From the NCBI RefSeq assembly GCF_020297365.1, contig NZ_JAIXIG010000022.1, positions 1 through 64,000 on the forward strand: a DNA stretch of 64,000 bases, given 5' to 3'. The position numbers were made by a program, and so were the translations under genes. Source of the stretch: Curtobacterium oceanosedimentum. GTDB lineage: Bacteria; Actinomycetota; Actinomycetes; Actinomycetales; Microbacteriaceae. The notes below the pieces were generated by a model that was given only the letters and a program-made list of their open reading frames with translations, made no database searches and was not told the DNA's origin. This document shows positions 1-64,000 of this stretch, one piece after another; positions within the stretch are counted from its first letter, which is position 1, and each line of letters starts with the position of its first letter.

Positions 1-2766
1 CAGCCCGGACAGTCGGCCCCACAGGGCCAGCCCGGCCCGCAGGACCAGCCGTTCCAGCAGGGACAGCAGGCCTGGCAGCACCAGGGGTGGCAGCAGGGTC
101 AGCCCGTCCCGCAGGGCCAGCAGCAGGGGTGGCAGCAGCCGGGAGGCCCGCAGCAGCCGTCCGGACCGTTCGCGCCCGCCCCGCAGCAGCCCGGTGCGTT
201 CGGTCGCGCCCTGCAGGCCGTCACCGGTCGCGACTGGCTCGCCGCGGTGCTCGCCGCCGTCGGCGGCTGGGTCGCCGCCTACGTCGTCGCGGGGCTCTCG
301 CTCCTGCTCACGGTGGCGCTCCTGGCGTCCGGCGGGAGCGGTTCCTCCACCCCGTCCACCGGTCCCGGCTCCGCTCCGGACCTGGGCGGCACGACGCCCG
401 ACATCGAGTCGCTGCTGTCCGGCGTGAGCGTCCTGCTCGGCGCCCCGGCCCAGCTGGTCGCCCTCGCCGACCTCGGCCGACTCCACCTGTCCGGCTCGAT
501 CGGCCTGCTCGGGTCCGGGTCCGGCGCGCTCGCGGTCGTCCCGGCGCTCGTCCTGACCGCGCAGGTCGTACTCGCCGTCGTGCTCACCCGACGCATCCGC
601 ACCCGTGCCCTGGGCCGACCGCAGGTGCTCCTCACCGCCGTGGTCAGCGGCCTCGTCACCACCGTCCTGACGAACGGTGCGGCCGGCCTGTTCGCCATCC
701 GGTTCCCCTCGGTCGCCGGTGCGGCGATCGAGCCGGTGCACGCGGTCGGTGTCGGCAGCGTGCTCGGTGCGTTCGTCATCGGCGCCCTGGCCGCTGCGCT
801 CGCCCGCCCGTCGGCGCTCGTCGGCGGCAACCTGCTGGCCGCACGGCTGCTCGGCACGCTCCGGATCGCCGCGTCGCAGCTCACGCTCGTGGTCGTCCCG
901 GTCGCGCTGGTCGTCGTCGTCGCCGCACTGGTCGCCCAGCCCGAGTACGGGGCGGCCCTGCCGCTCCTGCTCGGCAACGTCGCGGTCGCCCTCACCGCGC
1001 TCGGCTTCCTCGGCGGTGTCGGGACGTCCGGCCTCGGCTCGGTCTCGGACACCGCCTCGGTGTTCGGCGGTGCTGGCGGCTGGACGTGGCTGGTCGTGCT
1101 GCTCGTCGTCGTGACCTCGGTCGCGGCCGGCCTCGCCCTCGCCGTCCGCCGCAACGACCGTGTCCGGACCACGCTCGACTGGGTCGTCACGCCCCTGGTG
1201 TGGTTCGCGTTCGGACTGCTGCTGTTCGTGCTCGGCACGGGCATCGTGTCCTACCGGGTCGACGGGGTCAGCTCGACGGCCGGCGCCGGGTCGGTCGGCG
1301 TCGCGCCGTGGACGCCCCTGGTGTTCGCGGTGTGGGGCGGCGCGATCGAGGTCGTCGCACGCTTCCTCGCCCCGGTGCTGCTCCCCCGGCTCGGCGGCGC
1401 CGTGGTGCTGCGGACGTCGCGGCTGGTGGGTGCCGACCCGCGCCCGGTCGCACCGACGGTGTCCCCCGGCGCTCCCGGGACGTTCCCGGGCGCTCCGGCG
1501 ACGGCGTCCCCGGCTGCAGCGGCGGCGGGCCAGGCGCCGGCGTTCCCGGCCGGCTCCGCCCCTGCCGCACCGACCGGCCCGTCCGGGCCGACCGCGCAGG
1601 TCCCGCCGACGGACGGCCACTGGACGGGCACGCCGGGCGCAGCCGCGCAGCAGCCGAGCGCGCAGCCGGGGACCGGGCTACCCGGCAGCACGCAGCCCGG
1701 GTACGGCGCGCAGTCCGGCGCCGCACAGCCGGGGTACCCGCAGCCCCTGTACCTCGCACAGCCGGCGCAGCCCTTCATCGGCGGCGGCGCTCCCGCCCCG
1801 GCACCGATGTCCCCGAAGGCGAAGCGGATCCTGGTGCGGTCGCTCATCGCCGGTGGCGCCGTGGTCGTCGTCGTCATCGCCGGTGCCGTCACGACGAGCG
1901 TCCTCCGCGCGAACGTGTGGGGTCCGGCCCCGACCGTCAAGTCCTACGTCCAGGCGATCGCCAGCGGTGACGCCGACACCGCCGCCGACCTGAGCGAGGT
2001 CCCCTCCGACGCGGCGATGCTCGACTCCACCGTGCTGGAGAGCGCGGAGGACCGCCCTTCGGACATCCGCGTCGGTCGCGTCCAGCGGTCCGGTGACAAC
2101 GCCATCGCCACGCTGAGCTACACCCAGGACGGCGAGAACCGCTCCGGTCAGGTGACACTCCGCCGGACCGGTACCGCGTTCCTGGTCAAGGACGAGTGGC
2201 GGGTCACGCAGCCGCTCGCGCAGACCGTGACGCTGACCGCCACCGACGTGCTCGAGGGCGCGCCGGTGACCATCGGCGGCAAGGAGATCGGCGAGATCAC
2301 GGACGGCAAGTTCACCTCGCTCGCCTACCCGGGCACGTACGAGATCACGGTCGGCGGGACGGAGTACTTCACCGGGGGCACGCAGGAGCTCGCCGTCGGT
2401 GCGGCAACCTCGGGCTACGTCGACTTCTCGCCGAAGGCCACGAAGGCGCTGCAGCAGGACGCCGAGCAGTACGTCGACGACCTGCTCGAGGAGTGCGCGG
2501 CGCAGACCGACATCAGCGCGCTGAGCGACTGCCCCTGGTACGGCCCGTACGACGCCGAGGGCTCGGTGCGGTACGACGTCACGACGAAGCCCGAGCTCGA
2601 GGTCGAGGCCACGGGTTCCGGCACCGTCCTGGTGACGAGCACCCGTGACGGCGCGGTCGCGTACGACTACACCTCGTACACGGGCGACAGGAAGCGCGGC
2701 GAGGACACGTTCGTGGTGAACGAGTACCTGAAGGTCGAGGACGGGAAGCTCGTCCCCGGCTACTGA
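1..2766 (+). CDS. PQ-rich multi-pass membrane protein with extracytoplasmic C-terminal domain (5' end cut)
   Basis: The reading frame is already open at base 1, so the true start lies left of the window; 921 residues are visible. The first 70 residues are a low-complexity Gln/Pro/Gly/Trp stretch. About eight to nine hydrophobic segments follow (residues 80-460), then a second Pro/Ala/Gln-rich linker (470-600) and a basic stop-transfer-like segment. One more membrane helix lies near 612-635. The last 280 residues look like an exported soluble region with alternating beta-strand patterns, resembling the membrane-anchored TcaA/YvbJ-like layout. No catalytic motif is visible. A role in envelope homeostasis is only an inference. 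A strong hairpin follows the stop codon. Confidence 0.85.
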   Translation, partial: QPGQSAPQGQPGPQDQPFQQGQQAWQHQGWQQGQPVPQGQQQGWQQPGGPQQPSGPFAPAPQQPGAFGRALQAVTGRDWLAAVLAAVGGWVAAYVVAGLSLLLTVALLASGGSGSSTPSTGPGSAPDLGGTTPDIESLLSGVSVLLGAPAQLVALADLGRLHLSGSIGLLGSGSGALAVVPALVLTAQVVLAVVLTRRIRTRALGRPQVLLTAVVSGLVTTVLTNGAAGLFAIRFPSVAGAAIEPVHAVGVGSVLGAFVIGALAAALARPSALVGGNLLAARLLGTLRIAASQLTLVVVPVALVVVVAALVAQPEYGAALPLLLGNVAVALTALGFLGGVGTSGLGSVSDTASVFGGAGGWTWLVVLLVVVTSVAAGLALAVRRNDRVRTTLDWVVTPLVWFAFGLLLFVLGTGIVSYRVDGVSSTAGAGSVGVAPWTPLVFAVWGGAIEVVARFLAPVLLPRLGGAVVLRTSRLVGADPRPVAPTVSPGAPGTFPGAPATASPAAAAAGQAPAFPAGSAPAAPTGPSGPTAQVPPTDGHWTGTPGAAAQQPSAQPGTGLPGSTQPGYGAQSGAAQPGYPQPLYLAQPAQPFIGGGAPAPAPMSPKAKRILVRSLIAGGAVVVVVIAGAVTTSVLRANVWGPAPTVKSYVQAIASGDADTAADLSEVPSDAAMLDSTVLESAEDRPSDIRVGRVQRSGDNAIATLSYTQDGENRSGQVTLRRTGTAFLVKDEWRVTQPLAQTVTLTATDVLEGAPVTIGGKEIGEITDGKFTSLAYPGTYEITVGGTEYFTGGTQELAVGAATSGYVDFSPKATKALQQDAEQYVDDLLEECAAQTDISALSDCPWYGPYDAEGSVRYDVTTKPELEVEATGSGTVLVTSTRDGAVAYDYTSYTGDRKRGEDTFVVNEYLKVEDGKLVPGY

Positions 2767-2781
2767 GCGTCCGCGCAGCAC

Positions 2782-2814
2782 GACGGCCGATCCGGGATCC
2801 CCGGGTCGGCCGTC
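2782..2814 (+). terminator. Hairpin terminator after the PQ-rich membrane protein
   Basis: GACGGCCGA (2782-2790) pairs with TCGGCCGTC (2806-2814), and the loop itself can pair CCGGG with CCCGG. There is no U-tract, which is usual in high-G+C actinobacteria. It separates the upstream gene from the promoter of the CorA-like gene. Confidence 0.7.
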
Positions 2815-2818
2815 TCAC

Positions 2819-2824
2819 TAGGCT
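2819..2824 (+). promoter_or_regulatory. -10 box TAGGCT, leaderless start of CorA-like gene
   Basis: TAGGCT ends exactly 6 nt before the ATG at 2831, so transcription should start at or next to the A of the start codon. No Shine-Dalgarno sequence is present between them. Confidence 0.55.
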
Positions 2825-2830
2825 GACGCC

Positions 2831-3802
2831 ATGGTCAGGACACGGGCGTGGTGCGACGGGGACGCGGTCGAACAGGACTTCCCCGTCGACCGGGTCTCCG
2901 ACCTCGTCGGACAGCACGGCACCTTCGTCTGGCTCGACTACACGGACCCCACAGCAGCCGACCTCGAGCAGGTCGAGGAGGAGCTCGGCATCCACGCCCT
3001 CGCCGTCGAGGACGCCGTGGAGCACGGCCAGCGACCGAAGCTCGACCGGTACCGGGACAGTCTGTTCCTGGTGGTCTACGACGTCGGCGGGACCGACGAC
3101 TCCGGCGACCTCGTCACACACGAGGTGAAGGCGTTCGTCACCCGGCACGCGCTCGTGACCATCCACGGCGCCGACGTCGACACGACGGCGATGGAACGCC
3201 GGCTGACGGCGAACGCCGACCTCGCCGAGCACGGCGTGCCCTGGTTGGTCTGGGCGCTGCTCGACGCCGTGGTCGACCACGCCACCGACACCGTCGAGGA
3301 CCTGGAGCGGCAGATCGACGCGCTCGAGGACGACCTGTTCGAACCCGGCGACCCCCGGGAGCACCAGATCCAGCGGCGCTCGTTCCGACTGCGGAAGAGC
3401 CTGGGCCTGCTCCGGCGCCTGGTCGTCCCGACACGGGACAGCGTCGCGTCGCTGTTGCACGGCGACGCGGAGACGATCGCCGACGGGGTCCGCCCGTACT
3501 TCCGCGACGTCGAGGACCACCTGGTGTCGATCGCCGACTCGGTCGAGCAGCTCCGCGACGCCGTGTCCAGCGTGCTCGACACCACGCTGAACCTGGCGTC
3601 GAACCGGCAGAACACCGTGATGAAGAAGGTGACGAGCTGGGCGGCGATCATCGCCATCCCGACCGGGGTGACGAGCTTCTTCGGGCAGAACGTGAAGTTC
3701 CCGGGCGAGGGCGCCTGGAGCGGACTCGGTGCCTCGCTCGCCATCATCATCGCGTCGTCGCTCGTGCTCTACCGCGTGTTCAAGACCCGCGACTGGCTCT
3801 GA
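2831..3802 (+). CDS. CorA-family divalent cation transporter-like protein
   Basis: This 323-residue protein has the CorA layout. A large acidic, helix-rich cytoplasmic domain (1-260) includes a long charged coiled-coil-like section, and two C-terminal membrane helices (about 265-285 and 295-315) end in a short basic tail. Family members carry Mg2+, Co2+ or Ni2+ across the inner membrane as pentamers, with a GMN motif after the first helix forming the selectivity filter. Here that position reads FFGQNV (about 282-287), so Met is replaced by Gln. The substrate is therefore not certain to be Mg2+. The start is supported by the -10 box 6 nt upstream and no alternative. It is monocistronic and convergent with the permease at 3866-5017. 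Confidence 0.88.
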   Translation: MVRTRAWCDGDAVEQDFPVDRVSDLVGQHGTFVWLDYTDPTAADLEQVEEELGIHALAVEDAVEHGQRPKLDRYRDSLFLVVYDVGGTDDSGDLVTHEVKAFVTRHALVTIHGADVDTTAMERRLTANADLAEHGVPWLVWALLDAVVDHATDTVEDLERQIDALEDDLFEPGDPREHQIQRRSFRLRKSLGLLRRLVVPTRDSVASLLHGDAETIADGVRPYFRDVEDHLVSIADSVEQLRDAVSSVLDTTLNLASNRQNTVMKKVTSWAAIIAIPTGVTSFFGQNVKFPGEGAWSGLGASLAIIIASSLVLYRVFKTRDWL

Positions 3803-3855
3803 GGCGCAGCCTCCACGAGCACGCCGGCGCAGCCTCCACGAGCACGCCGGCGCAG
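3803..3855. repeat. 23-bp tandem direct repeat, 2.3 copies
   Basis: A 23-bp unit beginning GGCGCAGCCTCCACGAGC occurs at 3803-3825 and again, identical, at 3826-3848. The first 7 bases of a third copy follow (3849-3855). It fills the whole gap between two convergent stop codons (3802 and 3866). Confidence 0.9.
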
Positions 3856-3865
3856 TTCGCCCGCG

Positions 3866-5017
3866 TCAGAGCTGCAGGGCCAACACGCCGGCGACCACGG
3901 TCAGCGGTGCGACGACGCACCCGAGCGCGATGTACCGCCCCCACGACAGGTGCACCCCCTCGGCTGACAGCCGGGCGTGCCACAGCAGGGTCGCGAGCGA
4001 CGCCCACGGCGTGATGAGGCAGCCGGCGTTCACCCCGATCAGCAGGGCCGCGTACCGCACGGCCTCGTGCCCGGCGGCCGGCTCGAGCACCAGGTAGGCG
4101 GGCAGGTTGTCGATCACGTTGGCGGCGACGGCCCCGGCCCCGCCGAGCAGCAGGAGCGGACCGGTGCCCGTGCCGCCCTCGAGCGCCTGCACGACCGGGT
4201 CGGTCAGCCCGGTGCTGTGCAGCGTCTCGACCACGACGAAGAGACCGGCGGCGAACAGCAGCGTCGACCACGGCACCCGCGACGGACGGAACTCGGACGG
4301 GGACCGCACCGCCGCGACCACGACGAGCACGAGGGCCGCCGCGACCGCCGCGATCCACACGGTCACGCCGGCGGTGAGCGCCACGACGAGCGCCACGAGC
4401 ACGGCCGACGCCGCCCAGAACGACACCGGGTCGGCCGGGCGCCGCACCGACACGGGCGTGTACCGGCCGAACAGCTGCCGACGGAAGAGGACGAGCAGGA
4501 CGGCACACGGCACGACCACCCCGGCGACGGCGGGCCAGGCCATCAGCCCGGCGAACGGCAGCGGTCCGCCCAGTCCCATCCGGTCGACGGCGAGCAGGTT
4601 GGTGAGGTTCGAGACCGGCAGCAGCAGCGATGCCGTGTTCGCGAGCCAGACGGTGGTGAGCGCGAACGGCATCGGCGGCAGACCCACCCGGCGCGCGAGC
4701 GAGATGACGATGGGGGTGAGGAGCACGGCGGTGGTGTCGATCGACAGGAAGACGGTGCAGAGGACCGCGAGCACGACGACCGCGCCCCAGAGCCCGATCG
4801 TGCGACCCCCGCCGACCCGCGCGGCGACGTCGGCCAGACGGTCGAACACGCCGGCGTCCGCCGCCAGTTCGGCGACGACGGTCAGCCCGAGCACGAAGCC
4901 GAGGACGGGCAGCACCCGCCCCGCCAGAGCGCCGAGGTCGTCGAGGGGCAGGAGTCCGAACACGACGCACACCGCGCCCACGACGAGCAGGGCTGCTCCG
5001 ATGACCGCCTGACGCAC
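3866..5017 (-). CDS. ArsB/NhaD-superfamily (SLC13-like) membrane permease
   Basis: The protein has 383 residues with about ten hydrophobic helices. Polar breaks in mid-membrane (SIDTTAVLLTP, PVSNLTNLLA, NVIDNLPAYL) are typical of the ion-transporter superfamily that includes ArsB arsenite pumps, NhaD Na+/H+ antiporters and SLC13 carriers. The repeated N-L/D-N-L-P type motifs in the two halves suggest an inverted-repeat transporter fold. The GTG start at 5017 is chosen because GGAGGAGGAGGA precedes it at good spacing. No arsR or arsC lies nearby, so arsenic transport is not supported by context; the substrate is unknown. Confidence 0.82.
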   Translation of the reverse strand: MRQAVIGAALLVVGAVCVVFGLLPLDDLGALAGRVLPVLGFVLGLTVVAELAADAGVFDRLADVAARVGGGRTIGLWGAVVVLAVLCTVFLSIDTTAVLLTPIVISLARRVGLPPMPFALTTVWLANTASLLLPVSNLTNLLAVDRMGLGGPLPFAGLMAWPAVAGVVVPCAVLLVLFRRQLFGRYTPVSVRRPADPVSFWAASAVLVALVVALTAGVTVWIAAVAAALVLVVVAAVRSPSEFRPSRVPWSTLLFAAGLFVVVETLHSTGLTDPVVQALEGGTGTGPLLLLGGAGAVAANVIDNLPAYLVLEPAAGHEAVRYAALLIGVNAGCLITPWASLATLLWHARLSAEGVHLSWGRYIALGCVVAPLTVVAGVLALQL

Positions 5018-5062
5018 GCGTCCTCCTCCTCCGGTCGCCGGCCCAGGGTGACCGGCGGCGCT

Positions 5063-5084
5063 CCAATGTATTGGCCGGTAGCGT
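5063..5084. promoter_or_regulatory. Divergent promoter region between permease and 62-aa membrane protein
   Basis: CCAATGTATTGG (5063-5074) is a short inverted repeat; read on the minus strand it contains TACATT, a possible -10 box for the permease. On the plus strand TAGCGT (5079-5084) is a possible -10 box for the small gene, leaving a leader of about 20 nt with a good ribosome-binding site. Confidence 0.4.
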
Positions 5085-5110
5085 GGTCGGCACGACGACA
5101 GGAGGCCTCT

Positions 5111-5299
5111 GTGCGCAAGTTCATGTTCAACGGTGCCGTGTGGAGTTCGCTCATCAGCGGCTACAGCGTGCTGCAGACCACGCGGCAGGGCCCGCGTGAC
5201 TGGCGGCTCGCACTGACGTGGATCGCGTGGCTCGCCACGACGATCGTCGCGATCGGCACGGTCGTCGAGGACGACCGCGCCGTCAAGGCGCGCCAGTAG
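5111..5299 (+). CDS. Small hypothetical membrane protein (62 aa)
   Basis: The GTG start at 5111 follows AGGAGG with 6 nt spacing, which makes this short frame convincing. The product has a basic, aromatic N-terminus (residues 1-30) with a QTTRQGPRDWRLAL stretch, one membrane helix (about 33-52: LTWIAWLATTIVAIGTVV) and a short charged tail ending VKARQ. I do not recognise a family. Its context gives no function: it is divergent from the ion permease and ends at a large palindromic terminator shared with the MscS gene. Confidence 0.72.
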   Translation: MRKFMFNGAVWSSLISGYSVLQTTRQGPRDWRLALTWIAWLATTIVAIGTVVEDDRAVKARQ

Positions 5300-5335
5300 G
5301 CCGGAGCGCGGCAGGGGCCGCAGTCGCGACCCCCT

Positions 5336-5383
5336 GACGGACGGGAGGCCCGGTGCCAGCTGGCACCGGGCCTCCCGTCCGTC
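5336..5383. terminator. Perfect 48-bp palindrome, bidirectional terminator, GGGAGGC family
   Basis: The segment is a perfect inverted repeat about 5359/5360: the 24-base left arm (starting GACGGACGGGAGGCCCGG) is exactly complementary to the right arm, with CAGCTG at the centre. It lies between two convergent genes. The same GGGAGGC/GCCTCCC arms recur in other gene-end palindromes of this window. Confidence 0.85.
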
Positions 5384-5403
5384 GCACGTGCGGTCCAGGG
5401 CGG

Positions 5404-6570
5404 TCAGCGCTCCGACTCGGGGATGCCGGACGTCTGGATCGGGCCCGTGAAGAGCGCGCCGCGCTCGTCGGCGTCGCCGAAGAGCTGCGAGTCCCCCTCC
5501 GCCGCACGGCCGCGGCGGCGCAGCGCGGGCGCGCCGGGCTCGGTGAGCTGCACGCGCTGCACCGGCAGGGCGTCGGGGTGGGTCCGCTGGATCCACTCGA
5601 CCATCTCCTCGCGCACGTAGCAGCGCAGGTCGAACAGGCCACCGGCGTCCGGGGCCGTCACCAGGATGCGCACCCGTACCGTCCCGCCGACCGCGTCGGT
5701 GACCTGCAGGACCTTGACCCGGCCGTCCCAGATCGTCGAGGTCGCGAGGATCCGGTCCAGCTCGGCACGCATGTCGGCCGGGCTCACCCGCCAGTCCAGG
5801 TCGAACTCGACGGCGCCGAGCAGTTCGCTGCCGGTGCGCGTCCAGTTCTCGAACGGCGTCGACGTGAAGTAGGTGGACGGGAGCACGAAGCGGCGGTCGT
5901 CCCACAGGTGCACGACGACGTAGGTCAGGGTGATCTCCTCGATCCGGCCCCACTGCTGCTCCACGACGACCACGTCGTCCACCCGGATCGAGCCCGAGAA
6001 CGCGAGCTGCATGCCGGCGAACACGTTGCCGAGCGTCGACTGCGCGGCGAGACCCGCGACCACCGAGATGAGCCCGGCGCTCGCCAGGACGCTCGCACCA
6101 GCCGCCTCGACGCCGTCGAAGGTCAGCAGGATCGCACCGACGGCGATGATGACGAGCACGGCGATCGTGAGCCGCCGGATGATGAGCACCTGGGTGCGGA
6201 TCCGCCGTGCCTGCCGGTTGTCCGGGACGTCGATGCGGAAGCGGTGCAGCCCGAGGTCCTCCAGGAAGATCGCCACCTGGCAGGCGAGCCAGCAGCCGAC
6301 GGCGATCGTCACGATGAGGAAGCCGTGCACGACCTCGTCCCGCCAGGGGTACGCGTCCGGGTCGCGCGGGATGCTCGAGGTGAACGCGATCCACAGCAGC
6401 ACCACCAGGAGCGTGGTGCGGAAGGGGTGCTTCGTCCGGCGCGAGAGCACACCGGCCCACCGTTCCCGGCGGGCGATGGTCCGCAGCACCAGGTGCAGGA
6501 CGAGGGCGGCGAGGGCGGTGACGAGCAGGGCGAACCCGATCGCGACGAGGAGTCGGAGGAGGATGTCCAT
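5404..6570 (-). CDS. Mechanosensitive ion channel, MscS family
   Basis: The protein has 388 residues. About four N-terminal hydrophobic segments (helices near 5-30, 65-85, 100-120 and 145-170) precede the pore-like helix, rich in Ala and Gly ([20 protein letters not shown]), followed by [16 protein letters not shown]. That GNV/ISGMQ-type sequence is the hallmark of MscS pore and beta-domain junctions. The soluble beta domain ([21 protein letters not shown]) and alpha/beta vestibule follow. MscS channels open on hypo-osmotic shock and release solutes. The chosen ATG has GGAGGG directly against it, too close for a normal ribosome-binding site, so the exact start is less certain than the gene. 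Confidence 0.87.
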
Positions 6571-6699
6571 CCCTCCATGCAAGCAACGGACGTCGGCCGC
6601 CGTCCAGGAACCTGCCCGAGCGCCGTCCCTGTCGGGTCGCTCAGGCGTCCGGAGCCGACCGGACCGGGGCCGGTGTACGAGCCGGGCCCCGTGCGCATG

Positions 6700-6705
6700 T
6701 AGGTT
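6700..6705 (+). promoter_or_regulatory. -10 box TAGGTT, leaderless start of permease
   Basis: TAGGTT ends 7 nt before the ATG at 6713, placing the predicted transcript start at the start codon. No ribosome-binding site is visible. Confidence 0.5.
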
Positions 6706-6712
6706 GTCGCGC

Positions 6713-8248
6713 ATGACAGCGCAGAACGACACGGGCGCGAGCCGCGCACCGGCCAACGACTTCTCGCACGAGCAAGAGGGCTACCAGCACGGCCTGAAGC
6801 CCCGGCAACTGCAGATGATCGCGATCGGTGGGGCCATCGGCACCGGACTCTTCCTCGGCGCGGGCGGACGCCTGCACACCGCGGGTCCGGCGCTCGCGCT
6901 GACCTACCTGGTCGCCGGGATCTTCGCCTTCTTCATCCTGCGGGCCCTGGGCGAGCTGGTGTTGCACCGCCCGTCCTCGGGCTCGTTCATCTCGTACGCC
7001 CGCGAGTTCTACGGCGAGAAGTTCGCCTACGCCGCCGGGTGGATGTACTTCCTGAACTGGGCGATGACGTCGATCGTGGACACCACCGCCGTCGCCATCT
7101 ACCTGCAGTACTGGTCGGCCTTCACGGCTGCGCCGCAGTGGTTGCTGGCCCTGGTGGCGCTGCTGGTCGTCCTCGCCGCGAACATGGTGGCGGTCAAGGT
7201 GTTCGGCGAGCTCGAGTTCTGGTTCGCGCTCATCAAGGTCGCCGCGCTCGTGGCGTTCCTGGTCGTCGCGATCGTCTGGCTGGTCTTCGCGTTCCCGGTC
7301 GAGGCCGGCGGCGAAGCGGTCCGCACGGGCTTCATGATCTGGGGTGACAACGGCGGACTGTTCCCGAACGGGCTGCTGCCGGCGGTCATCGTGATCCAGG
7401 GCGTCGTCTTCGCCTACGCGGCCATCGAGCTCGTCGGCACCGCGTCGGGCGAGACGCAGAACGCCGAGAAGGTCATCCCCCGCGCGATCAACTCCGTCGT
7501 CTTCCGCATCGCGGTCTTCTACGTCGGTTCGATCGTCCTGCTCTCCCTGCTGCTGCCGTACACGGCCTACAAGGAGGGCGAGAGCCCCTTCGTGACGTTC
7601 TTCTCGTCGCTCGGCAACCCGCAGGTCGGGTCGATCGTCGGCGGGATCATGAACTTCGTCGTCCTCACCGCCGCGCTGTCCTCGCTGAACGCCGGCCTCT
7701 ACTCGACCGGTCGGGCGCTCCACTCGATGGGCATGAACGGGTCGGCACCGAAGTGGACCACGAAGATGTCGAAGGGCGGTGTGCCGTACGCCGGCATCCT
7801 GCTCACCGCGGCGTTCACCGTCGCCGGCGTCGTGCTGAACTACTTCGTCCCGAAGCAGGCGTTCGAGATCGCGCTGAACATCGCGAGCCTCGGCATCATC
7901 ACCGCGTGGGGCACGATCATCCTCTGCCAGATGCGCCTGCGGCAGTGGGCCAAGCAGGGACTCGCCAAGGAGCCCTCGTTCAAGCTGCCCGGTGCCCCGG
8001 TGACCTCGTGGCTCACCCTGGCGTTCCTGGCGTCGGTCATCGTCCTGATGGCGATCGACTACCCCATCGGGACGTACACGATCGCGTCGCTCGTGATCGT
8101 GATCCCGCTGCTCGTGGTCGGCTGGTTCCTGCAGCGCGACCGGATCCTGCGCATCGCCGCACTGCGCGAGGGCGTCACCGGGCCGTTCCCGATCGGCGTC
8201 CGCAACCCGGCCGCCCCGGTCCGCCGCGACGGCGACGACGGGGTCTGA
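6713..8248 (+). CDS. ansP: Amino-acid permease, L-asparagine permease (AnsP) type
   Basis: A 511-residue APC-superfamily transporter with twelve predicted helices. The N-terminal [20 protein letters not shown] and the following [14 protein letters not shown] are the conserved first-helix region of the amino-acid-permease family. [16 protein letters not shown] and [11 protein letters not shown] match the actinobacterial AnsP subgroup from memory of mycobacterial AnsP sequences. Function: proton-coupled uptake of L-asparagine or a related neutral amino acid across the cytoplasmic membrane. The exact substrate cannot be proven here; CycA-like (D-serine/D-alanine/glycine) permeases are the main alternative. 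It is transcribed alone, divergent from the mechanosensitive channel. Confidence 0.85.
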
Positions 8249-8294
8249 CCCGAGGATTGTCCCCGGAACGCGAGCCCTGCGGCCGCGCGATGTC

Positions 8295-8339
8295 AGGAGT
8301 CCGGCACCCGTCGCTACGATCGGCGGGTGCCGGACTCCT
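8295..8339 (+). promoter_or_regulatory. 16-bp hairpin enclosing the -10 box and start codon of the 8327 gene
   Basis: AGGAGTCCGGCACCCG (8295-8310) is perfectly complementary to 8324-8339, with a 13-base loop (8311-8323). The loop holds TACGAT (8315-8320), a -10 box ending 6 nt before the GTG start at 8327. The start codon itself lies in the right arm. In RNA reading through from ansP the start would be buried; in RNA begun at 8327 it would be free. Confidence 0.6.
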
Positions 8340-8629
8340 CTGTCTCCCCCACGCTCGACCTGCAGCTCAGCTGGCGAGGCGCCTACGGTCGTCTCCGGGC
8401 GTTCCCCGGTCGCCTCGAGGCGGAGACCGACTACCAGCGTCCGGCGCGCACCGCGGTGCCGATGGACGAGGTGCAGGCCTGGCGGCTGGGGCCGTGCGAC
8501 GAGGACGCGGTGTGCGTCGAGTTCGTCACCCCGCAGGAGACCTACCGGGTCCTGCTCGACACGCCCGACGAATGCGTCGCCGAGCTGGCGGTCCGGAAGG
8601 TGCTCGGACCGCCGCAGCAGGAGGGCTGA
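8327..8629 (+). CDS. Hypothetical protein (100 aa)
   Basis: A short soluble protein with no signal peptide or membrane helix. The GTG start is set by the TACGAT box 6 nt upstream; there is no Shine-Dalgarno sequence. The sequence alternates short beta-like strands (LQLSWRGAYGRLRAF, VCVEFVTPQETYRVLLDTP), ending in a helix with a Gly-Pro-Pro-Gln tail. I do not recognise a family. It converges on the PepSY lipoprotein gene with only 6 nt between the stop codons. Codon use is like its neighbours, which supports a real gene. Confidence 0.65.
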   Translation: MPDSSVSPTLDLQLSWRGAYGRLRAFPGRLEAETDYQRPARTAVPMDEVQAWRLGPCDEDAVCVEFVTPQETYRVLLDTPDECVAELAVRKVLGPPQQEG

Positions 8630-8635
8630 GCGGAG

Positions 8636-9331
8636 TCAGTCGTCGGAGTCGGCGCGGTCGGTGTCGACACGGTCGGTGACGACGTCACCGCTCCCGGCAT
8701 CGATCCGCACGCTGTGCTTCGTGCCGGACGACTCGAGCACGTCGCCCTCCCAGACGACCGCGCCGGCGTGGTCGTCGAGCCCGATCTCGGTGACGGTGCC
8801 GGTGTGCAGGTCACGGAGGGCGTCGACGGCCTGCTTCACGCTCAGGTCGGCGCCGGCGACGAGACGCTCGTGCTCCGCCGTGTCGTCCGCGTCGGCGGCC
8901 TCGGTCTGCGGCGTCCCGGCGACCGCGGTGCCGTCGGCGTTCGTGTGCACCTCGTGCTCGGTGCCGTCCTTCGTGACGACGAGGACCTCGTAGGCCGACG
9001 CGCCCTGCTCGTGCTCGGCGGACATGACGGTGCCCGAGCCGACCTCGCCGCGCGCGGTCGCGACGGCGGCGAGCAGCGCCTCGTTCGAGGCCGCCGACGT
9101 CGCGCCGGTGCCGGCGCCGGCACCGGCACCGGCACCGGAGGAGGAGGACGAGCCGCTGCCGGACGCCTCGGTGGCCGACGAGCCGGCCGAGCCGGAGCCG
9201 ACCGAACGGGTGTCGTCGTCGGCGTCATCGCCGGCGCAGCCGGTGAGTGCGAGTGCCGCCACGATCGGCAGGGCGGCGAACGCGGCGACGCGGCGGGCGG
9301 AGGACTTCTGGTGCTGGGTGCGGAGGTTCAT
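8636..9331 (-). CDS. PepSY-domain lipoprotein of the adjacent two-component system
   Basis: The product (231 residues) begins with a lipoprotein signal: basic N-terminus, hydrophobic core and lipobox LTGC with Cys at about 32. A flexible Asp/Ser/Gly/Ala-rich spacer follows, then two PepSY-like repeats (about 90-145 and 165-225; each a helix followed by a strand such as SAYEVLVVTKDG and KHSVRIDAGSGDV). PepSY lipoproteins sit on the outer face of the membrane and are often encoded beside, and controlled by, two-component systems. I place the start at the ATG at 9331, not the one at 9343, because GATGCT (9339-9344) then forms a -10 box 7 nt upstream and direct repeats fall at the -35 position, as at the response regulator. 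Confidence 0.8.
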   Translation of the reverse strand: MNLRTQHQKSSARRVAAFAALPIVAALALTGCAGDDADDDTRSVGSGSAGSSATEASGSGSSSSSGAGAGAGAGTGATSAASNEALLAAVATARGEVGSGTVMSAEHEQGASAYEVLVVTKDGTEHEVHTNADGTAVAGTPQTEAADADDTAEHERLVAGADLSVKQAVDALRDLHTGTVTEIGLDDHAGAVVWEGDVLESSGTKHSVRIDAGSGDVVTDRVDTDRADSDD

Positions 9332-9338
9332 GGGGACG

Positions 9339-9373
9339 AGCATCGCGTCGAGGCGCTGAAGCAGGCCTGAAGC
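9339..9373 (-). promoter_or_regulatory. Promoter with paired GCTTCAG boxes upstream of PepSY lipoprotein
   Basis: On the minus strand two GCTTCAG heptamers (9367-9373 and 9356-9362) start 11 bp apart, one helical turn, and lie 11 nt upstream of a -10 box GATGCT (9344-9339). That box ends 7 nt before the ATG. Direct repeats of this spacing over the -35 position are typical of OmpR/PhoP-family activator sites. The same arrangement precedes the response-regulator gene. Confidence 0.6.
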
Positions 9374-9380
9374 CGGCTGA

Positions 9381-10742
9381 TCAGTCGCCGAGCGCCATGC
9401 GCACCACGAAGCGGGCTCCCCCGAGCGGCGACACGGTCACCGAGACGTGTCCGCCATGTGCCCGCACGGCGTCCCGCACGATCGCGAGTCCGAGTCCGGC
9501 ACCACCGGCGTCGCGGCTGCGGGCCTCGTCGAGTCGGACGAAGCGTTCGAAGACCCGCTCCCGCGCGTCCTCCGGTACCCCGGCGCCGTCGTCGTCCACC
9601 GTCAGGACGGCCGCCCCGTCCTGCGCCACGAGCGCGACGGCGACCCGGGACCGGGCGTGCCGCACCGCGTTGTCGACGAGGTTGCGGACCACCCCGGCGA
9701 GCACGCGCTCGTCGCCGAGCACCCGCGCCGCCCCGATCCCCGAACCGTCGACCCGGACGCCGGACCGCTCGCCGTCGTCGTCCTGCGAAGCCGATCGGGC
9801 GCGGGCGACGGCGTCGAGTGCGAGGTCGTCGAGGTCGACCGCCCGCCGCGTCGCGAGTCCGCCCTCGTCGAGGCGCGAGAGTTCGAGCAGGCCGGTCACG
9901 AGCTCCTGCAGGCGCACCGCCTCGGAGCGGACGACCGCCGCCAGCGCCCCGACGTCGGAGCGGTCCGGGTGCGCTCGGGCCACCTCGGCGTGCTGGCGGA
10001 TCGACGCGATCGGCGACCGGAGTTCGTGCGACGCGTCGGACACGAACCGCCGCTGGCTCGCCGCCGCGCGGTCGAGCCGGTCGAGCATGCCGTTCATCGT
10101 CGTCGCGAGCCGGGCGACCTCGTCCCCGGTGTCCGGCACGTCGACGCGGGCGTCCGGTCGCGCCGCACGGATCGTCTCGACCTCGGTGCGCATCCGCTCC
10201 ACCGGGCGCAGCGAGCGGCCCGTCACGACCCACGTCACGCCGACCAGCACGAGCACGAGGACCGGGACCCCGACGGCGAGCAGGACGACCGCGGTGCGGA
10301 CCGCCGTGTCGGCCTGCTCCAGCGATGCGCCGTACACGAGGGTGCCCTCGTCGCCGCTCGGCAGGTCGACCCCGTCGGCCACCAGGAGCCACCGTTCGCC
10401 GTCGTGCGACCACCGGGACTCGTCGTCCGTCGGGAGCACGACCCCGTCGGTGTCCTCGCCGTGCGCCAGGACGGTCCCGCCGGCGCCGACGACCTGCACC
10501 AGGACGTCCTCGTACCCGGCGACCACGCCGACGCCGTCCGCCTCGACCTGCGACGACACCTGTTCGAGACCGGCCTCCGCCGTGGCCCGCACCCCGTCGA
10601 GGAGCACGGACCGGAGCACGAGGACGAACGCGACGGCGCCGACCACCAGGGCAGCCAGCACGACGGCGCCGGCGCCGAGGGTCGTCCGGGCGCGGACCGA
10701 GCGGAACCGCCGCCGGGTCGTGGCCTGCCCGGTGTCACCCAC
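9381..10742 (-). CDS. Sensor histidine kinase (OmpR-type two-component system)
   Basis: The protein has 453 residues: cytoplasmic basic N-terminus, helix 1 (about 25-50), an exported sensor loop of about 110 residues, helix 2 (about 160-180), HAMP linker (starting SLRPVERMRTE), HisKA domain with phospho-acceptor His in FVSDASHELRSP (about residue 237), then HATPase_c with N-box NLVDNAVRHA and G-boxes DDGAGVP and GGAGLGLAI. It should phosphorylate the response regulator encoded just upstream. The GTG start at 10742 overlaps the regulator's stop by 8 nt, so the two are translationally coupled. The signal sensed is unknown. The adjacent PepSY lipoprotein may act as an accessory or output. Confidence 0.9.
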   Translation of the reverse strand: MGDTGQATTRRRFRSVRARTTLGAGAVVLAALVVGAVAFVLVLRSVLLDGVRATAEAGLEQVSSQVEADGVGVVAGYEDVLVQVVGAGGTVLAHGEDTDGVVLPTDDESRWSHDGERWLLVADGVDLPSGDEGTLVYGASLEQADTAVRTAVVLLAVGVPVLVLVLVGVTWVVTGRSLRPVERMRTEVETIRAARPDARVDVPDTGDEVARLATTMNGMLDRLDRAAASQRRFVSDASHELRSPIASIRQHAEVARAHPDRSDVGALAAVVRSEAVRLQELVTGLLELSRLDEGGLATRRAVDLDDLALDAVARARSASQDDDGERSGVRVDGSGIGAARVLGDERVLAGVVRNLVDNAVRHARSRVAVALVAQDGAAVLTVDDDGAGVPEDARERVFERFVRLDEARSRDAGGAGLGLAIVRDAVRAHGGHVSVTVSPLGGARFVVRMALGD

Positions 10743-11412
10743 CGTCGGCCGCCAAGCGGTACCCGGCACCACGGACCGTCTCGATCGCGGCGCGTCCGAA
10801 CGGTCGGTCGAGCTTGCGGCGCAGGTGCCCGACGTACACCTCGACGATGTTCGGGTCGCCCTCGAAGTCGACGTCCCAGACGTTCTCGATGACGTCGCGC
10901 TTGGAGCGGACCTGTCCCGGGTGCCGGGCGAGGTACTCGAGCACCGCGAACTCGCGGCTGGTGAGCTCGACGGCGACGTCGCCGCGGCGCACAGTGCGCG
11001 CGGCGGGGTCGACGACCAGGTCGCCGAGCGTCAGCACGGTCGGACGTTCCCGCGCGCCGCGGCGGACGAGGGCACGGAGCCGCGCGACCAGGACCGGGTG
11101 CGAGAACGGCTTCGTGACGTAGTCGTCGGCGCCGGCGTCGAGCGCCTCGACCTGGTCCCACTCGCCGTCCTTGGCGGTCAGCATGAGCACCGGGGTCCAG
11201 TCGCCGTCGGCGCGGAGCCGAGCACACACGGCCCAACCGCTCAGGCCCGGCATCATCAGGTCGAGCACGATCGCGTCGTAGCGGAACTCGCGTGCGTGCC
11301 AGAGGCCGTCCACGCCGTCGTGCGCGACGTCCACCGCCCAGCCCTCGGCCTCGAGCCCGCGGCGCACGCCGTCGGCGAGCCGGACCTCGTCGTCGACCAC
11401 GAGCACACGCAT
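10735..11412 (-). CDS. OmpR-family response regulator
   Basis: The protein has 225 residues. The receiver domain (1-115) has acidic pocket DD at 7-8, phosphorylation site Asp51 (IVLDLMMPG), Thr79 and Lys101 (YVTKPF). A winged-helix DNA-binding domain (about 130-225) ends in the usual VRGAGYRLAADGG. It is the partner of the downstream kinase. The start at 11412 is supported by a -10 box CAGGAT 7 nt upstream and by family alignment (MRVLVVDDE). Tandem GCTTCAG boxes at the -35 position suggest the regulator activates its own operon and the PepSY lipoprotein gene. Confidence 0.92.
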   Translation of the reverse strand: MRVLVVDDEVRLADGVRRGLEAEGWAVDVAHDGVDGLWHAREFRYDAIVLDLMMPGLSGWAVCARLRADGDWTPVLMLTAKDGEWDQVEALDAGADDYVTKPFSHPVLVARLRALVRRGARERPTVLTLGDLVVDPAARTVRRGDVAVELTSREFAVLEYLARHPGQVRSKRDVIENVWDVDFEGDPNIVEVYVGHLRRKLDRPFGRAAIETVRGAGYRLAADGG

Positions 11413-11419
11413 GGCGACG

Positions 11420-11453
11420 ATCCTGCCGTGCGCCGCTGAAGCAGCGCTGAAGC
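11420..11453 (-). promoter_or_regulatory. Promoter with paired GCTTCAG boxes upstream of response regulator
   Basis: On the minus strand GCTTCAG occurs at 11447-11453 and 11436-11442, start to start 11 bp. A -10 box CAGGAT (11425-11420) lies 10 nt downstream and 7 nt before the ATG at 11412. Layout and box sequence match the site upstream of the PepSY lipoprotein. Confidence 0.6.
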
Positions 11454-11498
11454 AGGGCCGTACCGACACGGCGCCAGCCGCGACCGCGGCCGGTCGGG

Positions 11499-11711
11499 TC
11501 AGACCAGCAGCAGGATCCCGCCGATCACCGACGCGACGGCGATGGCCAGCGCGATGAGCAGGAGCACGAGGTGGACCGTGTAGAACGTCGTCGGCTTGCC
11601 GGCCGCGTCACGGGCGCGGGGGTCCGAGGCGACCCGCTGGAAGAAGCGCGGCCAGGTCACGACGTTGAAGACGGCACCGAGGAACAGGACGACTGCGGCG
11701 AAGACGAACAC
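11499..11711 (-). CDS. SCO4848-family small membrane protein (70 aa)
   Basis: Two membrane helices (about 2-20 and 46-68) flank a loop with conserved-looking WPRFFQRVASDPRARD and PTTFYTVH. This pattern agrees with my memory of the actinobacterial SCO4848 family of tiny membrane proteins (W..F...V..D.RA ... P..F.TVH). The function of the family is not known to me. The GTG start at 11711 follows a -10 box TAGGAT by 6 nt (leaderless). Confidence 0.75.
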   Translation of the reverse strand: MFVFAAVVLFLGAVFNVVTWPRFFQRVASDPRARDAAGKPTTFYTVHLVLLLIALAIAVASVIGGILLLV

Positions 11712-11717
11712 GGTCCG

Positions 11718-11723
11718 ATCCTA
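11718..11723 (-). promoter_or_regulatory. -10 box TAGGAT, leaderless start of SCO4848-family gene
   Basis: On the minus strand TAGGAT ends 6 nt before the GTG at 11711, with no ribosome-binding site between. Confidence 0.5.
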
Positions 11724-11790
11724 CGCACCGGGCCGGTGGTGCTCGGCCGCCCCCAACGCGGCCGAGTCCCGACCCGGCTGGCCACAGCTC

Positions 11791-11808
11791 CTGTAGCACC
11801 TGCTACAG
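11791..11808. promoter_or_regulatory. 18-bp palindrome, candidate operator
   Basis: CTGTAGCACCTGCTACAG has perfect 8-bp arms around a 2-bp centre, the size and symmetry of a homodimeric repressor site. It lies about 67 bp upstream of the -10 box of the small membrane protein gene and downstream of the MAB_1171c-like gene. The bound protein is unknown. Confidence 0.4.
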
Positions 11809-11876
11809 ACCCTACACGGCCCGTCGTGCGGCGTCGAGCACCCCGGTTCCGCCCTGACGCGGCCGGTGCCGGGCCG

Positions 11877-12803
11877 TCAGGCGGTCTCGAGCGCCGCTTC
11901 CGCCTCGGCCAGGACCGCCCGCTCGTCCTCGCGCAACGAAACCCGGGCGGAGCGCACGCCGTCCGTGATCTCGACGATCCGTCGGCTGAGACGTGTCGCG
12001 GGGTCGTCGCTCGCGGGGTACGCGTTGTCGACCCCGAAGCGCTCGTGCAGGGGGCCGAGGCGCCGCAGCGCCTGCTCGACGCGTCGGTCCCGGCGTCGAC
12101 GGGAGATCCGGTGACCGATGACGAGCAGGAGCATCCCGGACGCCGCGCACAGCACCGCTCCGGGCGTGGTGACGTCGTACGGCAGGCCGAGCGCGTGCGT
12201 CAGCTCGAGGTCGCCGACGACGTGGGCCACGTCCATCACGACGACCACCACCATGCGCACGACCCCGAACACCCCGCCGAGCACGAGCGCCCAGAGACCG
12301 ACCAGGTCGGTGGTCGTCCGCGCCTCGCGCAACCGCAGCACGCAGATGATGCCCGTCGCGCCGAGCGCCAGCCCCAGGTACACGGTCTGTGCCGCGGCGT
12401 AGACGGTCGCCGCCGGGTGCGACCCGGCGTCGAGCATGAACGTGGTCGTGGTGGCCGGCGGGTCGAGCACCACGAAGGCGGTCACGACCACGACGAGGAC
12501 CGCGACGAACGACACGGCGATCGCGTTCCGGAGCCACGGCCGTGCGGCGCCCACGGCCTTCGCGACGCCCCACAGCAGCGTGCCTGTGCCGGCGACCATC
12601 AGGCAGTCGCTGACGACCGTCACCACGTTGCGGCCACCGAGCAGCGGGTCGAGCCACCGGTACAGCGGATCGACGTTCGTCACGATGGTCGCGGCGAAGA
12701 GCAGGAACGTGAACGCCAGCGTGCGGTCCTGCCCGCGCTGCAGGACGAAGAGCGCGATCGTCCCGACGATGAGCAGCACCGCCATGACGACGGCGACGAT
12801 CAC
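11877..12803 (-). CDS. MAB_1171c/DUF6545-like seven-helix membrane protein
   Basis: The protein has 308 residues. Seven hydrophobic helices (about 2-24, 32-50, 65-88, 95-118, 140-162, 172-197 and 215-235) are followed by a basic stop-transfer (HRISRRRRDRR) and a cytoplasmic C-terminal domain containing RLSRRIVEITDG. That last motif and the topology match what I remember of actinobacterial MAB_1171c-type putative transporters with a DUF6545 domain, often encoded beside XRE regulators and ImmA-like peptidases. The GTG start overlaps the peptidase stop by 4 nt (GTGA), so it is the third gene of one operon. Whether it transports anything or acts as a membrane sensor is not known. Confidence 0.75.
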   Translation of the reverse strand: MIVAVVMAVLLIVGTIALFVLQRGQDRTLAFTFLLFAATIVTNVDPLYRWLDPLLGGRNVVTVVSDCLMVAGTGTLLWGVAKAVGAARPWLRNAIAVSFVAVLVVVVTAFVVLDPPATTTTFMLDAGSHPAATVYAAAQTVYLGLALGATGIICVLRLREARTTTDLVGLWALVLGGVFGVVRMVVVVVMDVAHVVGDLELTHALGLPYDVTTPGAVLCAASGMLLLVIGHRISRRRRDRRVEQALRRLGPLHERFGVDNAYPASDDPATRLSRRIVEITDGVRSARVSLREDERAVLAEAEAALETA

Positions 12804-13264
12804 CCGAAGACCCCGCGGAAGGCGCTCGGGCGGCCGCGATGCTGACGGATCAGGGTGGCGAGGCGGTCGGCGAACACCTCGGCCTCGTGCTCGTACGCGT
12901 TCGAGAAGATCCCGCGGGCCAGCGCCCGTTCGACCTTGTACTCCGGCAGGTCGGGGATCACGTCGCGGATGTAGGCCGACTGCGGCGCGTGCTCGTGGTG
13001 GCGGTGCAGGACGTGCCCGAGCTCGTGGCCGATGACGAACGACCGGAAGGTCGGCGACGCGGTCGGCGAGATCATCACGAGGTGCGCCCGCTCGAGCGTG
13101 GCGACGAAGCCGCACACCGGTTCCGCGGCGAGGAACTGCTCCTCACGCACGACGATCGGCTTGCCGACGACCTGGGCGGCGGCGGCGACGGCCTGGTCGA
13201 CGTCCGACCAGCCCTCGTCGGCACCGCGCTCCCAGAACGCGTCGAGCAGGGCGTCCGTGCTCAT
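12800..13264 (-). CDS. ImmA/IrrE-family metallo-endopeptidase
   Basis: The protein has 154 residues. The zinc-binding motif HELGH (His80, Glu81, His84) lies in FVIGHELGHVLHRHH, and a downstream Glu in YEHEAEVFADRLA probably supplies the third ligand. This is the ImmA/IrrE (DUF955) signature. ImmA and IrrE cleave XRE-type repressors on receipt of a signal, so the natural target here is the EspR-like regulator encoded immediately upstream. The ATG overlaps the regulator's stop by 4 nt (ATGA), and its own stop overlaps the membrane-protein start by 4 nt. Length is normal for a stand-alone peptidase without its own DNA-binding domain. Confidence 0.9.
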   Translation of the reverse strand: MSTDALLDAFWERGADEGWSDVDQAVAAAAQVVGKPIVVREEQFLAAEPVCGFVATLERAHLVMISPTASPTFRSFVIGHELGHVLHRHHEHAPQSAYIRDVIPDLPEYKVERALARGIFSNAYEHEAEVFADRLATLIRQHRGRPSAFRGVFG

Positions 13265-13701
13265 GCGACGGTCCCCCGCTGCGACTCCTCCTCGAGCACC
13301 TCGGCGATGCGCCGCAGTGCCTCGGGCGAGAGCTCGCCGGGGAACGTGCGCGCCGCGAAGCCGCTCACCCGCGCGGAGCGCAGGGACCGGACGAGGGCGA
13401 GCTGGGCGCCGATCCGCTCCGGCACGGCGCTGTCCTCGAGCAGGAAGCGCTCGTCGACCTCGAAGAACCCGGCCAGCAGACGCAGCAGGTCGGAGTCCCG
13501 GTTGCGGCGACCGTCGCCCGACAGCATGTAGGTCCACTTCGCCCGCGAGAGCGACCCGCCCCCGGCGGCGACGTACTCCTCGATCGAGGCGAACGGCACC
13601 GGTGTCCCGCGCTGGGACTCCTCGAAGTCGAGCAGCAGGTTGAGCCGGCGCGCGAGTTCGGCTGCGTCGAGGGCGCCGCCCTTCGGGTCGTCGGTGTCCA
13701 T
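13261..13701 (-). CDS. EspR-like XRE-family DNA-binding protein
   Basis: The protein has 146 residues. A helix-turn-helix region (about 10-85) contains SLSRAKWTYMLSGDGRRNRD, followed by LLAGFFEVDERFLLED. A C-terminal helical dimerisation-like part (90-146) contains LVRSLRSARVSGFAART and LSPEALRRIAEVLEEE. The layout is like mycobacterial EspR: an XRE domain with long recognition-loop insertion and a C-terminal dimer domain. The ATG at 13701 has a strong GGAGGAG site. It is the first gene of a three-gene operon with 4-nt overlaps, and probably regulates its own promoter. The peptidase downstream may inactivate it. Confidence 0.82.
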   Translation of the reverse strand: MDTDDPKGGALDAAELARRLNLLLDFEESQRGTPVPFASIEEYVAAGGGSLSRAKWTYMLSGDGRRNRDSDLLRLLAGFFEVDERFLLEDSAVPERIGAQLALVRSLRSARVSGFAARTFPGELSPEALRRIAEVLEEESQRGTVA

Positions 13702-13757
13702 CGCGGGCTCCTCCCCAGCCGTGTCCGCGCGACCCGTCGGCCCGGCGCGTGGACGCC

Positions 13758-13794
13758 ATGGTAGCGCGGGCGCCCACCGCCGCGCCGGTACCCT
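13758..13794. promoter_or_regulatory. Divergent promoters of the EspR-like operon and the YigZ gene
   Basis: On the minus strand TACCAT (13763-13758) is a candidate -10 box for the EspR-like operon, leaving a leader that contains its Shine-Dalgarno site. On the plus strand TACCCT (13789-13794) ends 6 nt before the GTG at 13801, giving a leaderless YigZ transcript. Confidence 0.5.
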
Positions 13795-13800
13795 CGGGAC

Positions 13801-14451
13801 GTGCCCCGACGCTTCCCCGCCACCATCGCGGCAGCGGTCGAGCACGAAATCGTCATCACGAAGTCGCGCTTCATCACGACGCTCGCACCCGTCGACGGCG
13901 TGGAGGACGCCGACCGCGTGATCGCCGAGGTCCGACGCCGCCGCTGGGACGCCCGGCACAACTGCACCGCGATGGTCACGGGCGTGCTCGGCGACCAGGC
14001 ACGCTCCTCCGACGACGGCGAGCCCTCCGGGACCGCGGGCGTCCCGATGCTCGAGGTCCTGCGACGCCGCGAGCTGACCGACGTCGTCGCGGTGGTCACA
14101 CGGTACTTCGGCGGGGTCAAGCTCGGGGCCGGCGGACTGGTGCGCGCCTACTCGACCTCGGTCGCCGAGGCACTCGACGCGGCCGCGCTCGTCCGTCGTG
14201 AGGCGCTCACGCGGGTGCGCTTCGACGTCGACCACGCCGACGCCGGACGGCTCGACAACGTCCTGCGGGAGTGGGTCCGGCACCACCACGCGACCCTCGG
14301 CCCGACGACGTACGGGCGTGCGGCGACCTTCGAGGTCTGGGTCCCCGCCGACGCCCTCGACGTGCTGCGGGCCGACCTGGCTGCGGCGTCGGCCGGGGCC
14401 GTCGACCCCGTCGTCGGCGAGGAACGGATCGTCGACGTGCACGCGGACTGA
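13801..14451 (+). CDS. YigZ/IMPACT family protein (UPF0029)
   Basis: The protein has 216 residues. The UPF0029 signature is intact: DDGEPSGTAGVPMLEVLRRR (about 75-95) followed by VVVTRYFGGVKLGAGGLVRAY. A second, DUF1949-like alpha/beta domain follows (about 140-210). Members bind nucleic acids or interact with the translation machinery; the eukaryotic homologue IMPACT regulates GCN2, but the bacterial role is not settled. The GTG start is fixed by the TACCCT box 6 nt upstream. It ends at a hairpin shared with the oppositely oriented tRNA gene. Confidence 0.88.
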   Translation: MPRRFPATIAAAVEHEIVITKSRFITTLAPVDGVEDADRVIAEVRRRRWDARHNCTAMVTGVLGDQARSSDDGEPSGTAGVPMLEVLRRRELTDVVAVVTRYFGGVKLGAGGLVRAYSTSVAEALDAAALVRREALTRVRFDVDHADAGRLDNVLREWVRHHHATLGPTTYGRAATFEVWVPADALDVLRADLAAASAGAVDPVVGEERIVDVHAD

Positions 14452-14515
14452 CTTCTCGGCTGCTGTGCACCTCGGGCGTGTCCCGCTGTCGGCGCGTGTA
14501 CGGTCCCGGAACGCA

Positions 14516-14548
14516 CGAACGCCCCGACTCGATGAGCCGGGGCGTTCG
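14516..14548. terminator. Hairpin between YigZ gene and tRNA-Lys
   Basis: CGAACGCCCCG (14516-14526) pairs perfectly with CGGGGCGTTCG (14538-14548) across an 11-nt loop. It lies just downstream of the 3' end of tRNA-Lys and can serve both strands. Confidence 0.75.
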
Positions 14549-14556
14549 TCCTGCGG

Positions 14557-14629
<73 letters not shown>

Positions 14630-14661
14630 ATGTTCCGGCTTCCGTGCCGCAACGGGAATCA

Positions 14662-14671
14662 ACAATAGCAT
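14662..14671. promoter_or_regulatory. Overlapping divergent -10 boxes of tRNA-Lys and thiol peroxidase
   Basis: ACAATAGCAT holds TATTGT on the minus strand (14667-14662), a plausible -10 box for tRNA-Lys, and TAGCAT on the plus strand (14666-14671), a plausible -10 box for the peroxidase. Confidence 0.4.
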
Positions 14672-14724
14672 GGGTTTCGCGTGCCCACGACCACTCGTCG
14701 GCACACGACGCGAACAGGAGCACC

Positions 14725-15195
14725 ATGACCGACCGTCTCGCCGCCGGCGACACCGCCCCCGACTTCACGCTGCCCGACCAGGACGGTGTCGAGCACGCCC
14801 TCGCCGACCTGCGCGGCCGGAAGGTGATCGTGTACTTCTACCCGGCGGCGTCCACCCCCGGGTGCACCACCGAGGCGTGCGACTTCCGCGACAACATGTC
14901 GTCCCTGCAGGCGGCCGGCTACGAGGTGCTCGGCATCTCGAAGGACGAGCCCGCGAAGCTCAAGACGTTCCAGCACGAGCAGGCGCTGACCTTCCCGCTG
15001 CTGAGCGACCCCGACCTGACGGTGCACCAGGCCTACGCGGCGTGGGGCGAGAAGAACAACTACGGGAAGATCGTCACCGGCACCATCCGCTCGACGATCG
15101 TGGTCGACGAGGACGGCACGGTGCAGCTGCCGCTCTACAACGTCAAGGCCACCGGCCACGTCGCGAGCCTGCGGAAGAAGCTCGGCCTGGTCTGA
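14725..15195 (+). CDS. bcp: Thioredoxin-dependent thiol peroxidase (Bcp/PrxQ type)
   Basis: A 156-residue peroxiredoxin. Peroxidatic Cys47 lies in the TPGCTTEACDF motif, and Cys52 five residues later is the resolving cysteine, the atypical two-Cys arrangement of the PrxQ/Bcp group. It reduces hydrogen peroxide and alkyl hydroperoxides in the cytoplasm using thioredoxin. The ATG has AGGAG 4 nt upstream. It is a single-gene unit ending at a large palindrome. Confidence 0.95.
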   Translation: MTDRLAAGDTAPDFTLPDQDGVEHALADLRGRKVIVYFYPAASTPGCTTEACDFRDNMSSLQAAGYEVLGISKDEPAKLKTFQHEQALTFPLLSDPDLTVHQAYAAWGEKNNYGKIVTGTIRSTIVVDEDGTVQLPLYNVKATGHVASLRKKLGLV

Positions 15196-15207
15196 GGACC
15201 GGCCACG

Positions 15208-15256
15208 CACTGGAGGCCCGGCGCCGGTTCCGAGAACCGGCGCCGGGCCTCCAGTG
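15208..15256. terminator. Perfect 23-bp stem palindrome, GGAGGCCCGG family
   Basis: Bases 15208-15230 (beginning CACTGGAGGCCCGGCGCC) are exactly complementary to 15234-15256, with a 3-nt loop CGA. It separates convergent genes and shares the GGAGGCCCGG arm with the palindrome at 5336-5383. Confidence 0.85.
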
Positions 15257-15273
15257 GGTCCGGACCGGACCGA

Positions 15274-15705
15274 TCACTCCACCGGGCGCGCGAGCGCGGC
15301 CGTCACCGAGCGCGACAGCACGAGGGTGATCCCGAGCAGCGCCGGGATGAGCAGCACCCAGCCGACCGCGGCCACCCGGAAGACGCCCTGGAACGCGCCG
15401 ATCGCGACGGCGCCCTGCAGGACCTGCCAGACGATGATCCCGGAGCGCACCCACGACCGGCCCTTCCACAGGCCGTTCAGCAGCGCACCGAGCCACAGGG
15501 CCGCGATCGCCGCGAGGACGGTCAGCGCGATGGCCGAGGCGATGCTCGTGGCCGGCGCGACGACGAGCTCGACGACCAGGACGACGGTCACCACCACGAG
15601 GGCGAGGAACTCGAGCCCCACCACGACGAGCAGTCCCAGCATCGCCGGCGTACGGCGTGCGGCGGGAGCGGAGGCGTCCGTGTCGTTCGGGGTGTCGTCG
15701 TGCAC
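15274..15705 (-). CDS. Hypothetical four-helix membrane protein
   Basis: The protein has 143 residues. A short acidic, Ser/Thr/Ala-rich N-terminus is followed by four hydrophobic helices (about 20-45, 50-78, 90-112 and 115-135), with WKGRSWVRSGIIVWQ between helices 2 and 3. That pattern resembles small DUF-type membrane proteins of Microbacteriaceae with unknown roles. The GTG at 15705 is preferred because CTGGAGG precedes it by 6 nt. Convergent with the peroxidase gene. Confidence 0.75.
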   Translation of the reverse strand: MHDDTPNDTDASAPAARRTPAMLGLLVVVGLEFLALVVVTVVLVVELVVAPATSIASAIALTVLAAIAALWLGALLNGLWKGRSWVRSGIIVWQVLQGAVAIGAFQGVFRVAAVGWVLLIPALLGITLVLSRSVTAALARPVE

Positions 15706-15965
15706 AGTGATCCTCCAGGATTGCAACCCTTGATTTGGCCCTACCAGTATGGAACGATATTGGAGGTCGTTTGGACGGCACGATGTGGTGTGCGTCTCCC
15801 GTGGTTCATCGCTCCTCCCCCGAGCGTCGCGCGGGCGTCAGACTCGCTTCCTGCGGACTCCTCCCCACAGTTGTCCCCGTCATGCCGCATGCATGTCAGC
15901 GTTCCGATCCCCCGAACCACGGCCCCGGCCTGCCGTTCGAGCATCGACATCAAGGAGCACCACAC
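15706..15965. other. 260-bp divergent intergenic region upstream of whiB1
   Basis: There is no convincing gene here. An unusually A+T-rich patch (15730-15765) includes TTGATTT and GATATTGG and probably holds promoter elements. The 3' part is a long leader for whiB1 ending in AAGGAG. In mycobacteria whiB1 has a regulated upstream region bound by a CRP-like protein. I do not see a clear CRP half-site pair. Confidence 0.4.
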
Positions 15966-16214
15966 ATGGACTGGCGTGACCAGGCAGCCTGCCTCACCGC
16001 GGACCCCGAGCTCTTCTTCCCCGTCGGGAACACCGGGCCCGCCGTCGACCAGATCGAGAAGGCCAAGTCGGTGTGTGCGCGCTGCACCGTCACCGAGATG
16101 TGCCTGCAGTACGCCCTCGAGAACAACCAGGACTCCGGTGTCTGGGGTGGCCTCAGCGAGGACGAGCGTCGTGCGCTGAAGCGTCGCGCCGCCCGCGCCC
16201 GCCGCGCCTCCTGA
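15966..16214 (+). CDS. whiB1: WhiB1-type iron-sulfur transcription regulator
   Basis: An 82-residue WhiB protein with four cluster-binding cysteines at 9, 37, 40 and 46 (C-X27-C-X2-C-X5-C). The GVWGG turn and a basic C-terminal tail (RRALKRRAARARRA) bind DNA. WhiB1 carries an NO-sensitive [4Fe-4S] cluster and acts with the primary sigma factor. Assignment to WhiB1 is by length, sequence (DWRDQAACLTADPELFFPVG) and the adjacent pdtaS gene, the Rv3219-Rv3220c arrangement. The ATG has an AAGGAG site. Confidence 0.93.
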   Translation: MDWRDQAACLTADPELFFPVGNTGPAVDQIEKAKSVCARCTVTEMCLQYALENNQDSGVWGGLSEDERRALKRRAARARRAS

Positions 16215-16232
16215 CCGAGGTCGTCCGACACC

Positions 16233-16270
16233 ACGACGCCCGCCGTCCCTCCGGGGACGGCGGGCGTCGT
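16233..16270. terminator. 17-bp stem bidirectional terminator between whiB1 and pdtaS
   Basis: ACGACGCCCGCCGTCCC (16233-16249) pairs perfectly with 16254-16270 over a 4-nt loop. Both flanking genes end here (stops at 16214 and 16280). Confidence 0.85.
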
Positions 16271-16279
16271 CGTTCGCGG

Positions 16280-17779
16280 CTACGCCGCGGCGGTGAGCCA
16301 GCGGAACGGGATCGAGATCGTGACCTCGGTGCCGCTGCCCGTCAGGGTGTGCCAGTCGATCGTGCCGCCGAGTTCGCCCTGGATCAGGGTGCGGACGATC
16401 TGCGTGCCGAGGCCTGACCCGACCTTGCCCTCGGGCAGCCCGACGCCGTTGTCACGGACCTCGATCTCCAGGTGGTCGTCGAAGCGGCGGGCGACGATCT
16501 CGACCTCACCGTCGCGGCCGTCCAGCCCGTGCTCGACCGCGTTCGTCACGAGCTCGGTCAGACCGAGGGCGAGCGGCGTCGCGGCCTCGGAGGGCAGGAC
16601 CCCGAACTCGCCGGTCTTCTTCGGCTGCACCGTGGTGTTGTGCGACGCGGCGACCTCGGTGACGAGCTTGAGCACCGAGTCGAAGACCTCGTCGAAGTCG
16701 ACCGTCTGGCTGAGTCCGCTGGACAGGGTGTCGTGCACCACGGCGATCGCGGCGACCCGGCGCATCGCGTTCTGCAGCGCCGTCCGGGCTTCGTCGGAGT
16801 GCGTGCGGCGGGCCTGGATGCGCAACAGTGACGCCACCGTCTGCAGGTTGTTCTTCACCCGGTGGTGGATCTCGCGGATGGTGGCGTCCTTGGTGATGAG
16901 CTCGCGCTCCTGGTGCCGCAGCTCGGTGACGTCGCGGCAGAGCACGATCGCGCCGATGCGCTCCCCGTGGTCACGCAGCGGGATCGAGCGCAGGGACACC
17001 GTGACGCCCTTCGCCTCGACGTCGGCGCGCCACGGTGCCCGCCCGGTGACCACGAGGGGCAGGGACTCGTCGACGTCGAGCTGCGCGCCGATGAGCTCGG
17101 TCGTGACCTCGGCGAGGGACTTGCGCTCGAGCTCGCCCTCGAAGCCCATCCGGTTGAAGGCGCTCAGGCCGTTGGGGCTCGCGAACGTCACGGTGCCGGC
17201 GGTGTCGAGCCGCAGCAGGCCGTCGCTGGCGCGCGGGGCCCCACGCCGCGGGCCGGCCGGGGCGCCGAGGTCGGGGAAGTCACCGGTGGCGATCATGCCG
17301 AACAGGTCGTTCGCACTCGCCGTGAAGTTGAGCTCCTGGCGACTCGGGGTCCGCATCTCGTCCTGGTTGGAGTGCCGCGTGACGACCGCGATGGGCCGCT
17401 CGGTCGTCTCGGTGCTCTTCGCGCTCAGTCGGCGCAGCACCGGGATCGCCCGGACGCGGGTCGGAGTGTCCTCGTACCAGTCCGGCTCGGCGGAGTCGAC
17501 GACGCGCGCTCCCGCGAAGCTCTCGGTGACCTGGCCGCGCCACTCCTCGCGGAGCTCCTGCCCGACGATGTCGCGGTAGAAGAGCGTCGCCGCGGAGCTC
17601 GGTCGGGCGTGGGCGACCGCGACGAACGAGCCGTCCTCGGCGGTCGGGACCCAGAGCACCATGTCGGCGAAGGACAGGTCGGCGAGGAGCTGCCAGTCCC
17701 CCACGAGCAGGTGGAGCCACTCGACGTCTGCTTCGGAGGAACGGCCTTGCGCGAGGACGAGGTCACTGAGGGTCGACAC
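16280..17779 (-). CDS. pdtaS: PdtaS-type cytosolic sensor histidine kinase
   Basis: The protein has 499 residues with no membrane helix. An N-terminal GAF-like domain (about 1-150) and a PAS domain (about 185-290) precede the kinase core, with HisKA_2 motif REIHHRVKNNLQT (His near 303) and HATPase_c with ELVTNAVEHG, DNGVGLP and GSGLGTQI. In mycobacteria PdtaS phosphorylates the ANTAR-domain anti-terminator PdtaR; no pdtaR lies in this window. I place the start at the GTG at 17779, because TAGACT ends 6 nt upstream; a GTG one codon earlier also exists. Convergent with whiB1, as in mycobacteria. Confidence 0.92.
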   Translation of the reverse strand: MSTLSDLVLAQGRSSEADVEWLHLLVGDWQLLADLSFADMVLWVPTAEDGSFVAVAHARPSSAATLFYRDIVGQELREEWRGQVTESFAGARVVDSAEPDWYEDTPTRVRAIPVLRRLSAKSTETTERPIAVVTRHSNQDEMRTPSRQELNFTASANDLFGMIATGDFPDLGAPAGPRRGAPRASDGLLRLDTAGTVTFASPNGLSAFNRMGFEGELERKSLAEVTTELIGAQLDVDESLPLVVTGRAPWRADVEAKGVTVSLRSIPLRDHGERIGAIVLCRDVTELRHQERELITKDATIREIHHRVKNNLQTVASLLRIQARRTHSDEARTALQNAMRRVAAIAVVHDTLSSGLSQTVDFDEVFDSVLKLVTEVAASHNTTVQPKKTGEFGVLPSEAATPLALGLTELVTNAVEHGLDGRDGEVEIVARRFDDHLEIEVRDNGVGLPEGKVGSGLGTQIVRTLIQGELGGTIDWHTLTGSGTEVTISIPFRWLTAAA

Positions 17780-17785
17780 CACGCC

Positions 17786-17791
17786 AGTCTA
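17786..17791 (-). promoter_or_regulatory. -10 box TAGACT, leaderless start of pdtaS
   Basis: On the minus strand TAGACT ends 6 nt before the GTG at 17779; an ATTGTCC stretch about 15-17 nt further up may be the -35 element. Confidence 0.5.
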
Positions 17792-17898
17792 GGTCCGGCG
17801 CCTTGTGGACAATGCCGCCCTCTCCACAGGCTGACACCCGTCCGTATTCTGCATGTCGTACACATCATACGCTCAGTCCACCGACGGAAGGGGCAGGG

Positions 17899-18414
17899 GT
17901 GGCAGAGCAGGCACGCCGGATCGAGGACACGGCGACGACACGTCCACCGCGGCTCGTCGCGGTCGACCCGGAACGACCGCACGAGCACGAGTCGGACGGA
18001 CCGGACCGACGCGACGGGTCGATCGCAGCCGTCGGAGCCGTCACGGACCCGTCGCCTCCCCCGGCCTCCGCCGACCCGGGCGACCCCGCGGCCACGGCCC
18101 GCGCGCTCGGCCTCTGCATCGCCGAGGTGCTCACCGGCGCCCGCGAGGTCGACAGCATCGCCCGCTGGATCACCGACGACGTGCACCGACACCTGCAGCA
18201 GCGTGCGGCGCTCGCGGCCCGGGCCCGCAGCACGGCCCGTCGGTCCCGCGGCCGACCCGTGCTCCGCGTCGGCAGCGTGGTCGTCTGCCGACCCGCCCGG
18301 GGCGTGGCCGAGGCGACGGTCGTCGTGCACACCCGCAGCCACGCCCGCGCGGTCGCCATCCGGCTCGAGGAACGGCACGGCAGGTGGCGGGCCACCGCCG
18401 TCGGCGTGCTCTAG
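17899..18414 (+). CDS. Rv3235-family (DUF6459-like) protein
   Basis: The protein has 171 residues. The first 70 are disordered and Pro/Asp/Thr-rich. The folded C-terminal part (about 75-171) begins AATARALGLCIAEVLTGAREVDSIARWIT and ends in strands VVVHTRSHARAVAIRLEERHGRW. This matches my memory of the actinobacterial Rv3235 family, which sits next to secA in many genomes. Its function is unknown; there is no signal peptide or membrane helix. The GTG at 17899 is chosen for the GGAAGGGG site upstream. Convergent with secA. Confidence 0.78.
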   Translation: MAEQARRIEDTATTRPPRLVAVDPERPHEHESDGPDRRDGSIAAVGAVTDPSPPPASADPGDPAATARALGLCIAEVLTGAREVDSIARWITDDVHRHLQQRAALAARARSTARRSRGRPVLRVGSVVVCRPARGVAEATVVVHTRSHARAVAIRLEERHGRWRATAVGVL

Positions 18415-18422
18415 CGGCGACC

Positions 18423-18475
18423 CCGGACGGAGGAGGGGAGGCACGGGACCAGCTGGTCCCGTGCCTCCCGTCCGG
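18423..18475. terminator. Palindromic bidirectional terminator, GGGAGGC family
   Basis: The inner 34 bp (18436-18469) form a perfect palindrome with left arm GGGAGGCACGGGACCAG and centre CAGCTG. The outer CCGGACG (18423-18429) and CGTCCGG (18469-18475) extend it with a bulge. It lies between the convergent Rv3235-like gene and secA. Confidence 0.85.
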
Positions 18476-18486
18476 CGGTGCCGACG

Positions 18487-21270
<2,784 letters not shown>

Positions 21271-21389
21271 GTGAGCTCCTTACGAGGTCGTCGCGCGCGA
21301 CCTGCGCGCCCGATCGACCAGTCATGCTAGCAACCCGCGACCACCGCCGCGCTGTGAGGAGCGCCACTGCCCGATCGGGGGCGGAACGG

Positions 21390-21421
21390 GTGTGCGCGGC
21401 CCGAGGACGGGCCGCGCACAC
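21390..21421 (-). terminator. 14-bp stem terminator after hpf
   Basis: GTGTGCGCGGCCCG (21390-21403) pairs perfectly with 21408-21421 over the loop AGGA. It lies between the hpf stop (21450) and the secA start (21270), so secA probably has its own promoter. Confidence 0.8.
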
Positions 21422-21449
21422 GGTCGCGGAACGGATCCGCGGCGAGGGG

Positions 21450-22148
21450 TCAGGCGATCGCGCTGACGGGTGCCTCGTCCGCGGGGGCCCGGTCGGCGGA
21501 CACCTCGTCGAGGCCGATCACGCCGTAGTCCCAGCCCTTGCGGCGGTACACGACGCTCGGACGACGGGTCTCGGCGTCGAGGAACAGGTAGAAGTCGTGC
21601 CCGACGAGCTCCATGTGGTACAGCGCGTCGTCGACGGTCATCGGGGCGGCCTCGAACACCTTCTGCCGGATGACGACGGGGCTGTAGACCTCGCTCTCGT
21701 CGTCCTCGCGCTGGTCGTCGACCACCGGCACGGCGCCGGTCGCGACGTCCTCGATGAGCTTGCCGTCGGCGGGCACGACGCCCATGCCGTCGAAGGCGTT
21801 GCCGGCGGCCTCGGCGACGGAGGTGGGGCGGTGTCGGCCGTGGTGCACCTTGCGGCGGTCGCGTGCGCGACGCAGGCGCTCCGTGATCCGCGCGAAGGCG
21901 AGGTCGAACGCGGCGTACTTGTCCGACGCCGCGGACTCCGCCCGGACCAGCGGCCCCGGACCGATCAGCGTGAGCTCCACGCGGTCCTCGCCCTGGCTGC
22001 CGCCCGACTTCTCGTTGTGGCGGCTGATGCGCACCTCGAAGGCGAGGGCGCGGTCGGCGAGCACGTCGATCTTCTCGGACTTCTGTTCGACGTAGGTGCG
22101 GAAACGGTCGGTGACCCCGACGTTCCGGCCCGTGATCGTCACGTCCAT
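21450..22148 (-). CDS. hpf: Long-form ribosome hibernation-promoting factor
   Basis: The protein has 232 residues. The N-terminal S30AE domain (1-105: DVTITGRNVGVTDRFRTYVE) binds the ribosome's decoding region. A flexible linker is followed by the C-terminal dimerisation domain (about 165-220) with YSPVVIRQKVFEAAPMTVDD, GHDFYLFLDAET and VVYRRKGWDYGVIGL. Long HPF pairs two 30S subunits to form inactive 100S ribosomes in stationary phase. The ATG has GGGAG 6 nt upstream, and a TAGCCT box (22217-22212) may be the -10 element. The position between comF and secA matches mycobacteria. Confidence 0.95.
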   Translation of the reverse strand: MDVTITGRNVGVTDRFRTYVEQKSEKIDVLADRALAFEVRISRHNEKSGGSQGEDRVELTLIGPGPLVRAESAASDKYAAFDLAFARITERLRRARDRRKVHHGRHRPTSVAEAAGNAFDGMGVVPADGKLIEDVATGAVPVVDDQREDDESEVYSPVVIRQKVFEAAPMTVDDALYHMELVGHDFYLFLDAETRRPSVVYRRKGWDYGVIGLDEVSADRAPADEAPVSAIA

Positions 22149-22211
22149 GTGGCGGCTCCCATCCAGTGTCGGCGCGTCGCCTCCGTCCGGCGACCCGAAC
22201 GCCTTGCCGCG

Positions 22212-22217
22212 AGGCTA
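22212..22217 (-). promoter_or_regulatory. Candidate -10 box TAGCCT of hpf
   Basis: Minus-strand TAGCCT lies 63 nt before the hpf ATG, leaving a leader of about 56 nt with a GGGAG ribosome-binding site. The rest of the 160-bp gap between comF and hpf shows no gene. Confidence 0.35.
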
Positions 22218-22308
22218 GACCCGTCGACTGCTCGGCGTCACGGCCCCACGGCGAGTCAGCCGGACACCCACCGGACGCACAGTGGACACCGGGCGTTCAC
22301 CGAGGCGG

Positions 22309-23130
22309 TCAGTCGTCGACGCTCGCCACGGCGACGCAGCGGACCACCCGGCCCCCGGCGGCCCGCACGGCACGGACGCCCTCGGCCATGGTGACGCCGG
22401 TCGTCACGACGTCGTCGACCAGGACGACGTCGCGGCCGGCCACCCCCACGGCCCGGAGCGTCCCGACCGTGGCGGCGACGCGTTCCACCGCCGTGCGCTC
22501 CTTCTGCCCGGCGCCCGCCCGGAGCACGTGCCCCAGGCGGGGGCCGGCACCCCCGGCCCCGGCCCCGGCCGCGGGCGCAGGGTCGGTCGCGCTGTGTCGC
22601 CCGCGATGGAGCGCCCGCGTCCGGCGCACACCGCCCCTGGCGAGCAGGAGCACCACCGGGTCGAACCCCCGCCGCCGCGACCCCAACCGCGACGGCGGCA
22701 CGCGGAGCACGACCGCGTCGTCAGGGGCGGCCTGGAGCGCTGCCCGGACGAGTGCACCGAACCGGGTGCCGAGCGGCCGGGCGACGTCGACCCGACCGCG
22801 CAGCTTCAGCTCGAGCAGCAGCGTGCGGACGAGCCCCTCGTACGCGAAGGCCGCGTCGAGCCGGACCCCGGCGACGAGTCGCACCCGTCCGGGCCGGGCG
22901 GCGAGGGCACGCCGGCACCCCGGGCAGAGCGCCCGGTCGGGCTGCCCGCACCACAGGCACGCGACCGGCAGGAACAGCCCGAGCACCGCGAGCGCGGCGT
23001 CGCGCCACGGCGTCGGCGGCTCGGGCGACGGGTCCGTGGGCGGTGAGGTGATGGGCGGTGGGGTCGCAGGCAGGTCCGGTGGCACGGCCACCAGCGTGGT
23101 ACCGCACGGACGGCGGCGGTGGGCCAGCAT
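22309..23130 (-). CDS. ComF-family phosphoribosyltransferase-like protein
   Basis: About 273 residues from the ATG at 23130. A Pro-rich N-terminus and hydrophobic stretch precede a zinc-ribbon-like pair CLWCG ... CPGCRRAL (about 95-115). The double-zinc-finger/PRTase layout ends in the phosphoribosyl-binding loop VVLVDDVVTTGVTMAEG. ComF homologues are linked to DNA uptake in competent bacteria; in actinobacteria the role is unproven. The start is uncertain: GTG codons at 23091 and 23085 follow a TACCAC box and could be the true start. It lies downstream of mtrA-mtrB-lpqB as in mycobacteria. Confidence 0.85.
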   Translation of the reverse strand: MLAHRRRPCGTTLVAVPPDLPATPPPITSPPTDPSPEPPTPWRDAALAVLGLFLPVACLWCGQPDRALCPGCRRALAARPGRVRLVAGVRLDAAFAYEGLVRTLLLELKLRGRVDVARPLGTRFGALVRAALQAAPDDAVVLRVPPSRLGSRRRGFDPVVLLLARGGVRRTRALHRGRHSATDPAPAAGAGAGGAGPRLGHVLRAGAGQKERTAVERVAATVGTLRAVGVAGRDVVLVDDVVTTGVTMAEGVRAVRAAGGRVVRCVAVASVDD

Positions 23131-23133
23131 GTC

Positions 23134-23161
23134 GGACGGTGGACGGGCCTCCCGGCCGTCC
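23134..23161 (-). terminator. Possible hairpin between lpqB and comF
   Basis: GGACGG (23134-23139) can pair with CCGTCC (23156-23161), with GGG/CCC pairing inside. The right side contains GGGCCTCCCG, like one arm of the GGGAGGC palindrome family. It may attenuate read-through from lpqB into comF. Confidence 0.4.
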
Positions 23162-23180
23162 CGGCTGTGGAGGGCTGCCG

Positions 23181-24869
23181 TCAGCGCTGGACGCCGAGCA
23201 CGTCGGCGGTGACGAGCGTCGTGTCCCACGCGCCGCCGGTCGACTGCAGCACCGACCCGTCCGACGTGCGGAGGAGCAGTGCGCCACCCCCGCCGCCGCT
23301 GATCGCGGTCGCGCGCCCGTCCGGTCGGGGCAGGGTGCTCGACTTGCCCCCGATCGTCGTGCGCACCACGTTCGGACCGGCGGCGGTCTGCCCCACCGAC
23401 GCCACGTCGGTGTCGTCGACCCAGGTCGCTCCGACCGCGTTGCCGGTCGCCGCCTGCACGCGCACCGCCGGGCCGAGCGCGGTCGGGGCGCGGTCGGACC
23501 CGCGGATGACGGCCATCACGTACAAGCCCGGACCGTCGCCGGTCTCGATGAGCGCCAGTGCCCTGGTGGAGTCGCGCGACAGCTGGAACGACACGAGGTC
23601 GCCGCGGGGCAGCGAGGTCGCGACCTGGTGCGGGTCGCCGCCCAGCCCGTACGCCGTCACCCGGCGCGTGTCGGACCGCTGGCCCACCCAGACGAAGCCG
23701 AGGTCGTCCAGGGTGGGTGCGACGAGGTCCTCGCGGGCGTCCACGCGCAGGCGGTCGTCGCCGCGCACCACGACGGCACCGTCCCGGTTGCCGACGGCGG
23801 CGGTGGTGCCGGACGCCGACAGGGCGATGGAGGTCGGGTCGAGCCGGGCGATCGCGTCGCCGACGCCGCTGCCGAGCTCGGCCACGTCACCCGTCCCCGT
23901 CGCGGCGTAGCCGACCGTGCCGTCGTCCTCGACCAGGGGGCGCGGGTCGACGTCGGGGTTCACCTGCGCGTCCGCGCCGCCGGTGTCGGGCAGCGCCACG
24001 GTCGTGCCCTCGAACGTCATCGTCACCGACGAGATCGTGGCGACCGAGGCGAGCGACTTGCTCAGTTGTTCCCGCATCCGCACCTTGTCGACGGTGCTCG
24101 CGCGCAGGGCGTCGCTGGACAGGTCGACGAGCGCGGTGCCGCTGTCGATGGTCACGGCGTTGAGCGAGAGCTGCGTGCCCTCCGGGAACGACGAGACGAC
24201 GGCGCCCTTCAGCCAGTCCGCGGGGCCCGCGAGCAGGGCGCTGGCGATGCGCGTGCTCGTCGAGGACCGCGCGAGGAACCAGCGCTGGTCCGGCACGAGG
24301 AACCGGTAGGTGGGGTCGTAGAAGTAGAGCGCGTGCGGCTGGAAGACCGACGCGAAGCTCACCGGCGACAGGATGATCCCGTCGGGGGCGTACGCGATGC
24401 GCCACTCGCCGTCCTCGCGGACGAACTGGAACGTCAGCGTCGACGAGGTCGGCCGGACCGCCTGGGTGTACTCCCCCTCGGCGTCGACCGTGGCGCTCGC
24501 GGTGAGGGTGTACGTGAGCTCGCGGTCGTCGGCGCGCTCGACCGTGCCGCTGCCGTCGCGGATCGTGACGCCCTGCCGCGGGTTCCACTGCTCGGCGAAG
24601 CCGGACGCCAGGAACTGCCGGGCGATGGCGTAGTTGTCCTGGGCCCCGGTGGCCGCCGCGATGAACCCGCGCAGGATCGCGGTCTGGTCGGCACCGGTGA
24701 TCGGCTTGTCCGGCCGGAAGTCGACGCCGGACAGCGACTCGTCCTTGATGGTCTGACCGGTGCGCACGCCGCCGTCGACCGGGATCGCGGCGCAGGCGGT
24801 GAGGGCGAGCACGCCGAGCGCGGCCAGGGCCGTGGCGAGGACGCGGCGGATCCGGGGACGGCTTCGCAT
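23181..24869 (-). CDS. lpqB: LpqB lipoprotein, accessory to MtrAB
   Basis: A 562-residue lipoprotein: basic N-terminus, lipobox LTAC with Cys26, then an N-terminal alpha/beta domain and a GerMN-like domain (about 195-290: ASALLAGPADWLKGAVVSSF). A beta-propeller-like C-terminal half follows. In mycobacteria and Streptomyces LpqB acts outside the membrane with the sensor MtrB. Its ATG overlaps the mtrB stop (TGATG), so the two are coupled. Location: outer face of the cytoplasmic membrane. Confidence 0.95.
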   Translation of the reverse strand: MRSRPRIRRVLATALAALGVLALTACAAIPVDGGVRTGQTIKDESLSGVDFRPDKPITGADQTAILRGFIAAATGAQDNYAIARQFLASGFAEQWNPRQGVTIRDGSGTVERADDRELTYTLTASATVDAEGEYTQAVRPTSSTLTFQFVREDGEWRIAYAPDGIILSPVSFASVFQPHALYFYDPTYRFLVPDQRWFLARSSTSTRIASALLAGPADWLKGAVVSSFPEGTQLSLNAVTIDSGTALVDLSSDALRASTVDKVRMREQLSKSLASVATISSVTMTFEGTTVALPDTGGADAQVNPDVDPRPLVEDDGTVGYAATGTGDVAELGSGVGDAIARLDPTSIALSASGTTAAVGNRDGAVVVRGDDRLRVDAREDLVAPTLDDLGFVWVGQRSDTRRVTAYGLGGDPHQVATSLPRGDLVSFQLSRDSTRALALIETGDGPGLYVMAVIRGSDRAPTALGPAVRVQAATGNAVGATWVDDTDVASVGQTAAGPNVVRTTIGGKSSTLPRPDGRATAISGGGGGALLLRTSDGSVLQSTGGAWDTTLVTADVLGVQR

Positions 24870-26566
24870 CAGGACTCCTCTCGCACGGCGCGCGGGCCGT
24901 CGTACGACTCGTCGAGCTCGGGCAGCGGGATCGCCGAGGTGGCGGTGGTGCCGTGTTCGTTGCGGGGCAGGGTGAGGACGAAGGTCGACCCCTCGCCCGG
25001 CCGCGACCACACGTCGATGCGGCCGCCGTGCAGCTTCGCGTCGCCGAGGCTGATGGCGAGCCCGAGCCCGGTGCCGCCGATCGTGCGCTTGCGGCTCGGG
25101 TCGGCACGCCAGAACCGGTCGAACACCCGGGCGGCGTCCTCCGGGGGCATGCCGACGCCGTGGTCGCGCACCGCGATGGCCACGGTCCTGGCGTCGCTGT
25201 CCACCACCACCTGCACGGGCCGGGCGTCGCCGTGCTCGACGGCGTTGCCGACCAGGTTCCGCAGGATGCGGCGCACCCGCTTCGCGTCGAGCCGCATCGT
25301 GGTGTGGCCACCGGGCGTGACGAGCTGGAGCTCGACGCCGGCGCGCTCGGCGAGGGGCCGGAACTCGTCGACGATGTCCGCGGCGAGCGCCGCCGGCACC
25401 ACGGGTTCGGTGTCGAGCTGCACGGCCTGGGCGTCGTAGCGGGAGATCTCGAGCAGGTCGGCCAGCAGGAGCTCGAAGCGCTCCACCTGGGCGTGCAGCA
25501 GTTCGGCGGACCGGCCGACCGCGGGTTCGAACGCGTGACGGGAGTCGTAGAGCACGTCGCCGGCGAGCCGGATGGTCGTGAGCGGGGTGCGGAGCTCGTG
25601 GGAGACGTCGGACACGAAGCGCTGCTGCACGCGGGACAGCTCGGCGAGCTGGGTGATCTGCCGGCTGACCGCCTCGGCCATCCCGTTGAAGCTGCGGGCG
25701 AGCGTCGCCAGGTCGTCCTGCCCGCGCACCGGGATGCGTTCGTCCAGTCGTCCGGCGGCGATCTTCCGGCTCGTCTCGGCCGCCCCGCGGATCGGGACGA
25801 CCACCAACCGGACCACGAGCGACGTCACCAGGGCGATGAGCACCATGAGCGCGACGCCGCCGATCGACAGGGTCTGCGACACGAAGTCCAGGGTCTGCTG
25901 GGCGTCGGACAGGTCGTAGACCAGGTAGAGCTCGTACTGCCCGGCGCTCGGGATCTGCAGCGTCGAACCGACCGCCAGGCCCGGGACACGGCGCCCGTCG
26001 TCGTCGAGCTCCACGGGCTGCAGGCTCAGCCGGCCGGTGTTCTTTCCGACCTCCTTGCGCAGCGCGTCGGTGATCACGGCGTCGGGGAAGTCCTGGCTCG
26101 CGATGGTCTGCAGCGTCTGCGGGGTCGACTGGCCCGGGCTGCGTTCGATCGCGATGCTCGTGCCGCCGGGGCTGGTGGTGTTCGACAGGATCGCCTGCTG
26201 CGCCTCGTTCTGCAGGGTCTCGAGCTCGGACTGGTTGTTGTCCTCGGCCGCCGTGGCGGCGTCGAAGATGCCCTGCGCGACGATGGTCGCCCGCGCCGAC
26301 TCCGACTCGATCTGGTCGCGCCGCTGCGAGTAGACGTTGGTCGAGATGCTCACCATGACGGCGGTGCCGATGATCGCCACCGCGAGGCCCGTCGTCATCA
26401 CCGTGATGGCGACCGAGCGGAACATGAGCGACCGCCGCCACAGGAACGCGATCGGTCGCCAGCCGCGCCGGAGCCACCGACGCATGCGCCGCCGGCCGCG
26501 ACCGACGACGCCGATCGAGACGGTGGCGGTGCTGGCCGCACGCGACGGGCGCGTCGAGGGCGGCAC
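24869..26566 (-). CDS. mtrB: Sensor histidine kinase MtrB
   Basis: The 565-residue kinase has two membrane helices (about 45-70 and 235-260), an extracellular sensor loop between them, a HAMP domain (VVVPIRGAAETSRKIAAG), HisKA with phospho-acceptor His in RFVSDVSHELRTPLTT, and HATPase_c with NLVGNAVEHG, DHGVGMP and GGTGLGLAIS. MtrB controls cell-wall turnover and division genes through MtrA. The GTG start at 26566 lies 5 nt after the mtrA stop with GGAGGAG upstream. An internal ATG 27 codons on is the alternative start. Confidence 0.95.
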   Translation of the reverse strand: MPPSTRPSRAASTATVSIGVVGRGRRRMRRWLRRGWRPIAFLWRRSLMFRSVAITVMTTGLAVAIIGTAVMVSISTNVYSQRRDQIESESARATIVAQGIFDAATAAEDNNQSELETLQNEAQQAILSNTTSPGGTSIAIERSPGQSTPQTLQTIASQDFPDAVITDALRKEVGKNTGRLSLQPVELDDDGRRVPGLAVGSTLQIPSAGQYELYLVYDLSDAQQTLDFVSQTLSIGGVALMVLIALVTSLVVRLVVVPIRGAAETSRKIAAGRLDERIPVRGQDDLATLARSFNGMAEAVSRQITQLAELSRVQQRFVSDVSHELRTPLTTIRLAGDVLYDSRHAFEPAVGRSAELLHAQVERFELLLADLLEISRYDAQAVQLDTEPVVPAALAADIVDEFRPLAERAGVELQLVTPGGHTTMRLDAKRVRRILRNLVGNAVEHGDARPVQVVVDSDARTVAIAVRDHGVGMPPEDAARVFDRFWRADPSRKRTIGGTGLGLAISLGDAKLHGGRIDVWSRPGEGSTFVLTLPRNEHGTTATSAIPLPELDESYDGPRAVREES

Positions 26567-26571
26567 GGTGC

Positions 26572-27246
26572 TCAGGCTCCTCCGGCGCGGTACCCGACGC
26601 CGCGGACCGTGGTGACGGTCTTCGGGTTGTCGGGGTCGTGCTCGATCTTCGCGCGGAGCCGCTGCACGTGCACGTTCACCAGACGGGTGTCCGCCTTGTA
26701 GTGGTAGCCCCACACCTGTTCGAGCAGCATCTCGCGCGTGAACACCTGGTTCGGCTTCTCGGCGAGCGCGCGGAGCAGGTCGAACTCGAGCGGGGTGAGC
26801 GCGATGACGGTGTCGCCCCGCCGCACCTCGTGCCCGGCGACGTCGACCGTGACGTCGCCGACCTGCAGCACGCCGGAGTCGGTGGCGCTCGGACGCAGCC
26901 GGGTGCGGATGCGGGCGACGAGCTCCTTCGGGTTGAACGGCTTCACGACGTAGTCGTCGGCGCCGTTCTCCAGCCCGGCCACCACGTCGGCGGTGTCGCT
27001 CTTCGCGGTGAGCATGATGATCGGCGTGCCGCTCTCGGCGCGGATGCGCTTGCACACCTCGATGCCGTCGATGCCCGGGAGCATGACGTCGAGCAGGACG
27101 AGGTCCGGCTTCGTGGCGTGGAACGCGTCGACGGCGTCGTTGCCGTCGGCGCTGAACTCGGGTTCGTACCCCTCGGAGCGGAGCACGATGCCGATCATCT
27201 CGGCGAGGGCCTGGTCGTCGTCGACGACGAGGATGCGCGGTGTCAT
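26572..27246 (-). CDS. mtrA: Response regulator MtrA
   Basis: The 224-residue OmpR-type regulator has acidic pocket DDD (9-11), phosphorylation site Asp53 (LVLLDVMLPGIDG), Lys in VVKPFNPKELVARIRTRLR, and a winged helix ending TVRGVGYRAGGA. MtrA is an essential or near-essential regulator of wall hydrolases, dnaA and division genes in actinobacteria. It heads the mtrA-mtrB-lpqB(-comF) unit. The ATG has GGAG 10 nt upstream. Confidence 0.96.
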   Translation of the reverse strand: MTPRILVVDDDQALAEMIGIVLRSEGYEPEFSADGNDAVDAFHATKPDLVLLDVMLPGIDGIEVCKRIRAESGTPIIMLTAKSDTADVVAGLENGADDYVVKPFNPKELVARIRTRLRPSATDSGVLQVGDVTVDVAGHEVRRGDTVIALTPLEFDLLRALAEKPNQVFTREMLLEQVWGYHYKADTRLVNVHVQRLRAKIEHDPDNPKTVTTVRGVGYRAGGA

Positions 27247-27299
27247 GTGGTGTGGACTCCGGGTGGCGGTGCGGGGTGCCGGGCGGCACGTGTCCCCAC

Positions 27300-27305
27300 A
27301 CGATA
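27300..27305 (-). promoter_or_regulatory. Candidate -10 box TATCGT of mtrA operon
   Basis: Minus-strand TATCGT lies 53 nt before the mtrA ATG. No convincing -35 hexamer is visible at the usual distance. Confidence 0.4.
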
Positions 27306-27395
27306 GCCGAGGCACCGTCAGGCCAGGTTTTCCGCCAGGATGGGGGTGGACCGCGCGCCGCTGGCACGGTCCGACACGACGAGGGGGCTGGAGTC

Positions 27396-28886
27396 ATGTC
27401 CGATTGGCACACACCGGGTGCCGGGCAGCAGGGTGGGTCGACCCCACCCGCGTCCGGGTCCCGCACGGGGTACGGCTCCGGGTCGACGCAGGGACCGGGA
27501 CCCCGGCCTGGAGGCCCGTCCGGCTCCTCCGTGCCGCCACCGCCCGCCCCGGGGCCGGGTCCGTCGGGACCGGGCCGTCCGCCCCGCGGCCAGCGTCCGG
27601 TGATCCCCCTGCGCCCGCTCGGGCTCGGCGACGTGCTGGCCGGCGCGTTCACGGTCTTCCGCCGCAACGCCCGCGTCCTGCTGCTCTGGAGCGTGCTGCT
27701 CAGCGGCGTGCTCGGCCTGCTCTCGACGCTGGCCAGCACGTTCGGGCAGCGGGCGCTGCAGTCGCGGATGTTCTCCGCCCTCGACGGCGGCAGCGGTGCC
27801 GACTCGGTGCTCGCGGGCACGCTGACGCTCACGGCGCTGATCTCGGTCGTACTGCCGTTCCTCGCCTACCTCGGTCGCGGGTTCCTCGTGGCGCCGGTCG
27901 CCGCGGACACCGGGCAGCGGGTGCTCGGCCGGCGGGCGACGTTCCGCGGGCTGTGGGCGCTGCTCGCCGGTCGCCGGTGGTCCGTCGTGGCGTGGATGCT
28001 CGTGCAGGTCGGCGCCGGCGTCGTCATCGCCATCGTCGCGGGACTCGTGTTCTTCGGGGTGTTCGCCGCGATGGGTGCGGCCGACTCCGGGACCGGCTGG
28101 TTCGTGCTGGCGCTCGTGCTGTTCGTGCTCGGCCTGGTCGTCGTGGTCGTGTGGCTCAGTACGCGCTTCGTGTTCACCGTCCCGACGATCGCGCTCGAGG
28201 GCCGACCGGTCTTCGCCGCTGCCGCCCAGTCGTGGCGCCTGACCCGCGGGGCCTTCTGGCGGACCTTCGGCATCCTGCTGCTCGTGCAGGTGATGTTCGG
28301 GTTCGCGGCGTCCATCGCGTCGATCCCGCTGACCGTCGGATCGGTGTTCGTCGCCGGCACGTTCGACCCGCTCGGGCAGACGGACTCCGCGTCCGGAGCG
28401 GGGGCCGGAGCGGTCGTCGCGGTCGTGGTCGGCAGTCTGCTCGCGATCGCGGTGCAGTGCATCACGGACGTCCTGAGCGCGTCCGTCGTGACGTTCCTGA
28501 CGATCGACCGGCGGATCCGGACCGAGGCCCTCGACCAGCGGATCGCGTCGCACCTGGACTCGGGGCGGCCGACCGACCCGTTCGCACCGTCCGAGCCGGT
28601 CGCGCGCCCGCCGTGGCCGCAGCAGCCGTGGGGCGGGCAGCAGTGGCAGGCGCAGCAGCAGTGGCCGCAGCAGCAGTGGAACGGTCAGGGCGGCCAGCAG
28701 TCGTGGAACGGGCAGCCGGGCCAGCCGCAGCAGCAGCCGTGGTACGGGCAGCCCGGCCAGCAGCAGCCGTGGAACGGTCGACCCGGCCAGCCGCAGCAGC
28801 CCTGGAACGGCCAGAGCGGCCAGCCCGGTCAGCAGCAGCCGTGGCAGCAGGGTTCCGGGCAGGCACCGCCGGACGGCACCGCGTGA
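27396..28886 (+). CDS. PQ-rich multi-pass membrane protein (GPDPase-membrane-domain-like)
   Basis: The protein has 496 residues. The Gly/Pro/Ser-rich N-terminus (1-65) leads to RPLGLGDVLAGAFTVFRRNARV, a sequence typical of proteins with the glycerophosphodiesterase membrane domain fold. About six helices (70-385) follow. The C-terminal 95 residues are a cytoplasmic low-complexity tract of repeated PWNGQ/PQQQ motifs. No phosphodiesterase catalytic domain is present, so it is not an enzyme of that class. It is first in an operon with the DUF4129, DUF4350, MoxR and DUF58 genes, with a 4-nt GTGA overlap to the next. Confidence 0.85.
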   Translation: MSDWHTPGAGQQGGSTPPASGSRTGYGSGSTQGPGPRPGGPSGSSVPPPPAPGPGPSGPGRPPRGQRPVIPLRPLGLGDVLAGAFTVFRRNARVLLLWSVLLSGVLGLLSTLASTFGQRALQSRMFSALDGGSGADSVLAGTLTLTALISVVLPFLAYLGRGFLVAPVAADTGQRVLGRRATFRGLWALLAGRRWSVVAWMLVQVGAGVVIAIVAGLVFFGVFAAMGAADSGTGWFVLALVLFVLGLVVVVVWLSTRFVFTVPTIALEGRPVFAAAAQSWRLTRGAFWRTFGILLLVQVMFGFAASIASIPLTVGSVFVAGTFDPLGQTDSASGAGAGAVVAVVVGSLLAIAVQCITDVLSASVVTFLTIDRRIRTEALDQRIASHLDSGRPTDPFAPSEPVARPPWPQQPWGGQQWQAQQQWPQQQWNGQGGQQSWNGQPGQPQQQPWYGQPGQQQPWNGRPGQPQQPWNGQSGQPGQQQPWQQGSGQAPPDGTA

Positions 28887-29524
28887 CCGCGGTCGACCCG
28901 GACGAGGCGCGCCGCCTGCTCGAACGCGAGCTCGACCGCTCCGCGTACGACGGTGCGGAGCCGACGTGGTGGGACCGTGCCTCGCGGGGCTTCCTCGACT
29001 GGCTCGGGTCGCTCCGCGCCGACGGTCTCGACTCCCCCGCTGCGGCCCGCACGGCCCTGGTGATCGCGATCGTCGTGCTCGTCGCGGTCGTCGTGCTCGT
29101 CGTCGTCGCCCGCGGACTCCCCCGCCGCCGGGCGCGGACCGGGGACGGCGACACCGGCGGGGTCTTCGACGCCGACGACCTGCGGTCGGCCAGTGAGCTG
29201 CTCGAGTCCGCGCAGGCCGCGGTCCGGCGTGCCGACTGGTCGGCGGCGGTGCTCGACGGCTTCCGTGCCGTCGCCCGGGGTCTCGGCGAACGCGACCTCG
29301 TGCCCGACGTGCCCGGTGCCACCGCCCGCACGATCGCGATCCGCGGCGCGGTGCCGTTCCCCGCTTCGGCGGAGGCCCTCGGCGACGCCGCCACGACCTT
29401 CGACGGCGTGCGGTACCTCGGTGCCGACGCCGACGAGGCCGCGGCCCGCCGCGTGCTCGACACCGAGCGCGCCGTCCGACAGGCCCGCCCCGCCCGTGCT
29501 GACCGCCCGGCGGTCCCGGCGTGA
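28883..29524 (+). CDS. DUF4129 domain protein
   Basis: The protein has 213 residues. A short N-terminal helix region with AYDGAEPTWWDRASRGFLDWL, one membrane helix (about 55-78) and a cytoplasmic DUF4129-type domain (about 95-210) containing ADWSAAVLDGFRAVARGLGERDL. DUF4129 proteins accompany MoxR/DUF58 operons and are thought to be membrane anchors of the complex; their activity is unknown. The GTG start overlaps the previous stop (GTGA) and its stop overlaps the next start in the same way. Confidence 0.85.
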   Translation: MTAVDPDEARRLLERELDRSAYDGAEPTWWDRASRGFLDWLGSLRADGLDSPAAARTALVIAIVVLVAVVVLVVVARGLPRRRARTGDGDTGGVFDADDLRSASELLESAQAAVRRADWSAAVLDGFRAVARGLGERDLVPDVPGATARTIAIRGAVPFPASAEALGDAATTFDGVRYLGADADEAAARRVLDTERAVRQARPARADRPAVPA

Positions 29525-30744
29525 CGGCCGACACCGCGAGCCGGGCGGTCGCTGCCCCGGCGTCCACCGCTCGGGAGGGCCGCCGGCTGCGCGTCGGGTT
29601 CTGGGTCGCCATCGTGCTGGTCGGCATCGTCCTCGCCGCGCTGACCGCGGTCGTCCAGGGCACCGACCCGGCGGCCCCGCGCCCGCTCGACCCGACCTCG
29701 ACGACGGCGAGCGGTTCGGCCGCCCTGGTACGGGTGCTCGAGCAGCGCGGCACCGCGGTCTCCGTGACGGACACCGCCGACGGGATCGACGGTGGCACGG
29801 TGTTCGTCGACGACTCCGACGGCGTGCTCGACGCCACCGTCGCGGAACGCATCGGCCGCACGGCCCGGCACGTGGTCGTCGTGTCGTCGGGCGGCGCCGG
29901 CCTCGAGGCGCTCGGACTCGACGTCGACCCGGCCGTGCCCGTCGACGGCGACGACACCGTGTCGACCGCCTCGTGCGGGATCCCGGCGGCGGCCTCCGCG
30001 GAGCGGGTGTCGACCGGCGGGTGGGGCTACACCGTGCAGGACCCCGAGGCCGAGCGGTGTGCGCCGACCGGGAGCGGCGGGGCCACGGTGTGGGGGCTCG
30101 TGCGCACCACGACCCCGGGCGGCGACGTCACCCTGCTCGGCACCACCTCGGCACTGCGCAACGACACGATCCGGACCGCGGGCAACGCGGCACTCGCCCT
30201 CGGCCTGCTCGGCGACGACGACCGACTGACCTGGTACACCCCCGCCGTCGGCACCCCCGATGCCGCCCCGACCCTCGGCGAGCTCGCGCCGCCCTGGGTC
30301 CCGGGTGCGCTCGCCCTGCTCGCGCTCGTCGCCGTGGCGGCCGGCGTGTGGCGGGGCCGGCGCCTCGGCCCGCTCGTCGTCGAACAGTTGCCCGTCGTCG
30401 TCCGCGCCGCCGAGACCACCGAGGGTCGCGCCCGGATGTACGCCCGCACCCGCGACCGCACCCACGCGCTGGACACGTTGCGCGTCGCCGCCGTCCGGCG
30501 CATCGGCCGGCTGCTCGGCCTGCCACGATCGGCACACGTCGACGAGGTCGTGCGGTCGGCTGCGCAGGCCACCGGCATCCCGCACACCCGCGTCGGCGCC
30601 GTGCTCGTCGGCGGGACCACCGACGACGACCGCGCGCTCGTCGACGGCGCCGCAGCACTCGACGACCTCGAACGCGCTGTCCGGCGCGCCACCTCCGGCC
30701 ACCGGACCACCCCGTACACCGACCGACCAGGAGCACGACCGTGA
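29521..30744 (+). CDS. DUF4350 domain membrane protein
   Basis: The protein has 407 residues. Membrane helices near 25-45 and 255-275 enclose an exported domain resembling DUF4350, a GATase/Rossmann-like fold (TTASGSAALVRVLEQRGTAV at the start, VTLLGTTSALRNDTI later). The C-terminal cytoplasmic part has ARMYARTRDRTHALDTLRVA. This family is regularly found between DUF4129 and MoxR genes in actinobacteria; no activity is proven. GTGA overlaps exist at both ends. Confidence 0.85.
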   Translation: MTADTASRAVAAPASTAREGRRLRVGFWVAIVLVGIVLAALTAVVQGTDPAAPRPLDPTSTTASGSAALVRVLEQRGTAVSVTDTADGIDGGTVFVDDSDGVLDATVAERIGRTARHVVVVSSGGAGLEALGLDVDPAVPVDGDDTVSTASCGIPAAASAERVSTGGWGYTVQDPEAERCAPTGSGGATVWGLVRTTTPGGDVTLLGTTSALRNDTIRTAGNAALALGLLGDDDRLTWYTPAVGTPDAAPTLGELAPPWVPGALALLALVAVAAGVWRGRRLGPLVVEQLPVVVRAAETTEGRARMYARTRDRTHALDTLRVAAVRRIGRLLGLPRSAHVDEVVRSAAQATGIPHTRVGAVLVGGTTDDDRALVDGAAALDDLERAVRRATSGHRTTPYTDRPGARP

Positions 30745-31757
30745 CCGACATGCCCCCTGCCTCCCCCGAGCACGCCGCGACGGAGCACGACCCCGCGGGC
30801 CCCGACCGCAGCGACCTGCGCGACGCGTTCGGCCGGGTCCGCTCCGAGGTCGCCAAGGCCGTCGTCGGCCAGGAGGGCGCGGTCTCCGGCATGATCGTCG
30901 GGCTCCTCGCGCAGGGCCACGTGCTGCTCGAGGGGGTGCCCGGCGTCGCGAAGACCCTGCTCGTCCGAAGCCTCGCGGCGTCGATGTCGCTCGACACGAA
31001 GCGCATCCAGTTCACCCCCGACCTGATGCCCGGCGACGTGACCGGCTCGCTCGTCTACGACGCGTCCACCGGCACGTTCCCGTTCCGCGAGGGCCCCGTC
31101 TTCACGAACGTGCTGCTGGCCGACGAGGTGAACCGCACGCCCCCGAAGACCCAGTCGGCGCTCCTCGAGGCTATGGAGGAACGGCAGGTCAGCGTCGACG
31201 GTGACGCCCGTCCGCTGCCCGACCCCTTCTTCGTCGCCGCGACCATGAACCCGATCGAGTTCGAGGGCACGTACACGCTGCCCGAGGCGCAGCTCGACCG
31301 GTTCCTCATGAAGCTGACGCTCGACGTCCCGCCGCGCGACGTCGAGTGGCAGGTGCTCCGACGTCACGCCGACGGGTTCGTGCCGCGTGACGTGCGATCG
31401 GCCGGCATCACGCCGGTGGTCGGCGTCGACGAGGTCGTCCGCGCGCAGCGGGCCGTCCGTGCCGTCGGGGCGCGCGACGACGTGCTCGCCTACATCGTCG
31501 ACCTGGCCCGTGCCACCCGCGAAGCGCCGTCCGTGCGCGTCGGGGTCAGTCCCCGTGGCGCGACGGCCCTGCTCGCGGCGGCCAAGGCCTGGGCCTGGCT
31601 CACCGGCTACGACGCGATCACCCCGGACCACGTGCAGGCGATGGCGCTGCCGGTCTGGCGGCACCGTCTGCGGGTCGCCGCGGACGCCGAGCTCGAGGGC
31701 GTCGGTGCCGACGGCCTGCTCCAGCAGGTGCTCGAGCAGGTGCGGGTGCCGATCTAG
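30741..31757 (+). CDS. MoxR-family AAA+ ATPase
   Basis: The protein has 338 residues. Walker A is EGVPGVAKT (about 72-80), Walker B VLLADEVNRTPPKTQSALLE, sensor-1 ATMNPIEFEGTYTLPEAQLDRF and sensor-2 in the lid domain SPRGATALLAAAKA. MoxR ATPases act as chaperones that assemble or activate complexes, usually through VWA/DUF58 partners, one of which follows. The GTG start overlaps the preceding stop (GTGA), with AGGAG 7 nt upstream. Confidence 0.93.
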   Translation: MTDMPPASPEHAATEHDPAGPDRSDLRDAFGRVRSEVAKAVVGQEGAVSGMIVGLLAQGHVLLEGVPGVAKTLLVRSLAASMSLDTKRIQFTPDLMPGDVTGSLVYDASTGTFPFREGPVFTNVLLADEVNRTPPKTQSALLEAMEERQVSVDGDARPLPDPFFVAATMNPIEFEGTYTLPEAQLDRFLMKLTLDVPPRDVEWQVLRRHADGFVPRDVRSAGITPVVGVDEVVRAQRAVRAVGARDDVLAYIVDLARATREAPSVRVGVSPRGATALLAAAKAWAWLTGYDAITPDHVQAMALPVWRHRLRVAADAELEGVGADGLLQQVLEQVRVPI

Positions 31758-33109
31758 TGGCGGTCTCCGGCCGGTTCGTCGCGCTCCTCGCCGTCGCGAT
31801 CGTGCCCACCGTGCTGCTCGCCAGCGCGTGGGCCGGGCTCGCGTGGGTCGGCGTGGTGCTGCTCGCGGCGACGCTCGACGTCCTGCTCGCCGCCGACCTG
31901 CGACAGGTCCGGGTGGAGCGTCGGATGCCGCGGCTCGCACGACGCGACAGCACCGCGGACGGCACCCTCGTGCTCGCGAACGACGGGTCCCGCACGGTGC
32001 GCGGTGTGGTGCGCGACATGTGGGAGCCCTCGGCGGGCCACCGCCCCCGTCGCCTCCGCATGCAGGTCCCCGGAGGTGAGCGCCGCACGGCCCGGATGCG
32101 CTTCACCCCGTTCCGCCGCGGTCGCCGCCGCACCACCGGGGTCGCCGTCCGGTCGTTCGGTCCCCTCGGCCTCGCCGCACGCCAGCGCGTGGTCGCGGCA
32201 CCCGGCGAACTCGTCGTGACGCCGCCGTTCCGCTCCCGTCGGCACCTGCCCTCACGGCTCGCACGGCTGCGCGAACTCGACGGCGAGACGACCCTGCAGC
32301 TGCGCGGCCACGGCACGGAGTTCGACTCGCTGCGTGACTACGTGCGCGGCGACGACGTGCGCTCGATCGACTGGCGGGCGACAGCCCGGCGACAGGACCT
32401 GGTCGTCCGCACGTGGCGACCGGAACGCGACCGACGGGTCGTCGTCGTGGTGGACGCCGGGCGCGCCGGTGCGGGCCGGGTCGGTGACGAGCCGCGCCTG
32501 GACACGTTCATCGAGTCGGCGCTGCTCCTCGGCGCCCTCGCGGCGGCCGCGGGCGACCGGGTCGACCTGGTGGTTCTCGACGACACCGCGCACGACCGCG
32601 TGCACGGAGCCACCCGCGCCGACGTCGTGCAGCGCTTCGGCGAGGCGCTGGCGATGGCCGAACCGGGGCTCGCGGCGACCGACTGGGCGACGGTCCCGGC
32701 GCTCGTCGATTCGATCACGACGTCGCGCGCCCTGGTCGTGCTCGCGTCGAGCCTCGACTCGGTCGGTGCGTCGGGCGACCTGCTCGCCGTGCTCCCCCGG
32801 CTGGCGCGGCGGCACGCCGTCGTCGTGACGAGCGTCGAGGACCCGGCCGTGCAGCGGATGGCGCGCGGCGGGGTGGACGCGACCACGGCGATCCGCACGT
32901 CGCGGGGCGGACGGGTGCCGGGCCTCCCCACCGGCGCAGAGCGTGACGTGTACCGGCGGGCGGCCGCCGAACGCACGCTGCTCGACGCGGACGGCGCGGC
33001 CGACGTCGCACGGCGCTCCGGCGCCGAGGTCGTCCGCGGGACCCCTGCCGACGTCCCCCCGCTCGTCGCCGACGCCTACATCCGGGCGAAGGCCAGCGGC
33101 CGACTCTGA
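31757..33109 (+). CDS. DUF58 domain protein, MoxR partner
   Basis: The protein has 450 residues. Two N-terminal membrane helices (about 5-45) precede a beta-rich exported-type segment. The DUF58 signature is LRDYVRGDDVRSIDWRATAR (about 193-212), followed by a VWA-like fold with RRVVVVVDAGR. DUF58 proteins are the usual partners of MoxR ATPases. The GTG start overlaps the moxR stop by 1 nt (TAGTG). Last gene of the five-gene operon, convergent with the SpoIIM-like gene 13 bp away. Confidence 0.9.
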   Translation: MAVSGRFVALLAVAIVPTVLLASAWAGLAWVGVVLLAATLDVLLAADLRQVRVERRMPRLARRDSTADGTLVLANDGSRTVRGVVRDMWEPSAGHRPRRLRMQVPGGERRTARMRFTPFRRGRRRTTGVAVRSFGPLGLAARQRVVAAPGELVVTPPFRSRRHLPSRLARLRELDGETTLQLRGHGTEFDSLRDYVRGDDVRSIDWRATARRQDLVVRTWRPERDRRVVVVVDAGRAGAGRVGDEPRLDTFIESALLLGALAAAAGDRVDLVVLDDTAHDRVHGATRADVVQRFGEALAMAEPGLAATDWATVPALVDSITTSRALVVLASSLDSVGASGDLLAVLPRLARRHAVVVTSVEDPAVQRMARGGVDATTAIRTSRGGRVPGLPTGAERDVYRRAAAERTLLDADGAADVARRSGAEVVRGTPADVPPLVADAYIRAKASGRL

Positions 33110-33122
33110 CGCCGACCGGTCG

Positions 33123-34121
33123 CTAGCCGGCGACCAGGGCGGTGGAGCCGCGTTCGAACTCCTCGAGGTCGCCGCGCTCCCCCGCCCGGTAGGCACGACC
33201 GCCGAGCACCCACTGGTAGGCGAGCACCGCGACCAGGGCGACCGTGCCGATGCCGATCTTGATCGGCCACGGCCAGTCCTGGCGGGTCACGACGCCCTCG
33301 ACGATGCCGGACAGCAGCAGCGTCAGGGTGAGCCCGATCGCGATGCTGATGAGGGCGCGACCGTCCTCGGCGAGGGCCTGCGCACGGGTGCGGCCGGGGC
33401 CGGGTGCCACCCACGACCAGAAGATCATGAGGCCTGCGCCACCGGCGAGGAACACCGAGTACAGCTCGAGCTGCCCGTGCGGCGAGATGTAGAGGAAGAA
33501 GTCGGCCAGGCGCCCCTGCGAGTGCATGATCGCGGCGGACACCCCGAGGCTGACGGCGTTCTGCATGATCGAGAACGGCACGAAGACACCGGTGATGCCG
33601 AAGGCGACCATCGTCGCGGCGATGTAGGCGTTGTTCGTCCAGACCTGCGCCGTGAACGCCCCGAGACCGCGGTCCGAGTAGTAGTCGACGAAGTCCTGCG
33701 TGGCGTACTGCCGCAGGGCCTCCTGCGTCCCGAACGTCGCCGTCGCGCCGGGGGTCGTCGTGATCCACACGGCGACGATCGCGCCGATCGCCACCGTGGC
33801 GAGGGCGACCCAGATGGTCACCCACCGGATCCGGTAGAGCGCCGCGGGCAGCTGTCGGGTGAAGAACAGGGCGACCGCGGTCAGCGGGTCGACGGGGGTG
33901 CCGGTGAAGCGCAGGCGGGCCCGGAAGAGCGTGAGCGAGAGCCGGTCCCCGGTCGCGGTGCGCGGTGCGGCGCCCCGGATGCGCGCGAGGTCCGTCGCGG
34001 CCTCCTGGTAGCCGGCGACGAGCCGGTCGACGTCGGCACCGGACGCGTGACGGGCACGTGCCAGGCGGTCGAGCTCCCGCCACCGGTCGCCGTGCACCTC
34101 GGCGTAGGCATCCAGGTCCAC
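33123..34121 (-). CDS. SpoIIM-like (stage II sporulation M domain) membrane protein
   Basis: The protein has 332 residues. The N-terminal cytoplasmic part contains RWRELDRLARARH and then SLTLFRARLRF. Six or so helices follow, with conserved-looking AQVWTNNAYIAATMVAFGITG and ISPHGQLELYSVFLAGGAG, both characteristic of SpoIIM-domain proteins. In non-sporulating actinobacteria these accompany RDD and MoxR/DUF58 genes, as here; the function is unclear. The GTG has GAGGGGG 5 nt upstream. Divergent from the RDD gene over only 42 bp. Confidence 0.88.
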   Translation of the reverse strand: MDLDAYAEVHGDRWRELDRLARARHASGADVDRLVAGYQEAATDLARIRGAAPRTATGDRLSLTLFRARLRFTGTPVDPLTAVALFFTRQLPAALYRIRWVTIWVALATVAIGAIVAVWITTTPGATATFGTQEALRQYATQDFVDYYSDRGLGAFTAQVWTNNAYIAATMVAFGITGVFVPFSIMQNAVSLGVSAAIMHSQGRLADFFLYISPHGQLELYSVFLAGGAGLMIFWSWVAPGPGRTRAQALAEDGRALISIAIGLTLTLLLSGIVEGVVTRQDWPWPIKIGIGTVALVAVLAYQWVLGGRAYRAGERGDLEEFERGSTALVAG

Positions 34122-34151
34122 GTGTTCCCCCTCAGGTCGCGCGATGTCCGA

Positions 34152-34157
34152 CAGAAT
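34152..34157 (+). promoter_or_regulatory. -10 box CAGAAT, leaderless start of RDD gene
   Basis: CAGAAT ends 6 nt before the ATG at 34164; no ribosome-binding site lies between. Confidence 0.45.
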
Positions 34158-34163
34158 GATCCC

Positions 34164-35033
34164 ATGCCGAAGCCCCGCACGCCGCGTGACCTCGCCGACG
34201 CCCGGTTCTCACGTGACCTGGAGGAGACCGCCGACGAGCTGGTCGTGGGCGAGGGCGTGGCGCTCGACGTCCAGCCCGCCGGGCTCGTGCTGCGGCTCGC
34301 CGCGGCCCTCCTGGACGGGCTCTGCGTCCTCGTCCTGTTCGTCCTGGCGTTCTTCGGTGTCTCGCGCCTCTGGCCCGAGGGCATCGAGCCGGCCTGGGGA
34401 GCGGCGCTGAACATCGTCCTGCTCGTCGTCTCGCTCGTGCTGGTCCCCGCGGCGGTCGAGACGGTGACCAGGGGGCGGAGCGTCGGACGCTTCGCCACCG
34501 GCACCCGGGTCGTCCGGCTCGACGGCGGCGCGATCGGGTTCCGGCACGCGTTCACCCGGGCGCTCGTGGGGCTGTTCGAGCTCTGGATGACCTTCGGCTC
34601 GGTCGCCCTGCTCGTCGCGCTGTTCGGCAGCCGACCGCGGCGTCTCGGCGACCTGCTCGCGGGCACCGTCGTGCAGCACGAGCGCCTGCCGAAGCAGCGC
34701 GACCCCGAGGTACGGCTGCCGCCGGAGCTGGAGGCGTGGGCGGGCGTCGCGGACGTCTCGTCGCTGCCGCAGCGACTGGAGAACCGGCTCGGTGCGTTCT
34801 TCCGCGGGGCCGCGCTGATGCGGCCCGAACTGCGCGAGGCTGCGGCGCAGTCGCTGGCGGCCGAGGTGTCGGCGTTCGCCCACCCGGTGCCGCCCGTGCC
34901 GCCGGAGGTGTTCCTGGCCGGGGTCGTCGTGCTGCGGCGCCGACGGGACGAGCGGGCGCTGGGAGCCCGGGCGGCGCTGCTGTCCCGGGCCGGGGCGACG
35001 GCCGGGGCACGGCCGCCGGGCTTCCCGCGCTGA
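34164..35033 (+). CDS. RDD-family membrane protein
   Basis: The protein has 289 residues. Three to four helices (about 45-70, 82-105 and 137-155) sit within an RDD-domain pattern (PAGLVLRLAAALLDGLCVL with the charged signature slightly altered, GRSVGRFATGTRVVRLDGG, RRLGDLLAGTVVQH). The C-terminal cytoplasmic part is helical and Ala/Arg-rich. RDD proteins may act as ion antiporters in some bacteria, but this is not proven for the group near SpoIIM and MoxR genes. Confidence 0.85.
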   Translation: MPKPRTPRDLADARFSRDLEETADELVVGEGVALDVQPAGLVLRLAAALLDGLCVLVLFVLAFFGVSRLWPEGIEPAWGAALNIVLLVVSLVLVPAAVETVTRGRSVGRFATGTRVVRLDGGAIGFRHAFTRALVGLFELWMTFGSVALLVALFGSRPRRLGDLLAGTVVQHERLPKQRDPEVRLPPELEAWAGVADVSSLPQRLENRLGAFFRGAALMRPELREAAAQSLAAEVSAFAHPVPPVPPEVFLAGVVVLRRRRDERALGARAALLSRAGATAGARPPGFPR

Positions 35034-35342
35034 GCGGGCGCGCGTGGCGCACGGCGCGAGCGCGGCGCGGCGCGCGGCGGCGCGCGCGGAGAGCGGCGCG
35101 GGCGTGCGCGGTTCGCGCCCCCTGACGGTCGTCGCGCCCCGACTCTCCGGGGCGCGATGACCGCACCGGGGCGCGGCTCACGCGCCGGCCAGCCGCAGGC
35201 GTCCGCCAGCCGCCTGCCGGCGGCGGGCCGGTTCGGAAAGGGTCCGCACAACCGAAGTGACCCGGTGCCACGCGATCGCGCGGTTCCGGGTCACTTCGGT
35301 TGTGCGAACGACAACGCCGCCGCCCGCCGCCGCCCCGCCCGC
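35034..35342. other. 309-bp convergent intergenic region
   Basis: No gene is supported. The first 110 bases are an extreme GC-only tract of GCGCGG-type runs (35035-35105). Next is a short hairpin with CGCCCC...GGGGCG (about 35136-35157), and then the large inverted repeat at 35245-35306. It ends at the ahcY stop codon. Confidence 0.6.
35245..35306. terminator. 21-bp inverted repeat downstream of ahcY and RDD gene
   Basis: Bases 35245-35265 (starting CGCACAACCGAAGTGACC) are exactly complementary to 35286-35306, with a 20-nt loop that itself contains GCGATCGC. It can terminate both convergent genes. Its sequence differs from the GGGAGGC palindromes but its architecture resembles the repeat at 55490-55542. 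Confidence 0.75.
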
Positions 35343-36821
<1,479 letters not shown>

Positions 36822-36841
36822 GCGCACCAGTGTTCCATGCC

Positions 36842-36890
36842 GGGAGGCGCGGGTCACCAGCCGACGTCGGTGACGCTCCCCGGGCCTCCC
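36842..36890 (-). terminator. Imperfect palindrome of GGGAGGC family between DUF3499 gene and ahcY
   Basis: GGGAGGC (36842-36848) pairs with GCCTCCC (36884-36890), and GTCACC (36853-36858) with GGTGAC (36869-36874). This family member is degenerate and lies between two same-strand genes, so it probably ends the DUF3499 transcript. Confidence 0.6.
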
Positions 36891-36926
36891 GTCCGACCAC
36901 CGCGACCACGTCGCGGAGGCGAGGCG

Positions 36927-37142
36927 TCAGTCGACGTCGCGCGGCAGCGGCTCGCGCCGCACCACCTGCCAACCGCGCGGCACGCGCAGGGCCGCCGCGT
37001 GCCGGGCGCACAGGTCGTACCCGTGCGGCTCGACGCGGGTGGACAGCGGCCCGACCACGACCATGGAGTCGGCGTAGTCGTACGTCAGGGTCGACGAAGC
37101 GCTGTTGGCACACGCCACCTTGCTGCAGATCCGCACGTCCAT
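36927..37142 (-). CDS. DUF3499 family protein
   Basis: A 71-residue protein with two cysteine pairs (CSKVAC near 6-11; YDLCARHA near 42-49) that look zinc-ribbon-like. The tail RVPRGWQVVRREPLP is conserved in the family. This matches DUF3499 (Rv3258c type), encoded beside whiB2, manA and manB genes in actinobacteria. Function unknown. The ATG lies 10 nt after a TAGGCT box, so the leader would be about 3 nt. Confidence 0.85.
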   Translation of the reverse strand: MDVRICSKVACANSASSTLTYDYADSMVVVGPLSTRVEPHGYDLCARHAAALRVPRGWQVVRREPLPRDVD

Positions 37143-37189
37143 GTCGACAGGGAGCCTAGCGGAGCGTCCGACCGACGCCCGTCCGCGCG

Positions 37190-37195
37190 TACGAT
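37190..37195 (+). promoter_or_regulatory. -10 box TACGAT, leaderless start at 37202
   Basis: TACGAT ends 6 nt before the ATG at 37202 and favours it over the in-frame GTG at 37196, which would lie directly against the -10 box. Confidence 0.5.
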
Positions 37196-37201
37196 GTGGG
37201 G

Positions 37202-37642
37202 ATGCGTCGCAAGCCCCGCCTCGTCACCCCGGTCGACCGCGGACGCGGGCGCTCGCGACACGGACGCGGCGGACGCTCGAGCGTCACCGGCCCGGAGCTC
37301 GCGCCGGTCGTCACCCGCGCCGAGGCCTTCGACCGGCTCGTCGGTGACAGCGCCCACTACCTGCTCGGGCTCTGGCCGGACGAACTCGCCGGCGTGGTGT
37401 TCCAGGTGGCGGACATGCCGAGTGACGCCACCCTGCCGGACGAACTGCCGCGCTGGCGCATCGACCGCGACGCCCGCCGGGTCACCGTCTTCCGCATCCC
37501 GGTCGAACGGGTGACCCGCAGCCCGGAGAAGGACGACACGGACCGTCGGATCGTCGTCGAGACCGCGGTGTTCCGCGCCGTCGGCGAGCTGATCGGCAAG
37601 GACCCGTGGGACCTCGCACCGGACCGCTACCGCCACTGGTGA
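37202..37642 (+). CDS. Zincin-like metallopeptidase-family protein lacking HEXXH
   Basis: The protein has 146 residues. After a basic Arg/Gly-rich N-terminus (1-30) it follows the pattern of the actinobacterial metallopeptidase family found beside DUF3499 and whiB2 (Rv3259 position): DELAGVVFQVADMPSD, then a strand RRVTVFRIPVERVTR. The helix that should carry HEXXH follows, but here reads RRIVVETAVFRAVGEL, with no histidine pair; the end is KDPWDLAPDRYRHW. It is therefore probably a non-catalytic relative. Function unknown. Confidence 0.78.
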   Translation: MRRKPRLVTPVDRGRGRSRHGRGGRSSVTGPELAPVVTRAEAFDRLVGDSAHYLLGLWPDELAGVVFQVADMPSDATLPDELPRWRIDRDARRVTVFRIPVERVTRSPEKDDTDRRIVVETAVFRAVGELIGKDPWDLAPDRYRHW

Positions 37643-37645
37643 CGC

Positions 37646-37674
37646 GCGGCCGGTCTCGTCACGAGACCGCCGCG
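37646..37674. terminator. Hairpin between convergent genes
   Basis: GGTCTCG (37652-37658) pairs with CGAGACC (37662-37668) over 3 nt, extended by GCGGC/GCCGC with a small bulge. Confidence 0.6.
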
Positions 37675-37691
37675 GTCGGGGGCCAGGCCGC

Positions 37692-39101
37692 TCAGGGGTA
37701 GATGCGGACCGGGGTGGAGACATCGGTCTCGGGGCGGACCGGGAAGCCGGCGATGCCATCGGGTCCGCGGTACGTGACACCGGCGACGATCCCGTCGGTC
37801 CCCGTGAGCGTCAGCTGCTTCGCCGTCTGCACCGGCAGCGTGACCGTTGCGCCGGACGCGATCGCGAGCGTGCGTCGCTCATCGCCGGAGCGCACCGTCA
37901 CCGAGCGGTCCTCGCGCGTGGGGTTCACGAAGTTCAGTCGGACGCCGTCGCCGGGTGCGATCGCGGTGATCGCGCGGTCACCGAGCGGCTCGGCGGACGC
38001 GAACCAGCCCAGGTCGGTGCCGTCGCCGTTGCCGTCGGTCGGCGTCGTGGTGCGGGCGCCAGCGACGACGGGCTCGGTCGAGGTCACGGTGAAAGAGTAC
38101 CGGCCGTCCGGGAAGTCGTCGAGCGCGACGTCCGTCACGACCCCGGGCTCCGCGGTCGCGTTGACGGTCGAGCCACCGCCGTCGGCCGTGCTGATGCCGA
38201 GCGTCACCCGAGCCGACTTGTCGCCCGGTACGAACAGCCGGACGATGGGCGCGGCGTCGGCGGTGTCGTCGCCGCGCTGCGCCGCCTGGGTGTCGGCGAG
38301 CACGACCCCCGGGATCACCTGCACTCGCGAGGGCGCGGCACCGCCGGAGACGATGTCGTACCCGCCCGGCGTGAGCGTGCGGACGACGGTCTCCTGCATG
38401 TGCGCGACGATCTGCCCGCCGGACGACGTCACGTGCACGACGGTCGATGCAGCGTCCGAGACGAAGCCGGACAGCGGCACGACCTTCTGCGTGTTCGGCG
38501 CGACGACGATGCCGGTCGTGCCCGGTGCGCTGACGGTCCCGCTGCCGTCGTGGATCGTCAGGTCGACGGTGGCGTTCACCTCGGTCGGGTTCGACAGCGT
38601 CACGAGGCTGGTGCGTCCGGTCTCCGTGGAGCCGCCGACGAGCCAGGTGGACCGGCTCGGGTCGTCGCACGACGCTGCTCCGGCGCCGACCAGGTCGCCG
38701 CTGGAGACGCTCTGGTAGCTGCTGCCGGCGACCTGCGGGGTGGTCTCGCCCGCCGGGGCCGTGAGCAGACGAGGGTCGCTCCCGCCGGTGGTCGACGGAT
38801 CGAGCGCCGAGCGGTCGACCGTCGAGCCCGTCGTCGCCGTCGCGATCGTGGCCGAACCGACCGTGCTCGCGGTCGTGGCGTCGTTGCCGGCGTCGTCGGA
38901 CAGCCGCAGGGCGCTGCCGGCACAGACGCGCTCGGCGGCGGCGGGCACCGGCGTCACGGTGCGTCCGGCCGGCCGGCCGGGGTCGGACTCCGTGCCGAAG
39001 GCGTGTGCGGCGGTGACGGCGCCCGCGGCGACGACCACGGCGACCGCGGTGGCGGTCCCGCGGACGACCCACCGACGGACGGAGGCGGGGGTGGGGCTCA
39101 T
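37692..39101 (-). CDS. DUF5719 family exported protein
   Basis: The protein has 469 residues. An N-terminal membrane anchor or signal (about 12-33, after RRWVVRG) precedes a Ser/Thr-rich linker and a long beta-sandwich-like part with motifs LVTLSNPTEVNATVDLTIHD and NTQKVVPLSGFV. These are typical of DUF5719. The family is encoded directly after a large GT2 membrane protein in actinobacteria, as here, with a 4-nt ATGA overlap. It is probably a partner of that glycosyltransferase on the outer face; this is inference. Confidence 0.82.
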   Translation of the reverse strand: MSPTPASVRRWVVRGTATAVAVVVAAGAVTAAHAFGTESDPGRPAGRTVTPVPAAAERVCAGSALRLSDDAGNDATTASTVGSATIATATTGSTVDRSALDPSTTGGSDPRLLTAPAGETTPQVAGSSYQSVSSGDLVGAGAASCDDPSRSTWLVGGSTETGRTSLVTLSNPTEVNATVDLTIHDGSGTVSAPGTTGIVVAPNTQKVVPLSGFVSDAASTVVHVTSSGGQIVAHMQETVVRTLTPGGYDIVSGGAAPSRVQVIPGVVLADTQAAQRGDDTADAAPIVRLFVPGDKSARVTLGISTADGGGSTVNATAEPGVVTDVALDDFPDGRYSFTVTSTEPVVAGARTTTPTDGNGDGTDLGWFASAEPLGDRAITAIAPGDGVRLNFVNPTREDRSVTVRSGDERRTLAIASGATVTLPVQTAKQLTLTGTDGIVAGVTYRGPDGIAGFPVRPETDVSTPVRIYP

Positions 39102-41950
39102 TCGTCTCGCTCCTCGTCGAAGGTGGTGGCGGGCTCCTCGGCCTCGATGACGTTCGAGGTGGCGCGGCGTCGGCGGGGCGCGGTCGGCACGGCGAGCAGG
39201 GCCGCGGCCCCGAACACCACGCCGAGCACGACCAGGTACAGCACGTGCGTGGCCTGGGTGGCGGCCGAGCCGGTGCGCACGCGGTCGACCTCGCCGTCGT
39301 AGTGGAACAGCTGGCCGGTCGCGGTCTCGCCGATGGCCGTGAACCGCGCGTCCTGCCCGATCGCCCCGGCGGCACGGTCGTGCACCGCGCGGGCCTCGGG
39401 GTCGTCGCCGGCGTCGTCGATGAGCACGAAGCTCACGCCGAGCTCCGCGAGCGCCGGACGCGGGTCGTACCCGCTGCGGCTCGCGAGGTTGCCGGCAAGC
39501 GTGGTCAGTCGCGCCCCGGACTCGCTCAGACGCAGAGCCGTCGCGTCGAGGGTCGACTGGTCGTCGAGCGTCGAGCCCTGCCCGCGCTCGAGCGTGACCG
39601 CGAGCGAGCCGTCGTCCTGCGGCACCACGACGAGCGTGCCCACGTCGGGGTTCGCCTGCGCCTCGGCGTTCACGTAGGCGCTCAGCACGCGGCCGGTGGT
39701 CGGCTCGATCGTGGCGTTGCCGAGGTAGAACGCGGCGAAGGCCGGCGCGACGGCGACCCCCGTGAGCACCGTCGCGGCGAGACCCGCCACCGGCGCGGCC
39801 TTCGGCAGCACGTCGATCCCGATGCAGGCGGCCACGACCAGGGCGAGCCAGTACACCGAGAGCCCGCTGCCCGGCCACACGATCGTGGTCGTCGAGCCGA
39901 CGCCCGTCACCGTCACGTGCGTCGCCGCGAACGCGGTCGCGAACCCGAGGAGTGCCACCACGAGCGCGGCACCCGCGACGGCCCAGCGGTGGCCGAGCAT
40001 CGCGCCGATGGCGGCGGCCGCCACCGGCAGCGCGAGCACGGCCATGACGACCGGCAGCACCACCGCGGCGATCGCCAGGCCACTGGTGACGGGCAGCCAA
40101 CCGCTCCAGTCGGGCAGGGGCTGACCGATCGCCAGCTGCAGCGCGGACGGCGCACGGGTCGCCGACGGCACACCGGGGTCGGCGAAGACGGCGAGCAGGT
40201 TGCCCCTGGCCGCCTGCGCGAGCACCAGCGGCAGGAAGAGCACGACGGTGGGCACCGGGATGAAGACCCGACGGTGCGCGCGCCGCCAGCCGACCAGCAG
40301 CGCCACGAGCCAGCAGACCAGCAGGACCGGCAGCAGCGACGGCGCCGAGGCCGCGACGACGGCGAAGAGCAACGAGGCGCCGGACGCCCAGGCCCACGAG
40401 CGGTGCGCCTCGAGGACGGCGAGGAACAGCCACGGCAGGACCACGTGCGCGATCACGGCACCGAGGTGGCCCGTCGTGACCGCCCCGACGAGCGAGGGGG
40501 CGATGGCGTAGAGCGCCGCACCGATGACCGGCACCCAGGTGCGCGTCGTGACCTTGCGGACCGCGAACCAGGCACCGAGGGCGGACAGCGGGAACGCCAC
40601 GAGCATCACGAGCACGACCGCGGTCGACGGCGACCAGAAGACGATCGAGCCGAGCACCGCGAGGACGGCCGCGAACGGGTCGGACGGACCGGTGAAGCCG
40701 GTGCCGAGCGAGTGCCAGCCGTAGCCGACGTTCTGCCAGAGCTGGCCGGGTGTGGCGCTGAGCGGCAGGAGACCGCCGCCCGTCAACGCCGGCGAGCCGA
40801 GCAGCGGGTAGAGGGTCACGACGCTCAGGACCGCGGCGGCCAGGACCACCCAGATCCCGCCGTCGCCCAGGAACGACGCCCGCGCGATCGGGGCGTCCTC
40901 GACCCGGGCGAGTTCGGCGTCGCGCGTGGTGGTGCGGTGCTCGTGCAGGCGTCGCCAGCTCACCCGCAGGGGTTCGATGGCCGCCCACCCAAGTTTCTGG
41001 GTCCGCGCCAGGTTCTTCCGCGCCCGGCCCGTGCCCCCGCCGAAGGCGACGGCGAACGCGGCCGCCAGCTCGGGCACGACCGCAGCGGGGTGCTTCGCGA
41101 CCAGGTGCCCGAGGGCACGACCGACCGCGAACGGCACGAGGGTCAACCAGTGCAACCACAGCAGGCCGACGGGTGCGTAGACCATCCGCCGGTGCAGCTG
41201 CGCCTGCCGGTGGATGCGGACGCGCCGGGCCTCGGACACGCGCTTGCGCCCGAACTCCTCGATGGGTCCGGCGCTGGTGACCCGTGCCTCCGGCACGAGG
41301 GCGACCCGGTGCCCGGCGAGCCGGACCCGGGTGCAGAAGTCGAGTGCGGCGTCGACGTCCGGCAGTGCCGGGTCGAACCCGCGGAGCTCGTTCCAGACCG
41401 AGCGGCGCACGAGCATGCCGCCGGCGCTGACGGCGAGCACGTCGGTGTTGCGGTCGTGCTGTCCCTGGTCGAGCTCGTCCTGCACGAGCACGACGGACCG
41501 GCCGAAGCGGGTCGTGCTCTCACCGAAGGCACGGATGCGCGAGGGGTCGTCGTCGGCGACGAGCTTCGGCCCCGCGACGACGACCGACGGTGCGATCTCG
41601 ACGGCGGACAGCAGGTCGGCGAGCGCGGTCGGTGCCGGCGCATTGTCGTGTCCGAGCACCCAGAGCCACTCGTCGACGGGCTCGTCGGTGGCGGCCGGCG
41701 GGGCGGCGCGCTCCCCCTGGCGCACGGCGTCACCGAACGCGACACCGGCCGGCAGCCGGACGAGCCGGGCGGACCCGCCGAACGACAGCTCGGCGGTCGA
41801 CCCGTCGGTCGAGCCGACGTCGACGACCACGAGGTTCTCGGGGTGGCGCGTCTGCGCGGCGAGCGCGTCCAGGGTCCGGTCGAGGTGGTCGGCCCCGTTC
41901 GCGGCGACGAGGATCGTGGTGACGCGGGGCTGGGAGACGCTGGGCTGCAT
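39098..41950 (-). CDS. Large GT2-family glycosyltransferase with multi-pass membrane region
   Basis: The protein has 950 residues. The N-terminal GT-A domain (1-260) starts TTILVAANGADHLDRTLDAL with VDVGSTDGST and VSAGGMLVRRSVWNELRGFD. About a dozen membrane helices and an exported C-terminal region follow, with a final helix near 910-930. The family transfers sugars to polyprenyl-linked or wall polymers; the acceptor is unknown. I start at the ATG at 41950, since TAGAGT (41966-41961) would be the -10 box and includes the alternative upstream GTG. Coupled to the DUF5719 gene. Confidence 0.88.
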   Translation of the reverse strand: MQPSVSQPRVTTILVAANGADHLDRTLDALAAQTRHPENLVVVDVGSTDGSTAELSFGGSARLVRLPAGVAFGDAVRQGERAAPPAATDEPVDEWLWVLGHDNAPAPTALADLLSAVEIAPSVVVAGPKLVADDDPSRIRAFGESTTRFGRSVVLVQDELDQGQHDRNTDVLAVSAGGMLVRRSVWNELRGFDPALPDVDAALDFCTRVRLAGHRVALVPEARVTSAGPIEEFGRKRVSEARRVRIHRQAQLHRRMVYAPVGLLWLHWLTLVPFAVGRALGHLVAKHPAAVVPELAAAFAVAFGGGTGRARKNLARTQKLGWAAIEPLRVSWRRLHEHRTTTRDAELARVEDAPIARASFLGDGGIWVVLAAAVLSVVTLYPLLGSPALTGGGLLPLSATPGQLWQNVGYGWHSLGTGFTGPSDPFAAVLAVLGSIVFWSPSTAVVLVMLVAFPLSALGAWFAVRKVTTRTWVPVIGAALYAIAPSLVGAVTTGHLGAVIAHVVLPWLFLAVLEAHRSWAWASGASLLFAVVAASAPSLLPVLLVCWLVALLVGWRRAHRRVFIPVPTVVLFLPLVLAQAARGNLLAVFADPGVPSATRAPSALQLAIGQPLPDWSGWLPVTSGLAIAAVVLPVVMAVLALPVAAAAIGAMLGHRWAVAGAALVVALLGFATAFAATHVTVTGVGSTTTIVWPGSGLSVYWLALVVAACIGIDVLPKAAPVAGLAATVLTGVAVAPAFAAFYLGNATIEPTTGRVLSAYVNAEAQANPDVGTLVVVPQDDGSLAVTLERGQGSTLDDQSTLDATALRLSESGARLTTLAGNLASRSGYDPRPALAELGVSFVLIDDAGDDPEARAVHDRAAGAIGQDARFTAIGETATGQLFHYDGEVDRVRTGSAATQATHVLYLVVLGVVFGAAALLAVPTAPRRRRATSNVIEAEEPATTFDEERDE

Positions 41951-41960
41951 GACGGGCGTC

Positions 41961-41966
41961 ACTCTA
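41961..41966 (-). promoter_or_regulatory. -10 box TAGAGT of the large glycosyltransferase gene
   Basis: Minus-strand TAGAGT ends 10 nt before the ATG at 41950, predicting a leader of only 3-4 nt. Just upstream, 41970-41984 carries a single arm (TCTGGAGGCCCGGGG) like the palindrome family. Confidence 0.45.
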
Positions 41967-42063
41967 CGGTCTGGAGGCCCGGGGTCGGCTGCGCAGGGCG
42001 GCGCGCCGTGAACCTCGGGGTGCGCTCACCGCGAGGTGCAGGAAGAGCGCTGGACGGCTGGCC

Positions 42064-42134
42064 CCGGCGTCCTCGTCGCAGGCTCCTCAGAACGAGGTGG
42101 CCGGGTTCCGGCGCCTTCGTCGCAGGCTCCTCAG
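42064..42134. repeat. 27-bp imperfect direct repeat, two copies 44 bp apart
   Basis: The copies are at 42064-42090 and 42108-42134; they share TCGTCGCAGGCTCCTCAG exactly and differ at two positions upstream of it. They lie in the gap between the large glycosyltransferase gene and the whiB2 stop. Confidence 0.8.
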
Positions 42135-42145
42135 GGGCGCAGCTG

Positions 42146-42165
42146 CACGGCGCTGGCGCGCCGTG
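42146..42165 (-). terminator. Hairpin after whiB2
   Basis: CACGGCGC (42146-42153) pairs with GCGCCGTG (42158-42165) over TGGC, just downstream of the whiB2 stop at 42173. Confidence 0.55.
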
Positions 42166-42172
42166 GGCGCAG

Positions 42173-42496
42173 CTACGCCCGCTTCCGCAGCTTCCGGCGC
42201 TCGCGCTCCGACAGCCCGCCCCAGATGCCGAAGCGCTCGTCGTTCTCGAGCGCGTACTCGAGGCACTGCGCACGGACCTCGCAGGACGTGCAGATCTTCT
42301 TCGCCTCGCGCGTCGAGCCGCCCTTCTCGGGGAAGAACGCCTCCGGGTCGGTCTGCGCGCAGAGCGAGTCGACCTGCCACGCGAGCGGGTTCTCCTCGTC
42401 GTCGGACTCCGGTCGCCGGACACCCGGGACGCCGAGCGCCACGGGGTCGACGTGCCAGTCCTCCGGAACTCCGGCGCGGAAGTCGGAACCGTTCAC
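42173..42496 (-). CDS. whiB2: WhiB2-type iron-sulfur regulator of cell division
   Basis: 107 residues from the GTG at 42496. Cluster cysteines are at 46, 69, 72 and 78 (C-X22-C-X2-C-X5-C), with AFFPEKGGSTREAKKIC, the IWGGLSERERR turn and a basic tail. WhiB2/WhmD/WhiB controls septation and development. The start is placed well inside the longest frame, because a good promoter (TTGACT-N17-TGTAAT) lies over the first 15 codons of that frame. An AGGGG site precedes GTG 42496. GTG 42505 is the near alternative. Confidence 0.88.
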   Translation of the reverse strand: MNGSDFRAGVPEDWHVDPVALGVPGVRRPESDDEENPLAWQVDSLCAQTDPEAFFPEKGGSTREAKKICTSCEVRAQCLEYALENDERFGIWGGLSERERRKLRKRA

Positions 42497-42554
42497 CCTG
42501 ATCACCCCTGACGTCTCGATGACGAACCACGACGGATTGCCGTCGTTGCCTGTA

Positions 42555-42583
42555 ATTACAGCGGTGTCATTCGCTGGAGTCAA
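42555..42583 (-). promoter_or_regulatory. Sigma-70-like promoter of whiB2
   Basis: On the minus strand TTGACT (42583-42578) is followed after exactly 17 bp by TGTAAT (42560-42555). The -10 region forms the palindrome TGTAATTACA (42551-42560). The predicted transcript starts near 42548, 52 nt before the chosen start codon. Confidence 0.65.
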
Positions 42584-42611
42584 GTCGCGGATCATAGAAG
42601 GCACTGACCGC

Positions 42612-42644
42612 TTCGGCGTGTCATGTCCCCCGTTTGGGCGTGTC
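42612..42644 (-). promoter_or_regulatory. Paired GACACGCC boxes upstream of whiB2 promoter
   Basis: On the minus strand GACACGCCCAA (42644-42634) and GACACGCCGAA (42622-42612) are 22 bp apart start to start, two helical turns. The nearer one is 28 bp upstream of the -35 box. They are a candidate activator or self-regulation site. Confidence 0.45.
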
Positions 42645-42694
42645 GCACTGCGTCGGTCGACCTTCCGGGGGACAGCAAGCCCCGTCCTGCCGGC

Positions 42695-43657
42695 TCAGGA
42701 GGCGCGGCGCCGCGCCTCCCAGGCGCTCGAGACCATCTCGTCCAGGGTGTGCCGCATGGCCCACTCGAGGTCGCGTCCGGCCGCCTCGCCGGTGGCGACG
42801 ATGCGCGCCGGGTCGCCGGGTCGGCGGGGTGCGACCTCCGGCTCGAAGGCGATGCCGGTGCCGGCCGCCATGGCGTCCATGATCTGCCGGACGCTCACGC
42901 CGTCGCCGCTGCCCAGGTTGTAGGCGCGGTCGAGCGGCTCCCCCGCCTCGAGCTTGCGGGCCGCCACGGCGTGCGAGTGGGCGAGGTCGGCCACGTGCAC
43001 GTAGTCGCGCACGCAGGTGCCGTCGGGGGTCGCGTAGTCGTCGCCGTTGATCCGCGGGGTGCGGCCGGCGAGCAACGCGTCGAACACCAGGGGGAACAGG
43101 TTGTGCGGGCTGGCGTCGTACAGGTCCGGCTCCCCCGAGCCGACGACGTTGAAGTACCGCAGCGACGTCGTCGTGAAGCCCGCAGCGACCTCCATGTCGC
43201 GCAGCAGCCACTCGCCGATGAGCTTCGACTCGCCGTAGGGCGACTCGGGGTTCTTCGGCGTCGACTCGACCACCGTCTCGACGTCCGGGGTGCCGTACAC
43301 GGCGGCACTGGACGAGAACACGACCTTCGTCACGCCGGCGTCCGCCATCGCACGGAGCAGGGTCGCCGTGCCGGTGACGTTCTGCTCGTAGGTGTGCAAC
43401 GGACGGTCCACCGAGACGCCGGCGTACTTGTACCCGGCCACGTGCACCACGCCCGTGACGTCGTGCTCGCTGAAGGTGCGCGCGAGGAGCTCGCCGTCGA
43501 GGATCGTGCCCTCGACGAACGGCACGTCGTCGGGCACGAAGGCCCGGAAGCCGCTCGAGAGGTCGTCGAACGCGACCGTGTCGATGCCCGCCGCACGCAG
43601 CGCGCGGACGACGTGGGACCCGATGTACCCGGCACCGCCGGTGACCAGCCAACTCAT
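42695..43657 (-). CDS. galE: UDP-glucose 4-epimerase
   Basis: A 320-residue extended short-chain dehydrogenase. The NAD-binding GGAGYIGS is at the N-terminus, and the catalytic Ser/Tyr/Lys set appears as SSSAAVYG and SPYGESKLIGE. It interconverts UDP-glucose and UDP-galactose, supplying galactosyl units for the surface glycan genes around it. The ATG at 43657 follows TAGCGT by 7 nt (leaderless), making it better than the in-frame GTG at 43666. Confidence 0.92.
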   Translation of the reverse strand: MSWLVTGGAGYIGSHVVRALRAAGIDTVAFDDLSSGFRAFVPDDVPFVEGTILDGELLARTFSEHDVTGVVHVAGYKYAGVSVDRPLHTYEQNVTGTATLLRAMADAGVTKVVFSSSAAVYGTPDVETVVESTPKNPESPYGESKLIGEWLLRDMEVAAGFTTTSLRYFNVVGSGEPDLYDASPHNLFPLVFDALLAGRTPRINGDDYATPDGTCVRDYVHVADLAHSHAVAARKLEAGEPLDRAYNLGSGDGVSVRQIMDAMAAGTGIAFEPEVAPRRPGDPARIVATGEAAGRDLEWAMRHTLDEMVSSAWEARRRAS

Positions 43658-43664
43658 GGTCGCC

Positions 43665-43670
43665 ACGCTA
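43665..43670 (-). promoter_or_regulatory. -10 box TAGCGT, leaderless start of galE
   Basis: Minus-strand TAGCGT ends 7 nt before the ATG at 43657. Confidence 0.45.
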
Positions 43671-43720
43671 GCGGACGACGACGACGCCCCGGTGGCGGGG
43701 CCCGGACCGGTCCGGGTCGG

Positions 43721-44929
43721 CTAGGCCCCGGTGGCGATGAAGACGGTGGAGGTGACGCCGTCGGACGAGTCCGCCTCGACGGTGACGTCGCCCTCGTCGG
43801 GGGTGATGAAGCAGGACTCACCCCTGCGCAGCAGCGTCGCCGACCGCGCCCCGACGAGCGTGACGACGCCCTCGGTGCAGATCGCGATGGACGGCCCCGA
43901 CAGCGGAGCGACCCCGCCCGTGCTCAGCCCCGCCGGACGACCGTCGCCGCTGACCCGCAGCAGCGCGAAGCCGACGCCCTGCGGCGCGAACCGGTCGACG
44001 CCGGGGCCGACGTGCTCCGGCTCGAGCACCGGCGCCGGGTACGCGGTGAAGTCGAGCACCCGCAGCAGCTCCGGCACGTCGACGTGCTTCGGCGTCAACC
44101 CGCCGCGGAGCACGTTGTCCGACGGGGCCATCAGCTCGATGCCCAGGCCGTCGAGGTAGGCGTGGATGTTCCCGGCGGGCAGGTACATGGCCTGACCGGC
44201 GGACAGCGTGACGCGGTGCATGAGCAGGGAGACGACGATCCCGGGGTCCCCCGGCCAGCTGGCGGCCAGGTCACGCACGGTGCGGGTGTTCGGGGTGAGG
44301 TGGTCCTCGTCCGTCGCGGCAGCGAGGTCGCCGGCCGCCTGCACCACGGCGAGCGCCGACTCGTCGGCCGTCTCGAGCCACCGGACGGTGTCCTCGAGTC
44401 CGTGCAGCAGGTGCACCTCGAGCGGCCCGAGCCGACCGGTGCCGGCGTCGAGGGCACGGACCTCGGCCAGGGTCTCCTCGACCGGACGGAAGCCGCTCAG
44501 TGCCTCGAACCGGTCGCTCAGCGCGACGACGAGCTCTGGCTTGGGGAACGGGTCCTTGTAGTTCCGGGCGGGGTCGTCGATCGCGACGCCAGCACGCTCC
44601 TCGCGCTCGTACCCCTCCTCCGCCTGCTCCGGCGTCGGGTGCGCCTGCAGCGAGAGCGGGGCCGCCGCCGCGAGCACCTTGAGCAGGAAGGGCAGCCCGG
44701 TGCGGTCGACGCCGAGCGCGGTCTCCGGCTCGTCGGCGATCCAGTCGCGCAGCGTGTCCGCGCCGCCGACCATGGCCGGGTTGACGACCACGCTGGGGCT
44801 GCCGGCGTGCGCGCCGAGCCAGAGCTCGGCCTGCGGGGCGCCGGTGACGGTGCGACCGAGGAGCTCCGGGATCGCCGTGACCGAGCCCCATGCGTAGTCG
44901 CGGGGGGTGTTCGTGATGCCGAGGAACAT
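43721..44929 (-). CDS. manA: Mannose-6-phosphate isomerase, class I
   Basis: The 402-residue enzyme converts fructose-6-phosphate and mannose-6-phosphate, the entry to GDP-mannose and polyprenol-phosphate mannose. Zinc-binding and active-site segments are visible: PLSLQAHPTPEQAEEGY, YKDPFPKPELVVAL, the MYLPAGNIHAYLDGLGIELM cupin strand and SDNVLRGGLTPKHVDV. The ATG at 44929 follows TAGGCT by 7 nt. It is divergent from the ligase-like gene. In mycobacteria manA also lies near whiB2. Confidence 0.95.
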   Translation of the reverse strand: MFLGITNTPRDYAWGSVTAIPELLGRTVTGAPQAELWLGAHAGSPSVVVNPAMVGGADTLRDWIADEPETALGVDRTGLPFLLKVLAAAAPLSLQAHPTPEQAEEGYEREERAGVAIDDPARNYKDPFPKPELVVALSDRFEALSGFRPVEETLAEVRALDAGTGRLGPLEVHLLHGLEDTVRWLETADESALAVVQAAGDLAAATDEDHLTPNTRTVRDLAASWPGDPGIVVSLLMHRVTLSAGQAMYLPAGNIHAYLDGLGIELMAPSDNVLRGGLTPKHVDVPELLRVLDFTAYPAPVLEPEHVGPGVDRFAPQGVGFALLRVSGDGRPAGLSTGGVAPLSGPSIAICTEGVVTLVGARSATLLRRGESCFITPDEGDVTVEADSSDGVTSTVFIATGA

Positions 44930-44936
44930 GGGCGAG

Positions 44937-44990
44937 AGCCTACCGGCGCTGCCGACGGGACTCCTGCTGACCGCGACCGGCCGGTAGCCT
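44937..44990. promoter_or_regulatory. Divergent leaderless promoters of manA and the ligase-like gene
   Basis: Minus-strand TAGGCT (44942-44937) lies 7 nt before the manA ATG. Plus-strand TAGCCT (44985-44990) lies 6 nt before the GTG at 44997. The two boxes are 42 bp apart. Confidence 0.5.
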
Positions 44991-44996
44991 GGCGTC

Positions 44997-46376
44997 GTGA
45001 CGAACACCTGGCCGCTGGCACGCGGGACCGTACCGGAGCGCGAGGCGTTCGCCTTCGGGGCGACCACCCTGTTCGTGCTGTTCGCGGGCGACGCCGTGCC
45101 GAACACCCTGACCTGGGTCGGCGCCGGGGTCCTGTGGGCGGCGGTCGCCGTGTGGGGCGTCACCGTGCTGGTCCGGGCGAAGCCGCCGCTCGTGCGCACC
45201 CCGTGGGCGCTGTGGGCGTTCCTGGGCTGGTGCCTCGTCACGCTGATCTGGTCGCACTGGCGGTTCGCGACGCTTCCGAGCCTGTTCGTGCAGGTGGTCT
45301 GTGCCGCGGTGGCCTTCGCCATCGCCTCGACCCTGACGTGGCGCCGGATCGCGGACGCACTGAGCCTGGCGCTGCGCTGGGTCCTGCTGCTCTCGCTCCT
45401 GTTCGAGGCCGTCGTCGCGGTGGTCGTGCGGCACCCGATCGCGCCGATCTGGACCGACTACGGCGATGCCGACATCCCCGACGCGTTCTACTTCTCACGC
45501 GCCGAGCTCTTCACCGGCGGCCGGATCCAGGGGCTGCCGGGCAACGCGAACCTGCTCGCGATGGTGGCCCTGCTGGTCGCGATCGTCGTGGCGGTGCAGT
45601 TCGCCGAGGGCCGGTTGCGTCGGAACCAGGCGATCGGCTGGCTCGTCGTCGCCGGGCTCGGGCTCGTCCTGACCCGTTCATCCACGGTCCTCGCCGCCGC
45701 TCTGGTGGTCGTCCTCGTCGCCCTGGCCGCCGTCGCGATCCGCCGGGTGCCCACCGAGCGCCGCACGCCGCGCTACCTGCTGGTCGCCGCCGGTGCCGCC
45801 GTGGTGGCCGTCGCCGGCGTGCTGCTGCGCGGCCCGGTGTCCGAGCTGCTCGGCAAGGGCTCCGACGCCACCGGTCGGGGCGAGATCTGGGCGAAGGTGC
45901 TCGGACTGATCGACCAGCACCCCGTGGTCGGGTGGGGCTGGATCGGCTACTGGTGGCCCGGCATCCCGACCCTCGCCGACCTCGCCCACCGCAAGGGCGT
46001 CGTCTACCTGCAGGCGCACGACGCCTACCTGGACGTCTGGATGCAGACCGGCATCGTCGGCCTGGTGCTCTTCGCCGTCTACGTCGTCACCACGCTCTCG
46101 CGGTCGTGGGCCTGCGCCACCCGCATCGGGTACGACGCGGCGCTCCGCCCGCGCACGTTCGACCCGGTGTCGCTCCTGCCGCTGCTCGTCGTCGTCGCCC
46201 TGCTGGTGCAGTCCGTGGCCGAGTCGCGGTTGCTCTACCAGGGCAACTGGGTGCTGTTCGCCCTGTTCGCGATCAAGACCCGCATCGTGCTGACCGGCGA
46301 GGAGCCCGTCTCTGCCGGTGACGGCCCCCGGACGCCGCCCGCGGCGCGTGCGTTCCGCTGGGCCGGCTCACGCTGA
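44997..46376 (+). CDS. O-antigen ligase/polymerase-like membrane protein
   Basis: The protein has 459 residues and 11-12 helices. A large periplasmic-type loop carries GRGEIWAKVLGLIDQHPVVG and then WGWIGYWWPG, the Wzy_C (O-antigen ligase) signature region, with a downstream HDAYLDVWMQTGIVGL motif. Family members polymerise or ligate lipid-linked glycans outside the membrane. In Gram-positive actinobacteria the acceptor is probably a wall or lipid glycan rather than LPS. The start is set by the TAGCCT box. The last 9 nt overlap the convergent EamA gene. Confidence 0.87.
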   Translation: MTNTWPLARGTVPEREAFAFGATTLFVLFAGDAVPNTLTWVGAGVLWAAVAVWGVTVLVRAKPPLVRTPWALWAFLGWCLVTLIWSHWRFATLPSLFVQVVCAAVAFAIASTLTWRRIADALSLALRWVLLLSLLFEAVVAVVVRHPIAPIWTDYGDADIPDAFYFSRAELFTGGRIQGLPGNANLLAMVALLVAIVVAVQFAEGRLRRNQAIGWLVVAGLGLVLTRSSTVLAAALVVVLVALAAVAIRRVPTERRTPRYLLVAAGAAVVAVAGVLLRGPVSELLGKGSDATGRGEIWAKVLGLIDQHPVVGWGWIGYWWPGIPTLADLAHRKGVVYLQAHDAYLDVWMQTGIVGLVLFAVYVVTTLSRSWACATRIGYDAALRPRTFDPVSLLPLLVVVALLVQSVAESRLLYQGNWVLFALFAIKTRIVLTGEEPVSAGDGPRTPPAARAFRWAGSR

Positions 46377-47291
46377 GGCGCCGCTCCCGCTGACCCGCTC
46401 GGCACGGACGAAGGCGATGCCGACGAGGACGAGCAGTCCCCCGGTCAGCTGCAGCGCCGCCAGCGTCTGGCCGAGGAGGATCCAGGCCGACACCGCTGCT
46501 GCGACGACCTCGAGCAGACCGGCGAACGAGGCGAGACGACTCCCGAGGAGCCGGGACGCGACGATGCTCGTGGCGTACGCGAACGCGGTCGCGACGAGTC
46601 CGATGACGAGCGTCGGCAGCCACCAGGGCACCTGCCGGCCGAGGACCTCGACCGGCGTCACGGCAGCGGAGAGCTCGACGATCCCGAGCACGCCGAGGAC
46701 GCCGAGGAGTGCGGCGCCGACGAGCAGGCTCGCGGCCGCGAACGCCACGCTCGAGACGTCGCCCGGCGTGCCGGCCGAGACGACGAAGTAGACGGCGAGG
46801 CAGACCGTCGCCCCGGCAGCCAGGAGCACGCCGAGGGGATCGAGCGCCTGCCCGCTCGGTGACACCACGAGCAGGAGCCCGGCGATCGACGTGCCGGCGC
46901 CGATCAGCACGACCGCCGCCGGGCGGCGACGCCGGAGCACCCAACCGGTGAGCACGAGGAGGACCGGGGCCGTGTACTCGATCAGGATCGCGGTGCTCAC
47001 CGGGATGTGCTCGATCGCCGAGAAGTAGCACAGCTGCGTGCCGACGACCCCGAGGGCGGCCATCGCCAGGACCCGCCACCGCGCTGCCCAGAGCGCCCGG
47101 TACCGGCCCCGCTGCGTGGACACCGCGAACGGGAGGAGCACGATCCCACCGATGGCCGCCCGGACGGCGACCGCTGCGCCCGGCGTCCACCCGGAGTCGA
47201 GGAGCGGTTCGACGAACGGGCCGGACAACCCGAAGGCGACAGCGGCCGCCACGGCGCTGAGCAGCCCCGTCGACCGCGGTGTCCGTGTCAC
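46368..47291 (-). CDS. EamA/DMT-family transporter
   Basis: 307 residues with ten helices in two five-helix repeats, each an EamA domain. The first has FGLSGPFVEPLLDSGW and AAIGGIVLLPF; the second has ATVCLAVYFVVSAGTPG. DMT transporters export amino acids, nucleotides or drugs; the substrate is unknown. The GTG at 47291 has a GAGGTG site 6 nt upstream; a GTG three codons earlier (47300) is the alternative. It is divergent from a CGNR regulator, a pairing I have often seen in actinobacteria. Confidence 0.85.
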   Translation of the reverse strand: MTRTPRSTGLLSAVAAAVAFGLSGPFVEPLLDSGWTPGAAVAVRAAIGGIVLLPFAVSTQRGRYRALWAARWRVLAMAALGVVGTQLCYFSAIEHIPVSTAILIEYTAPVLLVLTGWVLRRRRPAAVVLIGAGTSIAGLLLVVSPSGQALDPLGVLLAAGATVCLAVYFVVSAGTPGDVSSVAFAAASLLVGAALLGVLGVLGIVELSAAVTPVEVLGRQVPWWLPTLVIGLVATAFAYATSIVASRLLGSRLASFAGLLEVVAAAVSAWILLGQTLAALQLTGGLLVLVGIAFVRAERVSGSGASA

Positions 47292-47304
47292 GATGAGCAC
47301 CTCA

Positions 47305-47343
47305 CGTCAGGGTTGATCGAGCTGTTGCTCCTGACGGTACGCT
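47305..47343. promoter_or_regulatory. Divergent control region of EamA transporter and CGNR regulator
   Basis: CGTCAGG (47305-47311) and CCTGACG (47330-47336) form an inverted repeat with an 18-bp spacer. On the plus strand TACGCT (47338-47343) is a -10 candidate for the regulator, directly next to the right half-site, so a bound regulator would block it. Confidence 0.4.
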
Positions 47344-47364
47344 CGGCATTCGTAAGGAGTCAGA

Positions 47365-47934
47365 ATGTTCTTTGCCCCTGACACGGACGAGGCGCTCACG
47401 TTCGACGTCGCGCTGATGAACACCGTCGCCGGTGCGTCGCCCTCAGGTCGTGACGAGATCGCCGACCCGGGCCAGCTCGCCGGGTTCGTCGACCGGTTCC
47501 GGTTCTCCGGACGGGTCGACGGGGACGCCGCCGAACTCGATGCCGTCCGATCGGTGCGCACGCTCCTGCGGTCGGCCTGGACCCTCCCCCCGGACGAGAT
47601 GGTGGCGTTCGTCAACGACGTCCTCGCGACACGGGATGCGCGGCCGCGGCTGACGCGGCACGACGGAACGGACTGGCACCTCCACGCGACGCCCGAGGAC
47701 GCGGCGCTGGCGGACCGCATCGCGGTGGAAGCGGCGATGGCCCTGGTGGACGTCGTCCGCTCCGGACGGACCGGACGGCTCCGGGAGTGCGCTGCCACCG
47801 ACTGTGACGGGCGACTCGTCGACCTCTCGAAGAACGGATCGAGACGGTTCTGCAGTGTGCGCTGCAGCAACCGCACGAACACGGCGGCGCACCGGGCGAG
47901 GAAGGCGACCCGGGCTGCTGGCACGGAGGGCTGA
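47365..47934 (+). CDS. CGNR zinc-finger (ABATE domain) regulator
   Basis: The protein has 189 residues. The N-terminal ABATE-type stress-sensing domain (1-135) opens TFDVALMNTVAG. The C-terminal treble-clef zinc finger has CAATDCDGRLVDLSKNGSRR, then CSVRCSNRTNTAAHRAR, matching the CGNR consensus (here CSNR). Such proteins are DNA-binding regulators, often beside an EamA exporter. The ATG has AAGGAG 6 nt upstream. Confidence 0.88.
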   Translation: MFFAPDTDEALTFDVALMNTVAGASPSGRDEIADPGQLAGFVDRFRFSGRVDGDAAELDAVRSVRTLLRSAWTLPPDEMVAFVNDVLATRDARPRLTRHDGTDWHLHATPEDAALADRIAVEAAMALVDVVRSGRTGRLRECAATDCDGRLVDLSKNGSRRFCSVRCSNRTNTAAHRARKATRAAGTEG

Positions 47935-47961
47935 GCGCGCCCTCGACCCACGGCTAACCGG

Positions 47962-49317
47962 TCAGCGCATCAACCACGCGCAGGCCACCGGCGACGACCA
48001 CGGGTTCGACCGCACCCGCGCGACCTGCAGGGTCGGGTCCGCTCGGCAGGCCTCCGCGGCCGCGGGCAGCTGCTCGGCCCACACCGGCCCGTCGCTCCGC
48101 CGTGTGTCCGCGGGGGCGACGTGCAGGACGGCAGCGGCCACGACGGCGGTGACCACGCACCAGCCGGCGAGCGCCCCGACCAGGCGACCCGCACCTCCCG
48201 TCCGTCGCGCCGCACGCGACCAGCGTCCGGAGTCGACGAGCGCGGCGGCGGCGACCACCACGGCACTCACCAGGAGCAGGCCGGCGGCCGCGGCGTAGCG
48301 CTGCGGCGGCAGGCCGGCCATCGCGGCGACCGGGGCGGACCAGCGGGTGCCGGAGCCGCCGTTGGCGACCAGGGCGGCGGCCCAGACGGCGACGGACGCC
48401 AGGGTGAGCGCGACGACCATCCACCGGGTGCGTGTCGGGGCGACCACGACGGCTGCCACCAGGACGACCAGGAGCACGACGGCGGGGACGAGGACCACCG
48501 CCCAGCCGCGTGCGACGACGGCGCTCAGGACGGCGCCGAGGTGCGGGTCCCACGCGCCGGACACGGGTCGGAGCAGGTAGCCCGCCAGCACGTCGCGCAG
48601 GGCGGGCACCACGGGGGTGAGCGCACGGGGGCTGGTCCGGGTCGTGATCCCCTGCACGGCGAGCCCCACGATCGCCGTCGCGGTGACGGGCAGGGCGAGC
48701 AGGCGGCGGTGCCGGCCGGTCTGGTCGGTGTCCGGCCCCGCCCAGGCCAGGAGCAGCAGCGGCAGGAACAGGACGGTCAACGGTTCGGTGAGGACGGCTG
48801 CCCCCGCGACCACGGCGAGCGCGGCGGCTCCCCACCACGAACGTGCCCGGTACGCGAACACCCAGGGCACGAGGACGAGCAGGTACCAGTGCAGGTTGGC
48901 GGCGTTGCCGCTGATCTCGCGGGGTGCGAGCGGCAGGACGACGGGCACCGCGGCGAGCACGACCCGGAGCGACGCGGGACGGACGGTGTCGCGGGACAGC
49001 ACGAACACCAGCGCGCAGACCCCGCCGACCAGCAGGCACGACGTCAGTGCGACGACCTGGGCGTAGCGGGCCGCCGGCAGCGCGTAGCCGAGGTCGACGA
49101 CCAGCCGCGGCACCAGGTGCACGTAGCCGGCGTACGGGTGCAGCAGGGTGTCGATCGGCCCCATCGCGATGCGCTCCCGCAGGAAGACGCCGCCGTCCTC
49201 GGCCCAGACGGTGTTCCGGGGCACGGGGCCGAGTCGGTACCAGGCCAGGGCGGCCGCGAGCAGACCGAGGACGAGCGCGACGAGGGGGACGCCGGCGACC
49301 CTGCGCACGAGGTCCAT
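47962..49317 (-). CDS. GT-C-like multi-pass membrane protein
   Basis: The protein has 451 residues and 10-11 helices. The first exported loop carries NTVWAEDGGVFLRERI; an Asp/Glu pair in the first loop is the usual catalytic feature of GT-C polyprenyl-phosphate-sugar transferases. The short C-terminal exported tail contains a cysteine pair. It may add mannosyl or other sugars from polyprenol-phosphate donors, such as the product of the synthase at 50815-51561; the exact family is not certain. The ATG follows TATCCT by 6 nt. Confidence 0.78.
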   Translation of the reverse strand: MDLVRRVAGVPLVALVLGLLAAALAWYRLGPVPRNTVWAEDGGVFLRERIAMGPIDTLLHPYAGYVHLVPRLVVDLGYALPAARYAQVVALTSCLLVGGVCALVFVLSRDTVRPASLRVVLAAVPVVLPLAPREISGNAANLHWYLLVLVPWVFAYRARSWWGAAALAVVAGAAVLTEPLTVLFLPLLLLAWAGPDTDQTGRHRRLLALPVTATAIVGLAVQGITTRTSPRALTPVVPALRDVLAGYLLRPVSGAWDPHLGAVLSAVVARGWAVVLVPAVVLLVVLVAAVVVAPTRTRWMVVALTLASVAVWAAALVANGGSGTRWSAPVAAMAGLPPQRYAAAAGLLLVSAVVVAAAALVDSGRWSRAARRTGGAGRLVGALAGWCVVTAVVAAAVLHVAPADTRRSDGPVWAEQLPAAAEACRADPTLQVARVRSNPWSSPVACAWLMR

Positions 49318-49323
49318 CCGGTG

Positions 49324-49403
49324 AGGATAGTTCTGAGATCGCGCATCGTCGATACAGCCACTCCGCGATGTGGTCGGCTCGTCCCGGGGTCGTGCGCCAA
49401 GAT
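49324..49403. promoter_or_regulatory. Divergent leaderless promoters at 49324 and 49398
   Basis: Minus-strand TATCCT (49329-49324) ends 6 nt before the ATG at 49317. Plus-strand CAAGAT (49398-49403) ends 6 nt before the GTG at 49410. Confidence 0.5.
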
Positions 49404-49409
49404 GGACGG

Positions 49410-50711
49410 GTGACGGACGGCCGGGTGAGCAGACACGTGCTCGGGCGCCGGTACCTGTCCGCCTGGATCGGCTTCTCGGCCGGTGGACGGTTCAGCCAGG
49501 CGCTCGCGACGGTCATCGTGCTGTTCGCGTTCGGACAGCCGACCGTGCAGGCCCTGGTCGGGCGGGCCGGCACGTGGGCCGTGCTCCTGACGCTGTTCGT
49601 CCTGGCCGGGCTGAGCCTGCTGGGGCAGCGCTACCGCATCGAGTGGCACGGGGTCCTGCCCCTGTCGCTGCTCGCGTTCGTGGGGTACTGCGCCCTGAGC
49701 GTGCTGTGGAGCGAGTACTCCTGGTTCGCGCTCCGGGGCCTCGTGCAGACCATCTGCTTCATCGGGCTCGGGTTGTACCTGGCGCTCGGCCGCGACCTGG
49801 TGCAGGTGATCCGGGCCTCCGGCGACGCGTTCCGCATCCTGCTCGTCACGGCCCTCGGGCTCGAGGTCCTGTCCGGCCTGGTCCTCGACGTGCCGTTCCC
49901 GGCGTTCGGCATCCGCGGCGACATCGCCTACGGCGGGCCGATCCAGGGCATCGGCGGCACGCGCAACTTCATGGGGTTCATCGCGGCGATGGCGCTCGTG
50001 ACCTTCGTCGTCGAGTTCCTGACGCGGTCGGTCACGGTGTGGCGCGCCGTGGCGTCGACCTCGCTGGCCGTCATCGCCCTGATGCTCGTGCAGTCCCCCA
50101 TCACCGGGCTCGCGATGATCGCCCTCGCCGTGACCGCCCTGGCGCTCTGGTCGCTCCGACATGCGCGACCGGCGACACGGCCGGTGGTCAACGCCGTGCT
50201 CGGCGCGGCGGTGCTGCTGACGCTGGTCGTCGCGGTGCTCGCCCGTGGTCGGCTGCTCGCCGAGATCGGCGCCGCGGGCGGCACGGCGACCCGCACCGAC
50301 CTGTGGTCACAGATCCGGGTGCTCGTCGAGCGCTACCCGATCCAGGGCTGGGGCTGGGTGGGCACCTGGCCCACGGAGCCCGTGGTGCCCTACGTCACCC
50401 TGATCGACCCCGCCGGGGCACGCTTCACCTCGGGGCTCAACGCGTTCGTCGACGCCTGGCTGCAGATCGGGTTCGCCGGCACGATCATCCTGGGCGTCAC
50501 GGCGCTGCTCGCGTTCGCCCGGGCCTGGGTGACCGCGACGACGTTCCCCGGGGTGGCGTACGTGTGGCCGGCCGCGGTGCTCGTGCTGCTGGCCGTGACG
50601 AGTACGGCGGAGAGCTACCTGCTGCACGGGGCCGGCCTGATGTTCTTCGTGACCGTGCTCGTGGTGGCCGCTCGACGCCGGTCGTGGCGGCGGCACCTGC
50701 CGCGCTCGTAG
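49410..50711 (+). CDS. Second O-antigen ligase/polymerase-like membrane protein
   Basis: The protein has 433 residues and about 11 helices. The Wzy_C-like loop has ATRTDLWSQIRVLVERYPIQG, then WGWVGTWP, and FVDAWLQIGFAGTII. It has the same fold class as the protein at 44997-46376, but the two differ clearly in sequence, so they probably act on different glycans or steps. The GTG start is set by CAAGAT 6 nt upstream. It ends at a palindrome of the GGGAGGC family. Confidence 0.85.
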   Translation: MTDGRVSRHVLGRRYLSAWIGFSAGGRFSQALATVIVLFAFGQPTVQALVGRAGTWAVLLTLFVLAGLSLLGQRYRIEWHGVLPLSLLAFVGYCALSVLWSEYSWFALRGLVQTICFIGLGLYLALGRDLVQVIRASGDAFRILLVTALGLEVLSGLVLDVPFPAFGIRGDIAYGGPIQGIGGTRNFMGFIAAMALVTFVVEFLTRSVTVWRAVASTSLAVIALMLVQSPITGLAMIALAVTALALWSLRHARPATRPVVNAVLGAAVLLTLVVAVLARGRLLAEIGAAGGTATRTDLWSQIRVLVERYPIQGWGWVGTWPTEPVVPYVTLIDPAGARFTSGLNAFVDAWLQIGFAGTIILGVTALLAFARAWVTATTFPGVAYVWPAAVLVLLAVTSTAESYLLHGAGLMFFVTVLVVAARRRSWRRHLPRS

Positions 50712-50733
50712 CGCGCGCTGCGCGCGACCCACC

Positions 50734-50781
50734 GACGGCCGGGAGGCCCGTCACGGCCCCGCACCGCGCCTCCAGGCCGTC
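50734..50781. terminator. Palindromic terminator, GGGAGGC family
   Basis: GACGGCCGGGAGGC (50734-50747) pairs with GCCTCCAGGCCGTC (50768-50781) with a single mismatch, around a 20-nt loop. It lies between convergent genes. Confidence 0.75.
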
Positions 50782-50814
50782 ACGCCGGACGTTCCGCGCC
50801 CGCGAGCGCGAGCG

Positions 50815-51561
50815 CTACGAGCGGGTGCGGCGCCCGAGACGGCGCTGCAGCCCCCACTGGGTGACGCGGAGCATCGCCTCGACGACGATCGAGCGGCTCA
50901 TCTTCGACACCCCGTGCACGCGGTCGCGGAAGCGGATCGGCACCTCGACGATGCGGCCGCCCAGGGCGTCCACCCGCAGGGTCATGTCGACCTGGAAGCA
51001 GTAGCCCTTCGAGTCGACCGAACCGAGGTCCATGCGCGCGATCGCGGTGGAACGGTAGACGCGGTAGCCGGCGGTGATGTCCCGCACGTCGAGGCCGAGC
51101 ACCCACCGCGCGTAGGTGTTCGCACCGCGGCTGAGCGCCTGGCGACGCAGCGGCCAGTCGACGACCGATCCCCCCGGCACCCAGCGGGAGCCGATGGCGA
51201 GCTGGACGTCGTCGGAGGACGCCACGGCGTCGATGAGGGCCGGCAGCCGGTCGGCCGGGTGCGAGCCGTCGGCGTCCATCTCGACGAGCAGCGGGTACCC
51301 GCGCTCCAGACCCCAGCGGAACCCGGCCACGTAGGCCGTGCCGAGGCCGAGCTTGCCGGCGCGCTGCAGCAGGTGCACCCGGTCGTCCTCGACGGCCATC
51401 GCACGCACGATGTCGCCCGTCCCGTCGGGGCTCCCGTCGTCCACCACGAGCAGGTGGACGCCGGGAGACGCCGTCAGGACGGCGGACGCGATGGTCCGGA
51501 TGTTCTCGGCCTCGTCGTACGTCGGGACGATGACGAGGGCCGTGGTCTCGCCCGGGGTCAC
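50815..51561 (-). CDS. Polyprenol monophosphomannose synthase-like GT2
   Basis: The protein has 248 residues and no membrane helices. GT2 motifs: ALVIVPTYDEAENI, VVDDGSPDGTGDI, the DXD-type EMDADGSHPADRLP and SRWVPGGSV, with FRDRVHGVSKMS near the end. This is the dolichol/polyprenol-phosphate mannose synthase (DPM1/Ppm1) pattern. It should make polyprenol-phosphate-mannose on the cytoplasmic face from GDP-mannose, the donor for GT-C enzymes. The GTG overlaps the upstream gene's stop by 4 nt (GTGA). Confidence 0.9.
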   Translation of the reverse strand: MTPGETTALVIVPTYDEAENIRTIASAVLTASPGVHLLVVDDGSPDGTGDIVRAMAVEDDRVHLLQRAGKLGLGTAYVAGFRWGLERGYPLLVEMDADGSHPADRLPALIDAVASSDDVQLAIGSRWVPGGSVVDWPLRRQALSRGANTYARWVLGLDVRDITAGYRVYRSTAIARMDLGSVDSKGYCFQVDMTLRVDALGGRIVEVPIRFRDRVHGVSKMSRSIVVEAMLRVTQWGLQRRLGRRTRS

Positions 51562-54044
51562 CGGTTGAGACGCCGCTTGACCTTGCCGACGACGCTGCGC
51601 GGGCCCTCGGTGCGCAGGTAGTGCACGGCGCGGCCGAGGTCGTACCGGACGCCGGAGAGCTTCTTGCGCTCCGGGACCCGCACGCGCATCGTGTGCGGCG
51701 CGAGCGTCGTCGTGGTGTCGCGCACCGACTTGTCCGCCGCGCGGATCGGGTTGCGGCAGAACTCGACGAGCGGGGCGAGGACGTTCTCCCACGTGAACTG
51801 CTCGCGCACGCGGTCGACGTTCGCGATGAACTGCGTGCGGGCCTTCTTGTCGAACAGCGCCGTCTCGAGCGCCGCGGCGAGGCCGTCGACGTCCTGCTCG
51901 TGCACCGCGATGCCGAGCTTCTCCTCGGCGACCAGGTCGCCGAAGGAGTCGCCCGCCGTCGTGACGATCGGCAGGCGCGCCCACAGGTAGTCGAGGATGC
52001 GGGTGCGGAACGAGAACGTCGTCTCGAGGTGCTCGTAGTGCGTCGAGACGCCGGCGTCGGCTTCGAGCAGGTAGGCGCCGCGCTCCTCGTACGGGATCCA
52101 CTGGTCGTTGAAGAAGACGTGCTTGCCGGTGAGACCCAGGGCGTCGGCCTCGGCGCGGACCTTCGCGACGATGTCCATCTCGGGCACGTCGGGGTTGGGG
52201 TGCTGCACGCCCATGAAGAAGAGCTTGACCGACGGACGGCGCTCGGCGAGCTGCGCGATCGACCGGACGAGGGTGATCGGGTCGAACCAGTCGTAGATGC
52301 CACCGCCCCAGACGACGAGCTTGTCGTTCTTGCCGATGCCGGGCACGACGCCCTTGACCCGCTGCTGGTCGTGCACCGGCGGGGTCGAGGACAGGCCGAA
52401 CGGCACGACGCCGATGAGCGAGCGCAGGTCGGCGTCGCGCGAGTACGTCCGGGCGTTCACGCGGCCGGAGCCGGCGAGCTGGCCGAGCCAGAACATCCGC
52501 TGCCGCTCCGACGCGCAGATGAAGTAGTCGCCGAGCTCGAGCTGGTGGTTCAGCGTGTCCGATGCGTCGAGGATCTGGCGGTTCCACTTGTCGACGTCGT
52601 CGCTGCGGCCCTGCTCGAGCTGCTCGAGGTGCAGCGGGTCGTACACGTCGACGACCAGGATCTTGCTCGTCGACTCGAGCACCGGGAACAGTCGGAGCGC
52701 GTGGCCCTGCACGATGATGACGTCGGCCCAGCCCTCGTGCTCGACCATCTGGCGCGGGTGGCGGTGCGGGACCGTGACGACCTCGTAGGACGGGTCGATC
52801 TGCGACGAGCGGGTCAGGCTGACGACGCGGACGTCGTGCTCGGACGCGAGCTGCTTCGCCATCTGGGTCGCGCGGATCGCCGGGCCGGCCATCTTCGCGC
52901 CGATCGAGTCCCCCGTGATGATGAGCACGCGGCGGCGGGTGCCGACCTCGAGCACGCCCAGGGAGTGCACGATCTTGTCGTAGCCGGCCAGGTAGTTCTC
53001 GATCGGGTAGGCGGGCTCGTCGCGGTTGCCGAACAGGCGCAGGAGCTCGCGGTCCGAGCGCACACGGGTGGCCTGGATCGCGCGTCGCGACTCGGTCATC
53101 GACGGCAGCTGCTCGACGAACTGGTCGACGCCGTAGATGCCGGCCATGCTCGTCTTCGGCACCGGGATGGTGGGCACGCTGTCGTCACCCGGGTTGCGCA
53201 GGTCGAGCTCGGTGGAGTCGAGCTCCCCGCGGCCCACGGCACGGCGGACGGCGAGGGCCAGCGACCCGGGCAGGGCGGCTGCGAGCTGCTCGTCGCCGAG
53301 GTTCTTGTAGAGCGTGAACAGCGCGTTCCGCTCGAGCAGGTAGGTCTCGCGGAAGTCGCCGAACTTGTTCATCGACGCGTGGTGCTTGTGGAACGCGACC
53401 GACTTCGGCTGGTACCGGAAGCGCCAGCCGAGCAGGTTGAGGCGCCAGCCCAGGTCGACGTCCTCGTAGAACATGAAGTAGCGGTCGTCGAAGCCGTCGA
53501 GCTGCTCGAAGAGCTCGGCGCGGATGAACATCGCCGCACCGGTGCCGAACAGCACGTCGGTCTCGCTCTCCCAGCGGCCGGTGTCCGGGGACCCGGCGAA
53601 GGGCTTGTAGCCCATGCCGTACCAGGTCATCGCCGCCTCGGTGAAGTCGACGTTGACGCCCTCCCAGTCGAGCACCTTCGACGCGACGGCGCCGATGTCG
53701 GCACCGGACGCGAACGTCGCCATCGCCTCGCGCACCCAGCCGGTGTCCGGACGGGCGTCGTTGTTGAGGAACGCGACGACCTCGCCGGAGGACTTCGCGA
53801 CGCCGAGGTTGCAGCCGCCGGTGAACCCGAGGTTCGCGCCGGCGTCGATGAGGGTGAAGTCGAGCTCGGAGGCCTGCAGTCGGCCGAGGTGCTCCGGGCC
53901 GGACCCGTTCTCGACGACGATGACCTCGAGCTTGTCCTGCGGCCAGTCCTGCTTGCGGAGTTCCGCGATGCTCGTCAGGGTGTCGTCCGTGCCCTTGTAG
54001 TTCACGAGGATGACGGACACGACTCCCGGCTTGCGCTCTGTCAC
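51558..54044 (-). CDS. GT2-GT4 two-domain glycosyltransferase
   Basis: The protein has 828 residues. An N-terminal GT2/rhamnosyltransferase-type domain (about 5-310) has VSVILVNYKGTDDTLTSI, AFLNNDARPDTGWV and RYFMFYEDVDLGWRLNLLGW. A linker is followed by a C-terminal GT4-like domain (about 430-790) with VLIITGDSIGAKMAGPAIRA, KLVVWGGGIYDWFDP and GVSTHYEHLETTFSFRTRILD. One polypeptide may add two consecutive sugars. The GTG at 54044 has GGAGG 8 nt upstream. Coupled to the Ppm-like gene downstream. Confidence 0.9.
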   Translation of the reverse strand: MTERKPGVVSVILVNYKGTDDTLTSIAELRKQDWPQDKLEVIVVENGSGPEHLGRLQASELDFTLIDAGANLGFTGGCNLGVAKSSGEVVAFLNNDARPDTGWVREAMATFASGADIGAVASKVLDWEGVNVDFTEAAMTWYGMGYKPFAGSPDTGRWESETDVLFGTGAAMFIRAELFEQLDGFDDRYFMFYEDVDLGWRLNLLGWRFRYQPKSVAFHKHHASMNKFGDFRETYLLERNALFTLYKNLGDEQLAAALPGSLALAVRRAVGRGELDSTELDLRNPGDDSVPTIPVPKTSMAGIYGVDQFVEQLPSMTESRRAIQATRVRSDRELLRLFGNRDEPAYPIENYLAGYDKIVHSLGVLEVGTRRRVLIITGDSIGAKMAGPAIRATQMAKQLASEHDVRVVSLTRSSQIDPSYEVVTVPHRHPRQMVEHEGWADVIIVQGHALRLFPVLESTSKILVVDVYDPLHLEQLEQGRSDDVDKWNRQILDASDTLNHQLELGDYFICASERQRMFWLGQLAGSGRVNARTYSRDADLRSLIGVVPFGLSSTPPVHDQQRVKGVVPGIGKNDKLVVWGGGIYDWFDPITLVRSIAQLAERRPSVKLFFMGVQHPNPDVPEMDIVAKVRAEADALGLTGKHVFFNDQWIPYEERGAYLLEADAGVSTHYEHLETTFSFRTRILDYLWARLPIVTTAGDSFGDLVAEEKLGIAVHEQDVDGLAAALETALFDKKARTQFIANVDRVREQFTWENVLAPLVEFCRNPIRAADKSVRDTTTTLAPHTMRVRVPERKKLSGVRYDLGRAVHYLRTEGPRSVVGKVKRRLNR

Positions 54045-54167
54045 GCGGGTTCCTCCAGCAGCTGCCGCGCGGAGCGCGGGTCGATGGCTCGGCCGCGGGG
54101 TGCCGCGGACCGATGACACCCTACAAGGCGCGCCCCGCCACTCCCCTGTGGCGGGCGACGATTCGTG

Positions 54168-54173
54168 CAGAAT
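54168..54173 (+). promoter_or_regulatory. -10 box CAGAAT, leaderless start at 54181
   Basis: CAGAAT ends 7 nt before the GTG at 54181, with no ribosome-binding site. Confidence 0.45.
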
Positions 54174-54180
54174 GGCGTGC

Positions 54181-55467
54181 GTGACCGCCGTGATCCCGAG
54201 CACCCCCATGTCCTCCCCCCTCCGCGAGGAGTACGCGGCCATCGCGGCCGGCGAGCACGCGGAGGGGCCCCGCGGCACGATCCGCTTCGCGGTGTCGACC
54301 GCCGACCCGGACGAGGGCAAGGGCGACCTGTTCGTCGCGCTCGGCCTGGCCCGCGCGCTCCGCGCCGAGGGCTGGGGCGTCGCGATGTGGCCGCTCGAGC
54401 GCTGGGGCGAGGAGGTCCCGGCGGACACCGCCGTCGTGGTCAGCATGATCGAGTCGTTCGTGCCCGGGTACGTGCCCGCGGCGACGGCCCTGGTGGCGTG
54501 GGTGCGGAACTGGACCGCGAAGTGGGCGGCCCTGCCGTACCTGGACGAGTTCGACGCCGTGTGGACCTCGTCCGGGATCGCCCGTGACGCGGTCGCCGCG
54601 ACCTACTCCGGCCCCGTCGAGGTCGTGCCGATCGGCGTCGACACCGAGCTCTTCACCACCGACGCTCCGGCTCCGCGCGAGCGCACCGACCGCGCCGTCA
54701 CGACCGTCAACTTCTGGGGCGTCCGCCGACGCGTGCAGGACGTCCTGGCCGAGGTCGCCCCCGCCGAGCCGATCGTGTGGTTCGCCGCGAACGTCGACCA
54801 CGTCGAGGCCTCCGCCGGCGTCGAGCTCCGCCCCGCCGTGTCGTACTTCGCCCTGCCCGAGGTCTACCGCGCCGCCGGGTTCGTCGTCGACGACGTCATC
54901 GCGCCGGCCGCCGAGTACGGCACCCTGAACTCCCGCCTGTACGAGTCGCTCGCCGCGGGGGCGCTGCCCGTCACCGACTGCGCGCTCGGACTCGACGAGC
55001 TCGGCCTGTCCGAGGTGCCCGTCTTCGACGACGCGGCCTCGCTCGAGCGGGCGCTCGCGATGCCGCGCGAGGAGCGCACCGCCCTGGTCGACCGCCTGCG
55101 CGCCGTGGTGGTCGAGCGGCACTCCTTCACCGCTCGCGCCGAGCAGGTGGGGCCTTCGCTCGACGCCGCCGTCACCGCGGCCTCCGGCCGGACCGGCGAG
55201 CGCGGGGCGTTCCTGCGCTGGGCGACCGCGCAGCGCGAGACGCTCCGGCAGGCCGAGCACGACCGTGACGTCCACCTGGCCGGCGTGCACGACATCAACG
55301 CGCGCCTGGTCGCGTCCGAGCAGCAGGTCGGTGCCTACGACACCGCGCGACGCGCGGCCGAGGCGGAGCGCGACCAGATCGCGGCCCGCTTCCACGGCCT
55401 GACCCGGTCGCCCGAGTACCGGCTGCTGCACGGCGTGGGCCTGATGGCGCGGCGCGCGCGCCGCTGA
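54181..55467 (+). CDS. Glycosyltransferase-like protein with C-terminal coiled coil
   Basis: The protein has 428 residues. The N-terminal Rossmann part begins IRFAVSTADPDEGKGDLFVAL; a second Rossmann half contains TVNFWGVRRRVQDVLAEV and AEYGTLNSRLYESLAAGALP, the CgeB/GT1-like nucleotide-sugar-site pattern. From about 330 on it becomes helical and charged with coiled-coil character (TAQRETLRQAEHDRDVHL, AEAERDQIAARF), ending in a basic tail. Its sugar specificity is unknown. It is divergent from the GT2-GT4 fusion gene and ends at a large inverted repeat. Confidence 0.82.
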   Translation: MTAVIPSTPMSSPLREEYAAIAAGEHAEGPRGTIRFAVSTADPDEGKGDLFVALGLARALRAEGWGVAMWPLERWGEEVPADTAVVVSMIESFVPGYVPAATALVAWVRNWTAKWAALPYLDEFDAVWTSSGIARDAVAATYSGPVEVVPIGVDTELFTTDAPAPRERTDRAVTTVNFWGVRRRVQDVLAEVAPAEPIVWFAANVDHVEASAGVELRPAVSYFALPEVYRAAGFVVDDVIAPAAEYGTLNSRLYESLAAGALPVTDCALGLDELGLSEVPVFDDAASLERALAMPREERTALVDRLRAVVVERHSFTARAEQVGPSLDAAVTAASGRTGERGAFLRWATAQRETLRQAEHDRDVHLAGVHDINARLVASEQQVGAYDTARRAAEAERDQIAARFHGLTRSPEYRLLHGVGLMARRARR

Positions 55468-55489
55468 CGGCGGTCGTCGCGGCTCGCTT

Positions 55490-55542
55490 CGTGAGCAGGA
55501 ACGGTCGAGTCCGCCCGCTGGACCCGACCGTTCCTGCTCACG
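55490..55542. terminator. 18-bp inverted repeat after glycosyltransferase gene
   Basis: CGTGAGCAGGAACGGTCG (55490-55507) is exactly complementary to 55525-55542; the 17-nt loop can extend pairing through GTCC/GGAC. Architecture (18-21 bp arms, 17-20 nt loop, convergent position) resembles 35245-35306. Confidence 0.75.
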
Positions 55543-55569
55543 ATCCGCTTGCCGGTCACGCAGCCCAGG

Positions 55570-55675
55570 ACGGACGGGAGGTGGGCCCCGCCAGCCGGTA
55601 CCGGCGCACCGCGCCAGCGGGGTGACGGCCGAGACTGGAGGGACGGTACCAGCTGGTACCGGGCCTCCCGTCCGT
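55570..55675. repeat. Composite palindrome of the GGGAGGC family
   Basis: ACGGACGGGAGG (55570-55581) pairs with CCTCCCGTCCGT (55664-55675). Between them lie CCGGTACCGG (55595-55604) and the perfect 18-bp palindrome CGGTACCAGCTGGTACCG (55644-55661), itself flanked by TGGAGG on the left. It looks like two partly degenerate family members joined together. Confidence 0.7.
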
Positions 55676-55689
55676 CGTGTGGTGACCGT

Positions 55690-58230
55690 CTACTGCACGG
55701 TGACGGTCTTGGTGCCGAAGCTCTTGTAGGTGCCGCTCGGCAGGTCCTGGAAGTACACGCGCACGGTGTGCGTGCCCTTCGACAGGCCGGTGAACGTCCG
55801 CGCCAGGCCGACGTCCGAGCCCCAGTCCGGGTGCGCGGCCTGCACGTCGGTGCGGATCGCGTTCGCGGTGCCGGGCGAGACCGCCTTGCCGTCCAGGTGG
55901 ATCTTGTACTTGACCGGGTCCCAGACGTCCGGGTCGATCGCCCAGCCGGCGACCGAGATGGTCCCCTTGCCACCGGTGGCCGTCTCGTACTTGCCCGTGA
56001 CGGAGCCGGTCTTCCCCGTCTTGCCGGTGGTCGGCGGGTCGGTGACCGTGACGCTCTTCGTGCCGAAGCTCTTGTACGTGCCGCTCGGCAGGTCCTGGAA
56101 GTACACCCGGACGGTGTGGGTCCCGGCCGTGAGGTCCGGGATGGTCAGGGACAGACCCACGTCCGAGCCCCACGCGGGGTGCGCGGCCTCGACGTCGGTC
56201 CGCTTGGCCTTCGCGACGCCCGGGGCGATCGCGACGCCGTCGACGTGGATCTTGTACGCCACCGGGTCCCAGACGTCGGGGTCGATCGCCCAGCCGCGCA
56301 CCGTGGCGCTGTGCACGCCGCCGGTCACCGACTCGTAGGCGCCCGTCACCGAGCCGGTCTTGCCGGTCTTGCCGGTGTCCCCCGACGTCGGCGGGGCGGT
56401 CGTCGCGCTCGCCACCGTCACGGTCTTCGTGCCGAAGCTGACGTACTTGCCGCTCGGCAGGTCCTGGAAGTAGACGCGGACGGTGTGCTTGCCGGCGCTC
56501 AGGCCGGTGAGCCGGAGCGTGAGTCCGACGTCGGAACCCCAGTTCGGGTGGTTCGCCTGCACGTCGGTGCGGGTGGCGTCCGCGACACCGCTGTCCGTGC
56601 TGACGCCGTCGACGTGGATCTTGTACTTGACGGGGTCCCAGACGTCCGGGTCGATCGCCCAGCCGCGCACCGTGGCCGTGCCGACGCCGCCGGTGACGGA
56701 GTCGTACGAGCCGCGCACCGAGCCGGTCTTGCCCGTCTTCCCGGTGGTCGGCGGCGTGACCGTGACGGACTTCGACGCGACCTTGACGTACTTCGTGCCC
56801 GGCTTGTCCTGCACGTACAGCGTCACGGCGCGCTTGCCGGCGGTGATGCCGCCCATCGTCTTCGCGAAGCCGAGCGTGGTGCCGACGCCCGGGTAGACCT
56901 TCGCGACGTCGGTGCGGGTGCGGTCCGCCGTGCCGGTGGCCTTGCTCACGCCGTCGACCAGGATCTTCCACGCGCCGGGCTTGGACGAGTCGGGGTCGAG
57001 GACCCAGCCGCTCGCCGAGATGGTGCCGGCACCGCCGGTCACCGAGTCGAGGACGCCCTTCGGCGGCGCGCTCGTGACGGTGCGGGTGTAGCAGCCGAGC
57101 AGCGTGTTCGCGCCACGCCCCTGGTTGATGGCGTAGGTGCAGACGGAGTGCTTGCCGAGGCTCAGCCCGGTCAGCTCGGCCTCGAACCCGTGCTTGGTGT
57201 TGTTCGCGCCGAGGGTGCCGGCCAGGTCGCTGCGCGTCTTGTCCGCCGTGACCGTCTTCTCGCCGGCGCCGTCGACGTAGAAGGCGACGCGCAGGGGCGC
57301 GGTGGTGTCGGGGTCGGCGGCCCAGCCCTTCACGGTGAGGGTCGCGGTCGCGGTCGCGGTGACCGAGTCGACGTCGCCGGTCGGGCTGCCGTTGCCGGTC
57401 GCCGAGCCGAACCAGTCGGTGTACATGCGCCAGAAGTTGCGGTTGCCGTAGGCCGAGCAGCTGTCACCCGAGCCGTACAGGTTCGACATCGCGGCGCTGT
57501 TCGGCGTGTACGGGGTGTAGATGTACAGCCCGGCGGTGGCCTGGTTCTTGATGTAGACGTTCTTCCGACCGCAGGCGGCGTTCGGGTTGAGCAGGATCGC
57601 GTTGGTGCGGCCCGCCTGGTACGCCCACGAGGTCGGGGTGGCCTGGTAGCGCTTGAACTGCAGCCCCGCCGCGTAGACCTGCTGGGCGAACCCGCGGTAG
57701 GCCGGGTCGCACGGTGCGGTGTCCGGGCAGGCGAAGCCGGTCGCGTGCTGGTACATCCACGCGGTCGGCCGCGAGGACGAGACGATGCCCTGCTCCTTCT
57801 CGAGCAGCACGAGGAGCGCCTTCTGGCTGATGCCGCACGCGGCACCGACCTGGGCGATGATCGTCGCCGCCGACTTCTTGCCGCCCGCGATGGCCTTGCA
57901 GCGGCCGGAGACCGCACCGATCGTGTTGACGTTCTGGGAGAAGTCCTGCAGGCAGACCGGACCGCCGCTCTGCTGTCGGCAGTTCGGGGCGACGCTGTTG
58001 AGGAACGACTGCACCGACGTGGCGCTCATCGCGGAGCCGTTGTAGAAGGCCGCGTCGCTGATGATGTTGCCCGGGTCGAAGTCCGAGGCCACCGCGGCCG
58101 AGGCCGTCTGGGTGGTGGTCTGCTCGGCGAGCACGGTGCCGAAGGTCAGCCCGCTCGCCGCCACGGCGAGGGACGCCACCAGGGCGAGGGAACTCCGGAG
58201 TCCCCTGCGGGGAGAACGGGTCGAGCGCAT
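55690..58230 (-). CDS. Secreted cell-surface protein with lysozyme-like N-terminal domain and tandem repeats
   Basis: The protein has 846 residues. The signal peptide (1-35) is followed by a conserved actinobacterial domain (about 45-270) with FDPGNIISDAAFYNGSAMSA, LLVLLEKEQGIVSSSRPTAW and ATGFACPDTAPCDPAYRGFA and four or more cysteines. Its fold and the EKEQ region suggest a glucosaminidase/lysozyme-type module, but this is inference. Five tandem beta-domains of about 105-115 residues follow, each with (A/V)xGWAxDPD and HTVRVYFQDLPSG-type strands. The last three are separated by TGKTGKTGS linkers. Coupled (TGATG) to the upstream lipoprotein gene. Confidence 0.85.
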   Translation of the reverse strand: MRSTRSPRRGLRSSLALVASLAVAASGLTFGTVLAEQTTTQTASAAVASDFDPGNIISDAAFYNGSAMSATSVQSFLNSVAPNCRQQSGGPVCLQDFSQNVNTIGAVSGRCKAIAGGKKSAATIIAQVGAACGISQKALLVLLEKEQGIVSSSRPTAWMYQHATGFACPDTAPCDPAYRGFAQQVYAAGLQFKRYQATPTSWAYQAGRTNAILLNPNAACGRKNVYIKNQATAGLYIYTPYTPNSAAMSNLYGSGDSCSAYGNRNFWRMYTDWFGSATGNGSPTGDVDSVTATATATLTVKGWAADPDTTAPLRVAFYVDGAGEKTVTADKTRSDLAGTLGANNTKHGFEAELTGLSLGKHSVCTYAINQGRGANTLLGCYTRTVTSAPPKGVLDSVTGGAGTISASGWVLDPDSSKPGAWKILVDGVSKATGTADRTRTDVAKVYPGVGTTLGFAKTMGGITAGKRAVTLYVQDKPGTKYVKVASKSVTVTPPTTGKTGKTGSVRGSYDSVTGGVGTATVRGWAIDPDVWDPVKYKIHVDGVSTDSGVADATRTDVQANHPNWGSDVGLTLRLTGLSAGKHTVRVYFQDLPSGKYVSFGTKTVTVASATTAPPTSGDTGKTGKTGSVTGAYESVTGGVHSATVRGWAIDPDVWDPVAYKIHVDGVAIAPGVAKAKRTDVEAAHPAWGSDVGLSLTIPDLTAGTHTVRVYFQDLPSGTYKSFGTKSVTVTDPPTTGKTGKTGSVTGKYETATGGKGTISVAGWAIDPDVWDPVKYKIHLDGKAVSPGTANAIRTDVQAAHPDWGSDVGLARTFTGLSKGTHTVRVYFQDLPSGTYKSFGTKTVTVQ

Positions 58231-58811
58231 CACGGCACCTCCGCCGGAAGGGGGTCGGACGTCGTCGACGCGGAGCCGACGGCGTAGGTCAGGGTGACGT
58301 CCCAGGTGCCGCTGCGCACCTGGGACGCGGGGAACGCGACCTGCGCGCAGTTCACCGAGGACGCGCTCGCCTCGGCGGAGCTCGTCGCGGTGCGGGAGAC
58401 TCCGCCCTGCTCCGCGGTGAAGGTGCACGTGCCGCTGGTGTCCGTCGTGCCGGAGACGAGGCCGCCGGCCTGCAGGGTCTTCGAGCCGGTGTCCCAGCCG
58501 GCGTAGGTGACGACCGCGGTCGCCGGGAAGTCGGACGGGTCGGAGTCCGGCTCGTTCGTCGCGCCGGACCCGGGGAACGGACCGGGGGTGTCGTCGTCGT
58601 CCGGCTCGGCGGCGCCGTCGTCGGACGCCGGTGCCGAGGCGCTCGGCTCGGCGGTGGCGACGTCGTCGGTCGGTGCCGCGCTCGCGGTGCGCGAGGTCGA
58701 CGCGGACGGCGTCGGGGTGGCGTCGTCGCCACCACCGGAGCAGCCGGCCACGAGGAGACTGAGTGCACCGACCACCGCGAACGCAGCGATCGGCCTGGAT
58801 GCGAGGAGCAT
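58230..58811 (-). CDS. Lipoprotein with Ser/Asp-rich spacer
   Basis: The protein has 193 residues. The lipoprotein signal has lipobox LVAGC (Cys24), followed by a disordered Asp/Ser/Thr/Pro tract (25-100). A small beta-sandwich-like domain (about 105-190) contains AVVTYAGWDTGSKTLQAGGL, SGTCTFTAEQGG and a final GTWDVTLTY strand; one cysteine pair may form a disulfide. No known family. Its stop overlaps the start of the secreted repeat protein by 1 nt, suggesting a joint role at the cell surface. The start is the ATG at 58811; no strong ribosome-binding site is seen. Confidence 0.78.
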   Translation of the reverse strand: MLLASRPIAAFAVVGALSLLVAGCSGGGDDATPTPSASTSRTASAAPTDDVATAEPSASAPASDDGAAEPDDDDTPGPFPGSGATNEPDSDPSDFPATAVVTYAGWDTGSKTLQAGGLVSGTTDTSGTCTFTAEQGGVSRTATSSAEASASSVNCAQVAFPASQVRSGTWDVTLTYAVGSASTTSDPLPAEVP

Positions 58812-58961
58812 GCTGACGGGCCGTCCTGTGGGAGTTGACAAGGGTCCGGGTTGCGACAACGGTAACTCGAAAGTCAAGGTTGAGGGTTGGATCGACCGGA
58901 ATCACCCCCACTCGGGGTGCACGACGGCCGTCGTCCAACCCCGTCGCGCGGGCCCGGTGAG

Positions 58962-58967
58962 TATGCT
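58962..58967 (+). promoter_or_regulatory. Candidate -10 box TATGCT of the ABC exporter operon
   Basis: TATGCT lies 33 nt before the ATG at 59001, leaving a leader of about 27 nt. The 190-bp gap to the lipoprotein gene also has an A+T-richer patch (58855-58895) with CTTGACTTTCGAG on the minus strand, possibly the lipoprotein promoter. Confidence 0.4.
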
Positions 58968-59000
58968 GTTCCGGTCCTGCCCCCACGAACGAAGAGACAC

Positions 59001-59903
59001 ATGGTCGATCAAGCCCGCATGACGGCGCTCGCCAAGGAACCCCTCGTCGTGATCGGCGCCCCGACGAGCGCCTTCCGAGGAACATGGCGAGAGCTGCGCG
59101 ACGTCTTCCGGCAGCGCGAGATGCTCGGCATGCTCGTCCGCCGCGACCTGAAGGCGCGGTACAAGGACTCGGCGCTCGGGTTCGTGTGGACGTTGGTGCG
59201 TCCGCTGACCCAGCTGCTCATCTACTACTTCGTGATGGGCCAGGTGCTCGGCGCCGCGAAGGGCATCGACAACTTCGCGATCTACGTCTTCACCGGACTG
59301 ACCGCGTACACGCTGTTCAGCGAGATCGTGGCCGGGTCGACCAGCTCGATCGTCGGCAACAGCGGCCTCATCAAGAAGGTCTACGTGCCGCGCGAGGTGT
59401 TCCCGCTCGCGAGCGTCGGCGCCGCGCTGGTCAACTTCACCATCCAGTTCGCCATCCTGCTCGCGGCGACCGTGGTCATCGGGGTGTTCCCGTTCCACGA
59501 GGGGCTGCTCTACCTGATCCCCTCGCTCGCCGTGATCCTGGTGTACGGCGCGGCCATCGGCCTGGTGCTCTCGGCGCTCAACGTCTACCTGCGCGACGTG
59601 CAGTTCGTCATCGACGTCGGCCTCATGGTGCTGCTGTGGGCGTCGCCGATCGTCTACTCGTACTCGATGGTCGTCGCGCGCCTCAACATCGACTGGCTGC
59701 TCGCCATCTACACGAACAACCCGCTCACCCTGGCCGTGCTCGGCATGCAGAACGCGATCTGGCTGCACGACCCGGCCGACGTGGCGTACCCGTCGCACCT
59801 GCTGCTGCGGCTCGCGATCGCGTTCGTGATCGGGGTCCTGCTCCTCATCGGGGCGCAGCGGATCTTCTCCCGCCTGCAGGGCAACTTCGCGCAGGAGCTC
59901 TAG
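59001..59903 (+). CDS. wzm: Polysaccharide ABC exporter permease (Wzm/TagG type)
   Basis: The 300-residue ABC-2-type permease has six helices. An N-terminal amphipathic stretch RELRDVFRQREMLGMLVRRD is followed by LKARYKDSALGFVWTLVRPL, the Wzm/TagG signature. It forms the membrane pore that, with the ATPase downstream, moves lipid-linked glycan across the membrane. The start at 59001 follows GAAGAG by 5 nt; a second ATG (59019) is possible. First gene of a same-strand run through the right edge. Confidence 0.92.
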   Translation: MVDQARMTALAKEPLVVIGAPTSAFRGTWRELRDVFRQREMLGMLVRRDLKARYKDSALGFVWTLVRPLTQLLIYYFVMGQVLGAAKGIDNFAIYVFTGLTAYTLFSEIVAGSTSSIVGNSGLIKKVYVPREVFPLASVGAALVNFTIQFAILLAATVVIGVFPFHEGLLYLIPSLAVILVYGAAIGLVLSALNVYLRDVQFVIDVGLMVLLWASPIVYSYSMVVARLNIDWLLAIYTNNPLTLAVLGMQNAIWLHDPADVAYPSHLLLRLAIAFVIGVLLLIGAQRIFSRLQGNFAQEL

Positions 59904-59906
59904 ACC

Positions 59907-61136
59907 ATGGCCATCAGCACCCCCGTCGCACCGGCGACCACCGACGGCACCGCCGACCGACCCGACGTCATCGTCGTCGACCACGTGCGCAAGCGCTTCA
60001 CCGTCCGCAAGGACAACACGCTGCGCGAGCGCATCGTCACCCTGGGCCGCGCGGGCCGCAAGCACCGGCAGGACTTCTGGGCCCTGAACGACGTCACCGT
60101 GTCGATCCAGGCCGGCTCGACCGTCGGGCTCATCGGCCAGAACGGCTCCGGCAAGTCGACGCTGCTCAAGGCGATCGGCGGCATCATCCAGCCGACGTCC
60201 GGCACCGTCTCGCGCCGTGGCCGCCTGGCCGCCCTGCTCGAGCTCGGCGCCGGGTTCCACCCGGATCTGTCCGGCCGCGAGAACGTCTACCTGAACGCCG
60301 CCCTGCTCGGCCTGAGCCGGAAGCAGACCGACGAGAAGTTCGCCGACATCCTGGCGTTCTCGGGCATCGGCGACTTCATCGACACCCAGGTGAAGTTCTA
60401 CTCGTCGGGCATGTACGTGCGGCTCGCCTTCGCCGTCGCCGTGCACACCGACCCCGACGTCCTGCTCGTCGACGAGGTCCTGGCCGTCGGCGACGAGGCC
60501 TTCCAGCGCAAGTGCCTCGACCGCATCCGCACCTTCCAGGAGGCCGGGAAGACGATCATCATCGTCACGCACTCGCTCAGCCAGGTGCAGGAGATGTGCG
60601 ACCGCGTCGTCCTGCTCAACAAGGGCACGGTGCTGCACGACGGCGACCCGGTGGCCGCGGTGAGCAAGTTCCGCGAGGTCCTCGAGGAACGCCGACTCGG
60701 CGAGTCGAGCACCGACGTCGCCGTGGGCCGCGGCAAGGTCCTCGGCGCCAGTGTGCACGTCGACGGCAAGGCGCCCCGAGCCGAGGTCCTGCCCGGCGAC
60801 GACCTGGTGGTCGAGATGGAGTTCGAGCACCTGGACGGCATCACCGACTGGGAAGCCGCGGTCCAGATCAACAACGCGTCCGGCCAGGTCGTGTACGGCA
60901 CCACCACCGGCATCATGGAGCAGACCCTCCAGCCCCTGCACGGGCGCCGGAAGCTGCGGATGCGGATCGCCGACACCGCGTTCGGCACCGGCAAGTACTT
61001 CATCAACGTCTCGATGATGGACTCCGCCGGACGCCACCTGCACGACATGCCGGAGTGCGACTCGTTCGAGGTCCCCTCGTTCGGCAACGCCGTCGGCACC
61101 GTGTACGCCCAGCCCTCGATCGAGGAGCTCGACTGA
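59907..61136 (+). CDS. wzt: Polysaccharide ABC exporter ATPase with glycan-binding tail (Wzt type)
   Basis: The protein has 409 residues. The ATPase domain (1-250) has Walker A GQNGSGKST (77-85), the signature region VKFYSSGMYVRLAFAVAV and Walker B VLLVDEVLAVGDEAFQ. The C-terminal domain (about 280-409) resembles the Wzt carbohydrate-binding module (DGITDWEAAVQINNASGQVV), which recognises the end of the finished glycan chain. It begins 3 nt after the permease stop. The presence of this module suggests that export is tied to a specific terminal sugar. Confidence 0.93.
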   Translation: MAISTPVAPATTDGTADRPDVIVVDHVRKRFTVRKDNTLRERIVTLGRAGRKHRQDFWALNDVTVSIQAGSTVGLIGQNGSGKSTLLKAIGGIIQPTSGTVSRRGRLAALLELGAGFHPDLSGRENVYLNAALLGLSRKQTDEKFADILAFSGIGDFIDTQVKFYSSGMYVRLAFAVAVHTDPDVLLVDEVLAVGDEAFQRKCLDRIRTFQEAGKTIIIVTHSLSQVQEMCDRVVLLNKGTVLHDGDPVAAVSKFREVLEERRLGESSTDVAVGRGKVLGASVHVDGKAPRAEVLPGDDLVVEMEFEHLDGITDWEAAVQINNASGQVVYGTTTGIMEQTLQPLHGRRKLRMRIADTAFGTGKYFINVSMMDSAGRHLHDMPECDSFEVPSFGNAVGTVYAQPSIEELD

Positions 61137-62194
61137 ACCCGGCCGACGGCGCCACCGGCAGCGCGGCAGACGGCACGCTGCGCACCGCGGTCGTCGTCGT
61201 CAACTGGGAGCGCGCCGACCTGACGACCGCCGCCGTCCGCGCGGTGCTCGCCGAGGGCACCGCCGACGAGGTCGTCGTCGTCGACAACGGCTCGTCCGAC
61301 GACTCCGTGGCCGTGCTGCGCCGGGAGCTGCCCGAGGCGACCGTCCTGACGCGGCAGCACAACGGTGGGTTCGCCGCGGGCGCCAACACGGGCATCCGGC
61401 ACACCGACGCCGACGTCGTCGTGCTCCTCAACAACGACGCGGTGCCCGCACCGGGCTTCGTCCGGGCGCTCCGTGACCACCTGGCGCGCGCCGCGCCCGA
61501 GGTGGCCGCGGTGACGGGCCGCATCGTGCTCGCCGGACGCTGGACGGGCCTCCCGGCCGGTGCGACGCCGGCACCCGGCCGACGCGTGCTGCGCGACCAC
61601 GACGGCCACCTGTGGACGCCGTCCGCGGACGGCGAGGTCCGGCTCAACTCGACCGGCGTGCGCGTCGACCGCGACGGCAACGGCATGGACCGCGACTGGT
61701 TCGCCCCCGCCGACCGGGTCGCCGACGTCGACGTCTTCGGGTTCTCGGGCGGCGCGTCCGCACTGCGACGAGCGGCGCTCGACGACGTCGGCCTGCTCGA
61801 CGAGTCGCTCTTCATGTACTACGAGGACACCGAGCTCGCCTGGCGGCTCCGCCGCCGTGGGTGGCGCGTCGAGCACGCCGCGGACGCCGTGGTCGAGCAC
61901 GACCACTCGGCGTCGTCCGGCGTGCAGAGCGACCTGTTCGTCTTCCGCAACGCGCGCAACCGGATGGTCGTCGCGCTCTGGCACGCGCCCTGGCCGACCG
62001 TGCTGCGGGCGAGTGCCCGCACCCTGCTCCGCGCCCTGGTGGGACTGCGGTCCGGTTCCACCCGACGGGAGGCCCGGCTCGTCCTGGCAGCGTTCGCCGA
62101 CGTCCTCGGGACCCTCCCGGCACACCTCGCGCGCCGGCTCCGCGAGACGCGTCGCGCGTCCGTCCCGCGCCGGACCGTGGACCCGGGCGCATGA
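61133..62194 (+). CDS. GT2-family glycosyltransferase with probable CTG start
   Basis: The protein has 353 residues. The GT-A core begins RTAVVVVNWERADLTTAAV, with VVVDNGSSDDSVAVLRREL, VVLLNNDAVPAPGFVRAL and SLFMYYEDTELAWRLRRRGW, the rhamnosyltransferase-like pattern. No ATG, GTG or TTG lies upstream of the first core strand except inside wzt. CTG at 61133 overlaps the wzt stop by 4 nt (CTGA) and has GAGGAG 7 nt upstream, so I take CTG as the start. The next usable GTG (about 61249) would delete the first strand. Confidence 0.85.
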   Translation: MNPADGATGSAADGTLRTAVVVVNWERADLTTAAVRAVLAEGTADEVVVVDNGSSDDSVAVLRRELPEATVLTRQHNGGFAAGANTGIRHTDADVVVLLNNDAVPAPGFVRALRDHLARAAPEVAAVTGRIVLAGRWTGLPAGATPAPGRRVLRDHDGHLWTPSADGEVRLNSTGVRVDRDGNGMDRDWFAPADRVADVDVFGFSGGASALRRAALDDVGLLDESLFMYYEDTELAWRLRRRGWRVEHAADAVVEHDHSASSGVQSDLFVFRNARNRMVVALWHAPWPTVLRASARTLLRALVGLRSGSTRREARLVLAAFADVLGTLPAHLARRLRETRRASVPRRTVDPGA

Positions 62195-62205
62195 GCGCCG
62201 CGGGC

Positions 62206-62211
62206 TATCCT
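62206..62211 (+). promoter_or_regulatory. Candidate internal -10 box TATCCT
   Basis: TATCCT lies 57 nt before the GTG at 62269 and after the preceding stop; it could start an extra transcript for the downstream glycosyltransferases. Confidence 0.3.
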
Positions 62212-62268
62212 GGACACTCCCCCGTCGACGAACCCGGTCTCGACGTCCCCGCCCGGAAGGACCACCGC

Positions 62269-63420
62269 GTGCCGCAGCTCACCGTCCTGGTCGACGGCAC
62301 CGCGGTCCCGCAGGCACTCGGCGGCGTCGGGCGCTACGTCGAGGGGGTCGTGTCGCACCTGACGGACCCGACGTTCGACGTCCACCTGGTCGTCCGTCCC
62401 GTGCACGCCGCACACTTCCGGGCCCTCGCCCCGCACGCCACCGTGCACACCGCGCCGGGCTGGACCGACTCGGTGCCGCTGCGGTTCCTGTGGGAGCAGA
62501 CCGGGCTGCCGGCGCTCGGCCGTCGACTCGGCGCCGCTGTGCTGCACTCGCCGCACTACACGTTCCCGTTCGGCTGGCGCGGCGGGTCCGTCGTCACGCT
62601 GCACGACGCCACGTTCTTCTCGAACCCGGAGTGGCACTCGCGCCTGAAGCGCACGTTCTTCACCTGGTGGAGCCGTCGGTCGCTGCGCACCCGGCCCGTC
62701 GTCGTCGTGCCCAGTCAGGCGACCGCGACCGAGGCCGCACGGGTCGTCAGCGGCATCCGCGCCGACGTGCGGGTCGCGCCGCTCGGGGTGGACCGGGCCG
62801 TGTTCCACGAGCCGACGACGGCCGAGGTCGAGGACGCCCGGATCGCCGCGACCCTGCCCGAGGGCGCGCCGTGGATCGCGTTCCTCGGCACGATCGAACC
62901 GCGCAAGAACGTCACGGCGCTGCTCGACGCGTACGCCTCGGTGCGGGCCACGCGTGCGGCCGCCGGCGCGGAGACCCCGTGGCTCGTGCTGTCCGGGGCC
63001 CGCGGCTGGGACGAGTCGGCCGTCGCACGCCTCGACGCCCTGCAGCCCGACGACCACGTGATCGAGGCCGGGTACCTGCCCCTCGAGGACCTCGCCGGCT
63101 ACCTCGGCGGTGCGGAGTTCGTCGTCTACCCGTCGCTCGGCGAGGGCTTCGGCCTGCCGGTCGTCGAGGCGATGGCGTCCGGCGCCTGCGTGCTCACCAC
63201 CCGGCGGCTGTCGCTGCCCGAGGTCGGTGGCGACGCGGCCGTCTACAGCGAGCCGTCCGCCACCGCGCTGGCCGCGGCGATGACGACGCTGCTCGACGAC
63301 CCGTCGCTCGTGACGTCGCACCGTGCGGCGGCGCTGACCCGGGCGTCCTCGTTCACCTGGGAGGCCACCGCCGCCGTGCACGTTGCGGCGTACGAGTCCG
63401 TCGGTCGGGGTGTGCGGTGA
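62269..63420 (+). CDS. GT4-family glycosyltransferase
   Basis: 383 residues from GTG 62269, which has GGAAGGA 8 nt upstream. The GT-B fold starts QLTVLVDGTAVPQALGGVGR (acceptor-side glycine loop). The second half has WIAFLGTIEPRKNVTALLDA and the EX7E-type region YPSLGEGFGLPVVEAMASGA. The pattern is that of mannosyl- or rhamnosyltransferases of O-antigen-like clusters. An ATG at 62191 overlapping the previous stop (ATGA) is the alternative start, but adds a 26-residue segment with no fold and no ribosome-binding site. Confidence 0.9.
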   Translation: MPQLTVLVDGTAVPQALGGVGRYVEGVVSHLTDPTFDVHLVVRPVHAAHFRALAPHATVHTAPGWTDSVPLRFLWEQTGLPALGRRLGAAVLHSPHYTFPFGWRGGSVVTLHDATFFSNPEWHSRLKRTFFTWWSRRSLRTRPVVVVPSQATATEAARVVSGIRADVRVAPLGVDRAVFHEPTTAEVEDARIAATLPEGAPWIAFLGTIEPRKNVTALLDAYASVRATRAAAGAETPWLVLSGARGWDESAVARLDALQPDDHVIEAGYLPLEDLAGYLGGAEFVVYPSLGEGFGLPVVEAMASGACVLTTRRLSLPEVGGDAAVYSEPSATALAAAMTTLLDDPSLVTSHRAAALTRASSFTWEATAAVHVAAYESVGRGVR

Positions 63421-64000
63421 CCCGGGTCGCGGTGCTGACGGTCACCTACAACACCGGCGAGACCATCCGGCCCTTCCTGGCGAGCATCGCAGCGGCGTCG
63501 ACCGAGCCCGTCGCCGTCGTCGTCGCCGACAACGGTTCGACCGACATCGACGCACTCCGGGCGATCGGTGAGTCGTACGGCGCCGTCGTGGTGTCCTCCG
63601 GCGGCAACCGGGGGTACGGCGGCGGCATCGACGCGGCGCTGGCGGCCCTCGACGACGTCCTGCCCGACGTCCGTCCGGAGTTCCTGCTCGTCACGAACCC
63701 CGACGTCGTGCTCGCGCCCGGGTCGATCGACGAGCTCGTGGCCGCTGCTGACCGGCTGCCGTCCGGCGGGTCGTTCGGGCCCCGGATCCTCGACGAACAC
63801 GGCGAGACCTACCCGTCCGCCCGACAGCTCCCCTCGCTGCGCACCGGGCTCGGACACGCGGCGTTCTCGCGGTTCTGGCCGGCGAACCCGTGGAGCCAGC
63901 GGTACTGGTCGACCACGCGTGTCGTCGAGCGCGAGGCCGGTTGGCTCTCCGGCGCGTGCTTCCTCATCCGCACGTCGTTGTTCCGCGAGCTCGACGGCTT
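63417..64000 (+). CDS. WbbL-like GT2 rhamnosyltransferase (3' end cut)
   Basis: The frame is open to the window's right edge; 194 residues are visible. GT2 motifs: VAVLTVTYNTGETIRPFL, VVADNGSTDIDALRAI, NRGYGGGIDAAL, LVTNPDVVLAPGSIDEL, and AGWLSGACFLIRTSLFREL at the edge. This is the WbbL family; in mycobacteria WbbL adds rhamnose to the decaprenyl-diphosphate-GlcNAc linker. The GTG overlaps the previous stop by 4 nt (GTGA). The missing part should contain the FMYFEDVDL-type motif. Confidence 0.88.
   Translation, partial: MTRVAVLTVTYNTGETIRPFLASIAAASTEPVAVVVADNGSTDIDALRAIGESYGAVVVSSGGNRGYGGGIDAALAALDDVLPDVRPEFLLVTNPDVVLAPGSIDELVAAADRLPSGGSFGPRILDEHGETYPSARQLPSLRTGLGHAAFSRFWPANPWSQRYWSTTRVVEREAGWLSGACFLIRTSLFRELDG

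Follow-up and report, generated by a model that had tools for sequence, protein, structure and literature searches.

The three open reading frames (ORFs) discussed here form a conserved three-gene set on the minus strand of the analysed stretch of Curtobacterium DNA (64,000 nucleotides, hereafter the window), in the order regulator, peptidase, membrane gene. It is carried here by a bacterium of the plant and soil type, and the trio recurs in several actinobacteria. With modest confidence, we read the operon as a membrane-receptor-gated proteolytic transcription switch. The first gene (13261–13701, ATG at 13701; P0001) encodes an HTH regulator of 146 aa that is EspR-like by profile match. The second (12800–13264; P0002) encodes a zinc peptidase of 154 aa, of the M78 type (ImmA/IrrE/CapP-like) and reduced to the catalytic core, based on Pfam, PADLOC and an AF2 model. 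The third (11877–12803, GTG start; P0003) encodes a MAB_1171c/DUF6545-related membrane protein of 308 aa with seven helices, based on NCBIfam NF042915 and AF2. ORF analysis of the window placed the genes at these coordinates with 4-nt overlaps at both junctions (ATGA and GTGA), as the initial annotation had described. The genome also contained another trio (the paralogous operon), a diverged one whose genes overlap in the same way.

The membrane gene served to find 37 loci, and in every one of them the regulator and peptidase genes were located upstream of it. The overlap between regulator and peptidase was 4 nt in 37/37 loci and that between peptidase and membrane gene 4 nt in 29/37, with the other eight pairs gapped by 13–55 nt. 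Since the overlaps recurred to this extent, the arrangement is more than chance. Outside the genus, 29 of 34 membrane genes had the peptidase gene directly before them, a count in which a truncated gene (L067) and an N-containing one (L051) were retained. The five exceptions were the second gene of a tandem membrane pair (three cases), the truncated gene, and a locus (L064) with regulator and peptidase downstream of the membrane gene. Of the 34 membrane genes, 15 had the regulator upstream on the same strand, and 20 had it at any position in the sequence retrieved. On named plasmids, the peptidase gene directly preceded all 15 membrane genes. Among 28 further loci of presumed Streptomyces, 21 had the peptidase upstream; of the other seven, five had an EspR-like gene downstream (L145, L147, L148, L149, L151) and two had neither (L167, L168). 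The profiles used for these adjacency counts were trained on proteins of the first 63 loci, including many that were later counted, and HE[LV]WH peptidases were outside the training set. The earlier proposal of a single recurring gene set was upheld by the adjacency in these three collections.

The distances of the three proteins correlated over 44 trios (r = 0.66–0.80, each reached by none of 2000 permutations), uncorrected for species history. Of the 45 loci supplied, one (L173) was dropped with its membrane ORF unrecognised by the profile. One draft genome (L189) had the regulator at the locus and lacked both the peptidase and the membrane gene. The distribution of the membrane family was patchy, with 18 of 396 genomes positive in a draw from the phylum and 5 of 23 outside the genus, weak matches with E of 1e-4 to 9e-4 being left out of the latter search. 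The membrane gene was detected in 48 of 61 drawn genomes of one genus, presumed Streptomyces, one of which had 11 copies.

A profile of the regulator (32 rows) matched the EspR chains 4ndw, 3r1f, 3qf3 and 3qwg with E values of 7.2e-6 to 5.1e-5 over nearly the whole length (positions 7–134 of 146), which bore out the name EspR-like given to it previously. As a single sequence, the regulator matched EspR with an E value of 0.0092. No family was matched in the Pfam and NCBIfam libraries, and the match to PADLOC capH had an E value of 0.014. The 99-nt stretch between the regulator and a divergent gene at 13801, presumably of the YigZ type, spans 13702–13800 (minus strand) and holds TACCAT at 13758–13763, where the initial annotation had placed the promoter. 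This element is present, and TA[CG]CAT recurred, by eye, in many of the orthologues with the divergent gene alongside, but no promoter emerged when 11400–14700 was scanned for the sigma-70 consensus. All eight aligned loci of the paralogous operon had TGTCTGAGACA ahead of the regulator. This palindrome was not in excess in its own genome (10 matches, 3 + 7, versus 8, 5 + 3, for the reversed pattern, with at most two mismatches), so no regulon was found. A palindrome site with one mismatch (L134) had no evident target among the listed ORFs, and the promoter region in the window contained no TGTCTGAGACA-type site.

The peptidase scored above the Pfam cut-off for Peptidase_M78 (24.5 bits, cut-off 22) and matched PADLOC capP with an E value of 2.6e-8. 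Peptidase_M48 also barely passed (20.6 bits, cut-off 20.3), over just 17 residues. The HELGH zinc site (H80, E81 and H84; 13013–13027) was intact, as noted before, and so was E125 of the ExxAE motif (12890–12892), which we take to be the third zinc ligand by likeness to IrrE/ImmA proteins. In a 27-row alignment, H80, E81, L82, H84 and E125 were invariant; a profile search detected the variants HEVWH and HELWH in many Streptomyces-type loci. The AF2 model (pLDDT 80.3), for which the alignment was shallow (27 rows, mostly one genus), resembled CapP in a structure comparison (7t5t, Z 10.6 over 127 residues), followed by IrrE (3dti, Z 8.4) and PprI (8sln, Z 8.0). Foldseek returned no match for the model at E ≤ 0.001 (PprI, 0.02). 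The earlier assignment to the ImmA-IrrE type agrees with the M78 and capP matches and the CapP-like model. The peptidase aligned to residues 6–174 of CapP (of 278) and 27–159 of PprI (of 240–248). Because the alignments end at these positions and the protein totals 154 aa, the C-terminal part of CapP and PprI is absent from it. We infer that the peptidase cleaves the regulator.

The membrane protein aligned to nearly the whole NF042915 profile (positions 4–317 of 362; E 4.5e-20) at 72 bits, below the cut-off of 100; the paralogous membrane protein reached 83.3 bits. Its score against Pfam DUF6545 (PF20182) was 13.6 bits (E 0.098), below the gathering score of 24.4. These sub-threshold scores indicate a diverged relative: the MAB_1171c/DUF6545 identity suggested in the initial annotation stands as a relationship, but neither family cut-off was reached. 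A third NF042915 match in the same genome (L003) was rejected, as it overlies what is presumably a CrcB-type fluoride channel pair. The AF2 model (pLDDT 84.6, pTM 0.76), again with a shallow alignment (38 rows, mostly one genus), contained the seven long helices expected from the initial annotation and then two further tail helices. The loop charges (six K/R in 18 residues inside, two in 43 outside) predicted an N-out/C-in orientation. The tail motif RRIVEITD (R274, E278 and D281; 11961–11984, minus strand) is located in the predicted cytosolic tail, within the best-conserved stretch of the family, which includes the RRIVEITDG pointed out in the initial annotation: the mean top-residue fraction was 0.47 for residues 245–285 and 0.36 for residues 1–235. 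The last 23 tail residues were poorly conserved (0.30). D281 was present in 21/21 and R274 and E278 in 19/21 rows of a 21-row alignment, and R274, V277, E278, D281 and R284 were invariant in the 38-row alignment. By eye, the motif appeared looser in those Curtobacterium relatives that had diverged furthest.

The best 50 rows of a structure comparison with the membrane model were 7TM receptors or chains containing a receptor part (GPR155/LYCHOS), with Z 14.7–12.8. The top row (Z 14.7, rmsd 4.1, 229 aligned) is to be read against helical bundles that reach Z ~14 by chance; the PDB is rich in GPCRs, and the receptor rows fall within the chance range of such bundles. Foldseek gave E values no better than 0.02 and also listed rhodopsin ion pumps and a seven-helix ceramidase. 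The best PDB sequence row for the membrane profile was GPR132 (E 0.014, positions 74–193). The protein is modelled as a seven-helix bundle, with a putative likeness and homology to receptors.

Many relatives of the operon carried a fourth, variable enzyme gene (P450, FAD oxidoreductase, PAP2-like, amidase or hydrolase-like), which is absent from the operon in the window. The latter occupies a syntenic chromosomal site within the genus Curtobacterium. Two plasmid searches detected relatives in 22 and 37 records; 16 of the 59 rows were examined, 12 of them in the main adjacency count and the last four outside it. The peptidase was annotated as 'toxin' in three plasmid records. The membrane protein of the window had no match in the plasmids searched, that of one relative (L053) none in phages and that of another (L062) none in viral contigs. 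The earlier view that the operon is not simply a mobile-element repressor holds with a qualification: no mobile genes were seen around this copy, whose site is syntenic in the genus, but some relatives are plasmid-borne. A PADLOC scan of the three operon proteins gave the capP and capH resemblances, and a reading of the neighbouring ORFs identified no CBASS genes near the operon.

In the proposed switch, the seven-helix protein would be a receptor whose diverse membrane part takes up the signal, which may be a compound that is small and hydrophobic, and whose conserved cytosolic helical tail (R...E..D) relays it. The peptidase would represent a bare CapP/PprI-type catalytic core, for which the receptor tail may replace the missing C-terminal part and thereby license or block cleavage. 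The EspR-like regulator would be the substrate; its cleavage would free the promoter of the operon, together with the following enzyme gene in the many relatives that have one. According to an excerpt of PMC10904395, activation of PprI by ssDNA needs R85, R207 and R267, possibly assisted by a patch of the GAF domain, and ssDNA likewise triggers CapP to cleave CapH. Two of these three arginines lie beyond the stretch of PprI aligned to the peptidase. Gene order, overlaps, co-occurrence, catalytic residues, EspR similarity, the CapP/IrrE-like model, the seven-helix N-out/C-in model and tail conservation were computed, and we infer that cleavage occurs and strikes the regulator, that contact with the receptor gates it, that a ligand is sensed and that the operon regulates itself. 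A wider generalisation is offered tentatively: Actinobacteria may possess a large unrecognised class of GPCR-like N-out/C-in receptors that switch a separate M78 protease, which would destroy an EspR-type repressor and turn on an adjacent small-molecule-modifying enzyme, with ligand pockets and enzymes diversifying while tail and protease stay constant.

Conservation beyond the genus was stricter for the peptidase–membrane pair than for the regulator (29 versus 15 or 20 of 34), and no part of the membrane family is better conserved than the tail motif. Both observations would also suit a membrane protein that is the substrate or anchor of the protease, its tail being cut or the peptidase being held at the membrane, while the EspR-like protein regulates the operon only. 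This appears unlikely to us, as M78 peptidases with known substrates cut a partner HTH repressor (DdrO, CapH or ImmR, in excerpted sources) and the regulator accompanied the membrane gene in all 37 loci found by it. The NCBIfam name 'MAB_1171c family putative transporter' points to a transporter, with the HTH protein and the peptidase regulating export or import of a compound. Light-driven ion pumps, which were on the Foldseek list, have a seven-helix bundle too. Additionally, a Mycobacterium abscessus MAB_1171c mutant formed about half the biofilm and had a cefoxitin MIC of 4 (parent, 16), and its authors took MAB_1171c for a transport gene; several other mutants in the same table also had an MIC of 4 (excerpt of PMC8707978). 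A transporter is nevertheless improbable in view of the seven-helix N-out/C-in model with its helical tail and of the best 50 fold rows, which were receptors or the receptor-containing GPR155, although an absent transporter row is not proof.

The plasmid copies (22 and 37 records), the 'toxin' label of the peptidase in three of the plasmid records (annotation names only) and the proposal of COG2856-Xre pairs as toxin–antitoxin systems (Makarova et al. 2009, in excerpt) would be compatible with a toxin–antitoxin-like or selfish stress module. We give this explanation little credence, considering the syntenic chromosomal site in the genus, the lack of a phage match for the membrane protein of the relative at L053, and the fourth genes, which are variable metabolic enzymes. 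The genome with the regulator only (L189) also fits the loss of a toxin and does not decide the matter. CapP was both the best structural match and the best PADLOC match of the peptidase, as would be expected of a switch that responds to DNA damage in the manner of CapP-CapH or PprI-DdrO, with the membrane protein as a passenger. Such a switch is very improbable here, because the peptidase lacks the C-terminal part bearing the ssDNA-contacting residues and because adjacency to the membrane gene was near-universal in the examined loci, though these were found by that gene.

The membrane-gated switch, if real, would constitute a new receptor-to-gene route in bacteria, in which the signal of a seven-helix receptor would reach the gene through a soluble protease on its own chain and a repressor, rather than through a kinase, a G protein or a fused protease. 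Gene families whose current labels are toxin, hypothetical protein or putative transporter would thereby gain functions. Given the frequency of the membrane gene in presumed Streptomyces, it could also account for part of the unmapped control over P450s, oxidoreductases and lipid-type enzymes. No published account of the trio was found among the literature matches listed, which were seen in excerpt and included PMC8707978, PMC12175524, PMC2701414, PMC12029717, PMC7159879, PMC12419801 and PMC10904395; subscription papers and preprints were mostly outside the scope of that search. A literature search of similar scope, mostly without such papers and preprints, found MAB_1171c in one paper and no mention of DUF6545 or 'ParH-like protein'.

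The operon shares features with several known systems. The MAB_1171c family (NF042915) and DUF6545 have the nearly whole-profile alignment and the tail motif in common with the Curtobacterium membrane protein, whose tail is shortened and whose score stays under the family cut-off. EspR of Mycobacterium tuberculosis is a stand-alone nucleoid-associated regulator and is not known to be co-operonic with a peptidase; in contrast, the operon regulator, with its nearly whole-length match, does share an operon with one. In BlaR1-BlaI and MecR1-MecI, repressor loss is brought about by a membrane sensor coupled to a zinc protease, and the proposed switch would be alike in principle. The BlaR1 protease belongs to family M56, and BlaR1 was a weak fold match of the peptidase (Foldseek E 1.3; structure comparison Z 4.3); the operon encodes its presumed sensor and its M78 protease in two distinct genes. 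As in the operon, the CBASS-associated CapP-CapH system pairs this peptidase fold with an HTH regulator, whereas the operon peptidase lacks the C-terminal part, its regulator is EspR-like with only a distant capH match, and a seven-helix gene is fixed beside the peptidase. PprI/IrrE-DdrO of the Deinococcus radiation response has the M78 catalytic core in common with the operon (Z 8.0–8.4). While PprI has additional C-terminal parts within the same chain and ssDNA activates it according to the excerpted account, the operon peptidase consists of the core and has a membrane partner. ImmA-ImmR of ICEBs1, likewise known from excerpts, also combines an XRE-type regulator with an M78 peptidase, but the operon has a third, membrane gene and is chromosomal in this genome rather than carried on an element.

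The three minus-strand genes at 13701-11877 encoded, in order, an EspR-like regulator of 146 residues, a HELGH peptidase of 154 residues and a membrane protein of 308 residues with a GTG start. The ORF coordinates agreed with the initial annotation, including a 4-nt overlap at each of the two junctions. The window assembly comprised 63 contigs (3.3 Mb). A membrane-gene match was present in 33 of the 35 other Curtobacterium genomes searched, and the two exceptions were assemblies of low quality (790 contigs; 73% complete). When the membrane-protein alignment was used to scan the collection, 37 loci emerged (36 orthologous, one paralogous), 36 from Curtobacterium and one labelled "Microbacteriaceae bacterium". 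In these loci, which were found by the membrane protein, the order regulator, peptidase, membrane gene was universal (37/37), as was the 4-nt regulator-peptidase overlap (37/37); the peptidase-membrane overlap was 4 nt in 29/37. Alignment columns were on average 87% identical in the regulator, compared between the window and 31 of the 37 loci; with the window and 26 loci the peptidase reached 76%, and with the window and all 37 loci the membrane protein reached 72%. A peroxiredoxin-type gene, a small downstream gene and tRNA-Lys each occurred at 35/37 loci; all three were missing from the paralogous locus L132, and at L101, L108 and L130 some kilobases separated the trio from tRNA-Lys. Since the trio site was syntenic across the genus loci, the window copy looks vertically inherited, unlike a mobile-element repressor, which bears out for this copy the earlier view that it is not simply such a repressor. 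The divergent gene at 13801-14629, which we take to be YigZ-type, was missing from 11 of the 36 orthologous loci, in nine of which the trio directly followed tRNA-Lys.

The regulator had no match in Pfam or NCBIfam. Against the PDB, the single sequence matched EspR at E 0.0092, and a 32-row profile matched four EspR chains (E 7.2e-6 to 5.1e-5). The match spanned most of the length for three of these chains, in support of the EspR-like designation. The peptidase exceeded the Pfam Peptidase_M78 cut-off (24.5 versus 22 bits) and barely that of Peptidase_M48, the latter across just 17 residues; it also matched PADLOC capP (E 2.6e-8). The proposed MAB_1171c/DUF6545 likeness of the membrane protein held in part: NF042915 (MAB_1171c) matched at E 4.5e-20 with most of the profile aligned, but at 72 bits, under the cut-off of 100, and the Pfam search placed the protein far below the DUF6545 cut-off. 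Judged by sequence, it is a diverged MAB_1171c relative with a shortened tail.

When 39 genomes were searched with the regulator, 21 of 22 strong orthologue-level matches (own genome included) adjoined a membrane-gene match, with coordinates compared by eye. At L189:3490-4417, in one draft assembly, the regulator lay at the usual site directly before the small downstream gene, with peptidase and membrane gene both absent; this arrangement fits a peptidase-membrane pair, and other readings as well. Eight of nine paralogue-level matches adjoined a membrane match, the ninth (L190) being a trio interrupted at a contig end. Four of 12 more distant matches did so as well; of the other eight, all inspected, seven had their own small peptidase and membrane-type ORF alongside the regulator, and one (L178) had neither nearby. 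The membrane-protein profile missed three of the seven membrane ORFs (L173, L175, L176); those of L173 and L175 had approximately seven hydrophobic segments by hydropathy, with overlapping segments merged by eye. In L171 and L172 the order was peptidase, membrane gene, regulator.

Outside the genus, 5/23 genomes had a membrane-gene match. In a phylum draw, 18/396 genomes matched at E <= 1e-10 (among the matches listed, no genome had more than four candidates scored), and the five other same-family genomes gave none. Of 61 genomes drawn from one genus, by inference Streptomyces, 48 matched, one carrying 11 copies. At loci from genomes outside Curtobacterium, the peptidase was directly upstream of 29/34 membrane genes; the regulator was upstream on the same strand for 15/34 and anywhere in the stretch for 20/34. 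For the 15 membrane genes on twelve named plasmid stretches, these counts were 15, 10 and 15, respectively, and 28 further loci from the 61-genome draw had an upstream peptidase in 21 and an upstream regulator in 12. Because the upstream counts were higher for the peptidase than for the regulator, the peptidase and membrane genes form the fixed centre of the set, and the regulator often joins them as a third component. Co-occurrence within and outside the genus thus upheld the expected recurrence of the gene set. Over 44 trios, pairwise distances of the three proteins, uncorrected for shared species history, correlated (r 0.73, 0.80 and 0.66; 0/2000 permutations each), dropping to 0.39-0.53 among distant pairs; nearest neighbours agreed for 22 to 26 of the 44. 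Clusters of two or three membrane genes occurred at L066, L069 and L075 and in genomes G457, G461 and G475; at the three loci they lay behind one peptidase, which is suggestive of receptor pairs. At L083:7041-9219, by eye, a transposase-like gene separated the EspR-like regulator from the peptidase.

Many relatives had a further same-strand gene within ~200 nt after the membrane gene: a cytochrome P450 (L084 twice, L087, L089, L093, L094, L186-L188), an FAD-dependent oxidoreductase (L066, L069, L071, L074, L076-L078, L091), a PAP2-like protein (L008, L009, L010, L041, L072, L092), an amidase (L083, L090, L091) or an amidohydrolase (L065). These classes rest on Pfam for one or two examples each and on record annotation or inspection by eye for the remaining members; two Pfam PAP2 matches were both below cut-off, and the L082 fourth gene had no Pfam match. 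Loci without a fourth gene included L007, L040, L048, L062, L070, L079-L081, L085, L086, L088 and L095. The window operon had no fourth enzyme gene, the next gene being 70 residues long and 165 nt off. On a Mycobacterium intracellulare plasmid (L084:6140-14517), two regulator-peptidase-membrane protein-P450 cassettes were consecutive, with a methyltransferase in between, and on Streptomyces plasmids (L095:5478-13832, L185:1-7170) peptidase-membrane modules adjoined genes annotated RiPP or lanthipeptide.

The window's genome held a second, diverged trio followed by a hydrolase-like gene (L001:579-2421, L004:8271-11108). A TGTCTGAGACA palindrome preceded the regulator in 8/8 aligned paralogous loci, and a single gene family came next after the trio in 8/8, with a 4-nt overlap in 7/8. 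This gene was alpha/beta-hydrolase-like by a weak Pfam match (19.6 bits, under the cut-off of 27), and the family also followed the very diverged trios L173, L174, L175 and L177 (blastp E 7e-7 to 5e-35). Very diverged regulator-peptidase-membrane-hydrolase-like quartets were seen in Curtobacterium at L173:4299-7487, L174, L175, L176 and L177; by eye, some of their regulators had an apparent extra N-terminal HTH, and some of the loci adjoined genes of conjugation-type appearance.

The membrane-protein model (pLDDT 84.6, pTM 0.76) had seven long helices, the last extending to residue 256, and further helices at 268-286 and 292-307. With helix ends assigned by us from the model, K/R counts were 6 per 18 residues in inside loops, 2 per 43 in outside loops and 15 per 73 in the tail, from which a predicted N-out/C-in orientation follows by the positive-inside rule. 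The best 50 rows of a second structure comparison were 7TM receptors, one a receptor-containing fusion (GPR155/LYCHOS); GPR34 ranked first (Z 14.7, rmsd 4.1, 229 aligned), a Z that helical bundles attain by chance. Foldseek gave a best E of 0.02, and its list also included ion-pumping rhodopsins and a ceramidase with seven helices. We claim a predicted seven-helix receptor-like arrangement, not homology to receptors. In the 21-row alignment, the best-conserved residues were mostly in the tail (D281 21/21; R274 and E278 19/21). The mean top-residue fraction was highest in residues 245-285 (0.47), lower in 1-235 (0.36) and lowest in 286-308 (0.30); these bounds were set after the alignment was inspected. 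Such a pattern, in which the sensor varies and the output end stays constant, would be expected of a receptor family.

In the mechanism we propose, the receptor would detect a compound and its tail would switch the peptidase, which would cleave the EspR-like repressor; the operon and any attached enzyme gene would then be expressed. Because of the fourth enzymes, our guess is that the ligands are hydrophobic. Other M78 enzymes have been shown to act on partner HTH regulators (PMC10904395 among other sources). The literature searched mentioned MAB_1171c in a single paper, PMC8707978, where the mutant formed approximately half the biofilm and the authors took the gene for a transport gene. Its cefoxitin MIC was 4, versus 16 for the parent; several other mutants in that study likewise had 4. 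The literature searched yielded no mention of DUF6545, and the literature matches listed included no published account of the trio. Makarova et al. 2009 noted COG2856-Xre pairs and set Xre-membrane pairs aside.

For the peptidase model (pLDDT 80.3), Foldseek gave nothing at E <= 0.001, with PprI first at 0.02; a second comparison placed CapP (Z 10.6, 127 aligned), IrrE (8.4) and PprI (8.0) above other zinc peptidases. The model covers just the N-terminal catalytic part of CapP, IrrE and PprI. According to PMC10904395, PprI is activated by ssDNA via the patch R85, R207, R267, possibly helped by a GAF-domain patch, and CapP cleavage of CapH is likewise ssDNA-activated. Two of R85, R207 and R267 fall outside the stretch aligned with the window peptidase. 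Whereas PprI and CapP continue past the catalytic core, the window peptidase lacks that part and has a fixed adjoining membrane gene instead. An M78 protease with an HTH regulator is an already known kind of system; the trio is a new variant because its seven-helix partner is fixed and the C-terminal part is absent.
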